This document shows, one piece after another, positions 1 to 64,000 of a stretch of 64,000 nucleotides of DNA. Under the pieces are notes generated by a model. The model did no database searches, was not told the DNA's origin, and saw only the letters and a list, made by a program, of their open reading frames with translations. Every line of letters begins with the position of its first letter. The stretch's first letter is position 1. The stretch covers positions 507,472 to 571,471 of the forward strand of contig NW_006767444.1 of NCBI RefSeq assembly GCF_000264995.1, written 5' to 3'. The DNA comes from Punctularia strigosozonata HHB-11173 SS5. Lineage: Eukaryota; Basidiomycota; Agaricomycetes; Corticiales; Punctulariaceae. Both the position numbers and the translations under genes were made by a program.

Positions 1-1447
1 CGAGGGGGGGGGGGGGAATTAATGAAAGGGCCGGCTGCTGCCGTCACGGCACACCCTTTCCACGTTACGAGACCAACGCGGCGGCGGCGTCTAATGGATG
101 GTCCAGGTTCCAGGGCGGCGTTACGAAAAGTCTATCAGCTGCCTTCGTGCCTTTCCTCGTGCGGGAATTGGCCCGGCGGTTTTTTCCCCTTGCTCTCCCA
201 TGTTGGCGTGGACGAAAATAATGGGCGTGTGACTCCTTCTCCTCGATGAGCCGCTGCCCTTCGAGCGAGCGCCCGTCGTGGGCGGCGCTGAATGGCTGCC
301 GCCGCCGGGACCGATTTAGAGCGTCAGCTGCGGGCGAAGGCGGAAGATGGGCCAGAAAAACGTGCGGGCGCTTATTTATGGAACAATGTCAGACCGGCAC
401 GCGTCACGAGCGCCTGAGTGACGTGTCGGAACGCAAAGAGCGAGCGCTTGTCCGCGGTATACTTGAAGTAACCAAGCGAGGGTAACCTAGACGGCGGACA
501 GAGCACGTCCCCCCGCCGAGGGATGGGGGGCATCCGCGATCCGCGGTGTAAGAGCGAAAGAACGCGGGCGGTCGCAGGGAAGTGGCGTTTTGAGTCGCCA
601 CGAGGACGACGGATAGGGTGAGAGTTTCCGAAGGGGTCGATGGCTGTCAAAACCTTGTTTCTGCATCGCAGCTTGTGGCCTGACGGTAATGGCGTGTTTG
701 CCCGGCCATGATTAGACGGCGGGGTCGTCGCGAGGCGGGGGGACAGATTGCCTCTGACAGATTGGCGTGCATGTGCGCTCCGTTCATAAATGTAAGGACG
801 GATGTAAGGATCGTAGGCGCTCGTGTAGATTCGGCTGCGGGCATCAGCCGGACTGCAGCCGGTCGCCAAACCTTAAGCTTGGTAGAAATGGGCCACGATT
901 GCGCACAGCCCGGGGCAGGAAGGGCGATGGCTTTTGTCACAGTCGGAGTTTGCGAACGAGCTCATGGCGCTTGCAGGCCCTTTCAGAGCTCGGCAGATAA
1001 GTCATGACCGCGCCTTCCCTCTCATTTCCCGATCGTCCCGCTCTCCATATCGGTAGTCCCCCCCCACTTCGCCTCGCCTCTCGTTCTCGAACGCCCTGCG
1101 GGTTCTAACAGGCGCCGGTCCATATAACGCCGTCTGCTTGCTGTGCGTCGGCTTTCCCCTCCTTCTTCCTTTCCCGCCCCCCTGCCACCGGGCTCATAGT
1201 GACGGTGCAGGTTGAGCCTGCGTTAGTCGGGAGTGTTTCGCGACGGGCCATCGCCATCATCATCCGCCCGCTTTCGAGCCCTTTCGTCTCCGCAGCCTCT
1301 GACTCTCTTACGTCCAGACTTTTTGGAAAATTCCCCGGATCTAGACGACCTTATAGAATCAGCAACGCCCGACCTCGCGCCACACACACCACGCGCGCAA
1401 ACCTCGGGCGCGCAACGACCCCCGCCGCTGAGCACCGACCTCCGACC
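1..1447. other. Left-edge non-coding stretch and probable promoter of the Rtt106-like gene
   Basis: I see no supportable gene here. A run of 13 G lies at positions 4-16 at the very edge. Short open frames on both strands lack splice context or recognisable motifs. The pyrimidine-rich stretch at about 1030-1200 and the sequence just before 1448 probably hold the promoter and leader of the next gene. The open frame of that gene extends back to an ATG at 1199, but the upstream part is compositionally unlike protein. Confidence 0.5.
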
Positions 1448-3820
1448 ATGGCGGCCCCGATGCCGATCGTGAACCCGACGCCGTACATCCAAGCCGTCGC
1501 GCCCTGGCTGCCCGCCAACTACCCGCTCAAGCTGCAATCGCTCTGCCAGTCGTCCGAGGACGTGCTCATCCTCGAGGTCGTCCTGCGCTTCCTGTGCGGC
1601 GGCGACTGCCCCCCGGACGCCGCGCCGCGCGTGCGCCAGGAGTGGGCCGAGAAGCAGCGCGCCGTCATGCTCTCCATCCAAGCCCTCCGCGGCCCGCCGC
1701 CGCCCCCCGACGTCCTCCACAAGCGCAAGTACAGCCCGGACGAGCCGGACGGCGTGCACGGCAAGCGAAGCCGGACGCACAGCGCGAACGGGAACGGGCA
1801 CGGGAACGGGCATCACCACCTTCCGCCTCCTCATCCTCATCCTCATCCCCACCCCCGGTCCCCGGCGCTCGGCCATCCCCACCCCCACCAGCCCATGCAC
1901 GGCCATCCGCACCACGCCCCGCCGGCGCACCCACACGCGCCCCCTCCCCCGGGCGGCGGCGGCGGCGGCGTACCGCCCGACGCCCCGCCGAACCACCTCA
2001 AAGTCTCCCCCGACTCGCCGACCCCGCGCTCCGCGCCGCCGATCAACGAAGACGCCCACCCGCTCTACACCGTGCACGCGCTCTCCGCGACCTCGCCCGT
2101 GCGCAAGAAGGTCGACGTCACGATCGGGCGCGAGCTCGTGCAGATGCTGCACCCCGTCACCGCCGCGATCGAGGCCACGCTCCCGGCCCACATCTTCACC
2201 CGCGCCTTCGTCCTCCCCACGCGCGGCAAGGCCCGCGCGCACTGGACCGTCGTCCTCCTCGCGAGCGACGCGCCGGGAAAGCCACAGGTGATATTCGGGA
2301 TCGACGCCGCCGCGCCCGCCGGGTACCGCACGACCGAGTACGAGCACCCGCACAACCCCGAGCCCGGCGGAGGAGGCGCGGGCGCAGGTACAGGGCACGC
2401 GACCGCGAAGGTGGCGAAGAGCATGACGCACCACCCGCGCGGGACGCCGACGATCCCGTCCCTCCGCGCCTTCCTCGCGCACCTCCCCAACGCGAAGCTC
2501 CTCGAGCCGTCCACGGCCGTGTTCAAGAGCGCGGTGCTCACCACGCCGGCGCCGACGCCGGTCTCGCCGCTCACGTCCGGCGCCGCGCCGGACAGGGCCG
2601 ACCTCGGCGGCGTGCCGGGGATCGAGGCGTACCGGGGCAGCAAGCCCGGCACGCTCTGGTTCTTCCGCGAGGGCGTACTGTGGGGCGAGAGCAAGCCGTG
2701 CGAGTTTTGGGCGGTGGAGGATCTGGCGGGCGGGGGGGAGGCGGTGAGGCTGTTGAGCGCGACGGGGAAGACGTGCTCGATTTACGTGAAGCGCGCGCCG
2801 AAGAAGAAGAAGGAGGGCGATAGACCGAAGAGCGTGAATGGCGAGGCGAATGGACGGGCGGGGAGCGAGAACGGGAGCGGAAGCGGAAGCGAGGAGGAGG
2901 AAGGGGAGGAGGAGGGGGAGGAGACGGAGTTTTCGATGGTGGACGGAAGGGAGCAGGAGCCCGTCACGGCCTGGGTGCGTGCGCACAGACACCTGTTCGG
3001 AAAAGGCGCAGACGCGGCGCACAAGAAGGCGGGCGAGGGCGCGGAAAAGGACGCAAACGGCGAAGAGAAGGGCAAAGGTAACGTCAAGCCCAACGGGCAC
3101 CCTGCCGGCGCGAACGGGAAGCAGCAGAAGGGGTACTGGGGCAAGGTCACGGTGAACAACATGCCGGATGACGACTCGGACGAGGACGACGAGAGCTACA
3201 GGCAGTCCTCAGGCTCGGACGACGGCGGATCTGCCCGGTCCTCCTCCAGCAGCAGCAGCAACCGCAGTGCAGGCTCAGCCTCGGGCTCAGCCTCGGGCTC
3301 GAATCGCTCGCCCTCGGCCGAGCACGTCAACGACAGCGAAGAGCTTAGCCCCGACAGACACCCGCTCAGCACGCAGCCCGGCGCGACGCAGAGGCGTATC
3401 TCAAAGGCCGCGGTCGAGGCCGTCGTCGACATGCTCGCGGGACCCAACGGCACCGGCAACCCGCTCGCGCAGACGCGCGCCGAAGACTCGGCGAGGGCGC
3501 GCGGCGTGCCCCCGCCCCCGCCGTACGGCATGATGAACCAGAACGGGCGCTCGGTCTCGCCCGTCGCGCGGAACCACAACGGGAACAACAGCAACAGCAA
3601 CAACGATCACGGCCAGACCCTTCACCAGAGCAACAAACATAACCACGGAAAGGCGAACGGAACCCCCCGTGCTCACGAACGCGATCACGACGACGATATC
3701 ATCATGAAAGACAAGCGCGCCGACGGCACCGGCGCTGGAAGAAAGCACGCTTTAGAGAACGTGGATATGGTCGAGAGCGAGGACGATGAAGTCGACGAGT
3801 TCGACGAACTGGACGACTAA
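1448..3820 (+). CDS. Rtt106-like histone chaperone (PH-like domain protein), single exon, about 790 aa
   Basis: Rtt106-family proteins bind histone H3-H4 through paired PH-like folds and act in nucleosome assembly and silencing. The frame is uninterrupted. I chose the ATG at 1448 for its ACCATGG context and because the conserved N-terminus (PMPIVNPTPYIQAVAPWL) begins there. Residues about 120-170 are His/Pro-rich. A first PH-like module appears to start near residue 215 (VRKKVDVTIG). The family-like second module has GTLWFFREGVLWG near residue 400 and EFSMVDG followed by AWVRAHRHLFGK near 495-510. After that come Ser-, Gly- and Asn-rich tracts, a helix (ISKAAVEAVVDML) near 650 and an acidic tail ending DEFDELDD, as is usual for histone chaperones. 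KRSR and KKKK patches suggest nuclear import. The family call rests on the FFREGVLWG/EFSMVDG pattern. The long low-complexity insertions make it larger than yeast Rtt106. Confidence 0.65.
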   Translation: MAAPMPIVNPTPYIQAVAPWLPANYPLKLQSLCQSSEDVLILEVVLRFLCGGDCPPDAAPRVRQEWAEKQRAVMLSIQALRGPPPPPDVLHKRKYSPDEPDGVHGKRSRTHSANGNGHGNGHHHLPPPHPHPHPHPRSPALGHPHPHQPMHGHPHHAPPAHPHAPPPPGGGGGGVPPDAPPNHLKVSPDSPTPRSAPPINEDAHPLYTVHALSATSPVRKKVDVTIGRELVQMLHPVTAAIEATLPAHIFTRAFVLPTRGKARAHWTVVLLASDAPGKPQVIFGIDAAAPAGYRTTEYEHPHNPEPGGGGAGAGTGHATAKVAKSMTHHPRGTPTIPSLRAFLAHLPNAKLLEPSTAVFKSAVLTTPAPTPVSPLTSGAAPDRADLGGVPGIEAYRGSKPGTLWFFREGVLWGESKPCEFWAVEDLAGGGEAVRLLSATGKTCSIYVKRAPKKKKEGDRPKSVNGEANGRAGSENGSGSGSEEEEGEEEGEETEFSMVDGREQEPVTAWVRAHRHLFGKGADAAHKKAGEGAEKDANGEEKGKGNVKPNGHPAGANGKQQKGYWGKVTVNNMPDDDSDEDDESYRQSSGSDDGGSARSSSSSSSNRSAGSASGSASGSNRSPSAEHVNDSEELSPDRHPLSTQPGATQRRISKAAVEAVVDMLAGPNGTGNPLAQTRAEDSARARGVPPPPPYGMMNQNGRSVSPVARNHNGNNSNSNNDHGQTLHQSNKHNHGKANGTPRAHERDHDDDIIMKDKRADGTGAGRKHALENVDMVESEDDEVDEFDELDD

Positions 3821-4774
3821 CCATACGTGTGCGCGATTTTTTTACTTTTTTTGCGGCCGTTCCAGGCCAGCTATCGCGCGGCATCGCTGACGTTTTTGGT
3901 TCCGATTTTTTTTTCCGCTGGAAATTTTTTACAGAGTCTCACTGATTAGGGCTCTGGCGCACGTTCAGACGTCCTATTCGGTGGAGGCGTAACTTATGGC
4001 GCCGCTCGAGGGCTGCACACACCGAGGATGAGAGTCCACGTCCGGACGCCTTATCTATGTGGCTCACCAAGCCCGCTAAATTTTATGCCGCCAAGGTCAT
4101 CCGGTCTCGCTAAAAACGATATATATCCACGTCTTTTGGTTTCTCGCCAAGTTGAAAGGGTCCCCCCGGGCGCTCCACGGCACGAACACGGAACCTCGGA
4201 ATCAGGAGCCTATAGACGTCGGCTATTTATGCAACGAACCCCGCGTCATTATTCGGTACCCACTGTACTCACCTCCCCCCCCCATCCCGTTTGCTCTCTC
4301 GCTCTTCTCTCGTAACACTATCCGGATCGTTGCCTTTTGATCGTCATCCTACCCCCCTTGGTCTCAGGTTATCGGTTTTTCTTCTCTCTTACCACCTTCT
4401 TCCACCCGCTGTATTACTGGCACGCCTTGTTTGTCTTGTCTCATCCAGAAAAATGACCTCTTGTTGTCTACTGTGGTGGTTTTTGGATGCCTGGAGGGCA
4501 AGGGTTGCCTGAGGCCTGCAGGCTTCCAAAGTATAGAATGTATTGTAGAGGCATCTTCTGGTACAGAATAGTCCATGCTACCCATGTGTCTTATCAAGCG
4601 CCCGTCTAATCTTGGCCTGATGAATTGAACGCATGTTGTCCGCGTGTCTCGTACGATCGTGCTTCGCGACTCTACACTGAGAGCGAGCTATGTAGTGCTC
4701 AGAGGCCCGGCTGACCGCCCGGCGTCAAAGAGAACGGTTGGCAGGGTTTCTATACACCCGGCCAGGGACGTTTT
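3821..4774. other. Convergent intergenic region
   Basis: This lies between the 3' ends of the Rtt106-like gene (+) and adenylosuccinate lyase (-). It is rich in pyrimidine runs and T tracts (for example around 3837-3860 and 3905-3925), as expected of 3' UTRs and polyadenylation regions. I see no gene. Confidence 0.5.
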
Positions 4775-6692
4775 TTACACGTTTAACTCCGCCTTCCCGC
4801 CGCTCGCCTTCTCGAGCGCCGCCTTGAGCTCCGCGTCCGCGAGCGCGGGCTCGACCCATTCCCTGATGAAGGCGCGCACCTGCTCCGGCGCCCTGCCGAC
4901 GAAGCTGCGCGGCTCGAGCAAACGCTCGAGGTCGGCCTTGATCGGGTCAAAGTACGGGTCGCGCCGGACGCGCTCGATGAGGTCGTTCGGGAGTCCGAGG
5001 TGCTTCACTTGGTGGGCGGCCTCGTGCGACAGCACGCGGATCTTCTCGTGCGCCTCCTGCCGGTCACCGCCCGCCTTGACGAGCGCCATGATGATGTTCT
5101 CCGTCGCCATGAAGGGCAGTTCCTGCGCGATCCGGCTCGCGATCACCTTCGGATAGACGACGAGCCCTTCCGTCACGTTCTGGAGCGTGGTGAGGACTAT
5201 GTCCGTCGTGAGGAAGGCTTCGGGTAGGGTCACCCGGCGGTTGGCGCTGCAGGACGCGCGGTGAGGCAGCGCGTTCATAGAAGAGCGGTGAAACTTTTAC
5301 CTGTCGTCCAGCGTGCGCTCGAACCATTGCGTGCTGGCGGTCATGAGGGCGTTTTGGTGTAGAACCATGAGATGCCGGGAGAGGCTACAGATCCGCTCGG
5401 AGCGCATCGGATTGCGTTTGTAGGCCATCGCAGAAGAACCGATCTGCGTAGACTCGAAAGGCTCCTCGATTTCCTGAAGCACGCCCGTAAGTTCAATACC
5501 GGGATGGCGGGGTATGAACGCTGACCTTGAGGTGGGCGAGCAAGCGTATGTCCGTCGCGATCTTGTGGGCCGTCGCACCGAAGCTAGCCAGAGGTGCTAG
5601 AACATCAATGTCGATCTTGCGAGAGTATGTCTGCGACGTGACAGGGTAGGCATAGCTGAAGCCTGAGAGCTTCGTGACGAGCGCGTCGAGTTTCTCGACT
5701 TTTTCGTGATCACCGTCGAAGAGCGCTAGGAAACTGGCCTGAGTTCCTGTCGTCCCCTTGACGCCGCGGAAACCAAGGTCGTCCCTGGCGCGCTTGATGT
5801 TGCGCAAGTCCCACAGTAGTTCCTGAGCGTCGAAAAAATAAGCGTTCCCTGGTAATACGAAAGCTATACAGCCAAGGGTCACCTGGATCCAAAGTGTCGC
5901 ACGCTTGCCGACAGTCGTGAGCTGCGCGGGCTGAAAGTGGGTGAATCCCAGCGTCGGAAGGTCGCCATATTGAGCGGCAAAGGCGGAAAAGCGGGAGATT
6001 ACCACCGCGAGCTTATGCAGCACCAGGGTCAACGCATCCCGAAGGAAGATAAGATCCGCATTGCTAATGCAGGGAGGCGATTAACGCTCATGGAGCGTGC
6101 CAAGGTACACAACACGACTTACTCGGTCACATAGCAGGACGTAGCACCAAGGCTATTGCGGGAAGTTTAGTCTATCTTGAAGAACGGAGAGCTAAGAGCT
6201 ATGGAAGAAGGCTGACTGTATGATTCCTGCAGCAGCCGGCGCGACCTGACCGAAAGTATGAACGTGCGCCATAACGTCGTGACGCCTCTTCTTCTCCTCC
6301 ACAGCTGCGATTTGAAACTGCTCTGGGGTAAGATCCTTCCGAGTAAGGAGAAGGTTAGTGACCACCTTCAACAAAGTAGACAGGCCCCGCGCGTACCAGA
6401 TTGGCCTTCATCTGTTCAACGGCCTCGTCTGAGATTGGCAGGCCCAGCTCTTTCTCTGCCATGGCCAAGTTGAGCCATAGTTGCCTCCATGTCGAGAAGC
6501 GCTTCTGAATACGTTGCACATGGAATGAGCGATATTAATGGTGGAACTAAGATCAAACACACAGCGGATGAGAAGAGATGGGCCATCTCCTTGCTCGCAT
6601 AGCGGCTGCATGGCAGGCGTGAGGCTTGAAACCAAACTTGATGAAAGAATCAACCTTGAGAGCGGCGTCTGGTACGTCTCGAAAGCTTCCAT
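4775..6692 (-). CDS. ADE13: Adenylosuccinate lyase, nine exons, 486 aa
   Basis: Catalyses two steps of purine synthesis: SAICAR to AICAR plus fumarate, and adenylosuccinate to AMP plus fumarate. It is a cytosolic homotetramer. Spliced exons (minus strand): 6692-6655, 6605-6563, 6504-6397, 6335-6217, 6152-6124, 6064-5883, 5822-5526, 5473-5301, 5246-4775. They total 1461 nt, very close to the yeast enzyme in length. Visible motifs, N to [74 protein letters not shown], the fumarase-superfamily signature [36 protein letters not shown] and the terminal LNV. All junctions are GT-AG. Nothing looks damaged. It is convergent with the Rtt106-like gene and 190 bp downstream of the citrate carrier on the same strand. 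Confidence 0.97.
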
Positions 6693-6882
6693 CGCTCTGT
6701 GTACTGGCAGCAGATGTGGTCGGAGCAAAAACCTTGCCCCTAGCCCGAAAGGCACAGAAGATTATCTCTGGTCTCGTGACTTTCATGGACCCTAACCCCG
6801 CGATGGGGTCACGGCGGCGAGGCACTTGGGAGGCATGGCCATGTATTGGTTCTGTGCTAAGCTTGACAGCATGCACATTGGA

Positions 6883-8201
6883 TCAAGGTTGCCGTCCACC
6901 AATAGCAGCTATGATCTTCTCGTATACAGTAAACACTATACCTCCACTCATCTGGAGATAGAGTCAACGAGATGAAACCTACAAACACAAGATGAAGACA
7001 CACCACAAGCCGCGCGAGCCGAGGCGTAGTTCCAGTCCAGAACCGAAGGATCCCCTCCTCTGTGAATATCCGATATCCGCAGTGGAACGAGTTCCGATAC
7101 TGCGTTCGAGCGTCCAAAGCTTGCATCCGAGTTTTGATCACACTGCGGCGACCACGAGTAAGTGACTATACTCGGTGAACGTATAGGGTGGCGCACTCGA
7201 GTGGCATGGTGGTGTAGACGGTGACGAGGCCAGCGATGGCACCGATACCGAACGTTACACCACTGGGTAATTGTTGCCCTGCCCGCGTCTGTCCTTGCAC
7301 CATCTGCTTCAAGGTCGTATAGGTCGTGAACCGTACGGCAGAGTTGGCGCCTTGCCGCATCATCTGTGCACGCGCGTAAGCCCATGTTAGCCAACCAATG
7401 TCAGACGATTCGGTACGCACCACCGGGAATAATCCTCGATAGATCCCTCGTATGCCCTCTTGCCGTACGATCTCGGTTGTTCCGTGTATCAATCCACGAT
7501 ATCGGGGGTTCGGGCTTTTTGCGTCGTCGATCAGCTTCGTTCTAGGGTTCGTGAGCATAAGAACGTGAGCACAAGTGAGAGGATGGATGGCGTACTTGAT
7601 CGTCTCCGACGGTGTCACGGCAAAGATAGCCTCCATCATCCCCGCACCCAAACCAGCTTCACGACACGGTTGTTAATTGTGGACTGCGACGAGAACGTGA
7701 ACCTTCTCATACCGACTAAACTTCGAGGCGCGCTCACTTTGCCCTCACAGAGAGCGGAATAAGTATGAAGACGTTGAATTAGGGTAGGATAAAGGCAAGC
7801 TCACCTCGGCATCCGCTAACATGCTCTTGAAGTGGTCGTAGCTAACGAATCGCACGCCGGCCTTCGTCGCGTTCCCGACCATCAAAGCCGTACATCCTGA
7901 GTAGAGCCCGATGATTCCCTTGGCGCGGACCGTGTCACGAATGACAGCTATCGGGCTCTCCCTCTATCAGGACAGAATATCCTCAGTCCACCTTCGGTTC
8001 ATACGCGCCATTAGACTTACTTTGCCACCGAACTGAGATCTTGTCTTTGCAAACTCGGCAGGATAAGTGACAAGTCTAGAGAACCAAGACAGGTTACGCG
8101 AGGTCAGTCGTGAATGGGAGGACGACTGCTTACGCCTCGACGGCTCCCGCTATTGCTCCTGCCGTCAGGGAGTGAAGCGGTTTCTCTTTTTTTCCGGACA
8201 T
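6883..8201 (-). CDS. CTP1: Mitochondrial tricarboxylate (citrate) carrier, about eight exons
   Basis: An SLC25-family inner-membrane antiporter that exports citrate from the mitochondrion in exchange for malate or other di-/tricarboxylates. The first exon starts at 8201 (MSGKKEKPLHSLTAGAIAG). The three carrier repeats are visible: YPAEFAKTR in the first, VTPSETIKTKLIDD with NPRYRGLIHGTTEIVRQEG in the second, and MPLDVIKTRMQALDA with YRIFTEEGILRFWTG in the third. These carry the PxD/ExxK-type signatures, and the MRQGANSAVRF stretch is characteristic of citrate carriers. The last exon ends GGIVFTVYEKIIAAIGGRQP with the stop at 6883-6885. Introns are short and GT-AG. It is divergent from the P450 gene across a 716 bp gap. 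Confidence 0.95.
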
Positions 8202-8917
8202 CTTTGGCGAGCGCGTATGAAAAAGCCTGAGAAGTGTATGACGGTCTTTAAGTGACGGTCTGTTGAGCAGGACGCACGCGATTGAAGCTCAAGAAAGAGA
8301 ACTTAGAGAAGAAAGCACGGATGACGCGATGTGGCTGGCGCCATTGCGCTCAGTGGCATGAGTTGCTTGTCTTATTCCTGCCACCACGTTTGGAGGATAT
8401 CGCTCTGTCGTAGCTGAATCTGTCAATGCACCTCGAATTGTGCCATTGTGATTGCGATTAGACAAAAACGTGTCGGCGCCGTGACAGCGTCCGTGCTGCT
8501 CGGGGACGCGCGTTTTTCTTTCATTTTGCTGCTCCCACCACGATTACGTTACTCACTGCAAGGTTGTGCCATACGCTTTGGTCTCTGGATACATTGAAGT
8601 CGTCAGCCAACGACGAACATGCTCAACAACACATCAGCGTCAGCGACAGCGACACCATTGGCCCATTCGGCGCGGCTGGTCGAACGAGAACGTCCGCTCG
8701 AAATCAGGCTCGTCCCAAGCTCCTAACAGGCCGACAGGAAACACCATCGCTTCGCACGCTCGCCTTCTATCTATGTCCGCAACAGACTTGAAAGACCCCA
8801 ACTTCGGACGTCACCCCGGAATGAGGTCATGAATGCACACCTTGCACGAAAGCCGGACGGATCTATAAAGCGAGGAATGTCAGCGCCGGCCGGTGATATC
8901 GCTCCCCCGAGAGCACT
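8202..8917. other. Divergent promoter region between CTP1 and the P450
   Basis: No gene is seen. This shared upstream region serves the citrate carrier (minus) and the P450 (plus). A TATA-like box for the P450 lies at 8864-8869. I recognise no specific operator. Confidence 0.5.
8864..8869 (+). promoter_or_regulatory. TATA box of the P450 gene
   Basis: TATAAA in the context ATCTATAAAGCG, about 50 bp before the start codon at 8918. This is a normal distance for a fungal core promoter. Confidence 0.6.
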
Positions 8918-11006
8918 ATGGCGGTATCCACAGAGACAGCAATGGGCGTTGCATTCCTGGCGAGCTCAGTGATCTATCTGTCCTGGCGTCTACACAACCG
9001 AGATGGTCCTAAGGGACTTCCGCTTCCTCCTGGCCCCAAACGCTGGATGCCGTGGATAGGAAACGCGTTCAGCATCCCGGTTGACCATCCATGGCTCGTC
9101 TACGAGAAATGGCACAAAACATACGGTATCGATCATCGACGTTGGTAATTTCCATTGGACTCATGCATTCATAGGCGATATGATATACGTTAAGGCGTTT
9201 GGTGCAGGGATTCTCATCTTGGGATCTCTGGAAGACTGTTCAGAACTGCTGGAAAAACGCTCAAGCAACTACTCTGATAGACCTCGATTCCCCATGGTGA
9301 CGGATCTGTAAGCAAACCAAGCTGATATCGTGTGTATTATCCAACTGACGCGACACTGGCCTCTCAGGATGGGTTGGGACTGGCTGATTGCTTTCTTGCC
9401 ATATGGAGAAAGGTGGAAAGCGCAGAGGCGTGCTATCTCCACCTTCATGAATCGCAACTTGGCCAAACAGTATCGTCCTGTACAGCTAGACGAAGCCCGG
9501 AATTTGCTCGGCCGCCTCCTAGTATCGCCCGAATTGTTCTACGATCATGCTCGACAGTACGTCATTCCCGTGCTTCATGTGTTCGTCTTGTTTTCACTTT
9601 GACACAGCATTGTTGGTGCGACGATCATGAGGATTACGTATGGCATCAAGGTTGCCCATGAGAATGACAAATATATCAAGCAGGCCGAGTTAGCCGTTTC
9701 GCAGTACGTCTCGCTCACGTTTACGAGTCCTCACCGCCTACGCAATGATTTACGATGCTCAGACTCTCCTATGCTGGCCACCCAACAAGATTCTATGCCA
9801 ATGTATTCCACTCGCGTAAGTTTCAATTCTTGATGCAACCCGAACGATCTCACAAGTGTCAATCGCATTGCAGTCACGCATGTCCCAGCTTGGTTCCCCG
9901 GAGCACAGTTTAAGCGTGATGCTGCAATATGGAAAATTGACACGACCAAGTTCTGTAACATGCCGATCGACGCTGTGAAGGCAAATATGGTTGGTTGACC
10001 GTCGTCATCTAGTTCGATGTATAAGTTGTTGATACTCTGAAATTAGGTGTCTGGGAATGCTCACCTGTCGATCGCAAGTGCGCTGCTCGAGTCACCTAAC
10101 GGACACGGAAGTCGTGCGGACACCCAAGCTTTCGCCGGAGAAGTAGCGGGTGCTGTCTACGCTGGTGCGTCATGGACAACTGCTCTCCTTGTACTCTTGC
10201 ATTTGTTCCTAACCTGATCACTGGTAGCCGGGGCACATACCGTGAGTCGAAAGCATGCGCGACTTCTGGTCCCGCTGAGGCGTTCCCGTAGACGGTGTCA
10301 ACCGTTCAGTCTTTCTTCCTCGCCATGGCGATGTACCCAGAGGCCCAGCATCGGGCCCAGAAAGAACTCGATGCTGTCGTGGGCAAATCCCGGCTTCCAG
10401 GCGAGCATGATATATATGGAATGTATTTGGTCTGACATGGATGATCGGGTACGCAGAGTTCGACGACTTGGATAAGCTTCCATATATCGCTGCAGTGTGC
10501 AAAGAACTTCTTCGCTGGATACCCGTTGCACCACTTGGTGAGCCATCGCATATAACGATTTCCATGTCATTCACGAGCTGACGATTGACTGCAGGCGTGT
10601 ACCACGCGTCCGTCAATGATGACGTGTACAAAGGCTATTATATCCCCAAGGGAACCCTCGTCGTCGGGAATACTTGGTCGGTTCCTACGCGCACACGTTA
10701 CTATTTGTGTACCCATGATATATTCAGGTCCATCCTTCACGATCCAACCGTCTATCCTGATCCAGATGCCTTCAATCCAGATCGGTTCCTCGTCGACGGT
10801 AGACTCAACCCGTCGATCCGCGACCCCGGATGTGCAGCATTCGGATTTGGGCGCGTGAGTGTACTGTCGTTGCGCATCCCCCGGATTGTCTTACGCGAGG
10901 TCATTAGAGAATATGTCCCGGAAGAGACTTTCTTGCGGATTCCCTGGCGATAATTGTCGCATCAGTGCTCGCGATGTATAACATCGATCCTCCACAGGAC
11001 GAGTAG
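8918..11006 (+). CDS. Cytochrome P450 (O-methylsterigmatocystin oxidoreductase/CYP64-like), ending at an early stop
   Basis: A haem-thiolate monooxygenase of the large basidiomycete group usually annotated as O-methylsterigmatocystin oxidoreductase-like; the substrate is unknown. It starts with a membrane anchor (about residues 8-25) and the proline hinge [16 protein letters not shown]. Next come the C-helix region (WKAQRRA), an I-helix motif AGAHTT (formed across short introns near 10228-10306), an ExxR helix (KELLRW), the PERF-like segment FNPDRFL and the haem loop FGFGRRICPGR, joined across the intron at about 10857-10908. About ten or more short introns are needed. One, 10401-10456, uses a GC donor. 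After the haem motif the frame stops at TAG 11004-11006 (...YNIDPPQDE). Relatives normally continue for some 45 residues, and a matching tail sits just downstream, so the gene may be freshly truncated. Function is uncertain. Confidence 0.85.
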
Positions 11007-11199
11007 GGTCGTCCCTGCAAGCTGCAGCCTGTCACATCCGATGGATTGGCATTGTGAGCCGCGCTACAATTATGCTTTTGACATCCTGGCTGAATGCTTC
11101 GCAAGGCACCCCGAGCGCTTTGAGTGCCTCATCACGCCTCGCTCAGCCGCTTCTCAGAAGTTAATTGAGGAATGGATGCTTTGCGAGGGACTGCAATGA
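11007..11199 (+). other. Remnant of the normal P450 C-terminal exon beyond the early stop
   Basis: Downstream of the TAG there is a plausible intron (donor at about 11008, acceptor near 11058). It is followed by an open stretch with a typical P450 tail: HPERFECLITPRSAASQKLI. This matches the family pattern of a hydrophobic strand followed by I-x-PRS. It suggests that the stop at 11004 is a recent change, or an error, and that the older gene ended at 11199. Confidence 0.6.
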
Positions 11200-11879
11200 G
11201 CAATCACACACATCAAAAGATATTGTGCGATATCGACAGCAGATATTGATCATACACGTACTCGCAGACGCAATTGTGTTCGACTACGACTGAAAAGAGG
11301 CATCGTAGACATGAACATGACGAACGCGAGAACCAAGACGGGTTGGGGCCGCAGACACCACACGCATGCACTTGTCCTTGTACGACCTCCTGAGCTTGTA
11401 CAAGGAACGGGGGAGCCCTGAGGGACTGTCTACGCCGATGCCCCGGACCCTCTCCTATTTATGGATGCTGTTGCTCTGTCGTGATCTGGCCGTTGCGTGA
11501 TACTTAGCGATGACGACTACTTATGCTCGCGTCCTCAGGTTCTCATAGCTGAACATTCAATGCTTCTCCTAACCGTAGGAGATTCTTTAGGTCGCGCGTT
11601 CGGTGATGATAGCACGGATTTGGCCTTCACTTCATCAAGAGTCGTTAGGAATAACTGGTGAGCCTTTTCTCCTCCTTATCGTCCAGTCTGACGAATGATC
11701 TCACACCTCGCCTTTATCCCGATCAGCGTCCATTGTTTCTATTCACCTGCAGCACAATGGAACCATTGCTATCCATCCTGCATAGCATATATAAAACGTA
11801 CGTGTGCTCGCCGAGGTCAATACCGTCTTAGCCAGGAACGGTACTCCATCGCGCTGCAGCTTACTGTCACTCTCCAAAC
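11200..11879. other. Intergenic region with a TATA-like box
   Basis: No gene is recognised. A TATATAAAA sequence lies at 11788-11796, about 84 bp before the ATG of the decayed monooxygenase at 11880, and is probably its old core promoter. Confidence 0.45.
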
Positions 11880-13943
11880 ATGGCATCTGAACTCAATGCA
11901 CGCACCGTGCTCATGGTGTGTAACTATAGCTCAACTGTAACAGATTCTGGAACATGATATTGCTACCATTTTAGGTAGGAGCAGGACCTACCTCTCTCTC
12001 ATTGCTGCAATCACCCTCGCTCAGAATGACGTCGGATCATAGAAAAGGAAAACCATCTACAGATCGGAGAAAGGGGATCCGGAATCACGGTCAGCGAAAG
12101 GAAGGATACGCTGCACTATTGACTGACGCAGTACTCTAATAGCTACGATCTCTCGAACTGCTCTCATTTGCCGGGATGCTGGAGAATTTCACGAAGATTC
12201 GGAGACATTCATTGCCCGTTCGCATGTTCAAAGAAGGGAATCCGGAGCCCTTGATTGTATCTGTCTCACAAGTAATGGCCCCGCGGCCATCTCATCCAAT
12301 CGTAAATATCACTACCCCAAACTACGAGTTTCAGTATGGGACTGATGCATTTCATAGATTGAGCCGGTATTGTTGGGACAGTCTCGCACCGTTCGGCTTT
12401 TACGTGAACAGACGGAGCTAGAGGTACGTGTATTGGCGGAGAGCTGTTGATATGGACTGAAATTAGATGGTATAGAGACGGTACGGAAGCTCTTGGGCCT
12501 CCCCTTTATAGGCGAGCCCCACCCGGGCCGCTGGCTCATCTGTGAAGTGGAGCTTGAAAGTCCCTGGACAGAGGTAAAGCCCTATAATTGGCATAGCAAT
12601 ATGCTCAAGGATTGATAACCTTCGTGTTAGGTCGATAGTTCCTTTGATATCTGGGGCGATTTCAAGGATGTGATGTGCGTCGTAGCGGAATATACTCCAA
12701 TATGCCTGGTGACATAAGCTTTGAATATAGGTTGATGGTCCGACCTGCGGCCGCCTTGCCTGGGGTAGATGACGATCTCAGGGACTCATCTAGATGCGTC
12801 CCACTTCCTCACTCATACTGAGGAGCTCTTGAAACTGGCGAACGAGGAGATTACTGTCCCGACGATCAAATTGGCAAGAATCTTGTGGACATCAGAGTAT
12901 AGGTTCGGTGCAGCCCACTTATCGCGGCGATTAGAATCTCACGATCCTTCGCGTTTCGCAGACCGAGTAGCCGCATGATCGACAGATTCTCAGATGGCCG
13001 GGTTCTCATCGCCGGAGGTGATCGTGGTACAGATCCCAGTCTCTATAATTCGTTAACGTTTCGCTCTGTGTAGATGCCGCTCATATTCATCCTCCTACGG
13101 GTGGGCAGGTGAGCTTGATCACTCCCAAATTTTGCACGTTGAATGAATAAGTGCTCACTTCATCCTCTCCAGGGACTGAACTCTGGTCTGCAAGATATGA
13201 TGAATCTAGGCTGTGGCTTAGTTCCTGCCTCGATCTTGTCCAGCTACAACGAGGAGCGTCATCCAATGATCAGGACTATGCTCCAACTCACGGGCCACCT
13301 TGACACGAAGACTCGTGACAATATGCAAGACGGGCTCAACCGAAGCACTGACTTGAGCATGCTTGAGATCAACTATCGCTGGAGCCGCATCGTCGTCGAT
13401 GATCAGGTAGACCCGGATTCCTTAGAGAAGCGTGATACGTCGCAAGCATACGTAGGCTACGAGGACGGTGTTCACGCAGGCGACAGGGTTCCGGCACCTC
13501 CAGGTCTGCAGGTTCTTCGAGCATCAGCGGGGGCGTCCCTCCGGGGCCAGGAATCGACGTCGATATTCCAACTCTTCAGGCTAACCAGGCACACCGCGCT
13601 CGCATTCATCAAGCCAGACGCAGACCCTAGCATTGTCACTGCGATTTTGCAGGCTCTTGCTTCATTCCCTGCTGAAATACAGAATTTCGTCATCCTATCG
13701 GCATTGGCGACTGAAGAGCAGCAGGCAAATCTCATGGCTGTTACCCATAATGCCGACGTCGTGTTGATGGACAAAGACGGGCACGCGTTCAGGGAATACG
13801 GAATTGAAGACGATCGTGGTCCTACACTGGTGATTGTACGCCCAGATGGGTACGTCGGTGCGTACGTATATGGCACAGAGGGCTTGAAGAGATATCCGGA
13901 GGCGCTATTTGGAGACATCGTTGTGATTGCGAAGTCAGACTGA
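11880..13943 (+). pseudogene. Decayed FAD-dependent aromatic-ring monooxygenase (phenol 2-monooxygenase/PCP hydroxylase type)
   Basis: Class A flavoprotein hydroxylases put a hydroxyl on phenolic rings using NADPH and O2. Recognisable parts in order: the start MASELNARTVLMV running across an intron into the FAD motif VGAGPT; IIEKENHLQIGERGSGI; SLELLSFAGMLENF; LGQSRTVRLLRE; VRKLLGLPFIGE; the second FAD motif RVLIAGDAAHIHPPTGGQG (across introns near 13017-13075 and 13110-13172); GLNSGLQD; and a C-terminal thioredoxin-like domain ending VRPDGYVGAYVYGTEGLKRYPEALF. The coding frame is lost at a CT-repeat at 11993-12000, again near 12030-12040, and near 12755-12770. The stretch normally found between the LGQ helix and the RKxLGL segment (about 60 residues) is missing near 12420-12470. 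Most splice sites survive, so decay is recent. Assembly error could explain single shifts but hardly all of them. Confidence 0.75.
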
Positions 13944-14293
13944 AGAGTGTATGCAGCAGATGGTGCTGAATCATGACAATGGTGACTATCAGTACTCGCA
14001 CCGTCGGCGCGTTCAAGGCGCTTTTCAGAACAGGTGTGCACGACCAGCTGATCAGTATGTCGAGAACTGGTGCATCTCCGATGACTGAACATCGTCCGAC
14101 GTTCAGAATCCTAATCGTATATACGGTGCCCCCCGGCACGGATCGGTGTGTAACTGAGTCCTGCAATCATGATCTGGGTGTTTGAGGTCTGTAGTGCCGT
14201 GCAGAGAAAGGGCTTAAGAACATGTTGCCGAACGGCGAACAAAGTTGGCGAGAGAAGCGCGCGCCGTTCATGCGCTGACGACAACGACCGACG
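13944..14293. other. Intergenic region before the MFS gene
   Basis: 350 bp. I see no gene and no clear TATA box. It probably holds the monooxygenase 3' end and the transporter promoter. Confidence 0.4.
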
Positions 14294-16276
14294 ATGCCTG
14301 ACGGAACAACACGCAACATAGACGATGGAAATCCTACCGAAGCTACGGCTTTACTCGCTGGTATTGACCATGGACTTGCAAGAACGCCTCTGCCAAAGCT
14401 GCAGCTAGGATCTTTGTACCTCACAAAGTTGGTCGTGCCGGTCGCCGCGACGCAGATAATGCCCTACGTGAACGAGCTCGTTCAACGATTCGAATTCACG
14501 GATAATCCCGCGCGCATCGGCGTGTACAGCGGGCTCATTGTCAGTTCATCGCCGCTTGCGACGAAGAAGACGCGACCGTTGACGATAGTGCATCATTATC
14601 CGTGGCGGGTGTAGGGGAGCGCATCATTATGGGCGCAGTTGATATCCACGTATCCTTGGGGTCGGCTGTCTGGTGCGTTGTAGCATATCTCGATAGTGCG
14701 CTTCCTCATACGCGTTCTTTCAGACAGCGCAGGCCGTCGGCCGGTGATACTGGCTGGCACTGCTGGGATTGGGATAGCCGCCGTCATGTTCGGTTTCTCT
14801 CGAAGTTTTGCTGCTCTGCTAGTGGCACGTATAATATGTGCGTTAGCTCATGCGCTCCAGAGCTGTGTTTTAACCCAGTCTGAATTCCGTCAATGATGTC
14901 CAGCCGGGTTGTTCGCGGGCAACGTTGCTACGATGCACTCCGTTGTAGGCGAGCTGACAGATGCTACAAACCAATCCATCGCGTTTCCCGTATACGACTT
15001 GTGCTCTGCGCTTGGCTTCGTCGTAGGGTACACCAGTTCCTCTAGTCGTGCCATGAACATCTGGCTAACGGAGGTCCTAACGTAGTCCGCTGGTAGGGGG
15101 CTTGCTCGCCAACCCGGGGGAACGATGGATCATGTTCTCCTCGAAGCTGTGGAAAACGTACCCTTACGCTCTACCGTGTCTCGCGACTGCTGCTCTGGCC
15201 ACGTTAGCGCTTTTGGCGGGATCCCTCATCCTTAAAGAGGTCCGTCCGTCCGTCAATCATTCATCGCTTGCTCAAATTATGATTTTATAACATAGACCCT
15301 CCCTGCCAAGCGTTCTGCTGAGCACAAACAATCTTTGGATGCCGTGGAATCGTCGATCGTCGATGCTCCAGACCCGGAAGTGCTGTTTGTCGAGGCTCGA
15401 GCGGATGCACTTCAGCCGCCCACGACACGCGAGTTGCTCACGCATCCGCCACTCCGCGCAGTACTCATCGCCGGCGTCGTCATGGCCTTCCTCGCCTCCG
15501 CTTTCAACGCCGTTTTTGTTCTCTTCTGCTACACCCCAGTCCGCATTGGCGGTCTTGGTTTCTCCGTGCGTTCACCTTTCCATTGAAGTATCCAGGATTG
15601 CACATTACCGCCTAACACTGTTTGATGACAGCCATCCGAGATCGGGCGTGCCCTAGCCATATCCGGCTCGACATCCGCAGTGATGAAGTTATTCCTCATG
15701 CCGTATCTTCTCCAGCGCTTCCACATCCTCAGCTTGTACACCTTTACTTTGCGCACTTGGCCCATTACCTTCCTTCTCTTCCCGCTCCTAAACTACATTG
15801 CCCAGGAGTCGGCGGGTGCGCATACAGCGCTACTGTGGGCTGCGGTGACTCTTGTAGCGGTCATGTCTCGTATTGGCACGCTGGCTTTCTCGTGAGCACT
15901 ACCCCCAACCTGCCATGTCAGTGAAAGTGTGCGCTGATCAGTGATATGCAGGATAAGCATGATTCTTGTGCGCGAGACCGCACCGGGCGCGGCGTCGCTT
16001 GGTGCGTCGAACGCCTTCGCGGAGATCAGCCAGAGTCTCGCCATTGGGATCAGCCCCGTATTCGTCAGGTACAAGCTCTCCTCCCTCGCTTTGTGTCGCA
16101 TGCTAATGTATCGGTACCGCTGTACCAGCTGGATATTTGGTCTGTCAATCGAGGCACGAGCCTTCAACGGTTATGGGTGGACGGGTGTCATGGCGCTCAT
16201 CGGGCTGTCCGGGAGTTGGTTCGTTCGACGTATAGGCGTCGCACAGCGCGTTCATGCACAGGGTCTCGTAGAGTAG
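14294..16276 (+). CDS. Major facilitator superfamily transporter, 12-helix type
   Basis: A membrane transporter of the MFS_1 group that includes fungal ZIFL/YCR023C-like proteins; the substrate is unknown. After a short cytosolic leader (ATALLAGIDHG, PLPKLQLGSLYLTKLVVPVA) the helices are joined through short introns, for example 14540-14614. They carry the loop 2-3 motif A (GRLSDSAGRRPVILAG), then GNVATMHSVVGELTD, ALGFVVGPLVGGLLANP, and a central loop of about 60 residues rich in acidic and basic residues (VESSIVDAPDPEVL). The second half includes VLIAGVVMAFLASAFNAVFVLF, SPSEIGRALA, a helix-rich stretch to RIGTLAFS, and RETAPGAASLGASNAFAEIS. It ends VHAQGLVE, with the stop at 16274-16276. All exons read through. 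It is the only fully intact gene of the P450-monooxygenase-transporter set, and could export or import their substrate or product. Confidence 0.9.
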
Positions 16277-16371
16277 CAGCATAACGCACCTCTGTACACT
16301 ACTGTAGATCAATAGAGAGTCCAGTTTAGTGTCCATTGCACGCAAATAAGGGACCGTCTCTTGTCCCTAAC

Positions 16372-18614
16372 CTAGTAACCACTACCACTACCACCCCATC
16401 CCATACCCGGCATCCCTGGCATGCCCTGACCTACACCTTGATTCATGCCCATCATTCCCATGCCTTGACCCATCCCATTCATGCCGGCCATGCCTTGGCC
16501 CATCATCCCCATCATGTTGGGGTCCACGCCTCCCTCAAATTCGCCGCCCATAAACATGCCCTGCATACCCTGCATCCCCATGTTCGGCATCATCCCGGGC
16601 ACGCCTTGCATCCCAGGCAAGCCCTGCATCCCAGGTATCATACCCATGTTGCCCATCGGCATACCGGGCATGTTGGGTATGTTCATGCCGCCCATGCCCA
16701 TGGGCATCTGACCCATCCCGCCCATCTGACCTATTACGCCACCCATCTGACCCATCCCGCCCATGCCCATACCCGGGACTGTACCCATCTGTCCCATCCC
16801 GCCGATCTGCCCCGCATTCATCCCGGCCGGCATCGGTCCCATCCCCCCCGCAACATTCATTGGCACGTTCCGTCGAGGGCCCATCCGCATCCCACCCAGA
16901 TTGTTCATGGCCGCGTTCATGTTCATAGCGTTCATGTTCATTGCATTCATGCCCATGGGCATACCCATACCTAAATTCATATTCATATTCGGCGGACCGC
17001 CGCCACCAGAGTTGTGATGGACATTGGCCGATCCTCCGCGCACGGGCGATTTGGGGCGGAGCGCATCAATCTCTGAGCACGAAGGTCAGTGAAGTCCCGC
17101 CACATCCTCTGGAGCACGAGTGGCGGAGCCCTTACCGGGTGTCATCGGCACGACGAACTTCGCGTTCGGCCCTGGGCCCGCGACCTGTCCGTGGGCGCTC
17201 GCGAGGTCCGCCAGCGCGCGTTCCCAGCCTGACCTATCGAACGGCACCGGCTTGCTCCACCCCTCGCCCTCACCCTCGGCTTGCTGCCCGCCCGCGCCCT
17301 CACCCGTCCCTAGAGTCGTATCCGCGTACCCGAACGAGTACCCAGTCTCCTCCCACTCCCGCTCTGCCTCCTTCAACTTCTCCGGTGCATCCTCGCCTTC
17401 CTGTAGCACGGTCACCCACCCGCGCCGAAGCGACGAGCGCGCCTTGCCGAAGATCTCGAGACGGCGCAGGCCGAGGCAAAAATTCTCTATCAGGGTGTAC
17501 GTCTCGGGCGGCTTCCTCGTCGGGTCGACCGGGTCGCCCTCCCATATAATCACGTCCGTGTCGACGTTGCAGTGCACGAACCAACCGTCGGTGCTCCGGC
17601 GGACGGTGCCCTTGATGCCCATCAGGCAGTGTTGCTTCGTGCGCGTGAGCAGGCTCGTCGTTGGCGGATCCGTGCCCGGGGCGTGCCCCGGCGCGTTCGT
17701 CTTCGCCCACACGACGTCCTCGCACCGCCGGAAGCCCCACTTGGCGAGCAGTTCGCGCCCGCGCTCGAGCCCGTCTCCGGCGCCGGATCCAACCCAGAGG
17801 AAGAGGAAGCAAGGGTCCGCTGCGAGCTGCGGGATCGGGAGCGCGGAGAGCGCGGCGAAGGTGAGCGAAGATGAGTAGGGCGGGTCGAGAAGGATTACGT
17901 CGAACTTAGCGCCCGTGCCCGTGCCGGGGACGGAAGGAAGGGAAGTGGAAGTGAGCGTCGGCGTAGAGGCGGGAGAGGAAGAAGTGGAGGAGGGGGCGGG
18001 GAGAGGTGAGAGGAGGGTGGAAAGGGCGCTGTAGGGGACATAGGTTGGCGGAAGGGCGTTCTCGTTGACGGATGCTTTCTTCAATGCCAGCAGGCGCCTT
18101 TGTTTAGGGTACCTATGGTTGAAGGGAATATGAGCAGATCGGTTGCATGGCCAGAGAAACGTTCAGAATCGGGTTCTCACTCTTCAAAGCGCCGGGCAGG
18201 GTCCGCACCAGTGACCCAGTTCTGTGGCCACTCGCCGCCATCGACGTATCGTTGCGAGTAGTCGTTCCGGATTGTCTCCTCTTCGGGTACGTAATTGCGA
18301 TAACGTGCTAGGCGCGCGCGTTTTGCGGGCGGAAGGTCCGGTCTGGAATGCTTGTGGTGCTGAGGATTGTGGTGGATGACGACTTGGACGTGTGGGGGTA
18401 TAGAAGGTGGCGAAGGGGGTGGAGAGGGAGAAGGAGAAGGTGGTGGTGACGGGAGCAGCGGGAGGGAGAGGATCGCATGCGGTGGGGAGGGGAGGGCGCG
18501 CAACTGCCTCCTATGCTGCTTCTGTGAGTTTCGGATGCGCGAGAGCAGCGCGTCATGGGCAGCGAGCGTTGCGTTGGCGGAGGAGAGCACTTCGACGGTA
18601 GATTGCGTGCTCAT
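16372..18614 (-). CDS. METTL14-type MT-A70 family protein with a Met/Gly-rich tail, three exons
   Basis: METTL14-like proteins pair with METTL3/IME4 to place N6-methyladenosine on mRNA. In animals METTL14 is the inactive RNA-binding partner. Exon 1 runs from 18614 to about 18180 (MSTQSTVEVLSSANATL) and includes a Pro/Ser-rich tract and RNDYSQRYVDGGEWPQNWV. Exon 2 begins EYPKQRRLLALKK and holds the Rossmann core: KFDVILLDPPYSSS, FLWVGSGAGDGLERGRELL, WGFRRCEDVVWAKTN, TKQHCLMGIKGTVRRS, DGWFVHCNVDTDVIIWEG and ENFCLGLRRLEIFG. Exon 3 (about 17076-16372) starts EIDALRPKSPVRGG and becomes a roughly 200-residue Met/Gly tract. The catalytic-loop position reads DPPY, whereas animal METTL14 has EPPL and METTL3 has DPPW. 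The ENFCLGLRRL and DTDVII segments still favour METTL14 over METTL3. It abuts the MFS gene tail to tail, 95 bp apart. Confidence 0.9.
16400..16990 (-). repeat. Degenerate Met/Gly-rich coding repeat in the METTL14-like gene
   Basis: About 195 codons of near-continuous MG, GM, GMPGM and GQMGGM units, seen on the plus strand as runs of CCCAT and CAT. It replaces the RGG-type tail of animal METTL14; only an RGG at the start (SPVRGGSAN) recalls it. Such tracts are prone to expansion. Confidence 0.85.
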
Positions 18615-19340
18615 AGTACACTCGTTGGGTTGACCCGCTGGTTCGAGTCGCGCTCAACAAAGGAAGGAAGTCCTACTTGGCGTCGATGCAGTTGCACACT
18701 AATCTTTCGCTGCTTCAGGCCGGGTAATGTGATCCAGTGATAAGATGGACGCTGACTCAGTGAATGCGCCCCCACAGTAGTTGATCTTTGGCAGCCGCGA
18801 GATCGACGATTCGGTCAGTAGAGCGCCGTCCGTGGGTTCAGCTCATTAGGACCAATCCAGTAAGTTGAATCTTGCAGCTTAGAGAGCGGGCCAAGGAGCA
18901 ACGTGGATAAAGTCCGAGTAAGCTGTATTTCTCCCGGAGTGGCTTCCAGGCTGTCAAACCTGAGATACGACGGCGTTCCGTTTTGAAAGTCTTTCCAGTC
19001 TACGCAATATGCGTTGCGGCTTCCTACTTGTAACTCGTTGGCGGTGGTGGTCAGGAGCAGAATATTGAGCACCCTGTTCAACGTTAAAAACGATCCACGT
19101 AACCGTGCAATCCCCAAAGAGGTGTCAGAGCCGCCTGAAGCTTTCCGAAGGCCGCACGAGATAGTGGAGAATGCGGCCTAAAGGCGGGCGAAGCACGAAG
19201 AAAGGAGGGATGAAGCAAGAGACAAACTCCGGGGTAGGCACTTAACTGACCTCCGCTCTCCGTCCACCACCACCACCGCCTTTCTCTCCCTCCTTGGCCT
19301 CGGCGACGACGAGCGCGCCATCGCCCTCCTCAGCAACCAT
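18615..19340. other. Divergent intergenic region
   Basis: Lies between the METTL14-like gene (-) and the GT61 gene (+). A 100-codon frame on the minus strand (18815-19117, MGIARLRGSFLTLNRVLN) has no motif I know and no splice context, so I do not call it. A tRNA B-box-like GGTTCGAGTCG at 18650-18660 has no matching stems. Confidence 0.45.
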
Positions 19341-21232
19341 ATGGCGCCGACGTGGCTCACCGAGACGAGCGCGCCAACACGGCGTGAGCTCGTTCTGACA
19401 GCGGCCTTACTCGCCTTCCTCCTATACACCTTCACCGGCTCGCGCATCGACCCGCACGCAGCGCAAGGCCTCATTCGCGATGAGGATCTGGTTGTGGACT
19501 CTGAAGCCACCAAGGAGGTTGCGCTTGCCCCGGAGGATACGGTGTTGCGGTGGACACCTGGGAAGGGCGACATCCCCCGGACGAACGTCGTAGCGCATGT
19601 TCCAGGTGCGTTCGTCGCATCATTTTGCGACATCTATGCTCGCATTACGTGGGTTATGTGCCCATACGATGTCCGTGTATAGGCTGGACGATTTTCGACC
19701 GCCTGTATGCACTGAACGGCACGCTCTACGTCGTGACGGACAACATCACCGCCGTCCCGCCCCGCAAGCTGATCATCTCGACCGCTGTACCGATACACAA
19801 TGGCAAAGTCGAGGAGATGCGTCGGGCGCCGACAGACCGCGAGATGCAATATATCACGCCGAAACAGGCCGAAAAGCTGTTCGGCGCAGACGGGCTCGCC
19901 AGCGCGGACCGCGTTGACGGTGTCACTGTGAGTTTGCCCTGACACTCCTAATGTTCCTTTCTCCCTAAATGAGATGTGATGTCTGACTTGCTCGCTCCTC
20001 TCTACGCAGTGGTATGCCAACGACCCGCCGCAGTTCATCACGCATTACTACCACTTCTCCGCCGAACTCTTCTTCGGCTTTTGGCGAACGTACTCCTCGC
20101 TCGACCCGCTCATCCCCTCCACCGGGGTCACATCTCTCCCGCCCCCGCGACGGATGCTGTTCGCGCACACGGACTCGGACCGCTGGCGCGACTACGCGAG
20201 CATGAACCAGTTCGTCATCCGCGCCGCGTTCCCGAGTATCACGATGGAGTTCTCGCACGACTGGGAGGCGCGCAACGCGTTCCGGATCGCAGACACCGAG
20301 ATCTGGAGCAACGACACCAGCACCGCCGTCGCGGGCGGTAAGCGGCAGGCACAGGTGAAGTACGCGGCGAACGGGGACGGCATCGGGAGGCCGATCGTGT
20401 TCGACCGCGTCGTGCTCGCGGATCGTGCGGCGGCGATGCATGGATACAACTTCTTGCGCACGCAGCGAACAGCGTCGGCGCCATTCGCCTTGCCGGGATC
20501 CGTGCACTGGTGGGCTGCTGTGCGAGGCAACATCATGCGGTATTCGGGCGTCGGCGATCACGACGCAGACAAGCCCGTGATCACGTACATCTCGCGGTAC
20601 GTCCCTGCCGATCCGTCGAATTGCCGCGTACTTACGAAGCGTTCGCTGTGCACAGGCAAGACTGGGGTCGTCGTATGCTGATACCGGAAGATCACGAACG
20701 CCTGATGCAGGAACTATACAAGCTACGCGACGAGCGCGGGTACGAAGTCAACGTCGTCAGCATGGACAAGTTGTCTCGCATCGACCAGCTCATCCTCTCC
20801 GGACGTACCACAGTTCGTACCATATGCTCTGACGTACTCTGCTATGCTCACCCGGGGGCCAGATCATGATGGGCGTACACGGTAACGGCTTGACGTCGCT
20901 CGTGTGGATGAAACCGAGCGCAAAATCCACCGTCATGGAATTCTTCTACCCCGGCGGCTTCGCGCACGACTATGAGTGGACGACGCGCGCTCTCGGCATG
21001 GTTCATTACGGCTTCTGGGGCGACCGGTTCGTCATCCTTCCTTCATCCTTCGCACTCACAGAAAGCTCAAGTTGATGATTCTGCTTCTCGTAGGGCATTC
21101 ACCCGCCCCAACACACCGCCCGTCGCGTACCCACCGGGCTTCCAGGGCAACGAGATACCGATTGACGGCGTGCTCGTGGCGCAATATTGCGTCGACCGCC
21201 TCGAGCTCGTACAGGAGCTGGACGAGTCGTAA
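19341..21232 (+). CDS. GT61 (DUF563) glycosyltransferase, type II membrane protein
   Basis: GT61 enzymes transfer O-GlcNAc or xylose in the secretory pathway (EOGT- and xylosyltransferase-like); the fungal acceptors are mostly unknown. The start MAPTWLTETSAPTRREL is followed by a single anchor, VLTAALLAFLLYTF (about residues 18-32), which predicts a lumenal catalytic domain. Core segments include ITHYYHFSAELFFGFWRTY, PPPRRMLFAHTDSDRWRDY, ITYISRQDWGRRMLIPEDH (across an intron at about 20597-20656) and the family loop IMMGVHGNGLTSLVWMKP. A late exon (AFTRPNTPPVAYPPGFQGNE) ends VQELDES with the stop at 21230-21232. Introns are short GT-AG. The HGNGLT loop corresponds to the HGAGLT motif of GT61. 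The reading frame is intact. Confidence 0.85.
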
Positions 21233-21619
21233 AATGCATCGAGCTTCTCTCGACTCGAAGAAGGTAGAGCATCTCACGGACATTGTGGTGGCCAGGTATC
21301 GGCAGTATATCGCTTTGCATTCGCATGTGTAAATTATATGCACGGTTCTCTCTCATAATTCATAGAGTAGCGTATTGAATTGGATCGTCGGGGACTGCGT
21401 ATATATTTCGCTTCAATGAAACTTGTAGGACCCCAGGCTTCTTCGCCGTGCATGCTACCCTCGCGTACGACGACATTTGTCGAGGCGCTCACTTCTTTCA
21501 CTTCGCCATCTCTGCGGTTGTCGTCACTCACGGGCTGCCGGAGGTACGAGCGGTTACAGGAGGAACGTGTATCGATAGTCATACGTCTCAAGTTTCAACC
21601 CACCATGACGTCTGTCCCC
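21233..21619. other. Convergent intergenic region
   Basis: Lies between the ends of the GT61 gene (+) and SurE-like copy 1 (-). It is AT-richer than its neighbours, consistent with two 3' UTRs. No gene is seen. Confidence 0.45.
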
Positions 21620-22841
21620 TCAGGTCAGGCAGCTCAACAAGTTTCCAAGCTTGTTGAGCACAAACTCCTGCGTCGTGGCGTCCACATCCCCCTTCGTCAC
21701 CGCATTCATCACGCTCACGCTGATGAAGCACCCGCTTTTTGCCACGACGGAGCTCTCGGTCGGGAGGTGGTCCGTGCCGCACGTTTCGACATCCACAGCG
21801 CTGGAATCGGCGTTGATCCTCGACAGCACCCACTTGAAGCTGGAGGCGCTCGTGCAGCTTGAGCCTGTGGTGGGGTAGTTGACGTTGAGCGTGATGTTGG
21901 CAGGCAGGATAGGGTTTGAGCCAGAAAGTAAGGTTTGAGTAAGCGCCGTGCCCAGAGCTGCGTATATCAATGCGGACTTGGTCAGCGAAGATGTTGCGTT
22001 CGAAGTAAGCGTTGTATAGGAGATTTGGGATGTGGAGGAACCAGATGCTGATGTCGCGACGCTCGCGCTGCCTTCTTTGGCTGCCTCACATGCTGCTCCC
22101 CTATTTGTCAACTTACGATGAGCAATTCCTTTTCTGCCTGTTCGATGTCAGCTCACACTGTGCCTGATCCCGTAACGCCAGATCCTAGGTTATCTTTGTC
22201 TAAGGTTAGAGATGCTCCTCCATATACACGATCGTATGACATACTGCCGACGTTGGGGCCGGAGAACACGAAGTCGGGCTTTGAGCCGAAAAGTTCGAGT
22301 GAGAGCGTCTGGATGCCGAATCGAACTGCATCGACCCTATCCAAGCAAGAAGTGAGGCAGGATTTTGGTGCACTAAATATACATAAAGCACTCACGGGAA
22401 AGAGTTGACATAGTTCAGGCGAGCTACGAGATGGTCAGTACGAGATTCGGCGGCGCTTTACATGGATCGTGATCCCCCAACTTACTGTCTGATGCATTGA
22501 AGCCTTCCGGAGGTGATCCCGCAGGGCATGAGCTAAACTCGCAGCCATTGGTGACGACAGTCGGAGTCGCACTTGACGATCCGGTACCCGATTCGTTCTC
22601 GGCCGGTGCGGACAGTACCACTTGCATGGCAAGAGTAATGTCACTAAAGACCCTTCTATGTGCTGCAAGGAGCAATCACGTTGAAGCCTGCGGCGTTCAG
22701 CGCGTTGTTTTGCGCACGGATCGTGGCCGCCGCCCATCCGTCATCGTTCGTTAGCACGATCTTTGATAGTGTAGCCCGCGATTTCGGAACGGACGCGGAC
22801 GACGCGAGCAGCGGAAACAAAGATGCGAGGAGAACAAGCAT
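21620..22841 (-). CDS. SurE-like secreted phosphatase/nucleotidase, copy 1
   Basis: SurE proteins are metal-dependent 5'/3'-nucleotidases and acid phosphatases. The protein begins with a signal peptide (MLVLLASLFPLLASSASVP), then the SurE N-terminal metal motif KIVLTNDDGWA, whose adjacent aspartates bind metal. Further exons carry VLSAPAENESGTGSS, CPAGSPPEGFNASDS, VDAVRFGIQTL and the SurE-type loop PDFVFSGPNVGS. These lead to NLGSGVTGSGTV, the core AACEAAKEG, and a C-terminal domain with NVNYP and ISVSVMNAVTKGDVDA. The stop is at 21620-21622. Cys residues (SSCTSASS, VETCGTD, SGCFISV) fit a secreted, disulphide-bonded enzyme. Spliced through several 50-60 bp introns. It is a head-to-tail duplicate of the gene at 23206-24419. 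Confidence 0.87.
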
Positions 22842-23205
22842 GATATTGCTTCGTTCTGCTTAGTTGTGATGGGAGGGCATGCTCGCTTTTGTAGCGTTAC
22901 ACTCGTGAACCATTGGCACGTTCGCGTTTGTGGTGCTTGCGCACGTTCTTCATTCCTAGGATAATTAACCACGTAAGTGCATGTGGACAGGAAAGCAGAA
23001 GTGTTCTAACTTAGTAGTGCTGACGATGGCGCGACGAAAAGACGGCAAGTCGGAGTGATGTTTCATCAATTACTGCGTAATAGCAGAAGAACGTGGACGC
23101 CTGGACCCAAACGAGAAGATTCGTCGATCACACAAAGCACCCGATGAACCCAATCATATTCTGCGCGACTCTAACAGCTGTCCTCGCACACAATATACCC
23201 AGCGC
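22842..23205. other. Spacer between the tandem SurE-like genes
   Basis: Contains the copy 1 promoter and the copy 2 3' UTR. A GCGCACGTTCTTC element near 22936-22948 recurs upstream of copy 2 near 24567-24579. This supports duplication of the promoter along with the gene. Confidence 0.5.
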
Positions 23206-24419
23206 TTATGGCAGGCAGCTCAGCAAGCTTTTGATCTTCCTAAGCACGAATGCCTGCGTCTTGGCATCGACGTCCGACTTTGTCACCGCATTCATCACGC
23301 TCACGCTGACGAAGCACCCGCCGGTCGTGCCTACCACCGTCGTCTCGTCCGGCAGGTGGTCGCTCCCGCAGTGCTCAACATCGGTCTGGCTCGTGTTGAC
23401 GAAGATACGCGAGAAGACGAACTTGAAGTCGGACGGCTGCGTGCAGTTGGTACCCGTGGCAGGGTAGTTCACGTTGAGCGTGATGTTACGAGGCAAGATC
23501 GGTTTGGGGGTTGAGAGCAGCTTCTGCGTGAAGATCGTCCCGAGCTCGGCGTAGGTCGCGGCTGACGTGGCGAGGGCTGAAGAAGCGTTCGCGTAGGAGA
23601 CTTGAGCAGTCGAGGAGCCAGACGCGGAAAATCCGACGCTAGGGATGCCTTCTTTTGCAGCCTCCGTCGCGGCACCACTGGATATAAAAGATCAATGACA
23701 CGAGCAGGAGGACCAGGTTAGCGAGAACTTACACGGTCCCGGAAATCAAGACGGTGGACCCCAAGTTATCTACTGAAGGTCAGAATACAATGAATCACGC
23801 TGGTGAAAAAGGTACTCACTGCCAACATTGGGGCCCGAGAACACAAAATCGGGTTTGGAATGGAAGAATTTGGGAGAAAGCGTCTGAATACCGAACCGAG
23901 CGGCATCCACCCTATTCGAGCAAGTTCGGTTCGACGAGATGCGAAAGCGCAATAGGTCAGTCCGGTGCTTACGGGAAGGCATTGACGTAGTTCAAGCGTG
24001 CTGGAAGGGAAATATCAGTATCACGCTTACACACTTTACTACTTGACGTACGATCGGACGCATTGAAGCCGGTAGCAGGAGCTCCAGCAGGGCATGTACC
24101 GTATTCACATCCATTGGTCACAACGGTCGCTGGCGCGTCCGACGATCCCGTGCCGGATTTGTCCACTGCAGGGGCCGACAGGATAACCTATCGCGTATCG
24201 TTGAGCGTAAGTATGCTCCCATCTTCGGGAGACGGTTAATGAGAAACATACGTCGAAACCAGCTTTTTTGAGGGCATCGTTTTGCGCGCGAATGGTCAGC
24301 GCAGCCCATCCGTCGTCATTCGTCAGCACCAGCTTGTGGAACAGCTCGTGAGGGGACGGCCTAGCCACCGCTAGGAGCGATGACGAGAGTAGTAATGCCA
24401 GTAGAGGAAACGAGATCAT
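23206..24419 (-). CDS. SurE-like secreted phosphatase/nucleotidase, copy 2
   Basis: Paralogue of the gene at 21620-22841, with the same exon plan. The signal peptide MISFPLLALLLSSSLLAVA is followed by HKLVLTNDDGWAALTIRAQ (metal-binding DD), then LSAPAVDKSGTGSS, CEYGTCPAGAPATGFNASD, ARLNYVNAFP, VDAARFGIQTL, PDFVFSGPNVGS and GAATEAAKEG. The C-terminal half runs NITLNVNYPATG, FSRIFVNTSQTDVEHCGSD, VSVSVMNAVTKSDVDAKT and ends LLSCLP. The conserved blocks are near-identical between copies while the signal peptides and Ser/Ala-rich loops differ, so the duplication is not very recent. All needed splice sites are present. Likely an extracellular phosphate-scavenging enzyme; the exact substrate is unknown. 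Confidence 0.87.
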
Positions 24420-25296
24420 GACGGGATCGAATCCTTGAAATTTCGCGGACCAGCAACAACTTCGTACTTTATAGATAGGCAGCGATGCCGTGACCAGAAT
24501 AGATCGTTCGTGCGTGGAGCATCCGGACGCGTTGCAAAACGTCGGGCATGGCGCGCGCTACGACCGCGCACGTTCTTCGCGTATTGATTCTAAGTGGCCG
24601 CACGCGCATTCGGGTCGGCTTGCAGAAGCGGGCCGGATCAAGGGGAAGCTGCTGCGTAAGTCATGTGCGCCATATGATCATCACGGGACCGTACCGGAAA
24701 AGCATTCGCCAGTCTCGCGCTTGGAGGAGCGGGTCGAGATGGGACAGCTTCGCGACTCGCGAGCCTTCGACGTTGACGCAATAACGAAGGACGGCAAGAA
24801 AGACCCTCGAGTGCCGCGAAACATTCCATTACGATGGGCCCGGCAGGCGCCTCAAAGTAGACATCCCCCTAGGTCATGAAAAGAATGCAATGAGTGGTCC
24901 GTCAGCCGTGCCGTAGACTGCAAGTGGAGATGAACGTAGCAGGGCATCGGTGGAGTAACGAAAATACTTCAATCGCAGCAAGTCTTCGGGGCGATATAGT
25001 GGCTGAGAATAGACACTCGATCCTTTGCATCGTTCTGTGGCGTATGATGTACAAAAGCAAGGAGACTACGAAACCATTTATGATCCTGAAACGCAGAAGT
25101 AATCAGCCATCGGGCAAACAAAGAATACGAAAGACGCACATAAGTTACCGGACCCTGTCCGCCATCTCGCCGGAAGTGAGCCGCGCAGCCCATCTCCGGA
25201 CTGCCATGATTACATCCCCAGCATCCGTAACCCGCTTCCCCCTCCGAGATCCAGAATATATATGTTGCACATTCAAGTTGAAGAAAAACCGGAGTC
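24420..25296. other. Intergenic region upstream of SurE-like copy 2
   Basis: No gene is called. A 129-codon plus-strand frame at 24490-24879 has no recognised motif and overlaps the SurE promoter. The right part is AT-rich 3' flank of the kelch gene. Confidence 0.45.
24468..24473 (-). promoter_or_regulatory. TATA box of SurE-like copy 2
   Basis: On the minus strand this reads CTATCTATAAAGTACG, with TATAAA about 50 bp before the ATG at 24419. Copy 1 has no equally clear box at the same distance, so the two copies may be expressed differently. Confidence 0.55.
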
Positions 25297-26908
25297 CTAT
25301 AGTAAATCCATCTCGATCCGAAAGCTCGTCACCTGCGGCAGGTACGCAGCAGCAGCAAGGTCGAGTATATGAACATCATCGTATACCTCGTGCCCGTTGA
25401 ATCCGCCAAACACGAACAGTCGGCCGTCAGCCAGAACTGCGACGTGGTAGCCCCGCGGAGACGGCCGCTTGCCAACGGTCTGGCGCGCTTCGTACTGTAA
25501 CGACACTGTAAATCGTGTGAATGAAGGATACTGAATGTGAGTTTGGAGAGAGTTTTGCTCACCAAGGTTGAAGAGGAGAAGCTCGGAGGTGTAGTTGGTT
25601 CCGTCGTGACCGCCCGTGATGAATAGGTATGAGCCGATCTGGGTCGAGCTATGGGATAGCCGCCGATGGGCCACTTCGAGCTTGACGTTTAACCAACCGA
25701 GCGTATCTGCGTCCGAGACATCACTCAACGAGCAGCACCGGGCAAGGAAGGCGCGCGCACCTATGTTGAACAACCATACGTCCGAGAAGCATTCCCTCCC
25801 GTCGCTACCGCCGATGACCACCATAACGTTCCCGATGAGGTTGGCGGTGTGATATCCTCTAGGGCTCGGTTTCTTCGGCCCCGTCTCGATAAGCTCCCAT
25901 CGCATCCGGTCGATGGGCACGCCGACATCGAGCGTCCAGACGTCGTTCAGCGCCTCCATTCCATTCCCTCCACCGAAAATCCAGAGCTTGTTCTTGTGGT
26001 GGACGGTGGTGTGCGCGCGTCGGGGCGCCGGTATCGGGTGTGAGAAGACGGGTTTAGTCCAGCGCCGGGTAACGGTGTCGAGCACGTAGACGTCGTTGTA
26101 GTACTGTGGGCCCTGGCCTCCGCCAAAGATCACGATCTTGCGGTCGACGAGCGTTGCGCTATGCGCGCGGCAGGGTGGCGGTATATCTCCAAGCATTTGC
26201 GGGTGACTCCAGAACATGGTCTCTGGCGCGCATATAGTCAGATATGGCGGATATGAGCTGTCTATATGCGCTTCAGGACATACCGACGTCGAAGCACCAC
26301 ACGTCCTGCCAACACCCTTTGTCGTCGCATCCGCCGAACACCCAGGCTACGTTGTCCACCATCGTAACCGTATGCGCGCGCATCCCGCGAGTCGGCAGAT
26401 AGCCATACACCGGCGCCGGGCTCCAATGCATCAACGTCGCTGGCACCGGCTTCGCGTTTTTGTCGTGGGGTAGACGCGGCGTCGCGCGGTAGCGCTCGCC
26501 CGGGCCAGGCGTGCCCGTGTCCGCGGTGCTGCGCTTCTTCGACGGCGCCTTAGCGTCCTTCAGCGAGCTGGAGCCGCCCGCGACGGCCGACGTCGCGCTC
26601 GCTGAGCGCCTCACGGACGGGTTCGGCGTGCTCGCGCTGCGCGTGGGGCTGGCTTCGCCGCTGGTCGCGCCGTTGCGGATTGATCGGTCGGAGGCGGAGC
26701 GCGGGACGCCTTGCGGCTTCCGTGGCCCTAGAGGTGAGCGCGGAGGCGCTCCATACGGCGGTAGTGTCGAACTGGACGCGGTTGCGGCATGCATGGCGTA
26801 CGGCGATCGAGGACCTGGCGAATCGGTGCGGGTTGGGCTAAGGGTGCCCTCCTCGGGGACGTCGCTCAAGTTCGACCGCAGGTCCCCCCTTGAGTCTTGT
26901 CGAGACAT
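25297..26908 (-). CDS. Kelch-repeat protein with a disordered N-terminus, four exons
   Basis: Kelch proteins form beta-propellers used as scaffolds, for example in fungal polarity and Ras pathways (Tea1, Ral2). The N-terminal 160 or so residues are Ser/Pro/Arg-rich (MSRQDSRGDLRSNLSD, GPRSPYAMHAA). The propeller starts at LMHWSPAPVYGYLPTRGMRAHT. Blades are visible as VAWVFGGCDDKGCWQDVW, IVIFGGGQGPQYYNDVYVLD, LWIFGGGNGMEALNDVWTLD, MVVIGGSDGRECFSDVWLFN, LFITGGHDGTNYTSELLLFN and LFVFGGFNGHEVYDDVHILD. That makes six blades with the GG and W/Y pattern. Introns are near 26218-26283, 25711-25764 and 25506-25562. It ends SFRIEMDLL. No catalytic domain is present, so the role is as a binding scaffold. 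Confidence 0.88.
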
Positions 26909-27907
26909 GATTGTTTGAATTTTATGTGGTGCTACTCAGCCTCGTTCGTGTTCCGTAGGAATTGCGAGAGGGGACAGAGGCAGCATGCAGCCCGTTCGAA
27001 AGGACAGACTAAGCGTGAGAACAAACGGGAGTAAAGCTCGCATTGGGTCGAATGATTCGTCTCACTTCCCCTTTGACTTCGACATCGCGGCATACACTCG
27101 GGTCATGTTTGTCATGCACAGGTCTCTAATTCGATATCCTTTGGTCCTGTAGGACAGAAATAATCGATTTTTTGCGAGGGGTCGGGCCGATCAAGGCGTC
27201 TTGTAAGCCCGTTGCCGTTGTCCTTCGTCCGATACATGTGATCGACCGCGACCCCATCAGGGATCTCCAGGTATCCACCGTCGTTCATGCGCTTCATCTG
27301 AGGTATCCGCAACGTTTGATCTTGGCTGCATGGACTACCTTCCGCGTGGATACGCCATCTTGATGCTTCCTCCTCCGGTAGCCTTCTCAGCGACTAGCCT
27401 TGGGACGTAGGCAGTCTTCAGAGGTTCGTCATTCTCTGTGTTTCACCGAAAATTTGTTCGACGAATGTGAATCAAGTTGAATGCAGCTTTCCGAAATCGC
27501 ACTCGTACAACAATGGCACGCTGGGCGATTTGGGACATCTGGAATGAAGCGTTGGGCGTCGCGACAACACCAAGCTATGCATGTGGCAATCGGCATCTCT
27601 GCATCGTGGTTTGCGAGAGCTTCCGCGTTGCTCAGCGCTTCGGATACGAACTGCACCGAAGTGGATCATGCTCAACGGTTTCCATTCACCGTGCGGACGA
27701 CACAGCTGTCATGAATCACACATGGTACACCCAGTATCTCGTCCGCGCCTCGGGATCCCCGTACGGGGCCCGCGATCGTTTCTGGGAAATCGGCAATACT
27801 GAGAGATAAAAGAGGCTTCCTGAGCCACCGATGCCTCCTCGTCATTGGGCGCTCTTCTCTTTGACACTCTCACCGGTCTCGCGACTTGCAAGCTCACGAA
27901 GCTCACC
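26909..27907. other. Intergenic region; its right part is the duplicated Lys-N promoter
   Basis: No gene is called. From about 27340 onwards the sequence recurs in altered form upstream of the second Lys-N gene. Shared blocks include CGCGTGGA.AC near 27345, CTTCCGCGTTGCTCA near 27620, and the TATA region. Confidence 0.5.
27806..27812 (+). promoter_or_regulatory. TATA box of Lys-N gene A
   Basis: ATAAAAG, about 100 bp before the ATG at 27908. The same element, ATAAAAGG, lies at 30432-30439 before gene B, at a similar distance. Confidence 0.55.
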
Positions 27908-29078
27908 ATGTTCTTCCGTGCTGCGTTGCTCGCCCTGGTCTCCTCCGCGGTGGCCGTCTCCGCCACCCCGGGCCTCACCCTTAGTGTCTCGGGACCCGAG
28001 GCTGTCGATGGTGTAGAGAACCTCAAGGTCGGTCCACGAATACACGAGACGACTGTACATATTGTTGACTAGCGATCCCTCAGGTCGTCACCACCGTCAA
28101 GAACACCGGTGATGAGACTCTCAAGCTCCTCAACAACCCTTCCTCCGTCCTGAGGAAGGCCCCAACCAACTCCTTCACCATCGCTGATCACACTGGCGCG
28201 TCGCCCTCCTTCAACGGCATCGTCGTCAAGTACGCCATGGACAAGGCTGTCAACTCCCATAAGGACACTTCCTTCACGGTCCTCGCTCCTGGTACGTTAC
28301 CAACCCTCCTCTCGTGCTCAATTCTCGGCTGATCCCGCTTCGCCGTGCAGGTGCCTCCGTCTCCATCGAGCACGACCTGTCCGCCGCCTACAACTTCACC
28401 TCGTCCGGTAGCAGCACCTACAGCATCGAGCCATCGAACCTCTTCCACTACGTCGACTCGGAGACGAGCAAGCCCGTCGCCCTCTACGCCGACGTCGAGG
28501 GCGCTCACGTTGCCGCCGTCTCGGGCAAGCTCGCCGTTGCTCGCCCGACCCCGACGCTCACCAAACGCGAGAGCTTCGTCGGCTGTTCCTCGTCCGAGAA
28601 GTCGAAGGTGTCGTCCGCCGCTACCCACGCGCAGTCCTACGCGAAGAAGGCCTACAACTACCTCTCCACCAACACCGCCTCCACCCCCCGCTACACGACC
28701 TGGTTCGGCACCTACACCTCCAAGCGCCATTCCACCGTCCTCTCCCACTACTCCAACATGAACTCGGCCTCCTACGCCGACTTCACGTACGACTGCTCGA
28801 CCTGCGACGAGGCGGACACGTACGCTTACGTCTATCCCGACTCGTACGGCAAGGTCTACCTCTGCCCCGTGTTCTGGGAGACGACCACGACCGGCACCGA
28901 CTCCCGCGCGGGCACGCTGATCCACGAGTCCTCGCACTTCACCAAGATCGCCGGCACGGACGACCACGTGTACGGCCAGACCGACGCCAAGTCGCTCGCG
29001 AAGAGCAACCCCACCGAGGCGATCGACAACGCGGATAACCACGAATACTTTGCGGAGAACCACCCTTCGCAAGACTGA
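27908..29078 (+). CDS. Peptidyl-Lys metalloendopeptidase (Lys-N, family M35), copy A
   Basis: A secreted zinc protease that cuts on the N-terminal side of lysine, known from Grifola, Pleurotus and Armillaria. Three exons: the first ends VENLK, the second runs VVTTVKNTGDETL to VLAPG, and the third starts ASVSIEHDLSAAYNF. The signal peptide is MFFRAALLALVSSAVAVSA. A propeptide follows and ends at a Kex2-like LTKR site, so the mature enzyme should begin ESFVGCSSSEK and be close to the 167 residues of the Grifola enzyme. Aspzincin features are present: HESSH (HExxH) and the GTDDHVYG motif, whose Asp is the third zinc ligand. The conserved block STPRYTTWFGTY and the terminal NADNHEYFAEN also match. 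Nothing is broken. Gene B is its tandem copy. Confidence 0.93.
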
Positions 29079-30520
29079 GCTGGCGCTATCATAGGCCTAC
29101 CTCTCATCGCGACGCGCACGGTGACGAGTAGATGACGATCGTTGTACAAAAGCTGTATGGACATTGCAACTATACCCGGATTCTTGGATTGTTCCACGGA
29201 TGAGATGTGCTTCAAGTGGTGCGTTGTCGTCGTTAATTCACCCGTAAGGTCCAACCGTCCGTGGACACAACGGAGGAGAATCAAGCGCAAGTGGCATCAA
29301 ATGAAATTCAATCCGTCGCACACAACCTCGACTTCCGTACCCGCACTAACCGGTAGAGATCGCCTTCTAGCGTTCCCGACATACTATCGATATACCATGC
29401 ATGAGATTTTGACTTCTAACCGCATCTCTGGAATCCTTTCATGGCCAACTGAGCTGCCACGACGACATCATGGTCAACGCCTCCATTGAAGACTCAGGAA
29501 GAATGTCTCCAACAAAAAAAAAGGGCACAACAGGAGGTGCCGGAGAGTTTATTTCTATTGTTTGTCAAAGGGCGGATCCAGCGAAGCAGAGTCCCTGCGA
29601 CCTGACGTTCGAGAGAGCGTTGCACACGAGGGCCGAAATGATGATTTATCAACATCATACCCTCACTTGAGCATGCATTCTCCTCGCGCTTTTGTGGATG
29701 TATTGAATGGATGCCCCGAATAGTGCTTGTTTCTTAAAGCGGCGTACGAATGAGCTCCTGAGCTGTAACAGAGAATTTCGTGCGGGGAATTAGCGGGGAA
29801 TGCGTCAGTGGTCCCACGGTATTGGCAGGACGTGTTTCCTTCCCGTCCCGCGTGGACACCGCATCTTTGATGCTTCTTAGTTTCTCCTCTCCTTCGAGGG
29901 CCCAGTCGACGAAATCGACAGCAAATCAGCGTCCGATGGCACCAGGCAGTTGTCCTACTCTGCCGTTGGGCCGTCATAGGATCGTCAGGTTTCACTCATG
30001 GATGGCCGACAGACTCAGTACGAGATGAAATCCCTCGGCGATCCGAAACCATGCTCGTGTCGCAGATAGATTGGCGAGCAATTCTCAGTCCAGACTTGGT
30101 CCGGAGCGAGACTCACTAGACGTTATCTACCATGGAACACCGAACGTTACGACGGGCCACGAAGATACGCGCGTGGTGATCAACATCTTCATGTCGGAGC
30201 AGGGCGTTTCTCGGTGTGCATGGACTTCTTCCGCGTTGCTCACTGCTTCGCAAAAGGGCTGCACCGGAGCGGTTCTTGCTCTTGGCGCTCCTTGTTTGTA
30301 TCAAGCCATGCTTAACATTCCCATCTCGTATCTATTCATCGCGCGGACGACATAGGATGCATGTGCACGACACGAGCTGCGTCTCGGAAACGGGGATCGC
30401 GATAATTCCGCCCGGATATACCCAAGAACGCATAAAAGGGGCGTGCTGAGACCGACGGATCCTTGTCACTAGGCGCTCTTGTCTTGGTACCCTCACCTGT
30501 CTCGCGACTCGCAGCTCACC
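29079..30520. other. Spacer between the Lys-N genes
   Basis: The first 250 bp match the 3' flank of gene B, and from about 29840 onward it matches the promoter of gene A. The middle (about 29350-29840) shows no counterpart and no gene. Confidence 0.5.
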
Positions 30521-31930
30521 ATGTTCTTCCGCGCCGCCTTGCTCGCCCTAGTCTCCTCCGCGGTGGCCGTCTCCGCCACCCGAGGCCTCACCCTCAGCGT
30601 CTCCGGCCCCGAATCTGTCGCCGATGTTGAGAACCTTAAGGTCTGTTGAGCACACCAGCGAACTCACGAGCCACCCGTGTTGACCAGGCATTCAACGCCT
30701 TTAGATCGTCACCACCGTCAAGAACACCGGTGATGAGACCCTCAAACTCCTCAACAACCCCTCCTCCGTCCTGAGGAAGGCGCCCACCAACTCCTTCAGC
30801 ATTGCCGATCACACCGGCGCGTCGCCTTCGTTCAATGGCATCGTGGTCAAGTACGCGATGAACAAGGCGATTGAGTCCGAGAAGGACACTTCGTTCACGA
30901 TCCTTGCTCCTGGTACGTTATGCTTCGTATTCGCCGTCAAGGTATCCCTGACTGACATACTCCGCGCGTAGGTGCCTCCGTCTCCATCGAGCACGATCTC
31001 TCCGCCGCCTACAACTTCACCTCGTCCGGTAGCAGCACCTACAGCATCGAGCCGTCGAACCTCTTCCACTATGTCGACCCGGAGACCAAGCAGGCCGTCG
31101 CCCTCTACGCCGACGTCGAGCGCGCTCACGTCGCCGCCGTCTCGGGCAAGCTCGCCGTCGCGCGCCCGATCCCGACGCTCACCAAGCGCGAGAGCTTCGT
31201 CGGCTGCTCCTCCTCCGAGAAGTCCGAGGTCTCCTCCGCTGCGACCGCCGCGCAGTCGTACGCCAAGGGCGCGTACAACTACCTCTCCACCAACACGGCC
31301 TCCACTCCGCGCTACACGACCTGGTTCGGCACCTACACCTCCAAGCGCCACTCCACCGTCCTCTCCCACTACTCCAACATGAACTCGGCCTCCTACGCCG
31401 ACTTCACGTACGACTGCTCGACCTGCGACGAGGCGGACACGTACGCTTACGTCTACCCTGACACCTACGGCAAGGTCTACCTCTGCGACGTATTCTGGGA
31501 GACGACCACGACCGGCACCGACTCCCGCGCGGGCACGCTGATCCATGAGTCTTCGCATTTCACCAAGATCGCCGGCACGGACGACCACGTGTACGGCCAG
31601 AGCGCCGCGAAGTCGCTCGCGAAGAGCAATCCTACCGAGGCGATTGACAACGCGGATAACCACGAATACTTCGCGGAGAACAACCCTTCGCTGTCCTAAG
31701 CATTTCAGCGGAGGGCGGTCGAATTTGTGGCACGGTAACGATCAGTTGACGATAGTTGTTGTATAAAAGTTGTACGGACACGGAAATGGAATCGGATCTT
31801 GCATTGCCTTCGGATCTGCTGTCAATCTGCATCACAATCAAGTGAAATGTTGTGTCGTGCGGGTCGTGATTGCAAGTATTAGGCCATCCGTACGATACAA
31901 CCATCCAACCCATGAACGCAAGAAAAAAGA
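29840..31930 (+). repeat. Segmental duplication unit B (Lys-N gene plus flanks)
   Basis: Counterpart of unit A, in direct orientation. The 5' block CCGCGTGGACACCGCATC near 29848 pairs with the 27340 region. 3' blocks such as TTGACGATAGTTGT (31746-31759) pair with GATGACGATCGTTGT near 29132. Confidence 0.75.
30521..31699 (+). CDS. Peptidyl-Lys metalloendopeptidase (Lys-N, family M35), copy B
   Basis: Same three-exon structure as copy A, with the same signal peptide (MFFRAALLALVSSAVAVSA), propeptide, LTKR processing site, HESSH zinc site and GTDDHVYG motif. Differences are scattered: SATRGL for SATPGL, MNKAIESEK for MDKAVNSHK, YLCDVFW for YLCPVFW, and a C-terminus ENNPSLS for ENHPSQD. Introns (about 30642-30705 and 30915-30971) are diverged while exons are largely conserved, which implies selection on both copies. 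The stop TAA is at 31697-31699. It has a TATA-like ATAAAAGG 89 bp upstream. Both copies look functional; they may differ in regulation. Confidence 0.93.
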
Positions 31931-31995
31931 AAAGCACGTAACGCCAATGAGGAAACGAACCGACCCATCCCATCCAAGTCGTCATCCATCGCACG

Positions 31996-33792
31996 CTACT
32001 TCACTCTTGTCTCCGCAGCGGCGCCTCCCACCGGTCGACTGCGCTGGCTAGCCACACGGTTCCCGATCGGCTTTACCTCCCTACTCCTTCCTCGAGGCTC
32101 ATCGTCATCGCTCGTCCAGTACTCCTCGCTCTCGTCGTCTTCATCCTCTGTGACCATATGCGCCCACCGACCCGAATCGCGCTCGATGCTTTCCACCGTC
32201 CTCGTCCCGATACGCTTGACGTACGGACTCCGCCCCCTCTCGTCCTCTTCCGACGACATCTCCGCGTCCTCATCCTCCGACGTCCAATACCCGTCCTCCA
32301 CTTCGGACGTGCCAGATCGCGCGTCGTGGTAAGGCATCGAGCTCCCCGTCGACATCTCGTCGTCACTGTAGTCCGGATCTTCGTGTCGTCGCTTGGTCAT
32401 CCAGACCGACTCCAACGGCATCGGGGACAGGGACCATGGATGGGCAGACGATTCACTTGCACTCCCCGTCATCTGCGAGAGATCGGACGTCGGAGACGCC
32501 GACGCCGAAGAACCCGATACCGTCGAGCTCGAACTCGAGCTGGCTAATGGCGACGATTCCAATCCCGAGGTCGAGCCACGTGCGTCGTCCGCGTCCTCGT
32601 CGAAGTCCTCCTCCGGGAACCATATCTGGCCCAACCCAAGGTCGTGCATCCGTGTCATCTTGAGCAGCAGACCGAGTCCTTCGTGTTCGCCGTTGTTTGC
32701 TGTATCCGCATGCGGTGAGTCCTGCCAGAAAGGCGCGACGTGAGCGACGTGCGGGATATGTGAAGGCGTGAAGGTACGGACCAGCAAATCCCAGATCTCG
32801 TCGTCCATATCCTCCGCGATCGCACCCCACGTCGTCCTGACGCCCTTCTGCACGAGAGGATGGTCGAGCGTGAGCGTGGGCGAGGGGAGCGAGGAGAGAA
32901 AGGCTAGAATGAAGCACACGGGCGAGCCTGGCCAGCATTACGTCAATCGGCGTTCTCGCGTGCGACCCCGGCGTATATGAACGAGGGAGAAGACGTACAT
33001 AGTCCACTGAGCTCTTGTTCTGCAACAAGCTGGGCGGTCGGTGCGGGGGGACACGCGTTCATCGCGCCCGGTTGCTGTGATGTGTCGTCCTCGAAGTGAG
33101 GCTTAAGGGCATCGCCGACATTGAAGAGGCGTCTGCACGCGGGACAGATACGTGAAGTTCTCCGAGAGCGATTGTAGTACAGAATCTGCATGGAAGGGAA
33201 GGGAGACCTTCGGCGCTTTCGTCTCAGGGCGGGGGTAGATGCTTACCGATGACAGCTCCTTGCCCAGACCAGGCATTTCTTGCAACATATCCAGAACCTC
33301 TGGTGCAGAAAACGCAGCACAAAGCTCGTCGTCGAGCGAGGCGGGTGCTGCCCAGTAGGAAGAGAGGAACATGTCCACATCGCGAACGCGAGGGCCAGAC
33401 CCAGGATCGTGGATGCACGGCTCGGTGAGCTTGATAGCCTTGGGGCTCAAGAAGCCAAGCCCGGTGCATTTCTTCTTCCGAGGTAACTGTTGCAAGAAAG
33501 CTTCATGCTGGGTCGGCGACTGGGCCAGCAACGGATGGCGAGCTGTCTCTTCAGGTGGCTGTCGCTCCATGGTCATGGATGTGTCTTCCGCATCTTCGAA
33601 GACCTCGTGGGCTGGGTCATTATCAACAGTATAAGCAGTGGCTTCTATCGCATATTTGACATCTAGTGTCGAGTTCTTCGCGGCCAATGTTTCGCTTGTC
33701 ACCGGTACCTTCGTGTTCGGTTTGACATTCTGTCGCTTGGCTTGCTGAGCTTTTGCTTTGGATTTCTTCTTCGAGTTCCGTGGTCCGGGCAT
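31996..33792 (-). CDS. Uncharacterised acidic/Ser-rich protein with a CPAC motif, three exons, 554 aa
   Basis: I do not recognise the family. Exons: 33792-33247, 33185-32999 and 32927-31996, joined by GT-AG introns, total 1665 nt. The N-terminus is very basic (MPGPRNSKKKSKAKAQQAKR) and looks like a nuclear or nucleolar signal. A folded middle region has GLGFLSPKAIKLTEPCI and FLSSYWAAPASLDDELCAAF. It is followed by ILYYNRSRRTSRICPACRRL, ELSGLCSPVCFILAFLSSL and WGAIAEDMDDEIWDLL. Cys pairs (CPAC, CSPVC) could bind a metal. The C-terminal half is disordered, Ser-, Asp- and Glu-rich with WTSEDED- and WTSDDDE-type repeats and small basic patches, ending ETRVK. Conserved-looking splicing supports a real gene. 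The function is unknown. Confidence 0.75.
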
Positions 33793-34743
33793 CCTGTCGG
33801 CTTATCGAGAGACCGTTTCCACGGAGAAAAGATGGGATTGAGGGGGAGAAGGTACGGTAAGGAGGATATCTCAGTCGCGTTCTAGCGAAGCCACAACGAC
33901 CGTGGACCAAATCGCGTGACGCCACCGCACGTGATCGCTCCGGATTGGACCGGACAGCGACCAGGCGCGTCGCGACGCGTCCCATTGATCTTCTCGGGAT
34001 CGCAGCCTCGAGTCCGTCATGAGGCAGTAATAATAAGGCAAGTAATTCACTGAACATTGATGACAATGTATCATAAAGAGGAGAAAATCCGATCAACACA
34101 AATGCAGTGGGCTGGATGGCGGGATACACAAACAAGCGTAGGTAAGTATTTCATGCCTCCGATAGCTGCTTTTTCCCGGATTCTGCCCAATCTGAAGCGA
34201 TAGTGCGCTAATGATACGTAAGCAGGCTGGAACCCGTTACGCCAACTCCACGTGATCATCTAGTGCCGGACCGCGATTGGTCCGAAGCCGGAGGATGGGT
34301 CGGATGGGTTTCGTGCATCCACCCATCTACGCAATTGGCGATAGCCCCTTTCACATACCACTTGGGTATTTGTCTGTCGAGCAGCACAAGAGTAACCTAC
34401 CTGGACTACGTTGCTGCTCTCGCCTGTTCTCTGCGTTCATGAATGCCGTCGAAGGAAGTCAATAATCACCCTCAAAAGATGTTGTCTTCGGTGAGTCTGA
34501 TCCTTCCTATACCTAACATGCGCGCGCTAATCGTTTGCTGCATAGAAGCATATCGACTCCCGGACACAGGATCCATGCACACGAGCCTGCGCACAACGCG
34601 GGATTGACCCGCATAGAACGCCCCTCTCGTCCCACTTACTATAGTGACGCAGCAGATGCTTTGTCACAGACGTCGACAAGGACTATGAGGACTAGGAGTA
34701 TAAATATGCGCAACAGAACACGATCATCCTCATTCCACTCAGC
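33793..34743. other. Divergent promoter region
   Basis: Lies between the uncharacterised gene (-) and the reductase (+). No gene is called. The TATA box of the reductase is at 34699-34706. Confidence 0.45.
34699..34706 (+). promoter_or_regulatory. TATA box of the MDR reductase gene
   Basis: TATAAATA, 38 bp before the ATG at 34744. A strong match to consensus, though a little close to the start codon, so the leader must be short. Confidence 0.65.
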
Positions 34744-35982
34744 ATGTCTTCTCTCATACCGTCCACCATGCGCGCCCTCCTCAGCGCGTCAGAACACACC
34801 GTATCCGTGCAGGAAATACCCACCCCGCGCCCCGAGCCGGGCGAGATCCTCGTTCGCGTCCTTGCAGCTGGGCTCAATCCGACCGACTGGAAGAGCGCCT
34901 CATTCCTCGCCGAGCCTGGCGTCATCGTGGGCTGCGAGTTCGCTGGAGAGGTCGTTCAGGTCGCGGAAGGCGTCAAGGACGTGAAGACGGGCGACCGCGT
35001 CGCGGGCTTCGTGCACGGCGCGCAGTACAAGGACCGTGGCGCGTTCGCGGAGTACGTCAAGGCCGACGCCGAACTCGTTTGGCATATCCCTGAGGGAACG
35101 TCGTACGAGGAAGCCGCTACCGTCACTGTTGGGTAGATGCGCATATTCGTCTCCCTTCGATGCTCGCTCAACTATCACGGGTATCTTGCAGATTTTGCAC
35201 CGCGGTTCAGGGGCTGTTCCACCCGAACAACCTCGGTCTGGTCGGCTATCCATCTACGGTCTCCGCGCAGCCCACGCCTTGGGTCCTCGTCTTCTCCGGC
35301 GCCACGACCGTCGGCATATTCGCAGTGCAGCTCCTTCACCTCGCCGGCTATCGCGTCGTCGCCACCGCCTCGCCCGCGAACTTTGACCTGCTGACCTCGC
35401 TCGGCGCCGACGCCGTATTCGACTACAACGACCCCGACGTGTCGCAGAAAATCAAAGAGGCGACGGGTGGGACCCTCGCGCTCGCACTGGACGCGTACGG
35501 CACGGCCGAGACGCAGGAGAAGACGGTGCGGGCGTTCGGTTCCGGGCCCGGAAAGTTGGTCACCACGTTCTTGGTGGATCCAAGCGTCCAGGCCTTGCGA
35601 GACGATGTCGAGATGAAGGGTGCGTATTCTGCCAACCGCCTTCCCGGCTTTCGCTCACTGAAACGGCGTCAAGGCACTATGCTGTATACCGCACTCGGCA
35701 AGGCGTTCACAATGCCGACGGGCTGGGCGCTGCCCGCAATCCCGGAGGACCGGGAGCAAATGGTCGGCTGGATGCCCAAGATCACTGAACTGGTACGTCG
35801 TACCATATCATCTTGCGCGGAGTGGCTCACCAAACATTCCTGCGGGGTTGTAGCTCGCAAACGGTAAAGTGAAGCCCTGTCAGATTAAGCTGTGGCCGGG
35901 AGGTCTCGACGCGGTGAAGGACGGTTTCGAGTACATGAAGAGTGGGAAGGTCAGCGCGGAGAAGATTGTGTTCCAGATTTAG
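34744..35982 (+). CDS. Medium-chain dehydrogenase/reductase (zinc-less quinone/enoyl reductase type), four exons
   Basis: A NADPH-dependent reductase of the MDR superfamily, close to the fungal ToxD/trans-enoyl-reductase-like group; the substrate is not known. The GroES-like half reads SVQEIPTPRPEPGEILVRVL, GLNPTDWKSASF, GVIVGCEFAGEVVQV, GDRVAGFVHGA and EEAATVTVG. An intron at about 35133-35192 joins this to FCTAVQGLFHP. The Rossmann half has VFSGATTVGIFAVQLLHLAG (cofactor loop), GADAVFDYNDPDV and ALALDAYGTAETQ. Two more introns lead to TMLYTALGKAF and MPKITEL, then LANGKVKPCQIKLWPGGLDA and the end EKIVFQI. The Cys and His ligands of the catalytic zinc are absent, as expected for this branch. 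The gene is intact. Confidence 0.9.
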
Positions 35983-36445
35983 GCATGTACGACATTTAGC
36001 AGGATATTGAGGAACTCAATAGTCGGTGACGTGCAACAAGAGCGTCCGCGAGTACGTAGGCGTATTGGGAGGGGCGTTTTGTTTCGCACTGAATTGCGTT
36101 TGTTGCCCTCGACTTCCAGGCTTGGATGCATGTGTCGTCTCATCCTCACACGCCTCAATGGTCGTTTCCCCAAATCAATTGCATCGAGACCTCTGAGAGC
36201 TATTACGAAGCCAGCACAGACCAAGAAATAATAAGAGACCACACATGCGAACGACGTCAAGCGTTGGCAAGTAGTGACAGTACAGGTTGAGATCAATGAA
36301 CGGAAAAGAAAACACGAGCACAAGATGTGAAGCGCGAAATAATGCAAGCACACTGGTTGGTATCATCAATCATTAGGAGAGCATCTGGTAGTGAAAATCG
36401 AGGTCGAAAAGGCGCCATCGATTATTCTATTTTCCTTCCCTTTCT
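35983..36445. other. Convergent intergenic region
   Basis: 3' flanks of the reductase (+) and the Ser-rich secreted protein (-). AT-richer sequence; no gene is seen. Confidence 0.45.
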
Positions 36446-38343
36446 TCAGTTCTTGCCGTCCTTGGCATCGGCCTTGTCCGCCTTGGCAGCCTCGGTCGCG
36501 GTCGCGTCAGCGGCAGAGCTGGATGCGGTCTCGGACGCTGCGGCAGAGGACGATGCAGCGGCAGAGGACGATGCAGCGGCAGAGCTGGAGACGGCGGCGC
36601 TGGACGAAGCGGCGGCGGAAGACGAGGCGGCAGCCGAGGCAGTCTTCGAGTCCTTGGCGCCCTTGGTGGCGGCGGCGGAGGCCGAGGCCGAGGCAGATTC
36701 GGTCACGGACGCGGAGACGGCGGAGCCGGTGACGGAGGCTGAAACGGCGGAACCGGTGACGGAGGCTGAAACGGCGGAGGCAGTGGCGTTAGCGGCAGCG
36801 GACGAGGAGATCGCGGCGGTGGCGTTGGCGGCGGCGGACGAGGAGATGACAGCGGTGGAGTTGGCGGCGGCGGAGGCGGTCGCAGCTGCCGTCGAGTTGG
36901 CGGCAGCGGTCGAGTTGCCAGCCGCGACGCCGTCTTCGGTCACCGAGAACTGGAAAGACGAGGAATCATGTCAGTTTTCGGAGAATTGATGAACAACTTG
37001 TTTCGGGGTGCGACTCACGTAGACAGCATCGTCGAGCGAACCGTGCTGGGCGACGGGGGCGAGGACGGGCTGGTGGTTGGACGCCGAGTTGATGGACGAG
37101 ACCTTGTAGAAGCCGACGGGAAGACCAGCGGTGACATCAGCGGTGAGGACGCCGTTGACCGCAGCGTCGTTGAGACCCTTGAAGAACGCGAACTTGGTCG
37201 GGTCGAGAGGCGTGGTCTGGTCGAGGCTCTGGAGCTGCTCGACGACGACGTGCGAGTGGCCCTGGATGATGCCCGCCGAGTTGAGCTGCTGGGGCGCCGC
37301 GAAGTAGTTCTCCTGCGCGTTCACGAAGTGACCCGTCTCGAGGTTGGAGATGGCCATGGAGATGGTGAACGCGGTGTTGGCCTTGATCGTGCCGAAGTTG
37401 GTCGGGAAGGTGAACTTGGACGAGGGCATGAGCGTCTGCGCCGGGATCTGGCCCATCGGCGCCGGGTTGCAGGAGCCGTTGGTGATCTGCTTGCCGTTGG
37501 TGATCGTCTGGCCGGCGCAGAAGTTGATGAAGTTGTTGCTCGAGGTGAGCGAGGCAACCTGACCCGCGGCGGGCACGTCCTGGCCGTCGTTCTCGAAGCC
37601 GGTGGCGAGGACGGACGGGTCGAGCGTCAGCGAGGACTGGATGCCGCTCGCATCGCTGGACGAGCTGCTGGAACCAGACGAGTTGTCGACCGCAACGTTG
37701 GAGGAAGACTGATCAGGAAATGGTGTTAGAGTAATCGACGAAGCATTGATGAAACTCGACATACCGATGCGGCAGCAGTGGTGGTGGTCGACGAAGCGTC
37801 CGTAGACGAGGAGTCCGCGGCGGTAGCGGTGGTAGTCGAGCTGCTGGAGCCGCTGTTGTTGTTGCTGCTGCTGCTGGAGCCGCTGTTGTTGCTGTTGCCG
37901 CCCTTGTGGTGGTGGCCCTTGTGGCTGCTGCTCGAGTTGCTGGAGCTGGAAGAGCTCGAGCTGGACGACGAGCTGGACGAGCTGGACGAGCTCGAAGAAG
38001 AAGAGCTGGACGACGAGCTCGAAGAGCTTGAGCCAGAGTTCGAGTTCGAGTTCGAATCCGAGCCGGACGAGCTGGAGCTCGAAGACGACGAATTGTCGGT
38101 AGACGCGCTAGTAGCCGCAGAGTTGTCGGTCGTGACGGTCACAGTAGCTGTCGCATACACGGTGACAGGGACCGTCTAAACGGCGATCAGATTTCCTCAT
38201 TCGGATATGGTTCGAGTCCCGAGAATACGCACAGCACAGATAGTCTCCTCGACCACACCCCGTTGACCGAGGGGAACAGCCGATGCCGTGAAAGCCGTGA
38301 AAGAGAGAGAAAGGAAAGCGACCAAGAGAGTCTTGTTGAACAT
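36446..38343 (-). CDS. Secreted conserved basidiomycete protein with a poly-Ser linker and Ala/Ser-rich tail, four exons
   Basis: Exon 1 (38343 to about 38234) encodes a signal peptide, MFNKTLLVAFLSLSFTAFTA. Exon 2 starts TVPVTVYATATVTVTTDN and becomes a long Ser/Asn tract ending in a HKGHHHKGG patch. Exon 3 is the conserved domain: LATGFENDGQDVPAAGQVAS, NNFINFCAGQTITNGKQ, CNPAPMGQIPAQTLMPSSKF, MAISNLETGHFVNAQENYF, IIQGHSHVVVEQLQSLDQTT, FAFFKGLNDAA and INSASNHQPVLAPVAQHG. Exon 4 (FSVTEDGVAAGNST) is Ala/Ser-rich and ends ADAKDGKN. This domain is common in Agaricomycetes and, from memory, is sometimes mislabelled ribosomal protein S17; it has no ribosomal features. The HxH and Cys residues are conserved-looking but the function is unknown. 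The Ser/Thr-rich arms should be O-glycosylated, suggesting a cell-wall or matrix role. Confidence 0.85.
37925..38065 (-). repeat. Poly-Ser coding repeat
   Basis: An in-frame run of mostly Ser codons (AGC, TCG, TCC, AGT mixed) within exon 2 of the Ser-rich secreted gene. It reads on the plus strand as repeated GAGCTGGACGA units. Use of several codons shows selection for Ser rather than a plain microsatellite. Confidence 0.75.
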
Positions 38344-39313
38344 GATTGATGATAAAAGATGGGATTAAGAAGGACCAGTAGCGTGCAAAGAGCGCGGTGC
38401 TGTGTGAGCTTGATTGCTGAAAGGGATCGGAAAAGACACCAGGTCAGGCGTTCGTAGTAAATCCTGTGACGCGCTAGGCGGCAACCACGAGGAACAGCAG
38501 ACAGAGGGGCAGCGAAGTGGGGAAAGGGGAAAGATGGAACCGGTCATTGTTGCGAGATCGGCTCTTATACAAACAGGTCCGTGCCCGGCAGGCGTGGGAC
38601 GAAGAGAGAGTTCTAAGAATACCGTCCACGCGCTCGACGATACCTGTTCCGGCCTCCGCTCCGTCCCCGGTCACAACCTCCTCCATTCCATGTGTTGTCT
38701 ATCTCATCCTCCCCTGAAGTTCCGTCGCGTCCTCCATCGTCCTCGACCTCAGCCCCTTGTAAGACATCCGTCCTGGACGTGCTGAACGCCGTATCCCCGC
38801 CTGCACCGGATCAACGGCACCAGGCACGCGACGTAATAATATACGCTGTTCGATTCGCGGGGATCTACATGATCTGTCTCCCCGATGCCGTCCGCCGGCC
38901 GACCAGTCCACGCTCATTCTGACCACAAGCCATCCATGGAGCACCTCAAAGGCTCCGTATGGCGTCTGCTGCCTGCCTTGCGTCGGCAGTTACTACAACT
39001 ACACATCGTTCATTCCTTCGTGCTCATCCAGCCGAATTGGTACAGAATTTCGATCACTGGTTTCAGCTGATGATCAGCATTGGTGAGGGCGTCAGGGACC
39101 GTGATCCATCACCCGCCATCCGTCGTCTCCTTCGACGCAGTGATGCGCACGCCCTCCTTCCTCGACGGATTCTCGCTGGCTGTGTTTTGCCTGATTAATA
39201 GTGAGCGAGATGGATTGCCATGCTCCGCGGTCACGCCGCGTGCAGTAGCGAAGCGGGCGCTCCCTTGACTATGGCATCAGATTATCTGTCTAAGGGTTCA
39301 GCATTGAACCTCG

Positions 39314-39810
39314 CGACATGACGACCGCCTCGTGTTGCCAAATGACTTCGTTTTCCAATCGTCCTGCACTATCGGAAGTCCCTGTATTGACACGCGACGA
39401 CGGCTGAAGTGGGCCGCCGCTAGGTAATGTATTGCACATAGTAGCACATACATGTACCTAGTTTACCTGCACCAGTGCTGAAGCGGCGTGTCGGCTGTAT
39501 AACAGCTCACGGGGGCCGTGGATGCACTGTGTGCGCCGAGCCGCGCGTATTGACGTGCGGTGCGGCAACCGGTTGTTCCGCTATTGGGACCGCGCCGGAA
39601 ATATACCTACCTACCTACCTACCTGTGTACTTACTGCTATTTTTCGATGAGGAACATGTTGCCGTTCACCACTGCCCACCACGGCGAAACGAACCCGAGA
39701 TCAAATATAGCTACTCCGCGGGAACAGGTATCCCATGCTACATAGCACTGGATCAACGCTGGGTAGACAAGCCGGCTTTCGCTGCGTAAAGCTGCACGAT
39801 TCATGATGGT
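39314..39810 (-). pseudogene. Decayed coding fragment, copy 1 (family unknown), interrupted by about 280 bp
   Basis: Related to the fragment at 42495-42750. Shared blocks: 39314-39349 with 42499-42534, 39659-39700 with 42563-42600, and 39782-39810 with 42664-42694. On the minus strand the first block encodes EVIWQHEAVVMS in both copies with a synonymous difference. The last block begins VQLYA in both. In this copy the rest of the frame is destroyed and an extra stretch of about 280 bp lies between the first two blocks. Confidence 0.55.
39603..39626 (+). repeat. TACC tetranucleotide repeat
   Basis: About five TACC units. They are inverted relative to the GTAG repeat at 39938-39960, so the pair could fold or represent the ends of an insertion. 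Confidence 0.8.
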
Positions 39811-39889
39811 CTCCTGGACATGCTATGTAGTCTGGATGCCAGGTGCCCTGGAGTAAGGTAAATAGGTAGGTAAATTGCCGACGAAGTCC

Positions 39890-39930
39890 CAGTAGCGCCT
39901 CCCTGCGATTCGAACTCAGCATCGGCGCCT
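39890..39930 (-). other. tRNA-like T-arm hairpin between GTAG repeats
   Basis: On the minus strand GTAGGCGCC and GGCGCTAC pair around a loop containing GAGTTCGAATCG, a tRNA B-box. Just 5' lies CCTAC-CTGATAA-GTAGG, an anticodon-arm shape whose loop would read GAT. A plausible D-arm and acceptor stem are absent, so this is tRNA-like debris at best. Confidence 0.35.
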
Positions 39931-39937
39931 ACTTATC

Positions 39938-39960
39938 AGGTAGGTAGGTAGGTAGGTAGA
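39938..39960 (+). repeat. GTAG tetranucleotide repeat with a conserved flank
   Basis: About five GTAG units followed by ATTGCC. A shorter cousin at 39861-39879 (ATAGGTAGGTAAATTGCC) forms a direct repeat with it. Confidence 0.75.
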
Positions 39961-40736
39961 TTGCCAAAGTCTCGGATTGTGCAGAGGGACTGTGACGTCG
40001 GCGATAGTTCCCCGACGGCGGTGTAGCTGCCATGTACATATAGAGCAGACGCGTCGGTGGCATCATAGCAGGAAACCCTATCCTCCCAATCCCTCGCTCG
40101 CGACACAAAATGGTGACCTGTCCCTTTAGACGACGGGCCTTGCGAAGAGGTTCAAAGATCCTCTACAGATAGTGGAGGTATCGTCAACATCGGAAGTGCA
40201 GCGCACATTCCGGAACGCGGCGGCACCAGCACACCGATCCACGCCTAGCAGGTATCTGGATACACGAACGTTGTGGAACTGTGAGTATTCAAGAATGGCT
40301 CTTGAGTCGACGAAGGCATTAAAGCATCACAGAGGGATATATGTACAACTCGGATAGATGCATTTCCGACTCGTACTACCAGATAGACCTTTGGAGGGGC
40401 TTCGATTGCGGTGGGTGCAAGGCTGACTAATAGAACGCATGTAAGCAGGATGACCGCCAAGAAGCGGAGGTAAACGAGCCTGGGACTCTGCGCTCCTGTC
40501 AGGCGCGGTATCTGGCGTCCGTCATGCAAAGGCATCCCGGAAGCAAATGTCCGGACTTGTGCAGCACCCACTCAAAGAAGACAACCAGGTAGTCATACAA
40601 GCAACATCCCGGGCCCCATTATTCCGACACTCCACGTATATTACCTCTCTGGTTATGGTCGACATCAGCATCGTCCTCGGATCTCCTCAACAACACCCAG
40701 TACACGCACTCTCTCGTAACATATCGGCTTAGAACT

Positions 40737-42118
40737 ATGCCGACCGTCGGATTCTACGGTTTCGGTAACATCGGTGAGTATGACGTATGTGACGTGCTCT
40801 TCAGGTTCGAATGCTCACGTTTGCGTGCAGGCGCCGCGATGGCCATGAACATTCAGAAGCACCTCACGGCCACGGGCGGAAACCCTCTCATCGTATACAA
40901 CCGGTAAGTGGGCGTTTAGATATCTTCGCGACGACATCGCCCATGATACGCGATCATAGAACTACCTCGCGAACAGACGCCGTCATTGCGGCTGGCGCTA
41001 AACTCGCCCCGTCGGTGTCGAGCCTAGTATCGTCCTCCGACATTATCTTTACCTGCCTCACGAACGATGCGACGGTGACCGCGGCGTACGAAGATATCAT
41101 GCAAACCGAGGGGCTACAGGAAAAGGTCTTCTGCGACTGTGCGACGCTGCACCCGGACACCGCGCGATCGATTCAAGCCAGGCTCGCCGAACGTGGAGCT
41201 GGCTTCGTTGCGGCTCCGGTTTTTGGGGCTCCTGCCTGGGCTGCCGGTGCGTCAATCTAGATTCGATGCCTTGATACTAGCCTTTTTGACTAGCGCGATG
41301 CAGCTGCCCAGCTCGTGTTTGCCTTGGCCGGCCGTTCGGAGCACGTGGCTAAAATCAAGCCATACACGGAAGGCGTCACGGCCAGGAAGGTGTTAGAGAT
41401 GGGTGAAGACGGTAGCTCTTCTCACTTGCTCTGCATCTCCCCATGCATTAATCCCGTTGAACTAGTTGGCAATGCCGAATTGATGAAGGTTACGGTACGG
41501 AGAGTCAGTTACGGTCACCTTCACATTCAACTCACGAACCGTAGGGCAACATGTTCATCATGACCGTGAACGAGTCCCTCGCCGAAGCACTTACCCTCGC
41601 GGAGAAATCGGGTTTAGGGCCGGACAGGGTTCACGAATTCGTACAGACCATGTTCCCGGGCTCGCCGTACGAGAACTACTCGAAGAGGATACAGGCGCGT
41701 CTATGGGTCGCCAAGGACGGTTCGTGTACTACCTCCTCGTTCCACGCTGAAAGCTCATAAATCCGAACTTTCGTTGTGCTCATAGGTGAGAAGCCTGCGG
41801 GCAGCGCGCCGCATGGGCTGAAGGACATCAACCACTGCTTAGCGTGCGTATCGCGGCGCTTTACATTTGTCGAATGTGGGAATGACGTGTTCATAGTCTC
41901 GCTGAGGCGTCCGGCGTCCGGATGTACATCCTCGAAGCTGCTAAGAGGTGTGATATCTCAGTCACGCCCATGTCCAATGTTAGCGTCCTCGCTGACGTTC
42001 TCTCTTTTGTTCGATTAGACACCTCACTGCCGCTTTCGAAAAGCACGGGGAACAGGCCGACGTCAGCGCGATGTACGGCGCAGCGAGGGAGGAAGCTGGG
42101 CTGCCGTTCGGACCTTAG
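40737..42118 (+). CDS. 3-hydroxyisobutyrate dehydrogenase-like NAD(P)-dependent oxidoreductase, copy A
   Basis: A beta-hydroxyacid dehydrogenase (HIBADH/6PGDH-like). Relatives oxidise 3-hydroxyisobutyrate or reduce small aldehydes. It starts MPTVGFYGFGNIGAAMAMN with the Rossmann GxGxxG, then PLIVYNR (intron), AAGAKLAPSVSSLVSSSDII and FTCLTNDATV. The substrate-binding stretch is FCDCATLHPDT, followed by GFVAAPVFGAP, IKPYTEGVTARKVLEMGED, and the catalytic-Lys helix VGNAELMKVTGNMFIMTVNE. The helical C-terminal domain has SLAEALTLAEKSGLGPDRV and INHCLALAEASGVRMYILEA, and ends GAAREEAGLPFGP with the stop at 42116-42118. About nine short GT-AG introns are needed, and all are visible. It is the inverted paralogue of the gene at 48583-49978. 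Confidence 0.9.
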
Positions 42119-43255
42119 TAATCTCTAATCAGCCTCGATGCGGAACATCATCCCAAGTAACGGGTAGCAATGTTATATAAAATAGACCGACGCCATATTA
42201 CGCTCTTCCTTATGCTCTGGGATGGACATTTTTGGGCCCGGATGTTTGATGGCAAAGTTGTCGGACCACCTGATCGAGCCCGCTTGAGCCCGCACGAAAC
42301 GTCGTCCAGGATCAACGCGCTCAGCCAGAGATCTTCACGGACGTCTTTTTCTTCCTCAGCGGATACTGAAAGATAGGTTCTGGACTGATAATGAGGGGGC
42401 GGTGGTTCTCCGCGATCAGTAACGGAGCGTGGTGCCCTTTACTTACCATAGTATCAAATGGAGCATATCCAATGGTTTAGCAATAAGAGCGCAATTTGCG
42501 ACATGACAACCGCCTCGTGTTGCCAAATGACTTCCGTACTTTCTAAGTATTCGACGGAGATACATTGCCGCTCACCGCCGTCGACCGCGGCGAGCAAATC
42601 ATAGAGCCATCCGCAAGAATAGGTGTTGGCATTATCCCATGCTGGCATTGGAAACGCATCCGGCGCGTAAAGCTGCACGGGAGTTTCATGGTGGACATCG
42701 TCATTTGCCGAGATGCCTCCCCGGAGACGCTCCGGTCAGACGTCATTTCAAGCCTAAGCCAGTGCTTCTGAACATGAGCCCGACGGCAAGAGTGTGATTT
42801 CCAATAGACATCCGGTAACTGTCGATCTAATGAGTCTCTTGGGAGGACGGATGAGAGCGTTTCCTCGAAGAAAACAAAAGGTCAAGGTCAATTTGAAATT
42901 GGCTCGCGTGCTACGATCAGGTGACTTAGAGCCCCCAGGTCCGTCCACGGTCCAGCACTGCAGCTCAGCCAGCTGCGACGACGCGTCCGAACTCCAAACA
43001 GGATTTCTTCATGCTCTGGCGTTGAAAAGTACTATCATCCCGAGAAAATGATAGACTCGAAATCTAAACCGCTTGGTGTGGCTGAACCGCGTTCGTGGCC
43101 GCATCTGTGCAGTGCTAGAACAATAGGACAGATGGTCGGGATACCGATCAAATCCTTTCGTTCCATTCCCTGAGACAAGCAGGTCCGAGGCGATTTCTCT
43201 TTCCAACCGCACCTCAACCATCGCGCCTTGAGCCATCATACCGACTTTCCCTACC
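42119..43255. other. Intergenic region with a decayed fragment
   Basis: No intact gene. It contains the second copy of the unknown coding fragment on the minus strand and the promoter of the first F-box-like gene. Confidence 0.5.
42495..42750 (-). pseudogene. Coding-like fragment, copy 2 (family unknown)
   Basis: An open minus-strand stretch of about 80 codons that reads like protein: SANDDVHHETPVQLYAPDAF, PMPAWDNANTYSCGWLYDLL, AAVDGGERQCISVEYLE and STEVIWQHEAVVMS. No start, splice site or neighbour exon completes it, so it is either an exon of an unrecognised gene or a remnant. The related, more decayed copy at 39314-39810 supports a protein-coding past. Confidence 0.5.
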
Positions 43256-45455
43256 ATGGCCACCAACCATCCGTACAACCTGCGAGCAAGGAAGCCGCAC
43301 GCGGAGCAAAAGACCACTACACGCACTCGGGTGGCTCAGGTTGGACAACGGAGCCCTTCGATTACTCGGGATGCAAGAACGCCTCCGGCTTGCTCCACTG
43401 CGATTATCCGCCTGGGCAGCGCCCTCGTCTCCAATTTTGATCTTGCAATGAGGAACTTGAAGGAGGTGCCGAACATGATCGATGCTGCCAACGGGCAACC
43501 CGCATCCGTCGAATTTGCGTCGCGGACCCTGACCCAATCTATCGAAGTGATTAACGCGGCCTGTGCTGGCCACCCATTCCATAGATTGACGGGTTCGGCG
43601 AGCACTCAGTGCGTCGCTCGCTAATTTTGTCCTTCGTCTGTAAACTGACTTCGTATCGTCTTCCAGATTGTCAGACGTCCCCGGAAGAAAACGTCGCCGT
43701 TCGCTCTCCCACGTCACCCCAGCGTCTCAGTGCCATTGCGAAACATGCGCGTGTCTTCTTATTGATGTCGAACCGATCCCTACCAAACGGCGCCGACTGA
43801 ATCAGAGATCAACTATCGACATCGCAAGAGCGGCGAAGGATCGTGTTTCTCGGCTGCTGGTGCAAGAGAACCTCCTCAAACTCCATCGGCAGAGGAATTA
43901 TATGGCACCTATCAACCTTCTCCCAGACGCCCTCCTTCGTCGCATATTCCTCCTTGTACGAAACCCGGAGTATATACACTGGATCAAGGTCTCTCAAGTC
44001 TGCTATCACTGGCGCGTAACGGCCCTCTCCGACCATACCCTCTGGTCTCGCTTGATCCTCTCTCAACCCGCCGCATCCCTAGAATTCATGCGCCGCGCAC
44101 ATTTTACACCCCTGCACCTCTATGTCCCCGATGAATGGAGATCACGTAAAGCGCTCGCCGTAGCGAAGACAGCGCTGCTTGAAGCGCTCGAAAAAGGCGT
44201 ACATGGTTCTCCTCCCCGCTTGGCAAGCGTCCGTGTCGATGGGCGCACGTCCGAATCGGACCAGCTCTGCCGGCTGGTTTCTCAACATGCCTCGGAGCTG
44301 CTATCATATGACGTATCCTGGCCCTCAGTCGCCCTTCTACAGGTGATCCTCCCCAAACTCAAGGTTCTGAAAGTGTCCGCAGCGCCCTCCTTGAGTTGGG
44401 ATTCGGAGCTTATGAGGAGTCTGTCAAATCTCCGCGTACTCGTAATCGAAGTCGACATATACAAAGTCCCCATCTCTGGCGACCTGGAAGACGTTGTCGC
44501 CGTCCTCGAGCGCAACCAACAGTTAGAGCATCTGGATCTGTGTCGCACCCTCCCTCCATGGAAGGAGGTCCCCGCCTCGCAAACATCCGAATCCCCTATC
44601 ACCCTACCCCACCTGAGATCCTTAAGCATCTTCGAGTACGATGTCAGATCTGTAGTTTTCCTCCTCCGCCGTTTACAGCTGCCTCAAACCTGCAGGGCCT
44701 CTCTCCAGATCGTAGGGACGGAAGGCGGGTCCGTTGCTGCGATTCCTACCGCTGACGATATCCTTCATCTGTGGCGTATTGTCTTCCCCGTCGGGCAACG
44801 GTACAGGAAGATGTACCTGACTTTCCCCGAGTCCCTGCACAAACCGCATCCTTTCGCGCTCGAGCTGGAGGTAACCTTTCGGAGGAATCAATTCACGAAA
44901 CATACCCTCATAAGCATACCGCACCCCGAGGGTCCGAGCATCAGGGATCGCCTAGCGCAGTTCCAGGAAGCCTTCGCGCCCGTGAAAGTGGACATACTCT
45001 CGTTGTCGATCGGATTCCACCTGGATCGGCGGTTCCTCGAATGGTTAGGCGCCGTCAGGAAGATGAGGCACGTTCGTACTCTCATCCTGCCGCATCAGCG
45101 ATGGCCCCGGTCTCTGGCCACGTTCGCAACGTTCTTTCGAAACCTCACGAAGGAGCGGCGCTACTTTCCCAACCTAAATACGATCCTCCTTCAAGGCGTT
45201 GACTTTGGCGATGACCCCTCGAGCCTTTCTCCCGCACAGAAAGCGAAAGAAATAGAGATAGAGGTGAAGCCGTTCGTCGCATTATTGACCGAGCGCGCCG
45301 CAGGAAATGGCGGCGCCCTGAAAGAGTTACGGTTGAGCTCCTTCCGGAAGAATGAGGTGTTTCGGGAGGAGTGGTTGGATATCTTGAAGGCGGGGTTGCC
45401 AGGCGTCGACATACAGTTTCGGTGGTATGACCCTGCTTGTTATTATCTCTGGTAA
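43256..45455 (+). CDS. F-box-like protein with N-terminal PYNLR and CxxCxC motifs, copy 1, 713 aa
   Basis: F-box proteins recruit targets to SCF ubiquitin ligases. Two exons: 43256-43608 and 43667-45455, with a 58 bp intron. Exon 1 begins MATNHPYNLRARKPH and ends in a helical stretch (LAMRNLKEVPNMIDAANG). Exon 2 starts LSDVPGRKRRR, then a Cys cluster CHCETCAC, a basic patch TKRRRLN and a helix ending RQRN. The F-box follows: PINLLPDALLRRIFLLVRN, VSQVCYHWRVTALSDHTLW. The remaining 450 or so residues form a leucine-rich array (LKVLKVSAAPSL, LEHLDLCRTLP, LPHLRSLSIFE, NLNTILLQGVDF), presumably the target-binding solenoid. It ends FRWYDPACYYLW. The next gene is its tandem paralogue. The substrate is unknown. 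Confidence 0.83.
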
Positions 45456-45657
45456 TCGCAAGGTTGTACGCGCAAAAGTATCAATTGCAACAATACTGTC
45501 ATGAAAGCCGGCTGTAGATACGCCCTGAGAACAATAGCGCGATCGGAGCACTAGACAATAGCGCAACGAATTCAGCACTCGATAGTCCGTTTATAAAATG
45601 CCAATGTCTGACTGGCCACATCGCATTTCCCCTTTCATCACCGCACATTACGCACCT
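45456..45657. promoter_or_regulatory. Spacer with the TATA box of F-box-like copy 2 (45592-45598)
   Basis: TTATAAAATG at 45591-45600 supplies a TATA box 60 bp before the ATG at 45658. Because it overlaps the upstream in-frame ATG at 45598, that ATG cannot be the normal start. This decides the start in favour of 45658. Confidence 0.6.
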
Positions 45658-47807
45658 ATGAACGGCAAGCAACCATATAATTTACGACCGCGCACAGGAG
45701 GCGCCGTCCAATCTAGCAACATAACGAGGAGGAATGATACACGATCCAGGCGTCAAGTTGTACAAGCTGGAAAGAAGGCCGTGAACCCAACGCCGAAGAG
45801 AAAGCGTCATCCCATCAGCAAAGCAAGGGCTCAGAACGACGGATTGGGAGAGCAGGAGGTGGATGATCCGTGCGTGCTACCTACAGTGATTGCGATTCCC
45901 TGCAGCTGATGTCAAAGGGGATGCTGCAAAGTGTTCACGTTGGGTGTAAACGTCGCGCGCCTACATCACGCCACCCACTCACCGAACCGCACTGCACATC
46001 GTGTCGATGCACCACGCTAGGAGCGTACAATGGCTATGGTCCCGCCACCAAACGCCCCCGATACAATACAGCCAGACTTGAGCAACCGAGCGCTGAGGTC
46101 GCACACTGGCAAGACTTTGCGGCTCAATCTGCACGTTTGGCCCTAGACCTTCTGAACTCGTTACGACAAAGGAACATGACGCTTCCTATCAATCGTCTTC
46201 CATCCGAAGTTCTCAGCGCTATCTTCATCGTCGTGCGAAATAATCACCAGTACGATCCTATGGAACCGCCAGACCGGCACTGGATCCGCGTCACTCATGT
46301 CTCATGTCACTGGCGCGCCGTGGCCCTCGGCTGCCGTGTTCTCTGGTCCGAAGTGAATCTCAAATTAAAAACCAGTTGGAAGGACTACGGCGGTACCATG
46401 GCAATGATGCGTCGGGCAGAATCAGCACCTCTACGACTTTATATCAATTACGAACAACCACTGGGCCCCGGTAACATGGCTCTGAAGATTTGGCCGCAAC
46501 CATCGAAAGGCTCGACGACGGATGCATGCAGCGTGACTCCTCGCGTGGAGAGTCTGATCATGCATGGTTACGAGAAAAAAAAGGAGGACTTGCGTCGCGC
46601 CATGACCCTTTATCTCCCACATCTGCGCTCCTGTCGGATGTCCGACCCACCGGACACGCTCGCCGAGTTCGACTGGTCAAAACTTCGATCGCTGGCGTAC
46701 GCGAAGAGTAGCATCGACTGGAGCTCGGCCATGCTGCAGTCACCTCGCGATCTGCGAAGTCTTGAGGTGGAGATGGACCTGCAAGACGTCTGGGTCGACA
46801 TTCCGACCAACTACGCTGGAAATGTCATCGGTGACCTGGGGCAAATCGCCAACCTCCTCGCCCGACATCCGCAGTTGCAGGAGCTTGCACTTTTGGACTC
46901 GCTTCCCTCCTGGACCACTGAGGACGATATACGACAAGTGCACGCGATAGTGTACCCGCGCATGGCACATCTCGACATCGCCCATCAGGACTTCCGCGCA
47001 GCGAGATTTGTCCTTCGCCTGCTCCGCCTGCCGGTCACCTGTCGAGTTGGTCTAGCCCTTAGACCGTCGATACTCCACAAAGATGTCGAGATACCACAGC
47101 CTGCGGATTGGCTCCAGCTCTGGCAGCTCGTCTTCGAGCGCGAGATCTCTCTTGACCCGGCCGCCGCGCCGCCTCGATACGCTGTGATGAAGATAGCCTG
47201 CCGCGAGGAGTCGAAAGGGATCTGGGACGTCGAGTTGCGGGCGTTCATGTCGCAAGGTGCCGCGAGCGCGCATTCGGAGCTCCTGTTGCCAAGCATGCCC
47301 GCAAAAGATGTGGCGGCGCACCTTGCCTGGATCCGGGATCCGTTCGCGGCGCTGTCTGTCTCCACCCTCGTCGTCGATTTGCATACCGAAAGACGGAATA
47401 CCGAATGGCTGGCTGTCACCAAGAAAATGACGAGCGTGCATACGGTACGCATCAACGCGATCGGCTGGGACTTATCGGAGATGGTAGCGTTTTTGGCTCC
47501 TGTCGAAGGACATGCCGATTCCGTGCTTCCGAACATGCATACGTTAGTGCTGACGGATGGTGATATCCACACGCGGCCGGGAGATATGCGCGCGTTTCCA
47601 GCGACGGAAGCTAGAGAGGAGATCAAAGCATTCGGCGCGGCCTTGAGGGATCGTGTTGTCGATGGTCGGTTGAGGGAGTTGCATATCAATTGTGTGATGC
47701 ATGCGAGGCTCGCCGAAGGCTGGCTAACAGCATTGGAAACAGCACTGCCTGGTCTGAAGATTAACTGGGTATGGGGAAGAGAGGAGGTTGAGGTGCTACA
47801 ACGTTGA
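45658..47807 (+). CDS. F-box-like protein with N-terminal PYNLR and CxxCxC motifs, copy 2, 695 aa
   Basis: Tandem paralogue of the gene at 43256-45455 with the same two-exon structure: 45658-45869 and 45932-47807, split at a comparable place. Exon 1 begins MNGKQPYNLRPRTGG. Exon 2 starts VHVGCKRRAPTS, with the Cys cluster HCTSCRC, the patch TKRPRYN and LRQRNMTLP. The F-box follows: INRLPSEVLSAIFIVVRN and VTHVSCHWRAVALGCRVLW. The leucine-rich part includes LYLPHLRSCRMSD, LRSLEVEMDL, LQELALLDSLPSW and LRELHINCVMHARLAEGW. The C-terminus is INWVWGREEVEVLQR. Sequence outside the motifs is strongly diverged, which suggests an old duplication with changed target specificity. Confidence 0.83.
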
Positions 47808-48582
47808 TGAATGGAGCAATTTGAATGTAGTCGCCTTTTTTTAATCGCAGAGGCGAGCTTAGAACCGGCTTCAACATGTCGCACCGTATGCGAAGCCTTC
47901 GAAGGCGTATGCTCTGGTAGTACCCCCATGAATTACCATGCGGCTGATTCCGTCGCGGTCCCAACAGGGGTTATCGACGGGACAGCTTCACAGTCACAGG
48001 CACGGATCGCTGTACGCCGCGGGGCCAAGACCTTCTCCGAGGATTCGCAGGAGGTCGAAGGGAAGGCATCGACGAAGGGTCGCTTATAGACGAGCGCTGT
48101 CGCGAATGTATACATTCTGCGTATTGCATCCATTGGCATCAACTCAGCAGAGAGAGAGGCGCGCGGCAAATGCGCCTCCGAGTTCTTTGAACTGTGCGGA
48201 GTCGAGCCCGCGTGGGAGCACACACCACAACGGTGAGCAAGAAACCAAGAGGCGGGAAGATATGATTGCCGCAGAAAGGAAACGGAAGTTATGGAGACGG
48301 AAGTTGAGGAGACCGGAGTATGTTCAAGCTGTTTAGAAGCTCGGTGTCCCAACTGGGCGTGGTAGGCACAATCCGGGAAGGTATGTCCCAAATCGTGTAA
48401 CCGCTGGTCGCTGGAGTCAACAGCGCAGAGAAACCAAGAAATTGGACAAGGGCGGAAGAAACACAACCTGGCCATCGCACGGTTTCAAGTGATCGAAGTC
48501 GGTAACTTCTTTGAACCTCCACAACCGTATGATTTTCCCGCTCGTCACTTCAAGTTCGAGGTGCATCGAGGCTTAGTAGAGC
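47808..48582. other. Intergenic region with an unassigned basic reading frame
   Basis: A plus-strand frame (47938-48336) ends in a highly basic, helix-like stretch (KRREDMIAAERKRKLWRRKL) that looks like protein, but I see no supported start or splice partner. Otherwise there is no gene; the 3' ends of the F-box and dehydrogenase genes converge here. Confidence 0.4.
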
Positions 48583-49978
48583 TCATGAAGGCCCGAACGG
48601 TAGTCCAGCTTCCTCCCTAGCAGCGCCATACATCGCACTCACATCAGCCTGTTCTCCGTGCTTTTCGAGAGCAGCACTAAGATGCCTGACGCGCATGAGA
48701 GAAAACGTCAGCAATGGACCTTTTATCAGACCGGTCACGACGAAGGGCTGACCTCTGAGCGGCTTCGAGGATAGGGATCCTAGCACCGGATTCTTTCGCA
48801 AGACTGACGAAGGCGTAAGATCCTCAACCCATGAGGTCGCAATTAACATGACACGCACGATAAGCAATGGTTGATGTCCTTTAGCGCGTTCGGCGCGCTG
48901 AATCCGGGCTTTTCGCCTATGAAGACAGCGAGAGTTGGGGTCAGACGAGCCTTCAAGGTAGCCTGGCACGCAAAATCCACGAACCATCCTTAGCGACCCA
49001 CTGACCCGCCTGCATCTTCTTAGAATACAGCTCGTACGGCGTGCCCGCGAACATGGCCTGCACGAAGTCGTGGATCCTTTCGGGCCCTAAACCCGACTTC
49101 TCCGCAAAGGTGAGCGCCTCCGCGAGCGACTCGTTCACGGTCATGACGAATATGTTGCCCTTCGCAGGAACGCTTCTCATCAGTCGAATGCGGCGATGGA
49201 TAGGGCTGACCCGGGCATTACCGTGATCTTCATTAACCCAGCGTTTCCGACTAGCCGATCTGGGTCAGTACACGCGCAGTGCCGGATGCATGAGGGGGCT
49301 TACCATCTTCACCCATCTCTATCACTTTCCTACCCATGACGCCCTCTGTATATGGCTTGATCTTGGCGACGTACTCCGGGGGACCGGCCAGAGCAAAGAT
49401 GAGCTTCGCGGCTGTATAAAGCTGGTCAGAGGAGTTGATTTGCGATTTTTGACATCAAGGACGCACCGGCGGCGGCTGGAGGCGCACCGAATACCGGCGC
49501 CGCAACGAACCCGGCTCGCCGTTTCGCGAGCAAGGCTTGGATCGACCGCGAGGTGTCCGGATGAATCGTGGAGCAGTCGCAAAAGACCTTGCCCTGTAGC
49601 CCATCGTTCCGAGCGATATCTTCGTACGCGGAAGTGACCGTAGCGTCGTTCGTGAGGCAGGTGAAGACGATGTCAGAGGAAGATACCAAGCTCGAGAGCG
49701 ACGGGGCCGGTTTAGCGCCCGCGGCCACGATCGCGTCCGTTCGCGAGGTAGTCCTATGGCCGTGTCAAGTGAGCGATGTTCTCAACAACACCGTCGGAGT
49801 ACGTACCCACCGGTTGTAGACGAGGAGAGGGGTCGCTTTGGTAGCCGCGAGGTGCTTTTGGAGGTTCATGGCCATTCCTTCGCCTTCAGAACGACTTGGT
49901 ATCAGAGCCGCTCACTACATCGACGCGATGATATTGCTCACCCATGTTACCAAAACCGTACCACCCGATGGTCGACAT
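48583..49978 (-). CDS. 3-hydroxyisobutyrate dehydrogenase-like NAD(P)-dependent oxidoreductase, copy B
   Basis: Inverted paralogue of the gene at 40737-42118 with matching intron positions. It begins MSTIGWYGFGNMG (GxGxxG) at 49978. Then come MAMNLQKHLAATKATPLLVY, AAGAKPAPSLSSLVSSSDIV, FCDCSTIHPDTSRSIQ, GFVAAPVFGAPPAAAG, LIFALAGPPEYVAKIKPY, GVMGRKVIEMGEDG, LVGNAGLMKIT (catalytic Lys) and GNIFVMTVNESLAEALTFAE. Further exons give INHCLSLAKESGARIPILEA and HLSAALEKHGEQADVSAMYG, ending EEAGLPFGPS. The C-terminal block is almost identical to copy A, whereas the middle is more diverged. No break is seen. Substrate unknown, possibly a branched-chain amino-acid intermediate. Confidence 0.9.
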
Positions 49979-50291
49979 GCTTCTATGCGAATGTGATCTG
50001 CGGCGGTATATGCGCCAGCTGTTGTTGAGGAGACCAGGGAACGGTACCGCTGGTCGGGACAAACGAGATATTATCTTCGTTGTGCTTATCATGATTGCTG
50101 GAGAGCCACAAGGGTTTGGTCGACGCGGGCGATAATGTCAAGCAAACCGGAGCCCCGCAGTGGTCCCGGACCGGGAGGACTCGCGCGGAACCCGTTTCGG
50201 CAAGTGCCTTCGCGCTTCGGCAGGATCGGCACGCACATTTTCTTCGGCCTTAGAAGGCTACAACACCAGCCTCTTGCAAACCCTTGCTACG
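49979..50291. other. Divergent promoter region between dehydrogenase copy B and DIM1
   Basis: 313 bp with no gene. Open frames that start upstream of 50292 are not used, because the conserved Dim1 N-terminus begins at the 50292 ATG. Confidence 0.5.
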
Positions 50292-51555
<1,264 letters not shown>

Positions 51556-52099
51556 AAATCGTTTCCTGGTCTCGCTGCTTTTGCTCTTCTCCTTGGGATG
51601 TATTCGTGATTGGCTTTACGCTTCTGTGTGCTAATATATGTGCTACTTGCTCCGTTACACCCGGCCATCACACACCGGATCGCGACGACGGCCAAACGAC
51701 AGCCGCGGTCTACGCTAGTCGACTCCAAGCACATTGGCTAAAACCTTCTTCGTGCTGACTTTGGCATTTCTTACATATTCAAAGCCGTCCTTCACCGCTG
51801 CGTTAACTTGCAGCCAGGTGGGAACCCATCCTGGGAACATCTATCATCACGTGAAGTGACGTAACGCGTTTACGTTAAGTAAGCTTTAGGGATTCAAGCT
51901 TCGAGATTTGGCCGTGTTCCTCGACCAGCGGACGCTGACCATGTAAGTAACGATCCGGACATTTCGGAATTTCGGAGCTCGGGGCACGCGATATGTCAAG
52001 AGCGGGTGGAATCGACCGACATGCTCTGGCGTGTCCCCTTCCACTCAGGGAGACAGACCTCCGCAACACCCGACCGAACGCTCTGAAAGCGCCGTCTAG
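51556..52099. other. Intergenic region
   Basis: 3' flank of DIM1 and promoter of the flavin monooxygenase. No gene or clear TATA box. Confidence 0.45.
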
Positions 52100-53924
52100 A
52101 TGGAAACATTTGACGTCGTAGTAGTCGGTGCAGGTGCGCCGTATGTCCCGTACACGACGGCAGAAGCTTTGCTAACAACAGCCAGGTTGGTATGGCCTCG
52201 CCGCCGCGAAGACCTACCTCCAGCTCCACCCGGAATGCGACCTCATCGTCCTCGATTCCTCTTCCAGCGTCGGTGGCGTCTGGGCTGCCGAGCGACTCTA
52301 TCCGGGCCTGAAGTCGAACAACCTACTCGGCACGTACGAATTCAGCGGCTTCCCGATGGACCCCGACACGTTCGGCGTGCGCCCGGGCGAACACATACCT
52401 GGGAGGGTCATGCACCTTTACCTCACGCGCTTCGCGCAGCGTTTCGGCGTCTACGAGCGCATACGGTTCGGCACGAAGGTGTCGTCCGCGGTCCGCGAGG
52501 AGAACGGGGGCTGGGTCCTGACAGTCACACCGTCCAACGACGAGGCCGAGTTCCAGATGCTAGCTCGCAAGCTCATCGTCGCGACCGGCCTCACGTCCGA
52601 ACCACACCTTCCCTCTTTTCCGGGCGCGAACGTTTACCGGGGACTCCTCTTCCATTCGCGCGACTTCAAGCTGCACGCGTCTACCCTCTCGGACAGCGAC
52701 AATCGCCCGTCGTCCGTCACCGTGATCGGTGGGAGCAAGTCCGCGTGGGACGTCGCGTATGCCTACGCGACCGCCGATCCCCCGATCCCGGTCGACCTCG
52801 TCATCCGCGCGTCCGGCCGTGGCCCGACGTGGATGTCGCCCGCGTACGTCACGCCCTTCAAGCTATGGCTAGAGAAGCTCGTGCACACCCGCCTCCTCAC
52901 GCTCTTCTCGCCCTGCCCGTGGGGGGACGAGGACGGCTACGTGCGCACCCGCCGGTTCCTCCACGGGACGTGGCTCGGGCGCAAGATCGTCGACGCCTTC
53001 TGGGCCGTGCTCTCCCACGACGTGCTGAGCCTGGTGGGCTACGACCGGCACCCGGAGACGGCCAAGCTGAAGCCGTGGACGTCGGCGTTTTGGACCGGCA
53101 ACGGCCTGGGCGTCCTCAACTTCGAAAGGGACTTTCTGCAGCTCGTGCGCGGCGGCGCGGTACGCGTCCACGTCGCCGACGTCGACCGCCTGTCGGAACG
53201 CGCGGTTCGCCTCGCGAACGGCGAGGCGTTGGAGGCGGACGTCGTCTGCTGCGCTACCGGGTGGAAGGCGCACCCGCCCATCCGTTTCTCCGGCCCCGGG
53301 GGAAGCTCTGCCGCCTTGGGCCTCCCCTTCTCCTGTGCCCCGGACGCGCGTATCGCTAGGCACCTGACGAAGCTGACGACTGACGCGGATCAGGAGATCT
53401 TAGCGCGCTTTCCTCGATTACGGCACCAACCGCACTTCGAGTACCCCGGGGCGAACCGAACGCCGGCGCTCGAGCCGCCGGACGGACTCGAGATCTCCTT
53501 TCAGCCCCGCCTCTACAGGTTCCTCGTCCCGCCCTCCTCGCTTCGCGAGGGCGTACGTCGCGATATCGCGTTCCCCGGCATGGTCTACACCATATCCACC
53601 GCGCTGACGGCGCAAGCGCAGGCCCTGTGGATCGCCGCTTACTTCCACGGTCGACTCGTACCCTCTCGCCTGCCTGCAGACGAGACGGAGGCGGAGAAAC
53701 GGGCGCTCGTATGGAACCGCTTCGGGAGGTGGCGGTATGTGGCCGGGTACGGAGGACGCGTGCCGGATATGGTGTTCGACGCCGTGAGCTACGTCGATGC
53801 GTTGCTAGTGGACCTTGGGATAGGCAGGAGGAGCGAGGGGCTGCTCGGTCGGATGGAGCCGGGGTGTATGAAGGGGCTGGTGGGCAGCTGGGGGTTCAAG
53901 GTTTCAAGAGAGGAGAGCGACTAG
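52100..53924 (+). CDS. Flavin-containing monooxygenase-like FAD/NAD(P) oxidoreductase, two exons
   Basis: A class B flavoprotein monooxygenase (FMO/Baeyer-Villiger/N-hydroxylase group); substrates are typically small amines, sulphides or ketones. Exon 1 is tiny (METFDVVVVGAG). It joins across a roughly 50 bp intron (acceptor near 52184) to WYGLAAAKTYLQLHP, completing the FAD GxGxxG. Downstream: LDSSSSVGGVWAAERLYPGL (GG and GVW), YEFSGFPM, LYLTRFAQRFGVY, LIVATGLTSEPHLPSFPG (ATG motif) and the NADPH Rossmann VTVIGGSKSAWDVAYAYA. A long second exon adds ADVVCCATGWKAH, FPGMVYTISTALTAQAQALW and a C-terminal RMEPGCMKGLVGSWGFKV. The acceptor choice is set by the frame of WYGLAAA. The gene is intact, and lies tail to tail with the arrestin-like gene. 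Confidence 0.9.
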
Positions 53925-54292
53925 GCGCGAATGAGGGTGACGCGTTCGGACATAAACCTCTGCTGCCGTCATGTATCCCTGCGAGTTGGCGCTCCCGCCG
54001 TGCGGCTTGACGTCAGACAATAGAAAGGCAGGAGATTATTCTTATATTGCATTTGGACAGGTCAAGTGGGAGAGAACATATGCCAGTCAAGGGAGTGGAA
54101 ACAAGCCAGGGAATACATGATGGACGACGTACACGGGGCGGTGTCGCGTATGCTATGACGATCAGCATACTTCGCCAGAAAGCTGTCGTACAGGCCGGCA
54201 GAGGCTTATTTCGTGGTGTCCGTCGTTGTAGGAGGTATGCTTACCCTCGGGAGACCGGACAGAGGGCTCTTCATACTCGTATGTTGCTCGTC
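53925..54292. other. Convergent intergenic region
   Basis: 3' flanks of the monooxygenase (+) and the arrestin-like gene (-). No gene is seen. Confidence 0.45.
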
Positions 54293-55906
54293 TCAAGTTT
54301 TCTCGTCCGCGTCGAAATCGTGGTCCTCGGCGGACCAATATGCCCTGTTGAAGATGTATCAGCCCACGAAACCCATGGCTAGTCTTTCGCTGAAACTCAC
54401 GGCGGCAAGTCCATCGTAAGAACCGCTTCGCTGAAGGGAGGAGGGGGTTGCTGTGTCTCCACGTCCAGGTCATGCACCACGGCTGGAACCGGCGGATCTG
54501 AGGGAGCAGGCGTGCTGATCACCGGCGCGCTTGGCTGTTGCCCGGACGTGCTCGCTCCTCCCGTGTTGTGCGACGGAGGCAGCGATCCCGAAACGATGTT
54601 GATGGCGATGTCGCGCTTGACGTCGTTGCCGATGCCTGGAAACGGTACACAGAGGTGAAGCTTGTACTGCAGGATAGACGAGGCGTGAGTGCCGGTCTCG
54701 AGCGTGAATCACGTCCGCCACTGACCGACGTCCCGAGCATCTTGGTCTGGAAAGCCGGCGGACACGTGAACACCATGTTCGTCGCAAAGTGCGAGGCGCG
54801 TCTGCAGATCCGCTTTTCGACCGTCTCCTTGCTCATTCCCAAGAATCCGCTTCTCTTTTCCTCGGTGACGGTCGTCCAAGTCGGATCGTCCTGCCAGGAG
54901 CGGAGGTTTTCCCGAGGAGAGGGGCGGATGGAGGGTGCTCTGGACCCAAAGCCGCCTAGATCAGCGACGTGGTCTTTCATGCTATCCGACACGGTGCTGA
55001 AGATTCCGCTGGCTGCGATCCTCGTGAGGCGGTCCAATCTGAGGGTGATCGGGCCAGGGACGGTCGGTGGCGCGGGGAAGAGGGGTTCTCCGGGCGCTCC
55101 GTCGGCGGGTATTTCGGACGGCTTCAGTGGTCTGGTCTTAGTGACGATGTCCAGCTGGACGGGTATCGGGGTGCCGATGGGGAACGCGGGTATATCGGGA
55201 ACGCGAAACTGAGCCCCTCGTCAGAATGTCCGGCGATGGACGGGCGAGGTCAGTGAGAAAACACGCACGACGACCTTCACGTGCGAGTAGTCTGCCCAGA
55301 TCCCCGTTCGAATGGCAGCGTCGGACACGTACGTCTTCCACGGCATATGGGGGCTCCAGCCGCCAGCCAGGTCGTTACGGAGCGTCACATGTTCCGGTAT
55401 GCCCGCAGGTACCACCGCGATCATCGCCCGCACCCGACGATTGGACTGGAACATGCCCGGACGCGTCGCTACGACCTCGAGAAAGTAGGTGACCACCCCT
55501 TGCTTTCTCGACGATTTGGCGTGGAACGACGGAGGAAGATCGGCCGGGAGCCGGTATTTGAATGGCACCGTGAGGATATGGGTGCCGGGTGGAGGGAACG
55601 CTTTACCGCGCTGCCAGAGTGGAATATCGATGCGTATCAAGGGGACATTTGAGCGATATGTGGTGGTCGTTTTGCCGTTCGAACGCTTGATCTTACTATC
55701 AACGGGATATATATGAGTAGAGGACGAGGGAGGATCATGCACCCAGGGGAAACTCACGTCTGTAACGAACCTCTGATTCTGACCCTGACATGGTCGATTT
55801 CATCCTGCTGCGCCTCCTTGACGTTGATGTCCACGGACCCCAGGAGCAATTCTCCTGCAAATCGAGTACGTTTAGGGAAGTTGAGTTGAATAGGGCCGGA
55901 GTTCAT
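54293..55906 (-). CDS. Arrestin-like protein (ART family), five or more exons
   Basis: Fungal alpha-arrestins adapt membrane transporters to ubiquitin ligases for endocytosis. Exon 1 (from 55906) reads MNSGPIQLNFPKRTRFAGEL then LLGSVDINVKEAQQDEIDHV and VRVRIRGSLQ. After an intron with a stop-containing ORF shadow come KIKRSNGKTTTTYRSNVPL, PPPGTHILTVPFKYRLPADL, PPSFHAKSSRKQGVVTYFLE, VVATRPGMFQSNRRVR and GIWADYSHVKVV, the arrestin N-domain. The next exon (FRVPDIPAFPIGTPIPVQLD) leads to ITLRLDRLTRIAASG and MVFTCPPAFQTKMLGTS. Then YKLHLCVPFPGIGNDVKRDI, AINIVSGSLPP and a Pro/Ser-rich tail with PPPPFSEAVLTMDLPP. The frame either stops at 54397-54399 or splices to a short last exon encoding AYWSAEDHDFDADEKT, ending at 54293. 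I favour the latter because donor, acceptor and acidic coding all fit. PPPPFSE could act as a WW-domain ligand. Confidence 0.8.
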
Positions 55907-56331
55907 GGCGAACAGCGTAGAGTATCAAGGCGTCTCGTGAGCACCGTCCAGATAAGTACGCAAACAGGCGCCTGAAAACTGCGGTCACCGCTGACTGCGA
56001 TGCCAAGTAGTTCCGGTCGGCGTCGGTGATGAATATTTGATGATGATGGCAGACACGGGCGGCAGGATTACTCGCACAACATTAGTGTGCATCGTTAGGT
56101 GCGAGACCTTTGACCCCCTGATACGATATCAGAAAGCAGCTGTGGCAGCATGAAAGCGTGACGAAAGTCTGTTCACGTAGACGAGCGGAAAGGCTGGTCC
56201 GCGGCGCGGGGATGCGCCTCATCCTCTCCTTCCGCGTCCACATCCACCTCGTCCCGTCGCCGCGCGCGGTCAGCGTCCCGCGTCGGGACGAGGTGTATAT
56301 CCGCCCTTTCCTCTCTTCCGCCCTCCAGATG

Positions 56332-56339
56332 TATAAAAA
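56332..56339 (+). promoter_or_regulatory. TATA box far upstream of the 56648 gene
   Basis: TATAAAAA in GATGTATAAAAACCC. With the first ATG at 56648, transcription starting 30-60 bp downstream would give a 5' leader of roughly 250-280 nt. Confidence 0.65.
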
Positions 56340-56397
56340 CCCAGTGTTCTGCTCGTAGTGATCTTCAGCATTCTAGTCCCAACCATCGTCGTCTCCC

Positions 56398-56640
56398 AAT
56401 CCTATACGCACATCCCAATTCTACACGCATATTCCCATCCTACACGCACATCCCAATCTACCACCCATCTACCACCCATCTCCTTACTACACGCACCTCC
56501 CGATCCACCCCTCATCTAACCACCCATCCCCTTCCTACACGCACACCCCTATCTACCACCCATCCCCTTCCTACACACACCTCCCTATCTACTACCTATC
56601 TCCTTCCTACCCGCACTCCCCATACTACCACTCACCTATA
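56398..56640 (+). repeat. Irregular C-rich repeat in the 5' leader
   Basis: About eleven variants of two related ten-base units, CTACACGCAC and CTACCACCCA, spaced 10-50 bp apart with CATCCCAAT- or CCCCTTC-type spacers. Nearly no G on the plus strand. The repeat lies between the TATA box and the start codon of the 56648 gene. Confidence 0.75.
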
Positions 56641-56647
56641 ATCTAGA

Positions 56648-57356
56648 ATGATCTCCGACTACCCTACCGACATGCTCCGCCAGTACACCGTCTTCTATTC
56701 CAACTACATCGTCCTCCGATGGAATCAAGACGCTCTCCCTCTCGACGTTCGAACCGCCCTTCGCCTCGAGGCCACCGCCCTCCGCCGGGTCATCGCTCTC
56801 ATGGAGGACACCATCGACGGCGACGCCGAAGACCTCGAGGAAGCCGAATGGCGATTCAACCAACTCCGCGACGTCCACCGTCTCCAAGGCATCGACGTCC
56901 TCGAGCTGCGCAGGGAGAAGGAGGCGCTCGCCCGTCAAGCAGAGGCGCGGCGGGCCCACACGCGCGCTCCTGAGCTCTCCGCTTTCAGGCTCAGGATGCC
57001 GACGTTCCCGAAGCTTTCATCGTCCACACGGAGGCTTCGGGGAATGGCGATGAAACTCCGGGGTACCAGTACGTCCGCTCTTGCCCTACGATCTCCCTCG
57101 CACGCGGGGCTAACGGGGGGTCTCCACGCAGGGAAGACCCTAGGACCTGATGAGGCTACCGTCCTTGCCCAGCTGCAGGCCCTCATCGGTACCGGGGCTC
57201 GCTTGGACCCTTGGCAGATCGCGGAAGCCTATGCGGCAAGATACGGGGTACGTCCGCTCGCGTCACCAGCCCGTCTTTGCGCGTGCTGACCGGACTCTGC
57301 AGGGCGAGTACTATACTTTCGTCTTTCAAGCCCTGGCGAAGGCCGGCTTCGACTGA
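56648..57356 (+). CDS. Small uncharacterised helical protein, two exons, 217 aa
   Basis: I do not recognise the family. Exons 56648-57247 and 57303-57356 are joined by a GT-AG intron. The N-terminus is MISDYPTDMLRQYTVFYSNY. A long charged helix follows (ALRRVIALMEDTIDGDAEDL, EEAEWRFNQLRDVHRLQG, VLELRREKEALARQAEARRA) with coiled-coil character. Then there is a basic Ser/Arg-rich middle (RLRMPTFPKLSSSTRRLRGM) and a compact C-terminus (PDEATVLAQLQALIGTGARL, DPWQIAEAYAARYG, GEYYTFVFQALAKAGFD). No membrane segment and no catalytic motif. The proper splice junction and protein-like composition support a real gene. The unusual repeat-rich leader suggests post-transcriptional control. Confidence 0.65.
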
Positions 57357-58913
57357 GGTCGGCTTCGCGAGGCCTCGGGCACGCCGCCCGATGGTTTCTG
57401 GGACTGGAGCGCGAGTCCCACAGGCATAGTGCACCTCTACGGGCCTGAAGGGGTCGACGTCGTCGGCGGCGTCGGCCCTGGAGGAGGTGACACGACCCCC
57501 GATCTTCCTAACGCCGACGGGAAAGCACGGAAGGCGACGCCGGATGTTGGAGCCCGAATCTCGCTCGCTCGAGGGGCCTCGCACGACGACCGGCGCGGCG
57601 GACGCAGACGGGGGAGGGCGCCGGGGATGCTCTCGGGCGTCGTCGTGCGTTTCTCGCCAGATGGTCCCTGGCCACGGGCGGGGATTCTCTCGAGGGCGAA
57701 GACGAGGGACGGAGTTGGTGTTCGGGTTGCCTGGGTCGAGAGCGGGACGCCGCGATCGCCCGGACGCTCGTTCAGCAACGCATCTTGGCCGAGTCGGTGC
57801 GCCGGCATGCAGTACGGGACAATCGGTATGTTTTCTTGTTTCGACTCGATGTTACCAACCCTCGCTCATTCGAATTCTTTTCTTGCAGGTCGAGTTCGGG
57901 ACGCCGCTCGATGGGATGTCCGTGCGACTGCGCAACTTGAAGATAACCCGAAAAAAAATCAGAAAATATCAAAATCGAAAAAAGAGGCTGGCTGGATTCG
58001 GATTCGGATTGGGGATAGTGGCGTAGATAGCTTGTAATTAGACGTAGATAGGCGGCCGTGGCACGGACATTGGTTTACCCACTGACCCTTCTGACGCTTT
58101 TTCGGTTCTTAGCTTTCAGCTGCCCTCATCTGGTCCCCTGGTCGCTGGTCCCCTGGTCCCCTGGTCGCTGGTCCCCTGGTCGCTGGTCTTCAAGTTCAAG
58201 GTCTCCCAGAATAGGATCGCCAGCCGCCGCTGGCGATCCGGCAGCCGGCCTCTTCGTGGCCTGGGGGATTAGTACCCTTCGGGGGAAGCCAACGGCTGTT
58301 TTGGGACCCTCGCTTTTTTCGGATCTCTCTCTCCGTCTTGGCATCCAGGTGAGCACTCATATTTTCTCTTCTCACTTTCTCGCTGACGATCCTGCGTTAC
58401 AGATAGCCCGGATCTTTGCCCTTCGTCTGGAAATATCAGGTGCGACGAATCGGTGCACTTTTGCTGTTTTCCGGACGCTAACGTGTGATTCCCGAATCGT
58501 AGGAACGACCTGCAACCGCGGCCCATCTTGTGCGCTGCTCCCCTCCGCGGGGCCCTGGGAAACGCGCCTCGTGGTCCCCGTTCGCCATGTCCATCCTTGG
58601 AGCGATCGAATCGGTACGTTCTTCGAACTCGTTGATCTCACGCCGAGCGGAATCCGTTTATCAGCATCTCGGACACGCCCTGCTCTTGTACAATATTGCA
58701 CTTGTGTATCGTGAATTTGCCTCTGAAAGTCCTGTCACCTTTGGGCTGTGGTACATGATAACTATCTACTGTGCGACAGTACCGTCGAAATATAGCAAGT
58801 CACACGGGCCTGTACTGGGTCTTGTCGCTCTCTCCCCACGATAATGTGCTTCTTCGTCCATGACTCTGACATCCTCTCGCTCTGGCGCGGCGCGCCTTAC
58901 GAGGTAGCGAAGC
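57357..58913. other. Region with an orphan ORF and a minisatellite
   Basis: Two overlapping plus-strand frames (57429-58037 and 57487-58026) are rich in Gly, Arg and Pro. A possible intron lies at about 57826-57890, and the tail after it reads RLRNLKITRKKIRKYQNRKK. None of the three frames is convincing, so I call no gene. Further right are a GGTCCCCTGGTCGCT minisatellite and AT-richer sequence before HEM4. Confidence 0.4.
58131..58188 (+). repeat. Short minisatellite
   Basis: About four head-to-tail variants of a roughly 15-bp unit, TGGTCCCCTGGTCGC, with one partial unit. Not coding. Confidence 0.8.
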
Positions 58914-59965
58914 ATGAAAGGACGTGTCCTCCTACTACGAGCGCCTGCGAGCGATAGCGACGATCGATACGAACTATGTCTGCGCGACAAGGGCTACGAC
59001 CCGGTGTGCATCCCGGTTCTCGAGACCGTGTTATCGAACGGAGACGAACTCGCCGATGCGGTCGAAGGCGGGCCTAACGGGAAAGAGTACGCCGGAGTGG
59101 TCATCACGAGCGCCAGGGCTTGCGAAGCGTGGAAGCGGTCCGTCCGCCGGGTACTGGAGCGACGGGAGGTGGGCGGTGGTGGTGGTGGTGGTGAGCCGTG
59201 CCTGCCCTTTTTTCTTGCCCTCCGTTTCCGCTCGGCAGGGGCGGGGGAGAGACTGAAGCGCGCCACGCGAAACAGTGACCTGGACGTCTACCCCCTTCTA
59301 CGTGGTCGGCGAAGCGACGAAAGCCGCGCTGTTGGACGTCGACGAAGACGTCCGCACGCGCGGTCGAGACTTGCTTCCGGAGGACGTCCGCGGGGCGCGG
59401 CAAGCGGGCACCGCCGAAACGCTCGCCCGCTTCGTCCTCGACGATATCGGCGGCGCGAGCGACGGGCCACGGAACCGGCGGCTGCTCTACCTGACCGGGG
59501 ACAAAAACCGGGACGTGCTGCCGAAGATCTTGGCCGAGGGCGGCTTGCAACTGGACTCGCTTCAAGTGTACGGGACTCGCGGATCGTCGACGTTCCCGGC
59601 CGATCTGGATAGTGTCCTCGCCTCTAGCGACCCAGGTGCGTAGCGCCCGCGCTCTGGATATACCCCGTAGGCGTAGCTCATTACACTTCTGTGCAGCAGA
59701 CTCCCGGCCTTGGTGGATCGTGTTCTTCGCGCCCTCGTCCGCAGGATACACCTTCCCCTTCCTCCAGCAACATTTCGCCTTCGACGACGCCCCGACGCCT
59801 ACGCTTGGACAGGCGCCAAGACGAGCTTTAGCTGCCGCGATTGGCCCTACGACCACCGCGTTTCTCAAGGATCATCTACGTCTCTCTGTGGCGGTGGAAT
59901 CGCCGAAGCCGACCGCGGAGGATCTGGCAGCTGCGATCGCTGCATACGATGAAGCAGTTCAATGA
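58914..59965 (+). CDS. HEM4: Uroporphyrinogen-III synthase, three exons
   Basis: Closes hydroxymethylbilane into uroporphyrinogen III with inversion of ring D, the fourth step of haem synthesis; cytosolic. Exon 1: MKGRVLLLRAPASDSDDRYE, KGYDPVCIPVLETVL, YAGVVITSARACEAW, then a poly-Gly stretch before the intron (about 59190-59275). Exon 2: WTSTPFYVVGEATKAALLDV, RRLLYLTGDKNRDVLPKILA, LDSLQVYGTRGSS. Exon 3: DSRPWWIVFFAPSSAGYTFP, GPTTTAFLKDHLRLSVAVES and PTAEDLAAAIAAYDEAVQ. The ITSARA, VGEATKAAL, FFAPSSA and IGPTTTAFL segments are the usual HemD-fold signposts. The length is normal. No break seen. Confidence 0.93.
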
Positions 59966-60537
59966 CATGTTACTTGAGCGCTTTGCGCTGAGATTTCAGA
60001 TCCTAACGGGTACATAGATTAAGTACGGTTGACGTTGATGAGGACGCCAGTCCAAATTCGGCGAGCCCAAACTCGCTCGCGTGGCGTCATCGTCCCATTT
60101 TCTCACCACCCAACTTGTTCTCGCCCTTGACACGAGTCTACTGCTTTGCTACTGCTACGTACAACAATTGTCAACGAAAGCCGCCCCATAGAATGACCGG
60201 TGTAAAAAATATCTCCGCGCGCCCTGGGGGTCGGAACCAAAACGAGTGCGGTGCTGCAAACCCGGGGCTAGCTCGCGCCGGATTGCTGTCTGCCTGCCCA
60301 TCCGCCAGCCGTCTGTTAGCCTTCCGTTTGCCTTTTACGGGGCCTACGTCCGGATGGGCGGTCGACACGCGTCCTGGAATGGAACGTTGCCCGACAGTAT
60401 CCGATGGGGGCCCTTTTTATTAAACTATCCCTTTGTCTGTCGGACGGCCCTGTGTTCGTATTTCTCTCGCCGTCTTTGTCCCCGCCCCGGACATCCACCC
60501 CGCAAGTGAAGGAAAAAGAGCGGGTGCGGGTGGGACG
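59966..60537. other. Intergenic region
   Basis: Separates HEM4 and the DUF6533 gene, both plus-strand. A TTATTAAA at 60417-60424 is a weak core-promoter candidate. No gene. Confidence 0.45.
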
Positions 60538-62101
60538 ATGTTGGACACGACCGCGGTGGCTGCACTGGCTGCCATGAACGGGACGGACGCGACGAGCGCG
60601 TACGCGTCCGCCGTCGCGAGCGCGGTGCGCAACGTCCAGATGGTCCGCTATTCTGAGCGTGCGTGATCTCTCTCTCGCCTTTTCCTTCTCCCTGACGTCT
60701 GGAGATCTTGCAAACGGCGCCCCTGCTTAGTCGCGTCGAGCGCCATCATCGTGTTCGATTTTGTCCTCACGTTCGGGGAGGAGGTCGACCTCGTCTGGAC
60801 CGGCGCGTGGTCGCTCGGCAAGGCGCTCTTCTTCGCGAACCGGTACTACACGCTCTGCACCGTCGCGTGCGTCTCCCCGCTGCTTCCCTCTCTTTTGCCC
60901 TTTTCTCCGTCCTGATCGTGAGCCGCCCGGCGGTGTCCCACAGGTTCAACAACTACATCCTCTTCTCGGACGCGCTCTCGCCCGGCCTCTGTGCCGTCTG
61001 GCTGCACTGGCAAGGCTGGACAGGCCTCATCGCGGTCATGCTCGCCGAGAGTGCGTACACTTGGCTTCCTGCTCGATCACGCCCGTCTCCGTTTCGGGGT
61101 AGAAGCTCACGACACACACGCGCTTGCCACAGTGATCCTCCTCCTCCGCCTGTACGCGCTCTACCACCTCGACAAGCGCGTGCTCGGGCTCATGCTCGCC
61201 GCCTTCGCGCTCGCGACGGCGGCGAGCGCGACCATCATGGGCGCCGTCCTCTCCCGCGCCACCGGTACGTTACCTCCGACTTGCATTTCCCCGTTCTTCG
61301 AAATCCGTGATTTTCTCAACGAAAAGACGCGCGTGTGTGTGTTCATTTTTTCCCAGCGATCGTGGTGACGCTCCCTACGACGCCACGCGCGATGCAGACG
61401 TGCGCGCCGGCGGGCGTGTCCCCGCGCTTTTACACGTTCTGGATCCCGATCATCGTCTTCGAGGCCCTGCTCTGCGTCCTCGCGCTCGGGCGGGGGTTGC
61501 ACGCGTACCACGTCGCGCACCCGCCGCTTCCTCCTCCCCTTGGCGCGAAGGCGGAGGCGGGGGCGGGGGGGAGGTCGCGGTGGTGGGAGAGCGGGACGAA
61601 GCTCGTGGACGTGCTGGTGCGGGACAGCGTGGTGTACTTTGTGGTCATGTTCGCGACGTACCTCACGAACGCCATGGTCTGGTTCCTCGGCTCGGTGCGT
61701 CTTCCCTCTTCCCCCCCCTCTTTCCGTACTCGCGCTGTGGCTGATGCGCGCGCGTGTGTGTGCCTCTTTTTGTTTTCGGTCCCTGTTTTTTCTTTTCTTT
61801 TTCCCCCTACAAGGAATCGGCCCTCGAGGTCCCGATCGGGTTCAGCGTCGCGTTCGCGTCCGTGCTCGGCAACCGGCTGTGCCTCTCCGTGCGGAGCCTC
61901 ATCGCGGGGCCGGGCGCGGACGTCGTGGTGTGCTCCGGCGCCGTCGAGGCGGTCGGGTCCACGTGGTCGGAGGAGGGCGACTCGGGCATCGCGTTTGCGG
62001 AGTGCGAGGTGCGCGAGGGGGAGGGGGGGGAGGAGACATGGAAGATATCGTTGACGGAGGTGGAGATGCGGCGGTTGAGGGTGCTGAGAGCCAGTCCTTG
62101 A
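60538..62101 (+). CDS. DUF6533-type seven-helix membrane protein
   Basis: A basidiomycete-specific integral membrane family of unknown function, often expanded, and shaped like a receptor. It starts MLDTTAVAALAAMNGTDATS with a potential N-glycosylation site (NGT) and helix 1 at VRNVQMVRYSE. The family signature follows across an intron: ASSAIIVFDFVLTFGEEVDL and VWTGAWSLGKALFFANRYYT. Then NNYILFSDALSPGLCAVWLH, WQGWTGLIAVMLAES, ILLLRLYALYHLDKRVLGLM, AAFALATAASATIMGAVL, FYTFWIPIIVFEALLCVLAL, YFVVMFATYLTNAMVWFLGS and GFSVAFASVLGNRLCLSVRS form the other helices. The C-terminal 80 or so residues are acidic (SEEGDSGIAFAECEVREGEG) and cytosolic, ending VLRASP. About six introns. Confidence 0.85.
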
Positions 62102-62536
62102 AGGGTAGGACGAAAAAAAAACGCAGGAAAGAGGACGGCTTGGCGCACGGCCCGACAATGTATATCACCGACTTTCTCGATGTTTGTCCTTTCCGTATTT
62201 TTGATATCGTTGTTGTTGTTGTAGAGTACGTTGTTTTCTTCCCGCCATCCGCTCATTCCATTTGTAGGTTATTTGTCGAGCGCCAGAGCGCGCGTTCTTG
62301 TATCGTAACAACATCGTGTAGAGCCTCTCGGATACCCTCATCCTCAGCCATATGTTTGTGTTACTGAACGCTTTTGGTCCCCGACGTCATCTTGCCTAAT
62401 CGGGACTTCCCTCGCCATCGGGTCCTCGGCAAGCCGGCATGCCTCCCGCACCCGCTCGACCATCCCTATCCTCCTGGGCTCCCTGGACCGTCTGCGATGC
62501 TGCTCTAGTCCTCCGCGGGCTACCAACACATATTCG
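62102..62536. other. Intergenic region upstream of the potassium channel
   Basis: No gene is called. The channel could start further upstream through another exon; I see no convincing one. Confidence 0.4.
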
Positions 62537-64000
62537 ATGATCCTCGAAACGACCACCTCCCGCCTCCGCAGCTTCGTCCGCGCCGCCGACTGGCGCAGGC
62601 GAGTCCACAGCCTCGCGGTCGTCGCGCCCGTGCTCGCCGCCGTGCTCGCGCCGCTCTCGGTCTTGCTCGATATCCCGGCCCTGTCCGTGAGGCTTCGTTT
62701 GTTTTTTCCGCTATCGTGGAAGCGCAGCTGACGACGACGGGCGGGTCGTGCGCAGGAGCGGTGGTATAGGAGGGATGGGAAGACTATCGCGGATCCGCCT
62801 GCGTCGCTCACGCTCTCGGCGGTCGGGCTCGCGTTCAACGTTATCGCCAACGCGCTTCTCGTGCGTCTCTCTCCCGGTGTGGAATTAAAGAGAGAGAAGG
62901 AGGGCGATGCTGAACTGAGATATCGGGCGTGGACCTTAGATCGTACGGTTCTCGTTGACGGCGCGGGCATCGCGATTCGCGACCAGGCTCAGCGTCCCAT
63001 TTTGGGGGCTGAAGGTACGCGCGTGTCTCTGCTATCCTCTTAACTTGCGCGCATATCAAACTGAGAAAGGTTCCCGTCGACGCCAGGTCGCCACTTCGTT
63101 CGCGAATCTCATCACGTTCGGCCTCCTCACCCGGAACCAGCCCACTTTCTCGTACTACGAAGGGTTCTGGTGTGCGTGCGTATTCTCCGTTTTCACGCTC
63201 CATTCCTGCTCTTCGACCAACCCCCCCCCCCCCCCCCCCCCCCCGGGACCTTGGTTCGCTAAAGTGTGCGCGGATAGAGTGGTGTCCTGCATATTGTCCG
63301 GAGTCATCCTCCTCCTGTTGTTCCTCCACTGGTGGTCCGAGCTCGGCGACAAGCGGCACGGCCGTCCGGTCAGTTTCCCTCCTTTACTCGCTTTTCTTCG
63401 CGAGCACGGGCGCTGATAAATAACTTGCAGATCAACCATAAGATCCACGTCTCGGGGCGCCACTACATGCTCCACAGCACGTACTTCATCACGCTCATCG
63501 CGATCGGCGCTCTCGTCTTTTCCCGCATCGTGAGCTCTTGTTCTCGCCTGCTGTCGTTCCCCGTCCGACTCACGATACCCGACGACGTAGGAGCACTGGA
63601 CGTATCTCGAGGGCATCTACTTCACCATCGTATGCTTCCTCACCGTCGGCTTTGGCGACTTCTTGCCGACGACTGCAGCCGCGCGCGTGCTGCTCTTCCC
63701 CTTCGCACTCTTGGGTCAGCATTCCGACTATCAAGTCACCCACCGTCACGTCGGATCCACTCACGCTCAAGCGCGTTTTTTTTTGGTTCTGCAGGCATTG
63801 CCTCCCTCGCCTCGATCATCGAGATGCTCATCCGCTTCTTCGCTTCCAGAAGCGAGCAACGCAAGGTACGCGTCGTTCCACCTACCATAATACTAGAACC
63901 TCCTCCCCCGCCCTGATCGCACCCATCCGCCCGCACACAGGCGAAACTCCGCGCCCACTTCGAAGCGCTTCGCGAACGGCGGCTCGCGCAAGAGGGCGCC
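62537..64000 (+). CDS. TOK1: TOK-type outward-rectifying two-pore potassium channel, N-terminal part (runs off the window)
   Basis: Fungal TOK channels have eight membrane helices and two pore loops and release K+ on depolarisation. From the ATG at 62537 (MILETTTSRLRSFVRAADWR) the exons read VHSLAVVAPVLAAVLAPLSV (helix 1), ERWYRRDG, DPPASLTLSAVGLAFNVIAN (helix 2), RASRFATRLSVPFWGLK, VATSFANLITFGLLTRNQPT, SYYEGFWCAVVSCILSGVIL and LLLLFLHWWSELGDK. Then INHKIHVSGRHYMLHSTYFI and TLIAIGALVFSRI, then EHWTYLEGIYFTIVCFLTVG with the selectivity filter TVGFGD and FLPTTAAARVLLFPFALLG. The last exons here give IASLASIIEMLIRFFASRSE and AKLRAHFEALRERRLAQEG. The second pore lies beyond 64000. Introns are short, and one contains a 24-C run. 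Confidence 0.85.
63221..63244 (+). repeat. C24 homopolymer inside a potassium-channel intron
   Basis: 24 consecutive C in the intron between SYYEGFWCA (donor near 63176) and VVSCILSG (acceptor near 63280). Length errors are likely here but would not affect the protein. Confidence 0.85.

Follow-up and report, generated by a model that had tools for sequence, protein, structure and literature searches.

Two neighboring F-box/LRR genes, here called A (43256-45455) and B (45658-47807), lie in the 64,000-nt window of DNA analyzed, which comes from Punctularia strigosozonata HHB-11173 SS5 (GCF_000264995.1, contig NW_006767444.1, positions 507,472-571,471, forward strand). Each contains two exons, and both display the motif order PYNLRxR, a phase-2 intron with the donor GTGCGT, KRR[RA], HCxxCxC, TKRxRxN, and RQRN, followed by the F-box (Table 1). 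All of the motifs listed for A and B in a first-pass annotation of this DNA were found at the places and in the order it gave. A third paralogue, C, is located on another contig and matches A and B in motif order, intron phase, and donor. The N-terminal layout described in the annotation recurs in this deeply diverged paralogue. In the tree, A, B, and C form one deep clade (support 98/99, ∼32% identity), and although the end branches of the trio measure 1.1-1.5 changes per column, YNLR-R is unchanged. Searches covered this one genome, with most loci extending 1.5 kb upstream of the match and L066-L069 less.

Table 1. Features of genes A and B. Coordinates are window positions; the splice sites of both genes were picked by eye from the genomic sequence.
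Feature	Position	Strand	Description
Gene A exon 1	43256..43608	+	117 codons + 2 nt; open from ATG; donor GTGCGT at 43609
Gene A YNLRAR, residues 7-12 (PYNLRARK 6-13)	43274..43291	+	candidate nucleosome acidic-patch anchor; YNLR-R invariant in A, B, C
Gene A exon-1 segment, residues 60-104	43433..43567	+	common to gene C, absent from B; 16/45 identical with C
Gene A intron, phase 2	43609..43666	+	GTGCGT...CAG
Gene A exon 2	43667..45455	+	KRRR, HCETCAC, TKRRRLN, F-box, LRR, stop; open frame and AlphaFold2 model
Gene A KRRR, residue 126	43689..43700	+	candidate NLS, first half
Gene A HCETCAC, residue 141	43734..43754	+	family motif HCxxCxC
Gene A TKRRRLN, residue 157	43782..43802	+	candidate NLS, second half
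Gene A RQRN, residue 192	43887..43898	+	inside long helix running into F-box
Gene A F-box-like domain	43911..44060	+	PF12937, 28.1 bits
Gene B exon 1	45658..45869	+	70 codons + 2 nt
Gene B YNLRPR, residues 7-12 (PYNLRPRT 6-13)	45676..45693	+	candidate acidic-patch anchor; YNLRPRT as in foamy-virus Gag peptide
Gene B intron, phase 2	45870..45931	+	GTGCGT...AAG
Gene B exon 2	45932..47807	+	KRRA, HCTSCRC, TKRPRYN, F-box, LRR, stop
Gene B KRRA, residue 77	45948..45959	+	meets the NLS consensus in part
Gene B HCTSCRC, residue 91	45990..46010	+	family motif HCxxCxC
Gene B TKRPRYN, residue 110	46047..46067	+	candidate NLS
Gene B RQRN, residue 149	46164..46175	+	ahead of the F-box
Gene B F-box-like domain	46188..46361	+	PF12937, 24.8 bits

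The F-box in these proteins is real but weak. In the genome search, PF12937 scored 28.1, 24.8, and 34.7 bits for A, B, and C, respectively, against a cut-off of 24.3, and at the protein level C scored 30.7 bits, with the exon-2 proteins of A (22.4 bits) and B (21.6 bits) both under the cut-off. A profile built from 20 relatives matched SKP2 (E=7e-9). Like the trio, the profile matches SKP2, FBXL17, and FBXL5 have an F-box followed by LRR-like α/β repeats; the matched region starts at about the F-box, and the comparison is limited to that part. The exon-2 proteins of A and B matched no LRR Pfam family. For exon 2 of A, AlphaFold2 gave a model (mean pLDDT 77) in which helices alternate with strands, forming C-terminal repeats of the LRR type, and the best Foldseek matches of this model were mostly LRR proteins, including the rice D3 F-box protein, at TM scores of ∼0.3 or less. 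A, B, and C can be assigned from these features as F-box/LRR (FBXL) receptors, with Skp1 and cullin binding predicted from the F-box. KDM2A and KDM2B (FBXL11 and FBXL10) are F-box/LRR proteins acting on chromatin. Both carry a zinc finger of the CXXC type together with PHD and JmjC domains, none of which Pfam detected in the proteins analyzed here, where F-box families alone were near or above cut-off. Basidiomycete genomes encode large F-box families for which few substrates are known. At least 172 candidate F-box-like places, some under the Pfam cut-off and some in tandem clusters, were counted in this genome, a lower bound obtained by merging the listed Pfam F-box matches, including those below cut-off, with part of the other search results. 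No such N-terminal layout was found in the titles and abstract openings of the listed papers on basidiomycete F-box families.

The N-terminal layout consists of two layers, with HCxxCxC present in a wider F-box set and YNLRxR found in the trio alone. The single N-terminal module proposed in the first-pass annotation was not supported, as HCxxCxC occurs in at least 16 F-box frames in the genome, with duplication in a tandem cluster, and YNLRxR was found in three genes; a single undescribed domain running from PYNLR as far as the F-box was rejected because the two distributions differ. The string C.C..C.C given for the cysteines fits A alone (CHCETCAC), the family motif being HCxxCxC. The view that the layout fits no named domain stands, since no Pfam domain over cut-off matched across it; over HCxxCxC itself none was above cut-off either, with Fer4_22 in the double-motif protein L066 falling far below (E=0.93). 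Among 100 listed of 132 matches, the HCxxCxC pattern was found near an F-box 13 times on the same strand versus 0 on the opposite strand, an association that is partly circular because many F-box places came from queries containing HCxxCxC.

HCxxCxC could be the working part of these proteins, binding metal or reacting with oxidants to switch SCF receptors, with YNLR and the basic patches secondary; the first-pass annotation had also suggested metal binding or redox sensing by the Cys cluster. Its C-x2-C-x-C core sits 56-69 residues ahead of the F-box core in 16 frames, and its tandem duplication likewise speaks for a role, but because the frames were picked for bearing HCxxCxC, the invariance of the motif follows from that choice. 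Furthermore, the HCxxCxC rows outside the trio fall into two separate clades of the tree, and the label requires 4 changes and hence loss or repeated gain; L018 and L034, which lie inside a motif-bearing clade, have no HCxxCxC in the 900 bases ahead of the F-box. The motif regions are mostly modeled at pLDDT <50 (A exon 2, and L066 with a mean pLDDT of 68), and a cysteine switch leaves YNLR unexplained. We regard this explanation as unlikely, if the strongest of the alternatives considered.

YNLRxR was found in A, B, and C only in the one genome searched. YNLR-R is invariant in the three, the remaining exon 1 being barely alignable, and every invariant residue of the motif uses at least two different codons across them. 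Of 200000 composition shuffles, 0 gave A, B, and C a common 4-mer in their first 15 residues. Invariant columns account for 5/6 of the motif as compared to 2/53 in other exon 1 (Fisher p=2e-5) and 109/603 in the remaining protein (p=0.001). A cruder control, in which invariance flags were shuffled over the whole alignment, was weaker, yielding such a run in the first 60 columns in 715 of 20000 shuffles. In line with the earlier suggestion, PYNLR has the appearance of a short docking motif. A general spread of PYNLR in the genome was rejected, as PYNLR[PATS]R is scarcely enriched (5 matches versus 3 for the reversed pattern). Three of these matches lie outside the window, and at two of them, L001 and L002, no obvious gene was seen by eye. 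For the four-residue YNLR, some tens of occurrences are expected by chance per proteome at average residue frequencies. A lone YNLRIA that precedes the F-box frame of L066 by 230 bases, in a different reading frame, was judged to be a chance occurrence, having neither the second Arg nor basic surroundings, and illustrates that YNLR can arise by chance in such stretches. In a PDB search with B exon 1 alone as query, no match to solved chains of at least 20 residues was found.

The region before the F-box is basic in all three proteins, with 29, 26, and 34 Lys and Arg residues versus 14, 11, and 22 Asp and Glu residues in A, B, and C, respectively. The classical NLS consensus comprises one or two clusters of K-K/R-x-K/R. 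KRRR occurs twice in A and in C, B has KRRA and KRPR, and KRRA meets the consensus in part; from their residues, KRRR and TKRxRxN look like classical nuclear-localization signals. In the AlphaFold2 model of A, the part of exon 2 before the F-box helix is of low confidence, as disordered regions are.

YNLRxR resembles peptides that bind the nucleosome acidic patch. A lamin A peptide occupies the patch in a solved structure through Y579-N-L-R582-S583 (PMC12527912); YNLRS is identical in C, the printed peptide reads YNLRSRT, and Y, N, L, and R are also present in A and B, but lamin A is a filament protein whereas in the fungus the motif stands near the start of an F-box/LRR protein. The chromatin-binding sequence of prototype foamy-virus Gag likewise binds the acidic patch in structures, contacting it with Y537, L539, and R540; binding is almost lost when R is changed to Q and drops ∼5-fold with Y-to-Q (PMC9040877, PMC12125541, PMC6021111, PMC10450195). 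B has YNLRPRT, seven residues running, in common with Gag, and all three fungal proteins retain the Tyr, Leu, and Arg contacts. Another portion of the Gag peptide extends to histone H3 (same reports), and this portion has no visible counterpart in the trio. At the position that is Ser in lamin A and Pro in Gag, gene A encodes Ala. The carrot protein NMCP1 has an NLS-linked RYNLRR that plays a part in targeting to the nuclear periphery (PMC3935212); YNLR near an NLS is shared with the trio, whereas NMCP1 is a coiled-coil lamina-like protein with the motif in its tail.

The fungus's own histones were read by eye at one partly masked locus (L078), where H2A contains VLEYLAAEILE and RNDEELNKLL, and H2B contains YIYK, an intron, VLKQVHPDTG, and then GELAKHAISEG. 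Read in this way, and under a contact numbering that we take to apply to the fungal proteins, the named acidic-patch contacts are present: E56, Y57, A60, E61, E64, D90, E91, and E92 of H2A, and V41, Q44, V45, H106, and E110 of H2B. The docking idea of the first-pass annotation can be sharpened by naming the acidic patch of H2A-H2B as the candidate partner of PYNLR.

We lean, with modest confidence, toward A, B, and C being SCF receptors tethered to nucleosomes via an N-terminal arginine anchor and nuclear-localization signals. The KRRR and TKRxRxN patches would carry the protein into the nucleus, where YNLRxR would sit in the acidic patch with Arg as the anchor, R10 in A and B and R9 in C, and Tyr and Leu packed alongside, as in lamin A and Gag; this docking is suggested because the contact residues are identical and the partner residues are present in the fungus's H2A and H2B. 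A linker of ∼150-200 residues would bear HCxxCxC, a feature common to other F-box genes with possible metal or thiol chemistry, and a long helix that leads to the F-box. The F-box would bind Skp1, and the LRR domain would pick a chromatin-bound or histone-like substrate. To our knowledge, fungi lack lamins. The broader proposal, which we hold more tentatively and at somewhat less than even chances, is that YNLRxR is a convergent acidic-patch docking motif with separate origins in animal lamin A, in a retroviral Gag, in all likelihood also in plant NMCP1, and in fungal F-box N-termini that would hold SCF on chromatin, the last being an undescribed F-box architecture. No F-box protein using a YNLR acidic-patch motif was found in the titles and abstract openings of the open-access papers listed.

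Short motifs are ambiguous, and YNLRxR could instead dock or target to another partner, such as the nuclear envelope, an importin, a kinase or phosphatase, or a substrate. NMCP1 illustrates this, its RYNLRR targeting the nuclear periphery in an account whose available part includes no nucleosome test (PMC3935212). That case is also compatible with nucleosome binding, however. The trio keeps the Tyr, Leu, and Arg that make contact in both of the solved nucleosome complexes, the H2A/H2B surface is present, and we regard another partner as rather improbable. Less probable again is that the trio serves as a chromatin-directed defense or quality-control receptor, for example against transposon or selfish-element proteins. 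Such a role would account for the fast divergence and for the growth of the family, and the large, strongly diverged F-box-like set with its tandem clusters, together with the capture of transposase HTH domains by F-box genes reported in one study (PMC12062965), is consistent with it. That the N-terminal letters are an ancestral residue kept without function is very doubtful: the whole-alignment shuffle does produce similar runs, but hardly any other aligned exon-1 column is invariant and silent codon changes occur at each invariant motif residue.

If tethering by the N-terminus is correct, it would locate three F-box proteins on chromatin and narrow the search for their substrates accordingly. 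That these ubiquitin-ligase adaptors carry at their start the few residues with which lamin A and a virus bind nucleosomes suggests that they may be held on chromatin. The tether would also add a further instance of a short motif whose structures come from two unrelated proteins, and YNLR, given suitable surroundings, could then serve to find nucleosome binders by sequence. Beyond the motif, exon 1 of C used as a query in the genome search matched itself and A alone (E=4e-6), and residues 60-104 of A appear helical from their sequence letters.

Genes A and B, two neighbouring F-box/LRR genes, are arranged head to tail on contig 12 of the searched, presumably basidiomycete genome (33.6 Mb, 32 contigs), and each carries a phase 2 intron with GTGCGT at its 5' start. 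The N-terminal motifs that the first-pass annotation had described in this pair ahead of the F-box, PYNLRxR, KRRR/KRRA, a Cys cluster (HCxxCxC), TKRxRxN and RQRN, were all recovered by alignment in the order given. Queried against the genome, the exon-2 sequences of A and B each returned the same top non-self match, a third paralogue termed C, which outranked the A-B mutual match in both. The frame upstream of C starts with MSERHYNLRSRTG, its intron is also phase 2 with donor GTGCGT, and KRRRS, YCITCQC, GKRRRC and RHRN follow between intron and F-box. Because C has the layout too and lies on contig 1, the likeness between A and B is not a chance resemblance of two tandem neighbours. A 45-residue exon-1 segment (16/45 identical) is additionally common to A and C but absent from B, and C exon 1 as genome query matched only C itself and A (E=4e-6). 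Pfam gave no domain above cut-off over exon 1 in any of the three genes, nor any match above cut-off over the A/C segment. Elsewhere in the window, an open frame (48953-49264, minus strand) resembles, by eye, an NAD-binding hydroxyacid dehydrogenase.

Coordinates of the three paralogues and of the exon-1 segment common to A and C (window positions unless a contig or locus is named)
Feature	Exon 1	Intron	Exon 2 or match	Strand	Residues	Evidence
Gene A	43256-43608	43609-43666	43667-45455		713	
Gene B	45658-45869	45870-45931	45932-47807		695	
Gene C match			C1:1635308-1637014	minus		E=4e-58 (A query), 1e-53 (B query)
A/C exon-1 segment	43433-43567 and L007:3259-3633 (-)					alignment + genome search

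In a phylogeny of 20 F-box/LRR relatives that used columns from A exon-2 residue 70 onward, and thus excluded the N-terminal motifs, the three paralogues formed a single clade (support 98/99) with terminal branches of 1.1-1.5 changes per column. In the trio alignment, 5/6 columns of YNLRxR are invariant versus 2/53 elsewhere in exon 1 (Fisher p=2e-5); the F-box has 19/55 and the LRR 75/430. Across A, B and C, at least two codons encode every one of the invariant positions Y, N, L, R and the second R. In a cruder control, with invariance shuffled across the whole alignment, 715 of 20000 trials produced a comparable run at some point within the first 60 columns.

A full-text literature query with B's own motif letters led to nucleosome papers. 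A foamy-virus Gag peptide contains YNLRPRT (PMC10450195), its Tyr and Leu pack against H2A/H2B and its Arg is inserted in a pocket of H2A E61, D90 and E92 (PMC9040877), and Arg-to-Gln nearly abolishes Gag nucleosome binding, Tyr-to-Gln lowering it ∼5-fold (PMC12125541). In a 2.3-Å structure, lamin A uses YNLRS, the printed peptide continuing YNLRSRT (PMC12527912), and YNLR next to the NLS of carrot NMCP1 acts in nuclear-periphery localisation (PMC3935212). The C motif, YNLRSRT, has the letters of lamin A and the B motif, YNLRPRT, those of Gag, whereas A has YNLRARK. The contact residues of YNLRxR are identical and conserved in the trio. The H2A/H2B contact residues are retained in the fungus's own histones, encoded at a partly masked locus (L078; H2A VLEYLAAEILE and RNDEELNKLL; H2B YIYK, intron, VLKQVHPDTG, and GELAKHAISEG), a comparison that covers the H2A and H2B side of the Gag peptide's contacts, which also include H3. 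Residue numbers for these contacts were carried over from vertebrate histones.

On sequence grounds, we lean towards the view that A, B and C are chromatin-tethered SCF receptors. KRRR/TKRxR would direct import into the nucleus, YNLRxR would dock on the nucleosome acidic patch, and the F-box and LRR would lead to ubiquitylation of something nearby. That the proteins bind nucleosomes, where they reside, their pairing with Skp1 and what they target are predictions of this model. The family profile matches SKP2, FBXL17 and FBXL5, and Foldseek matches are mostly LRR proteins at low TM. The A exon-2 model (mean pLDDT 77) comprises a long helix, F-box and LRR-like repeats past residue 45; the first 45 residues, containing KRRR, HCETCAC and TKRRRLN, are of low confidence (<50 at 1-22 and 25-42).

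HCxxCxC is not peculiar to the trio and is common to other F-box genes of this genome. [HY]CxxCxC occurs 56-69 residues upstream of the F-box core in 16 F-box reading frames, trio included, a count of frames, some fetched in part, rather than of whole genes in every case. In two further F-box relatives, L013 (C15:737320) and L016 (C8:1008400), the motif precedes an in-frame stop or lies in another frame, which may reflect an intron or decay. Motif-bearing rows other than the trio fall in two tree clades and the label requires 4 changes, which implies that the motif was lost or gained repeatedly. Genome-wide, the pattern has 132 matches versus 90 for its reverse; a same-strand F-box place lies beside 13 of the 100 listed among the 132 and an opposite-strand one beside none of the 100, many F-box places having come from queries bearing the motif. 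No Pfam domain above cut-off covers HCxxCxC.

On contig 7 (1337-1367 kb), six clustered F-box genes (L066, L068, L069, L029, L067 and L053) carry HCxxCxC or a near form in duplicate. L066, L068 and L069 have two copies, as does L029, with CC for HC in its first; the spacing is 48-59 residues in the four genes measured with both copies in one frame. The first copy is GCHSCSC in L067 and sits in a separate frame piece in L053. A structure model of L066 predicts a helix between its copies, and the doubled motif may be a paired metal site.

When the stretch before the match was scanned, [YF]NLR was found in 2/41 F-box loci outside the window, C and L066; YNLRIA of L066 is in another frame and was rejected as chance. 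PYNLRTRR also occurs, with three mutually similar TRSNKRRHSP..PKRLRHID-type repeats behind it, in a basic, nuclear-looking open frame at L003 (C6:1872251, minus), a stretch in which a simple pattern found no F-box motif.
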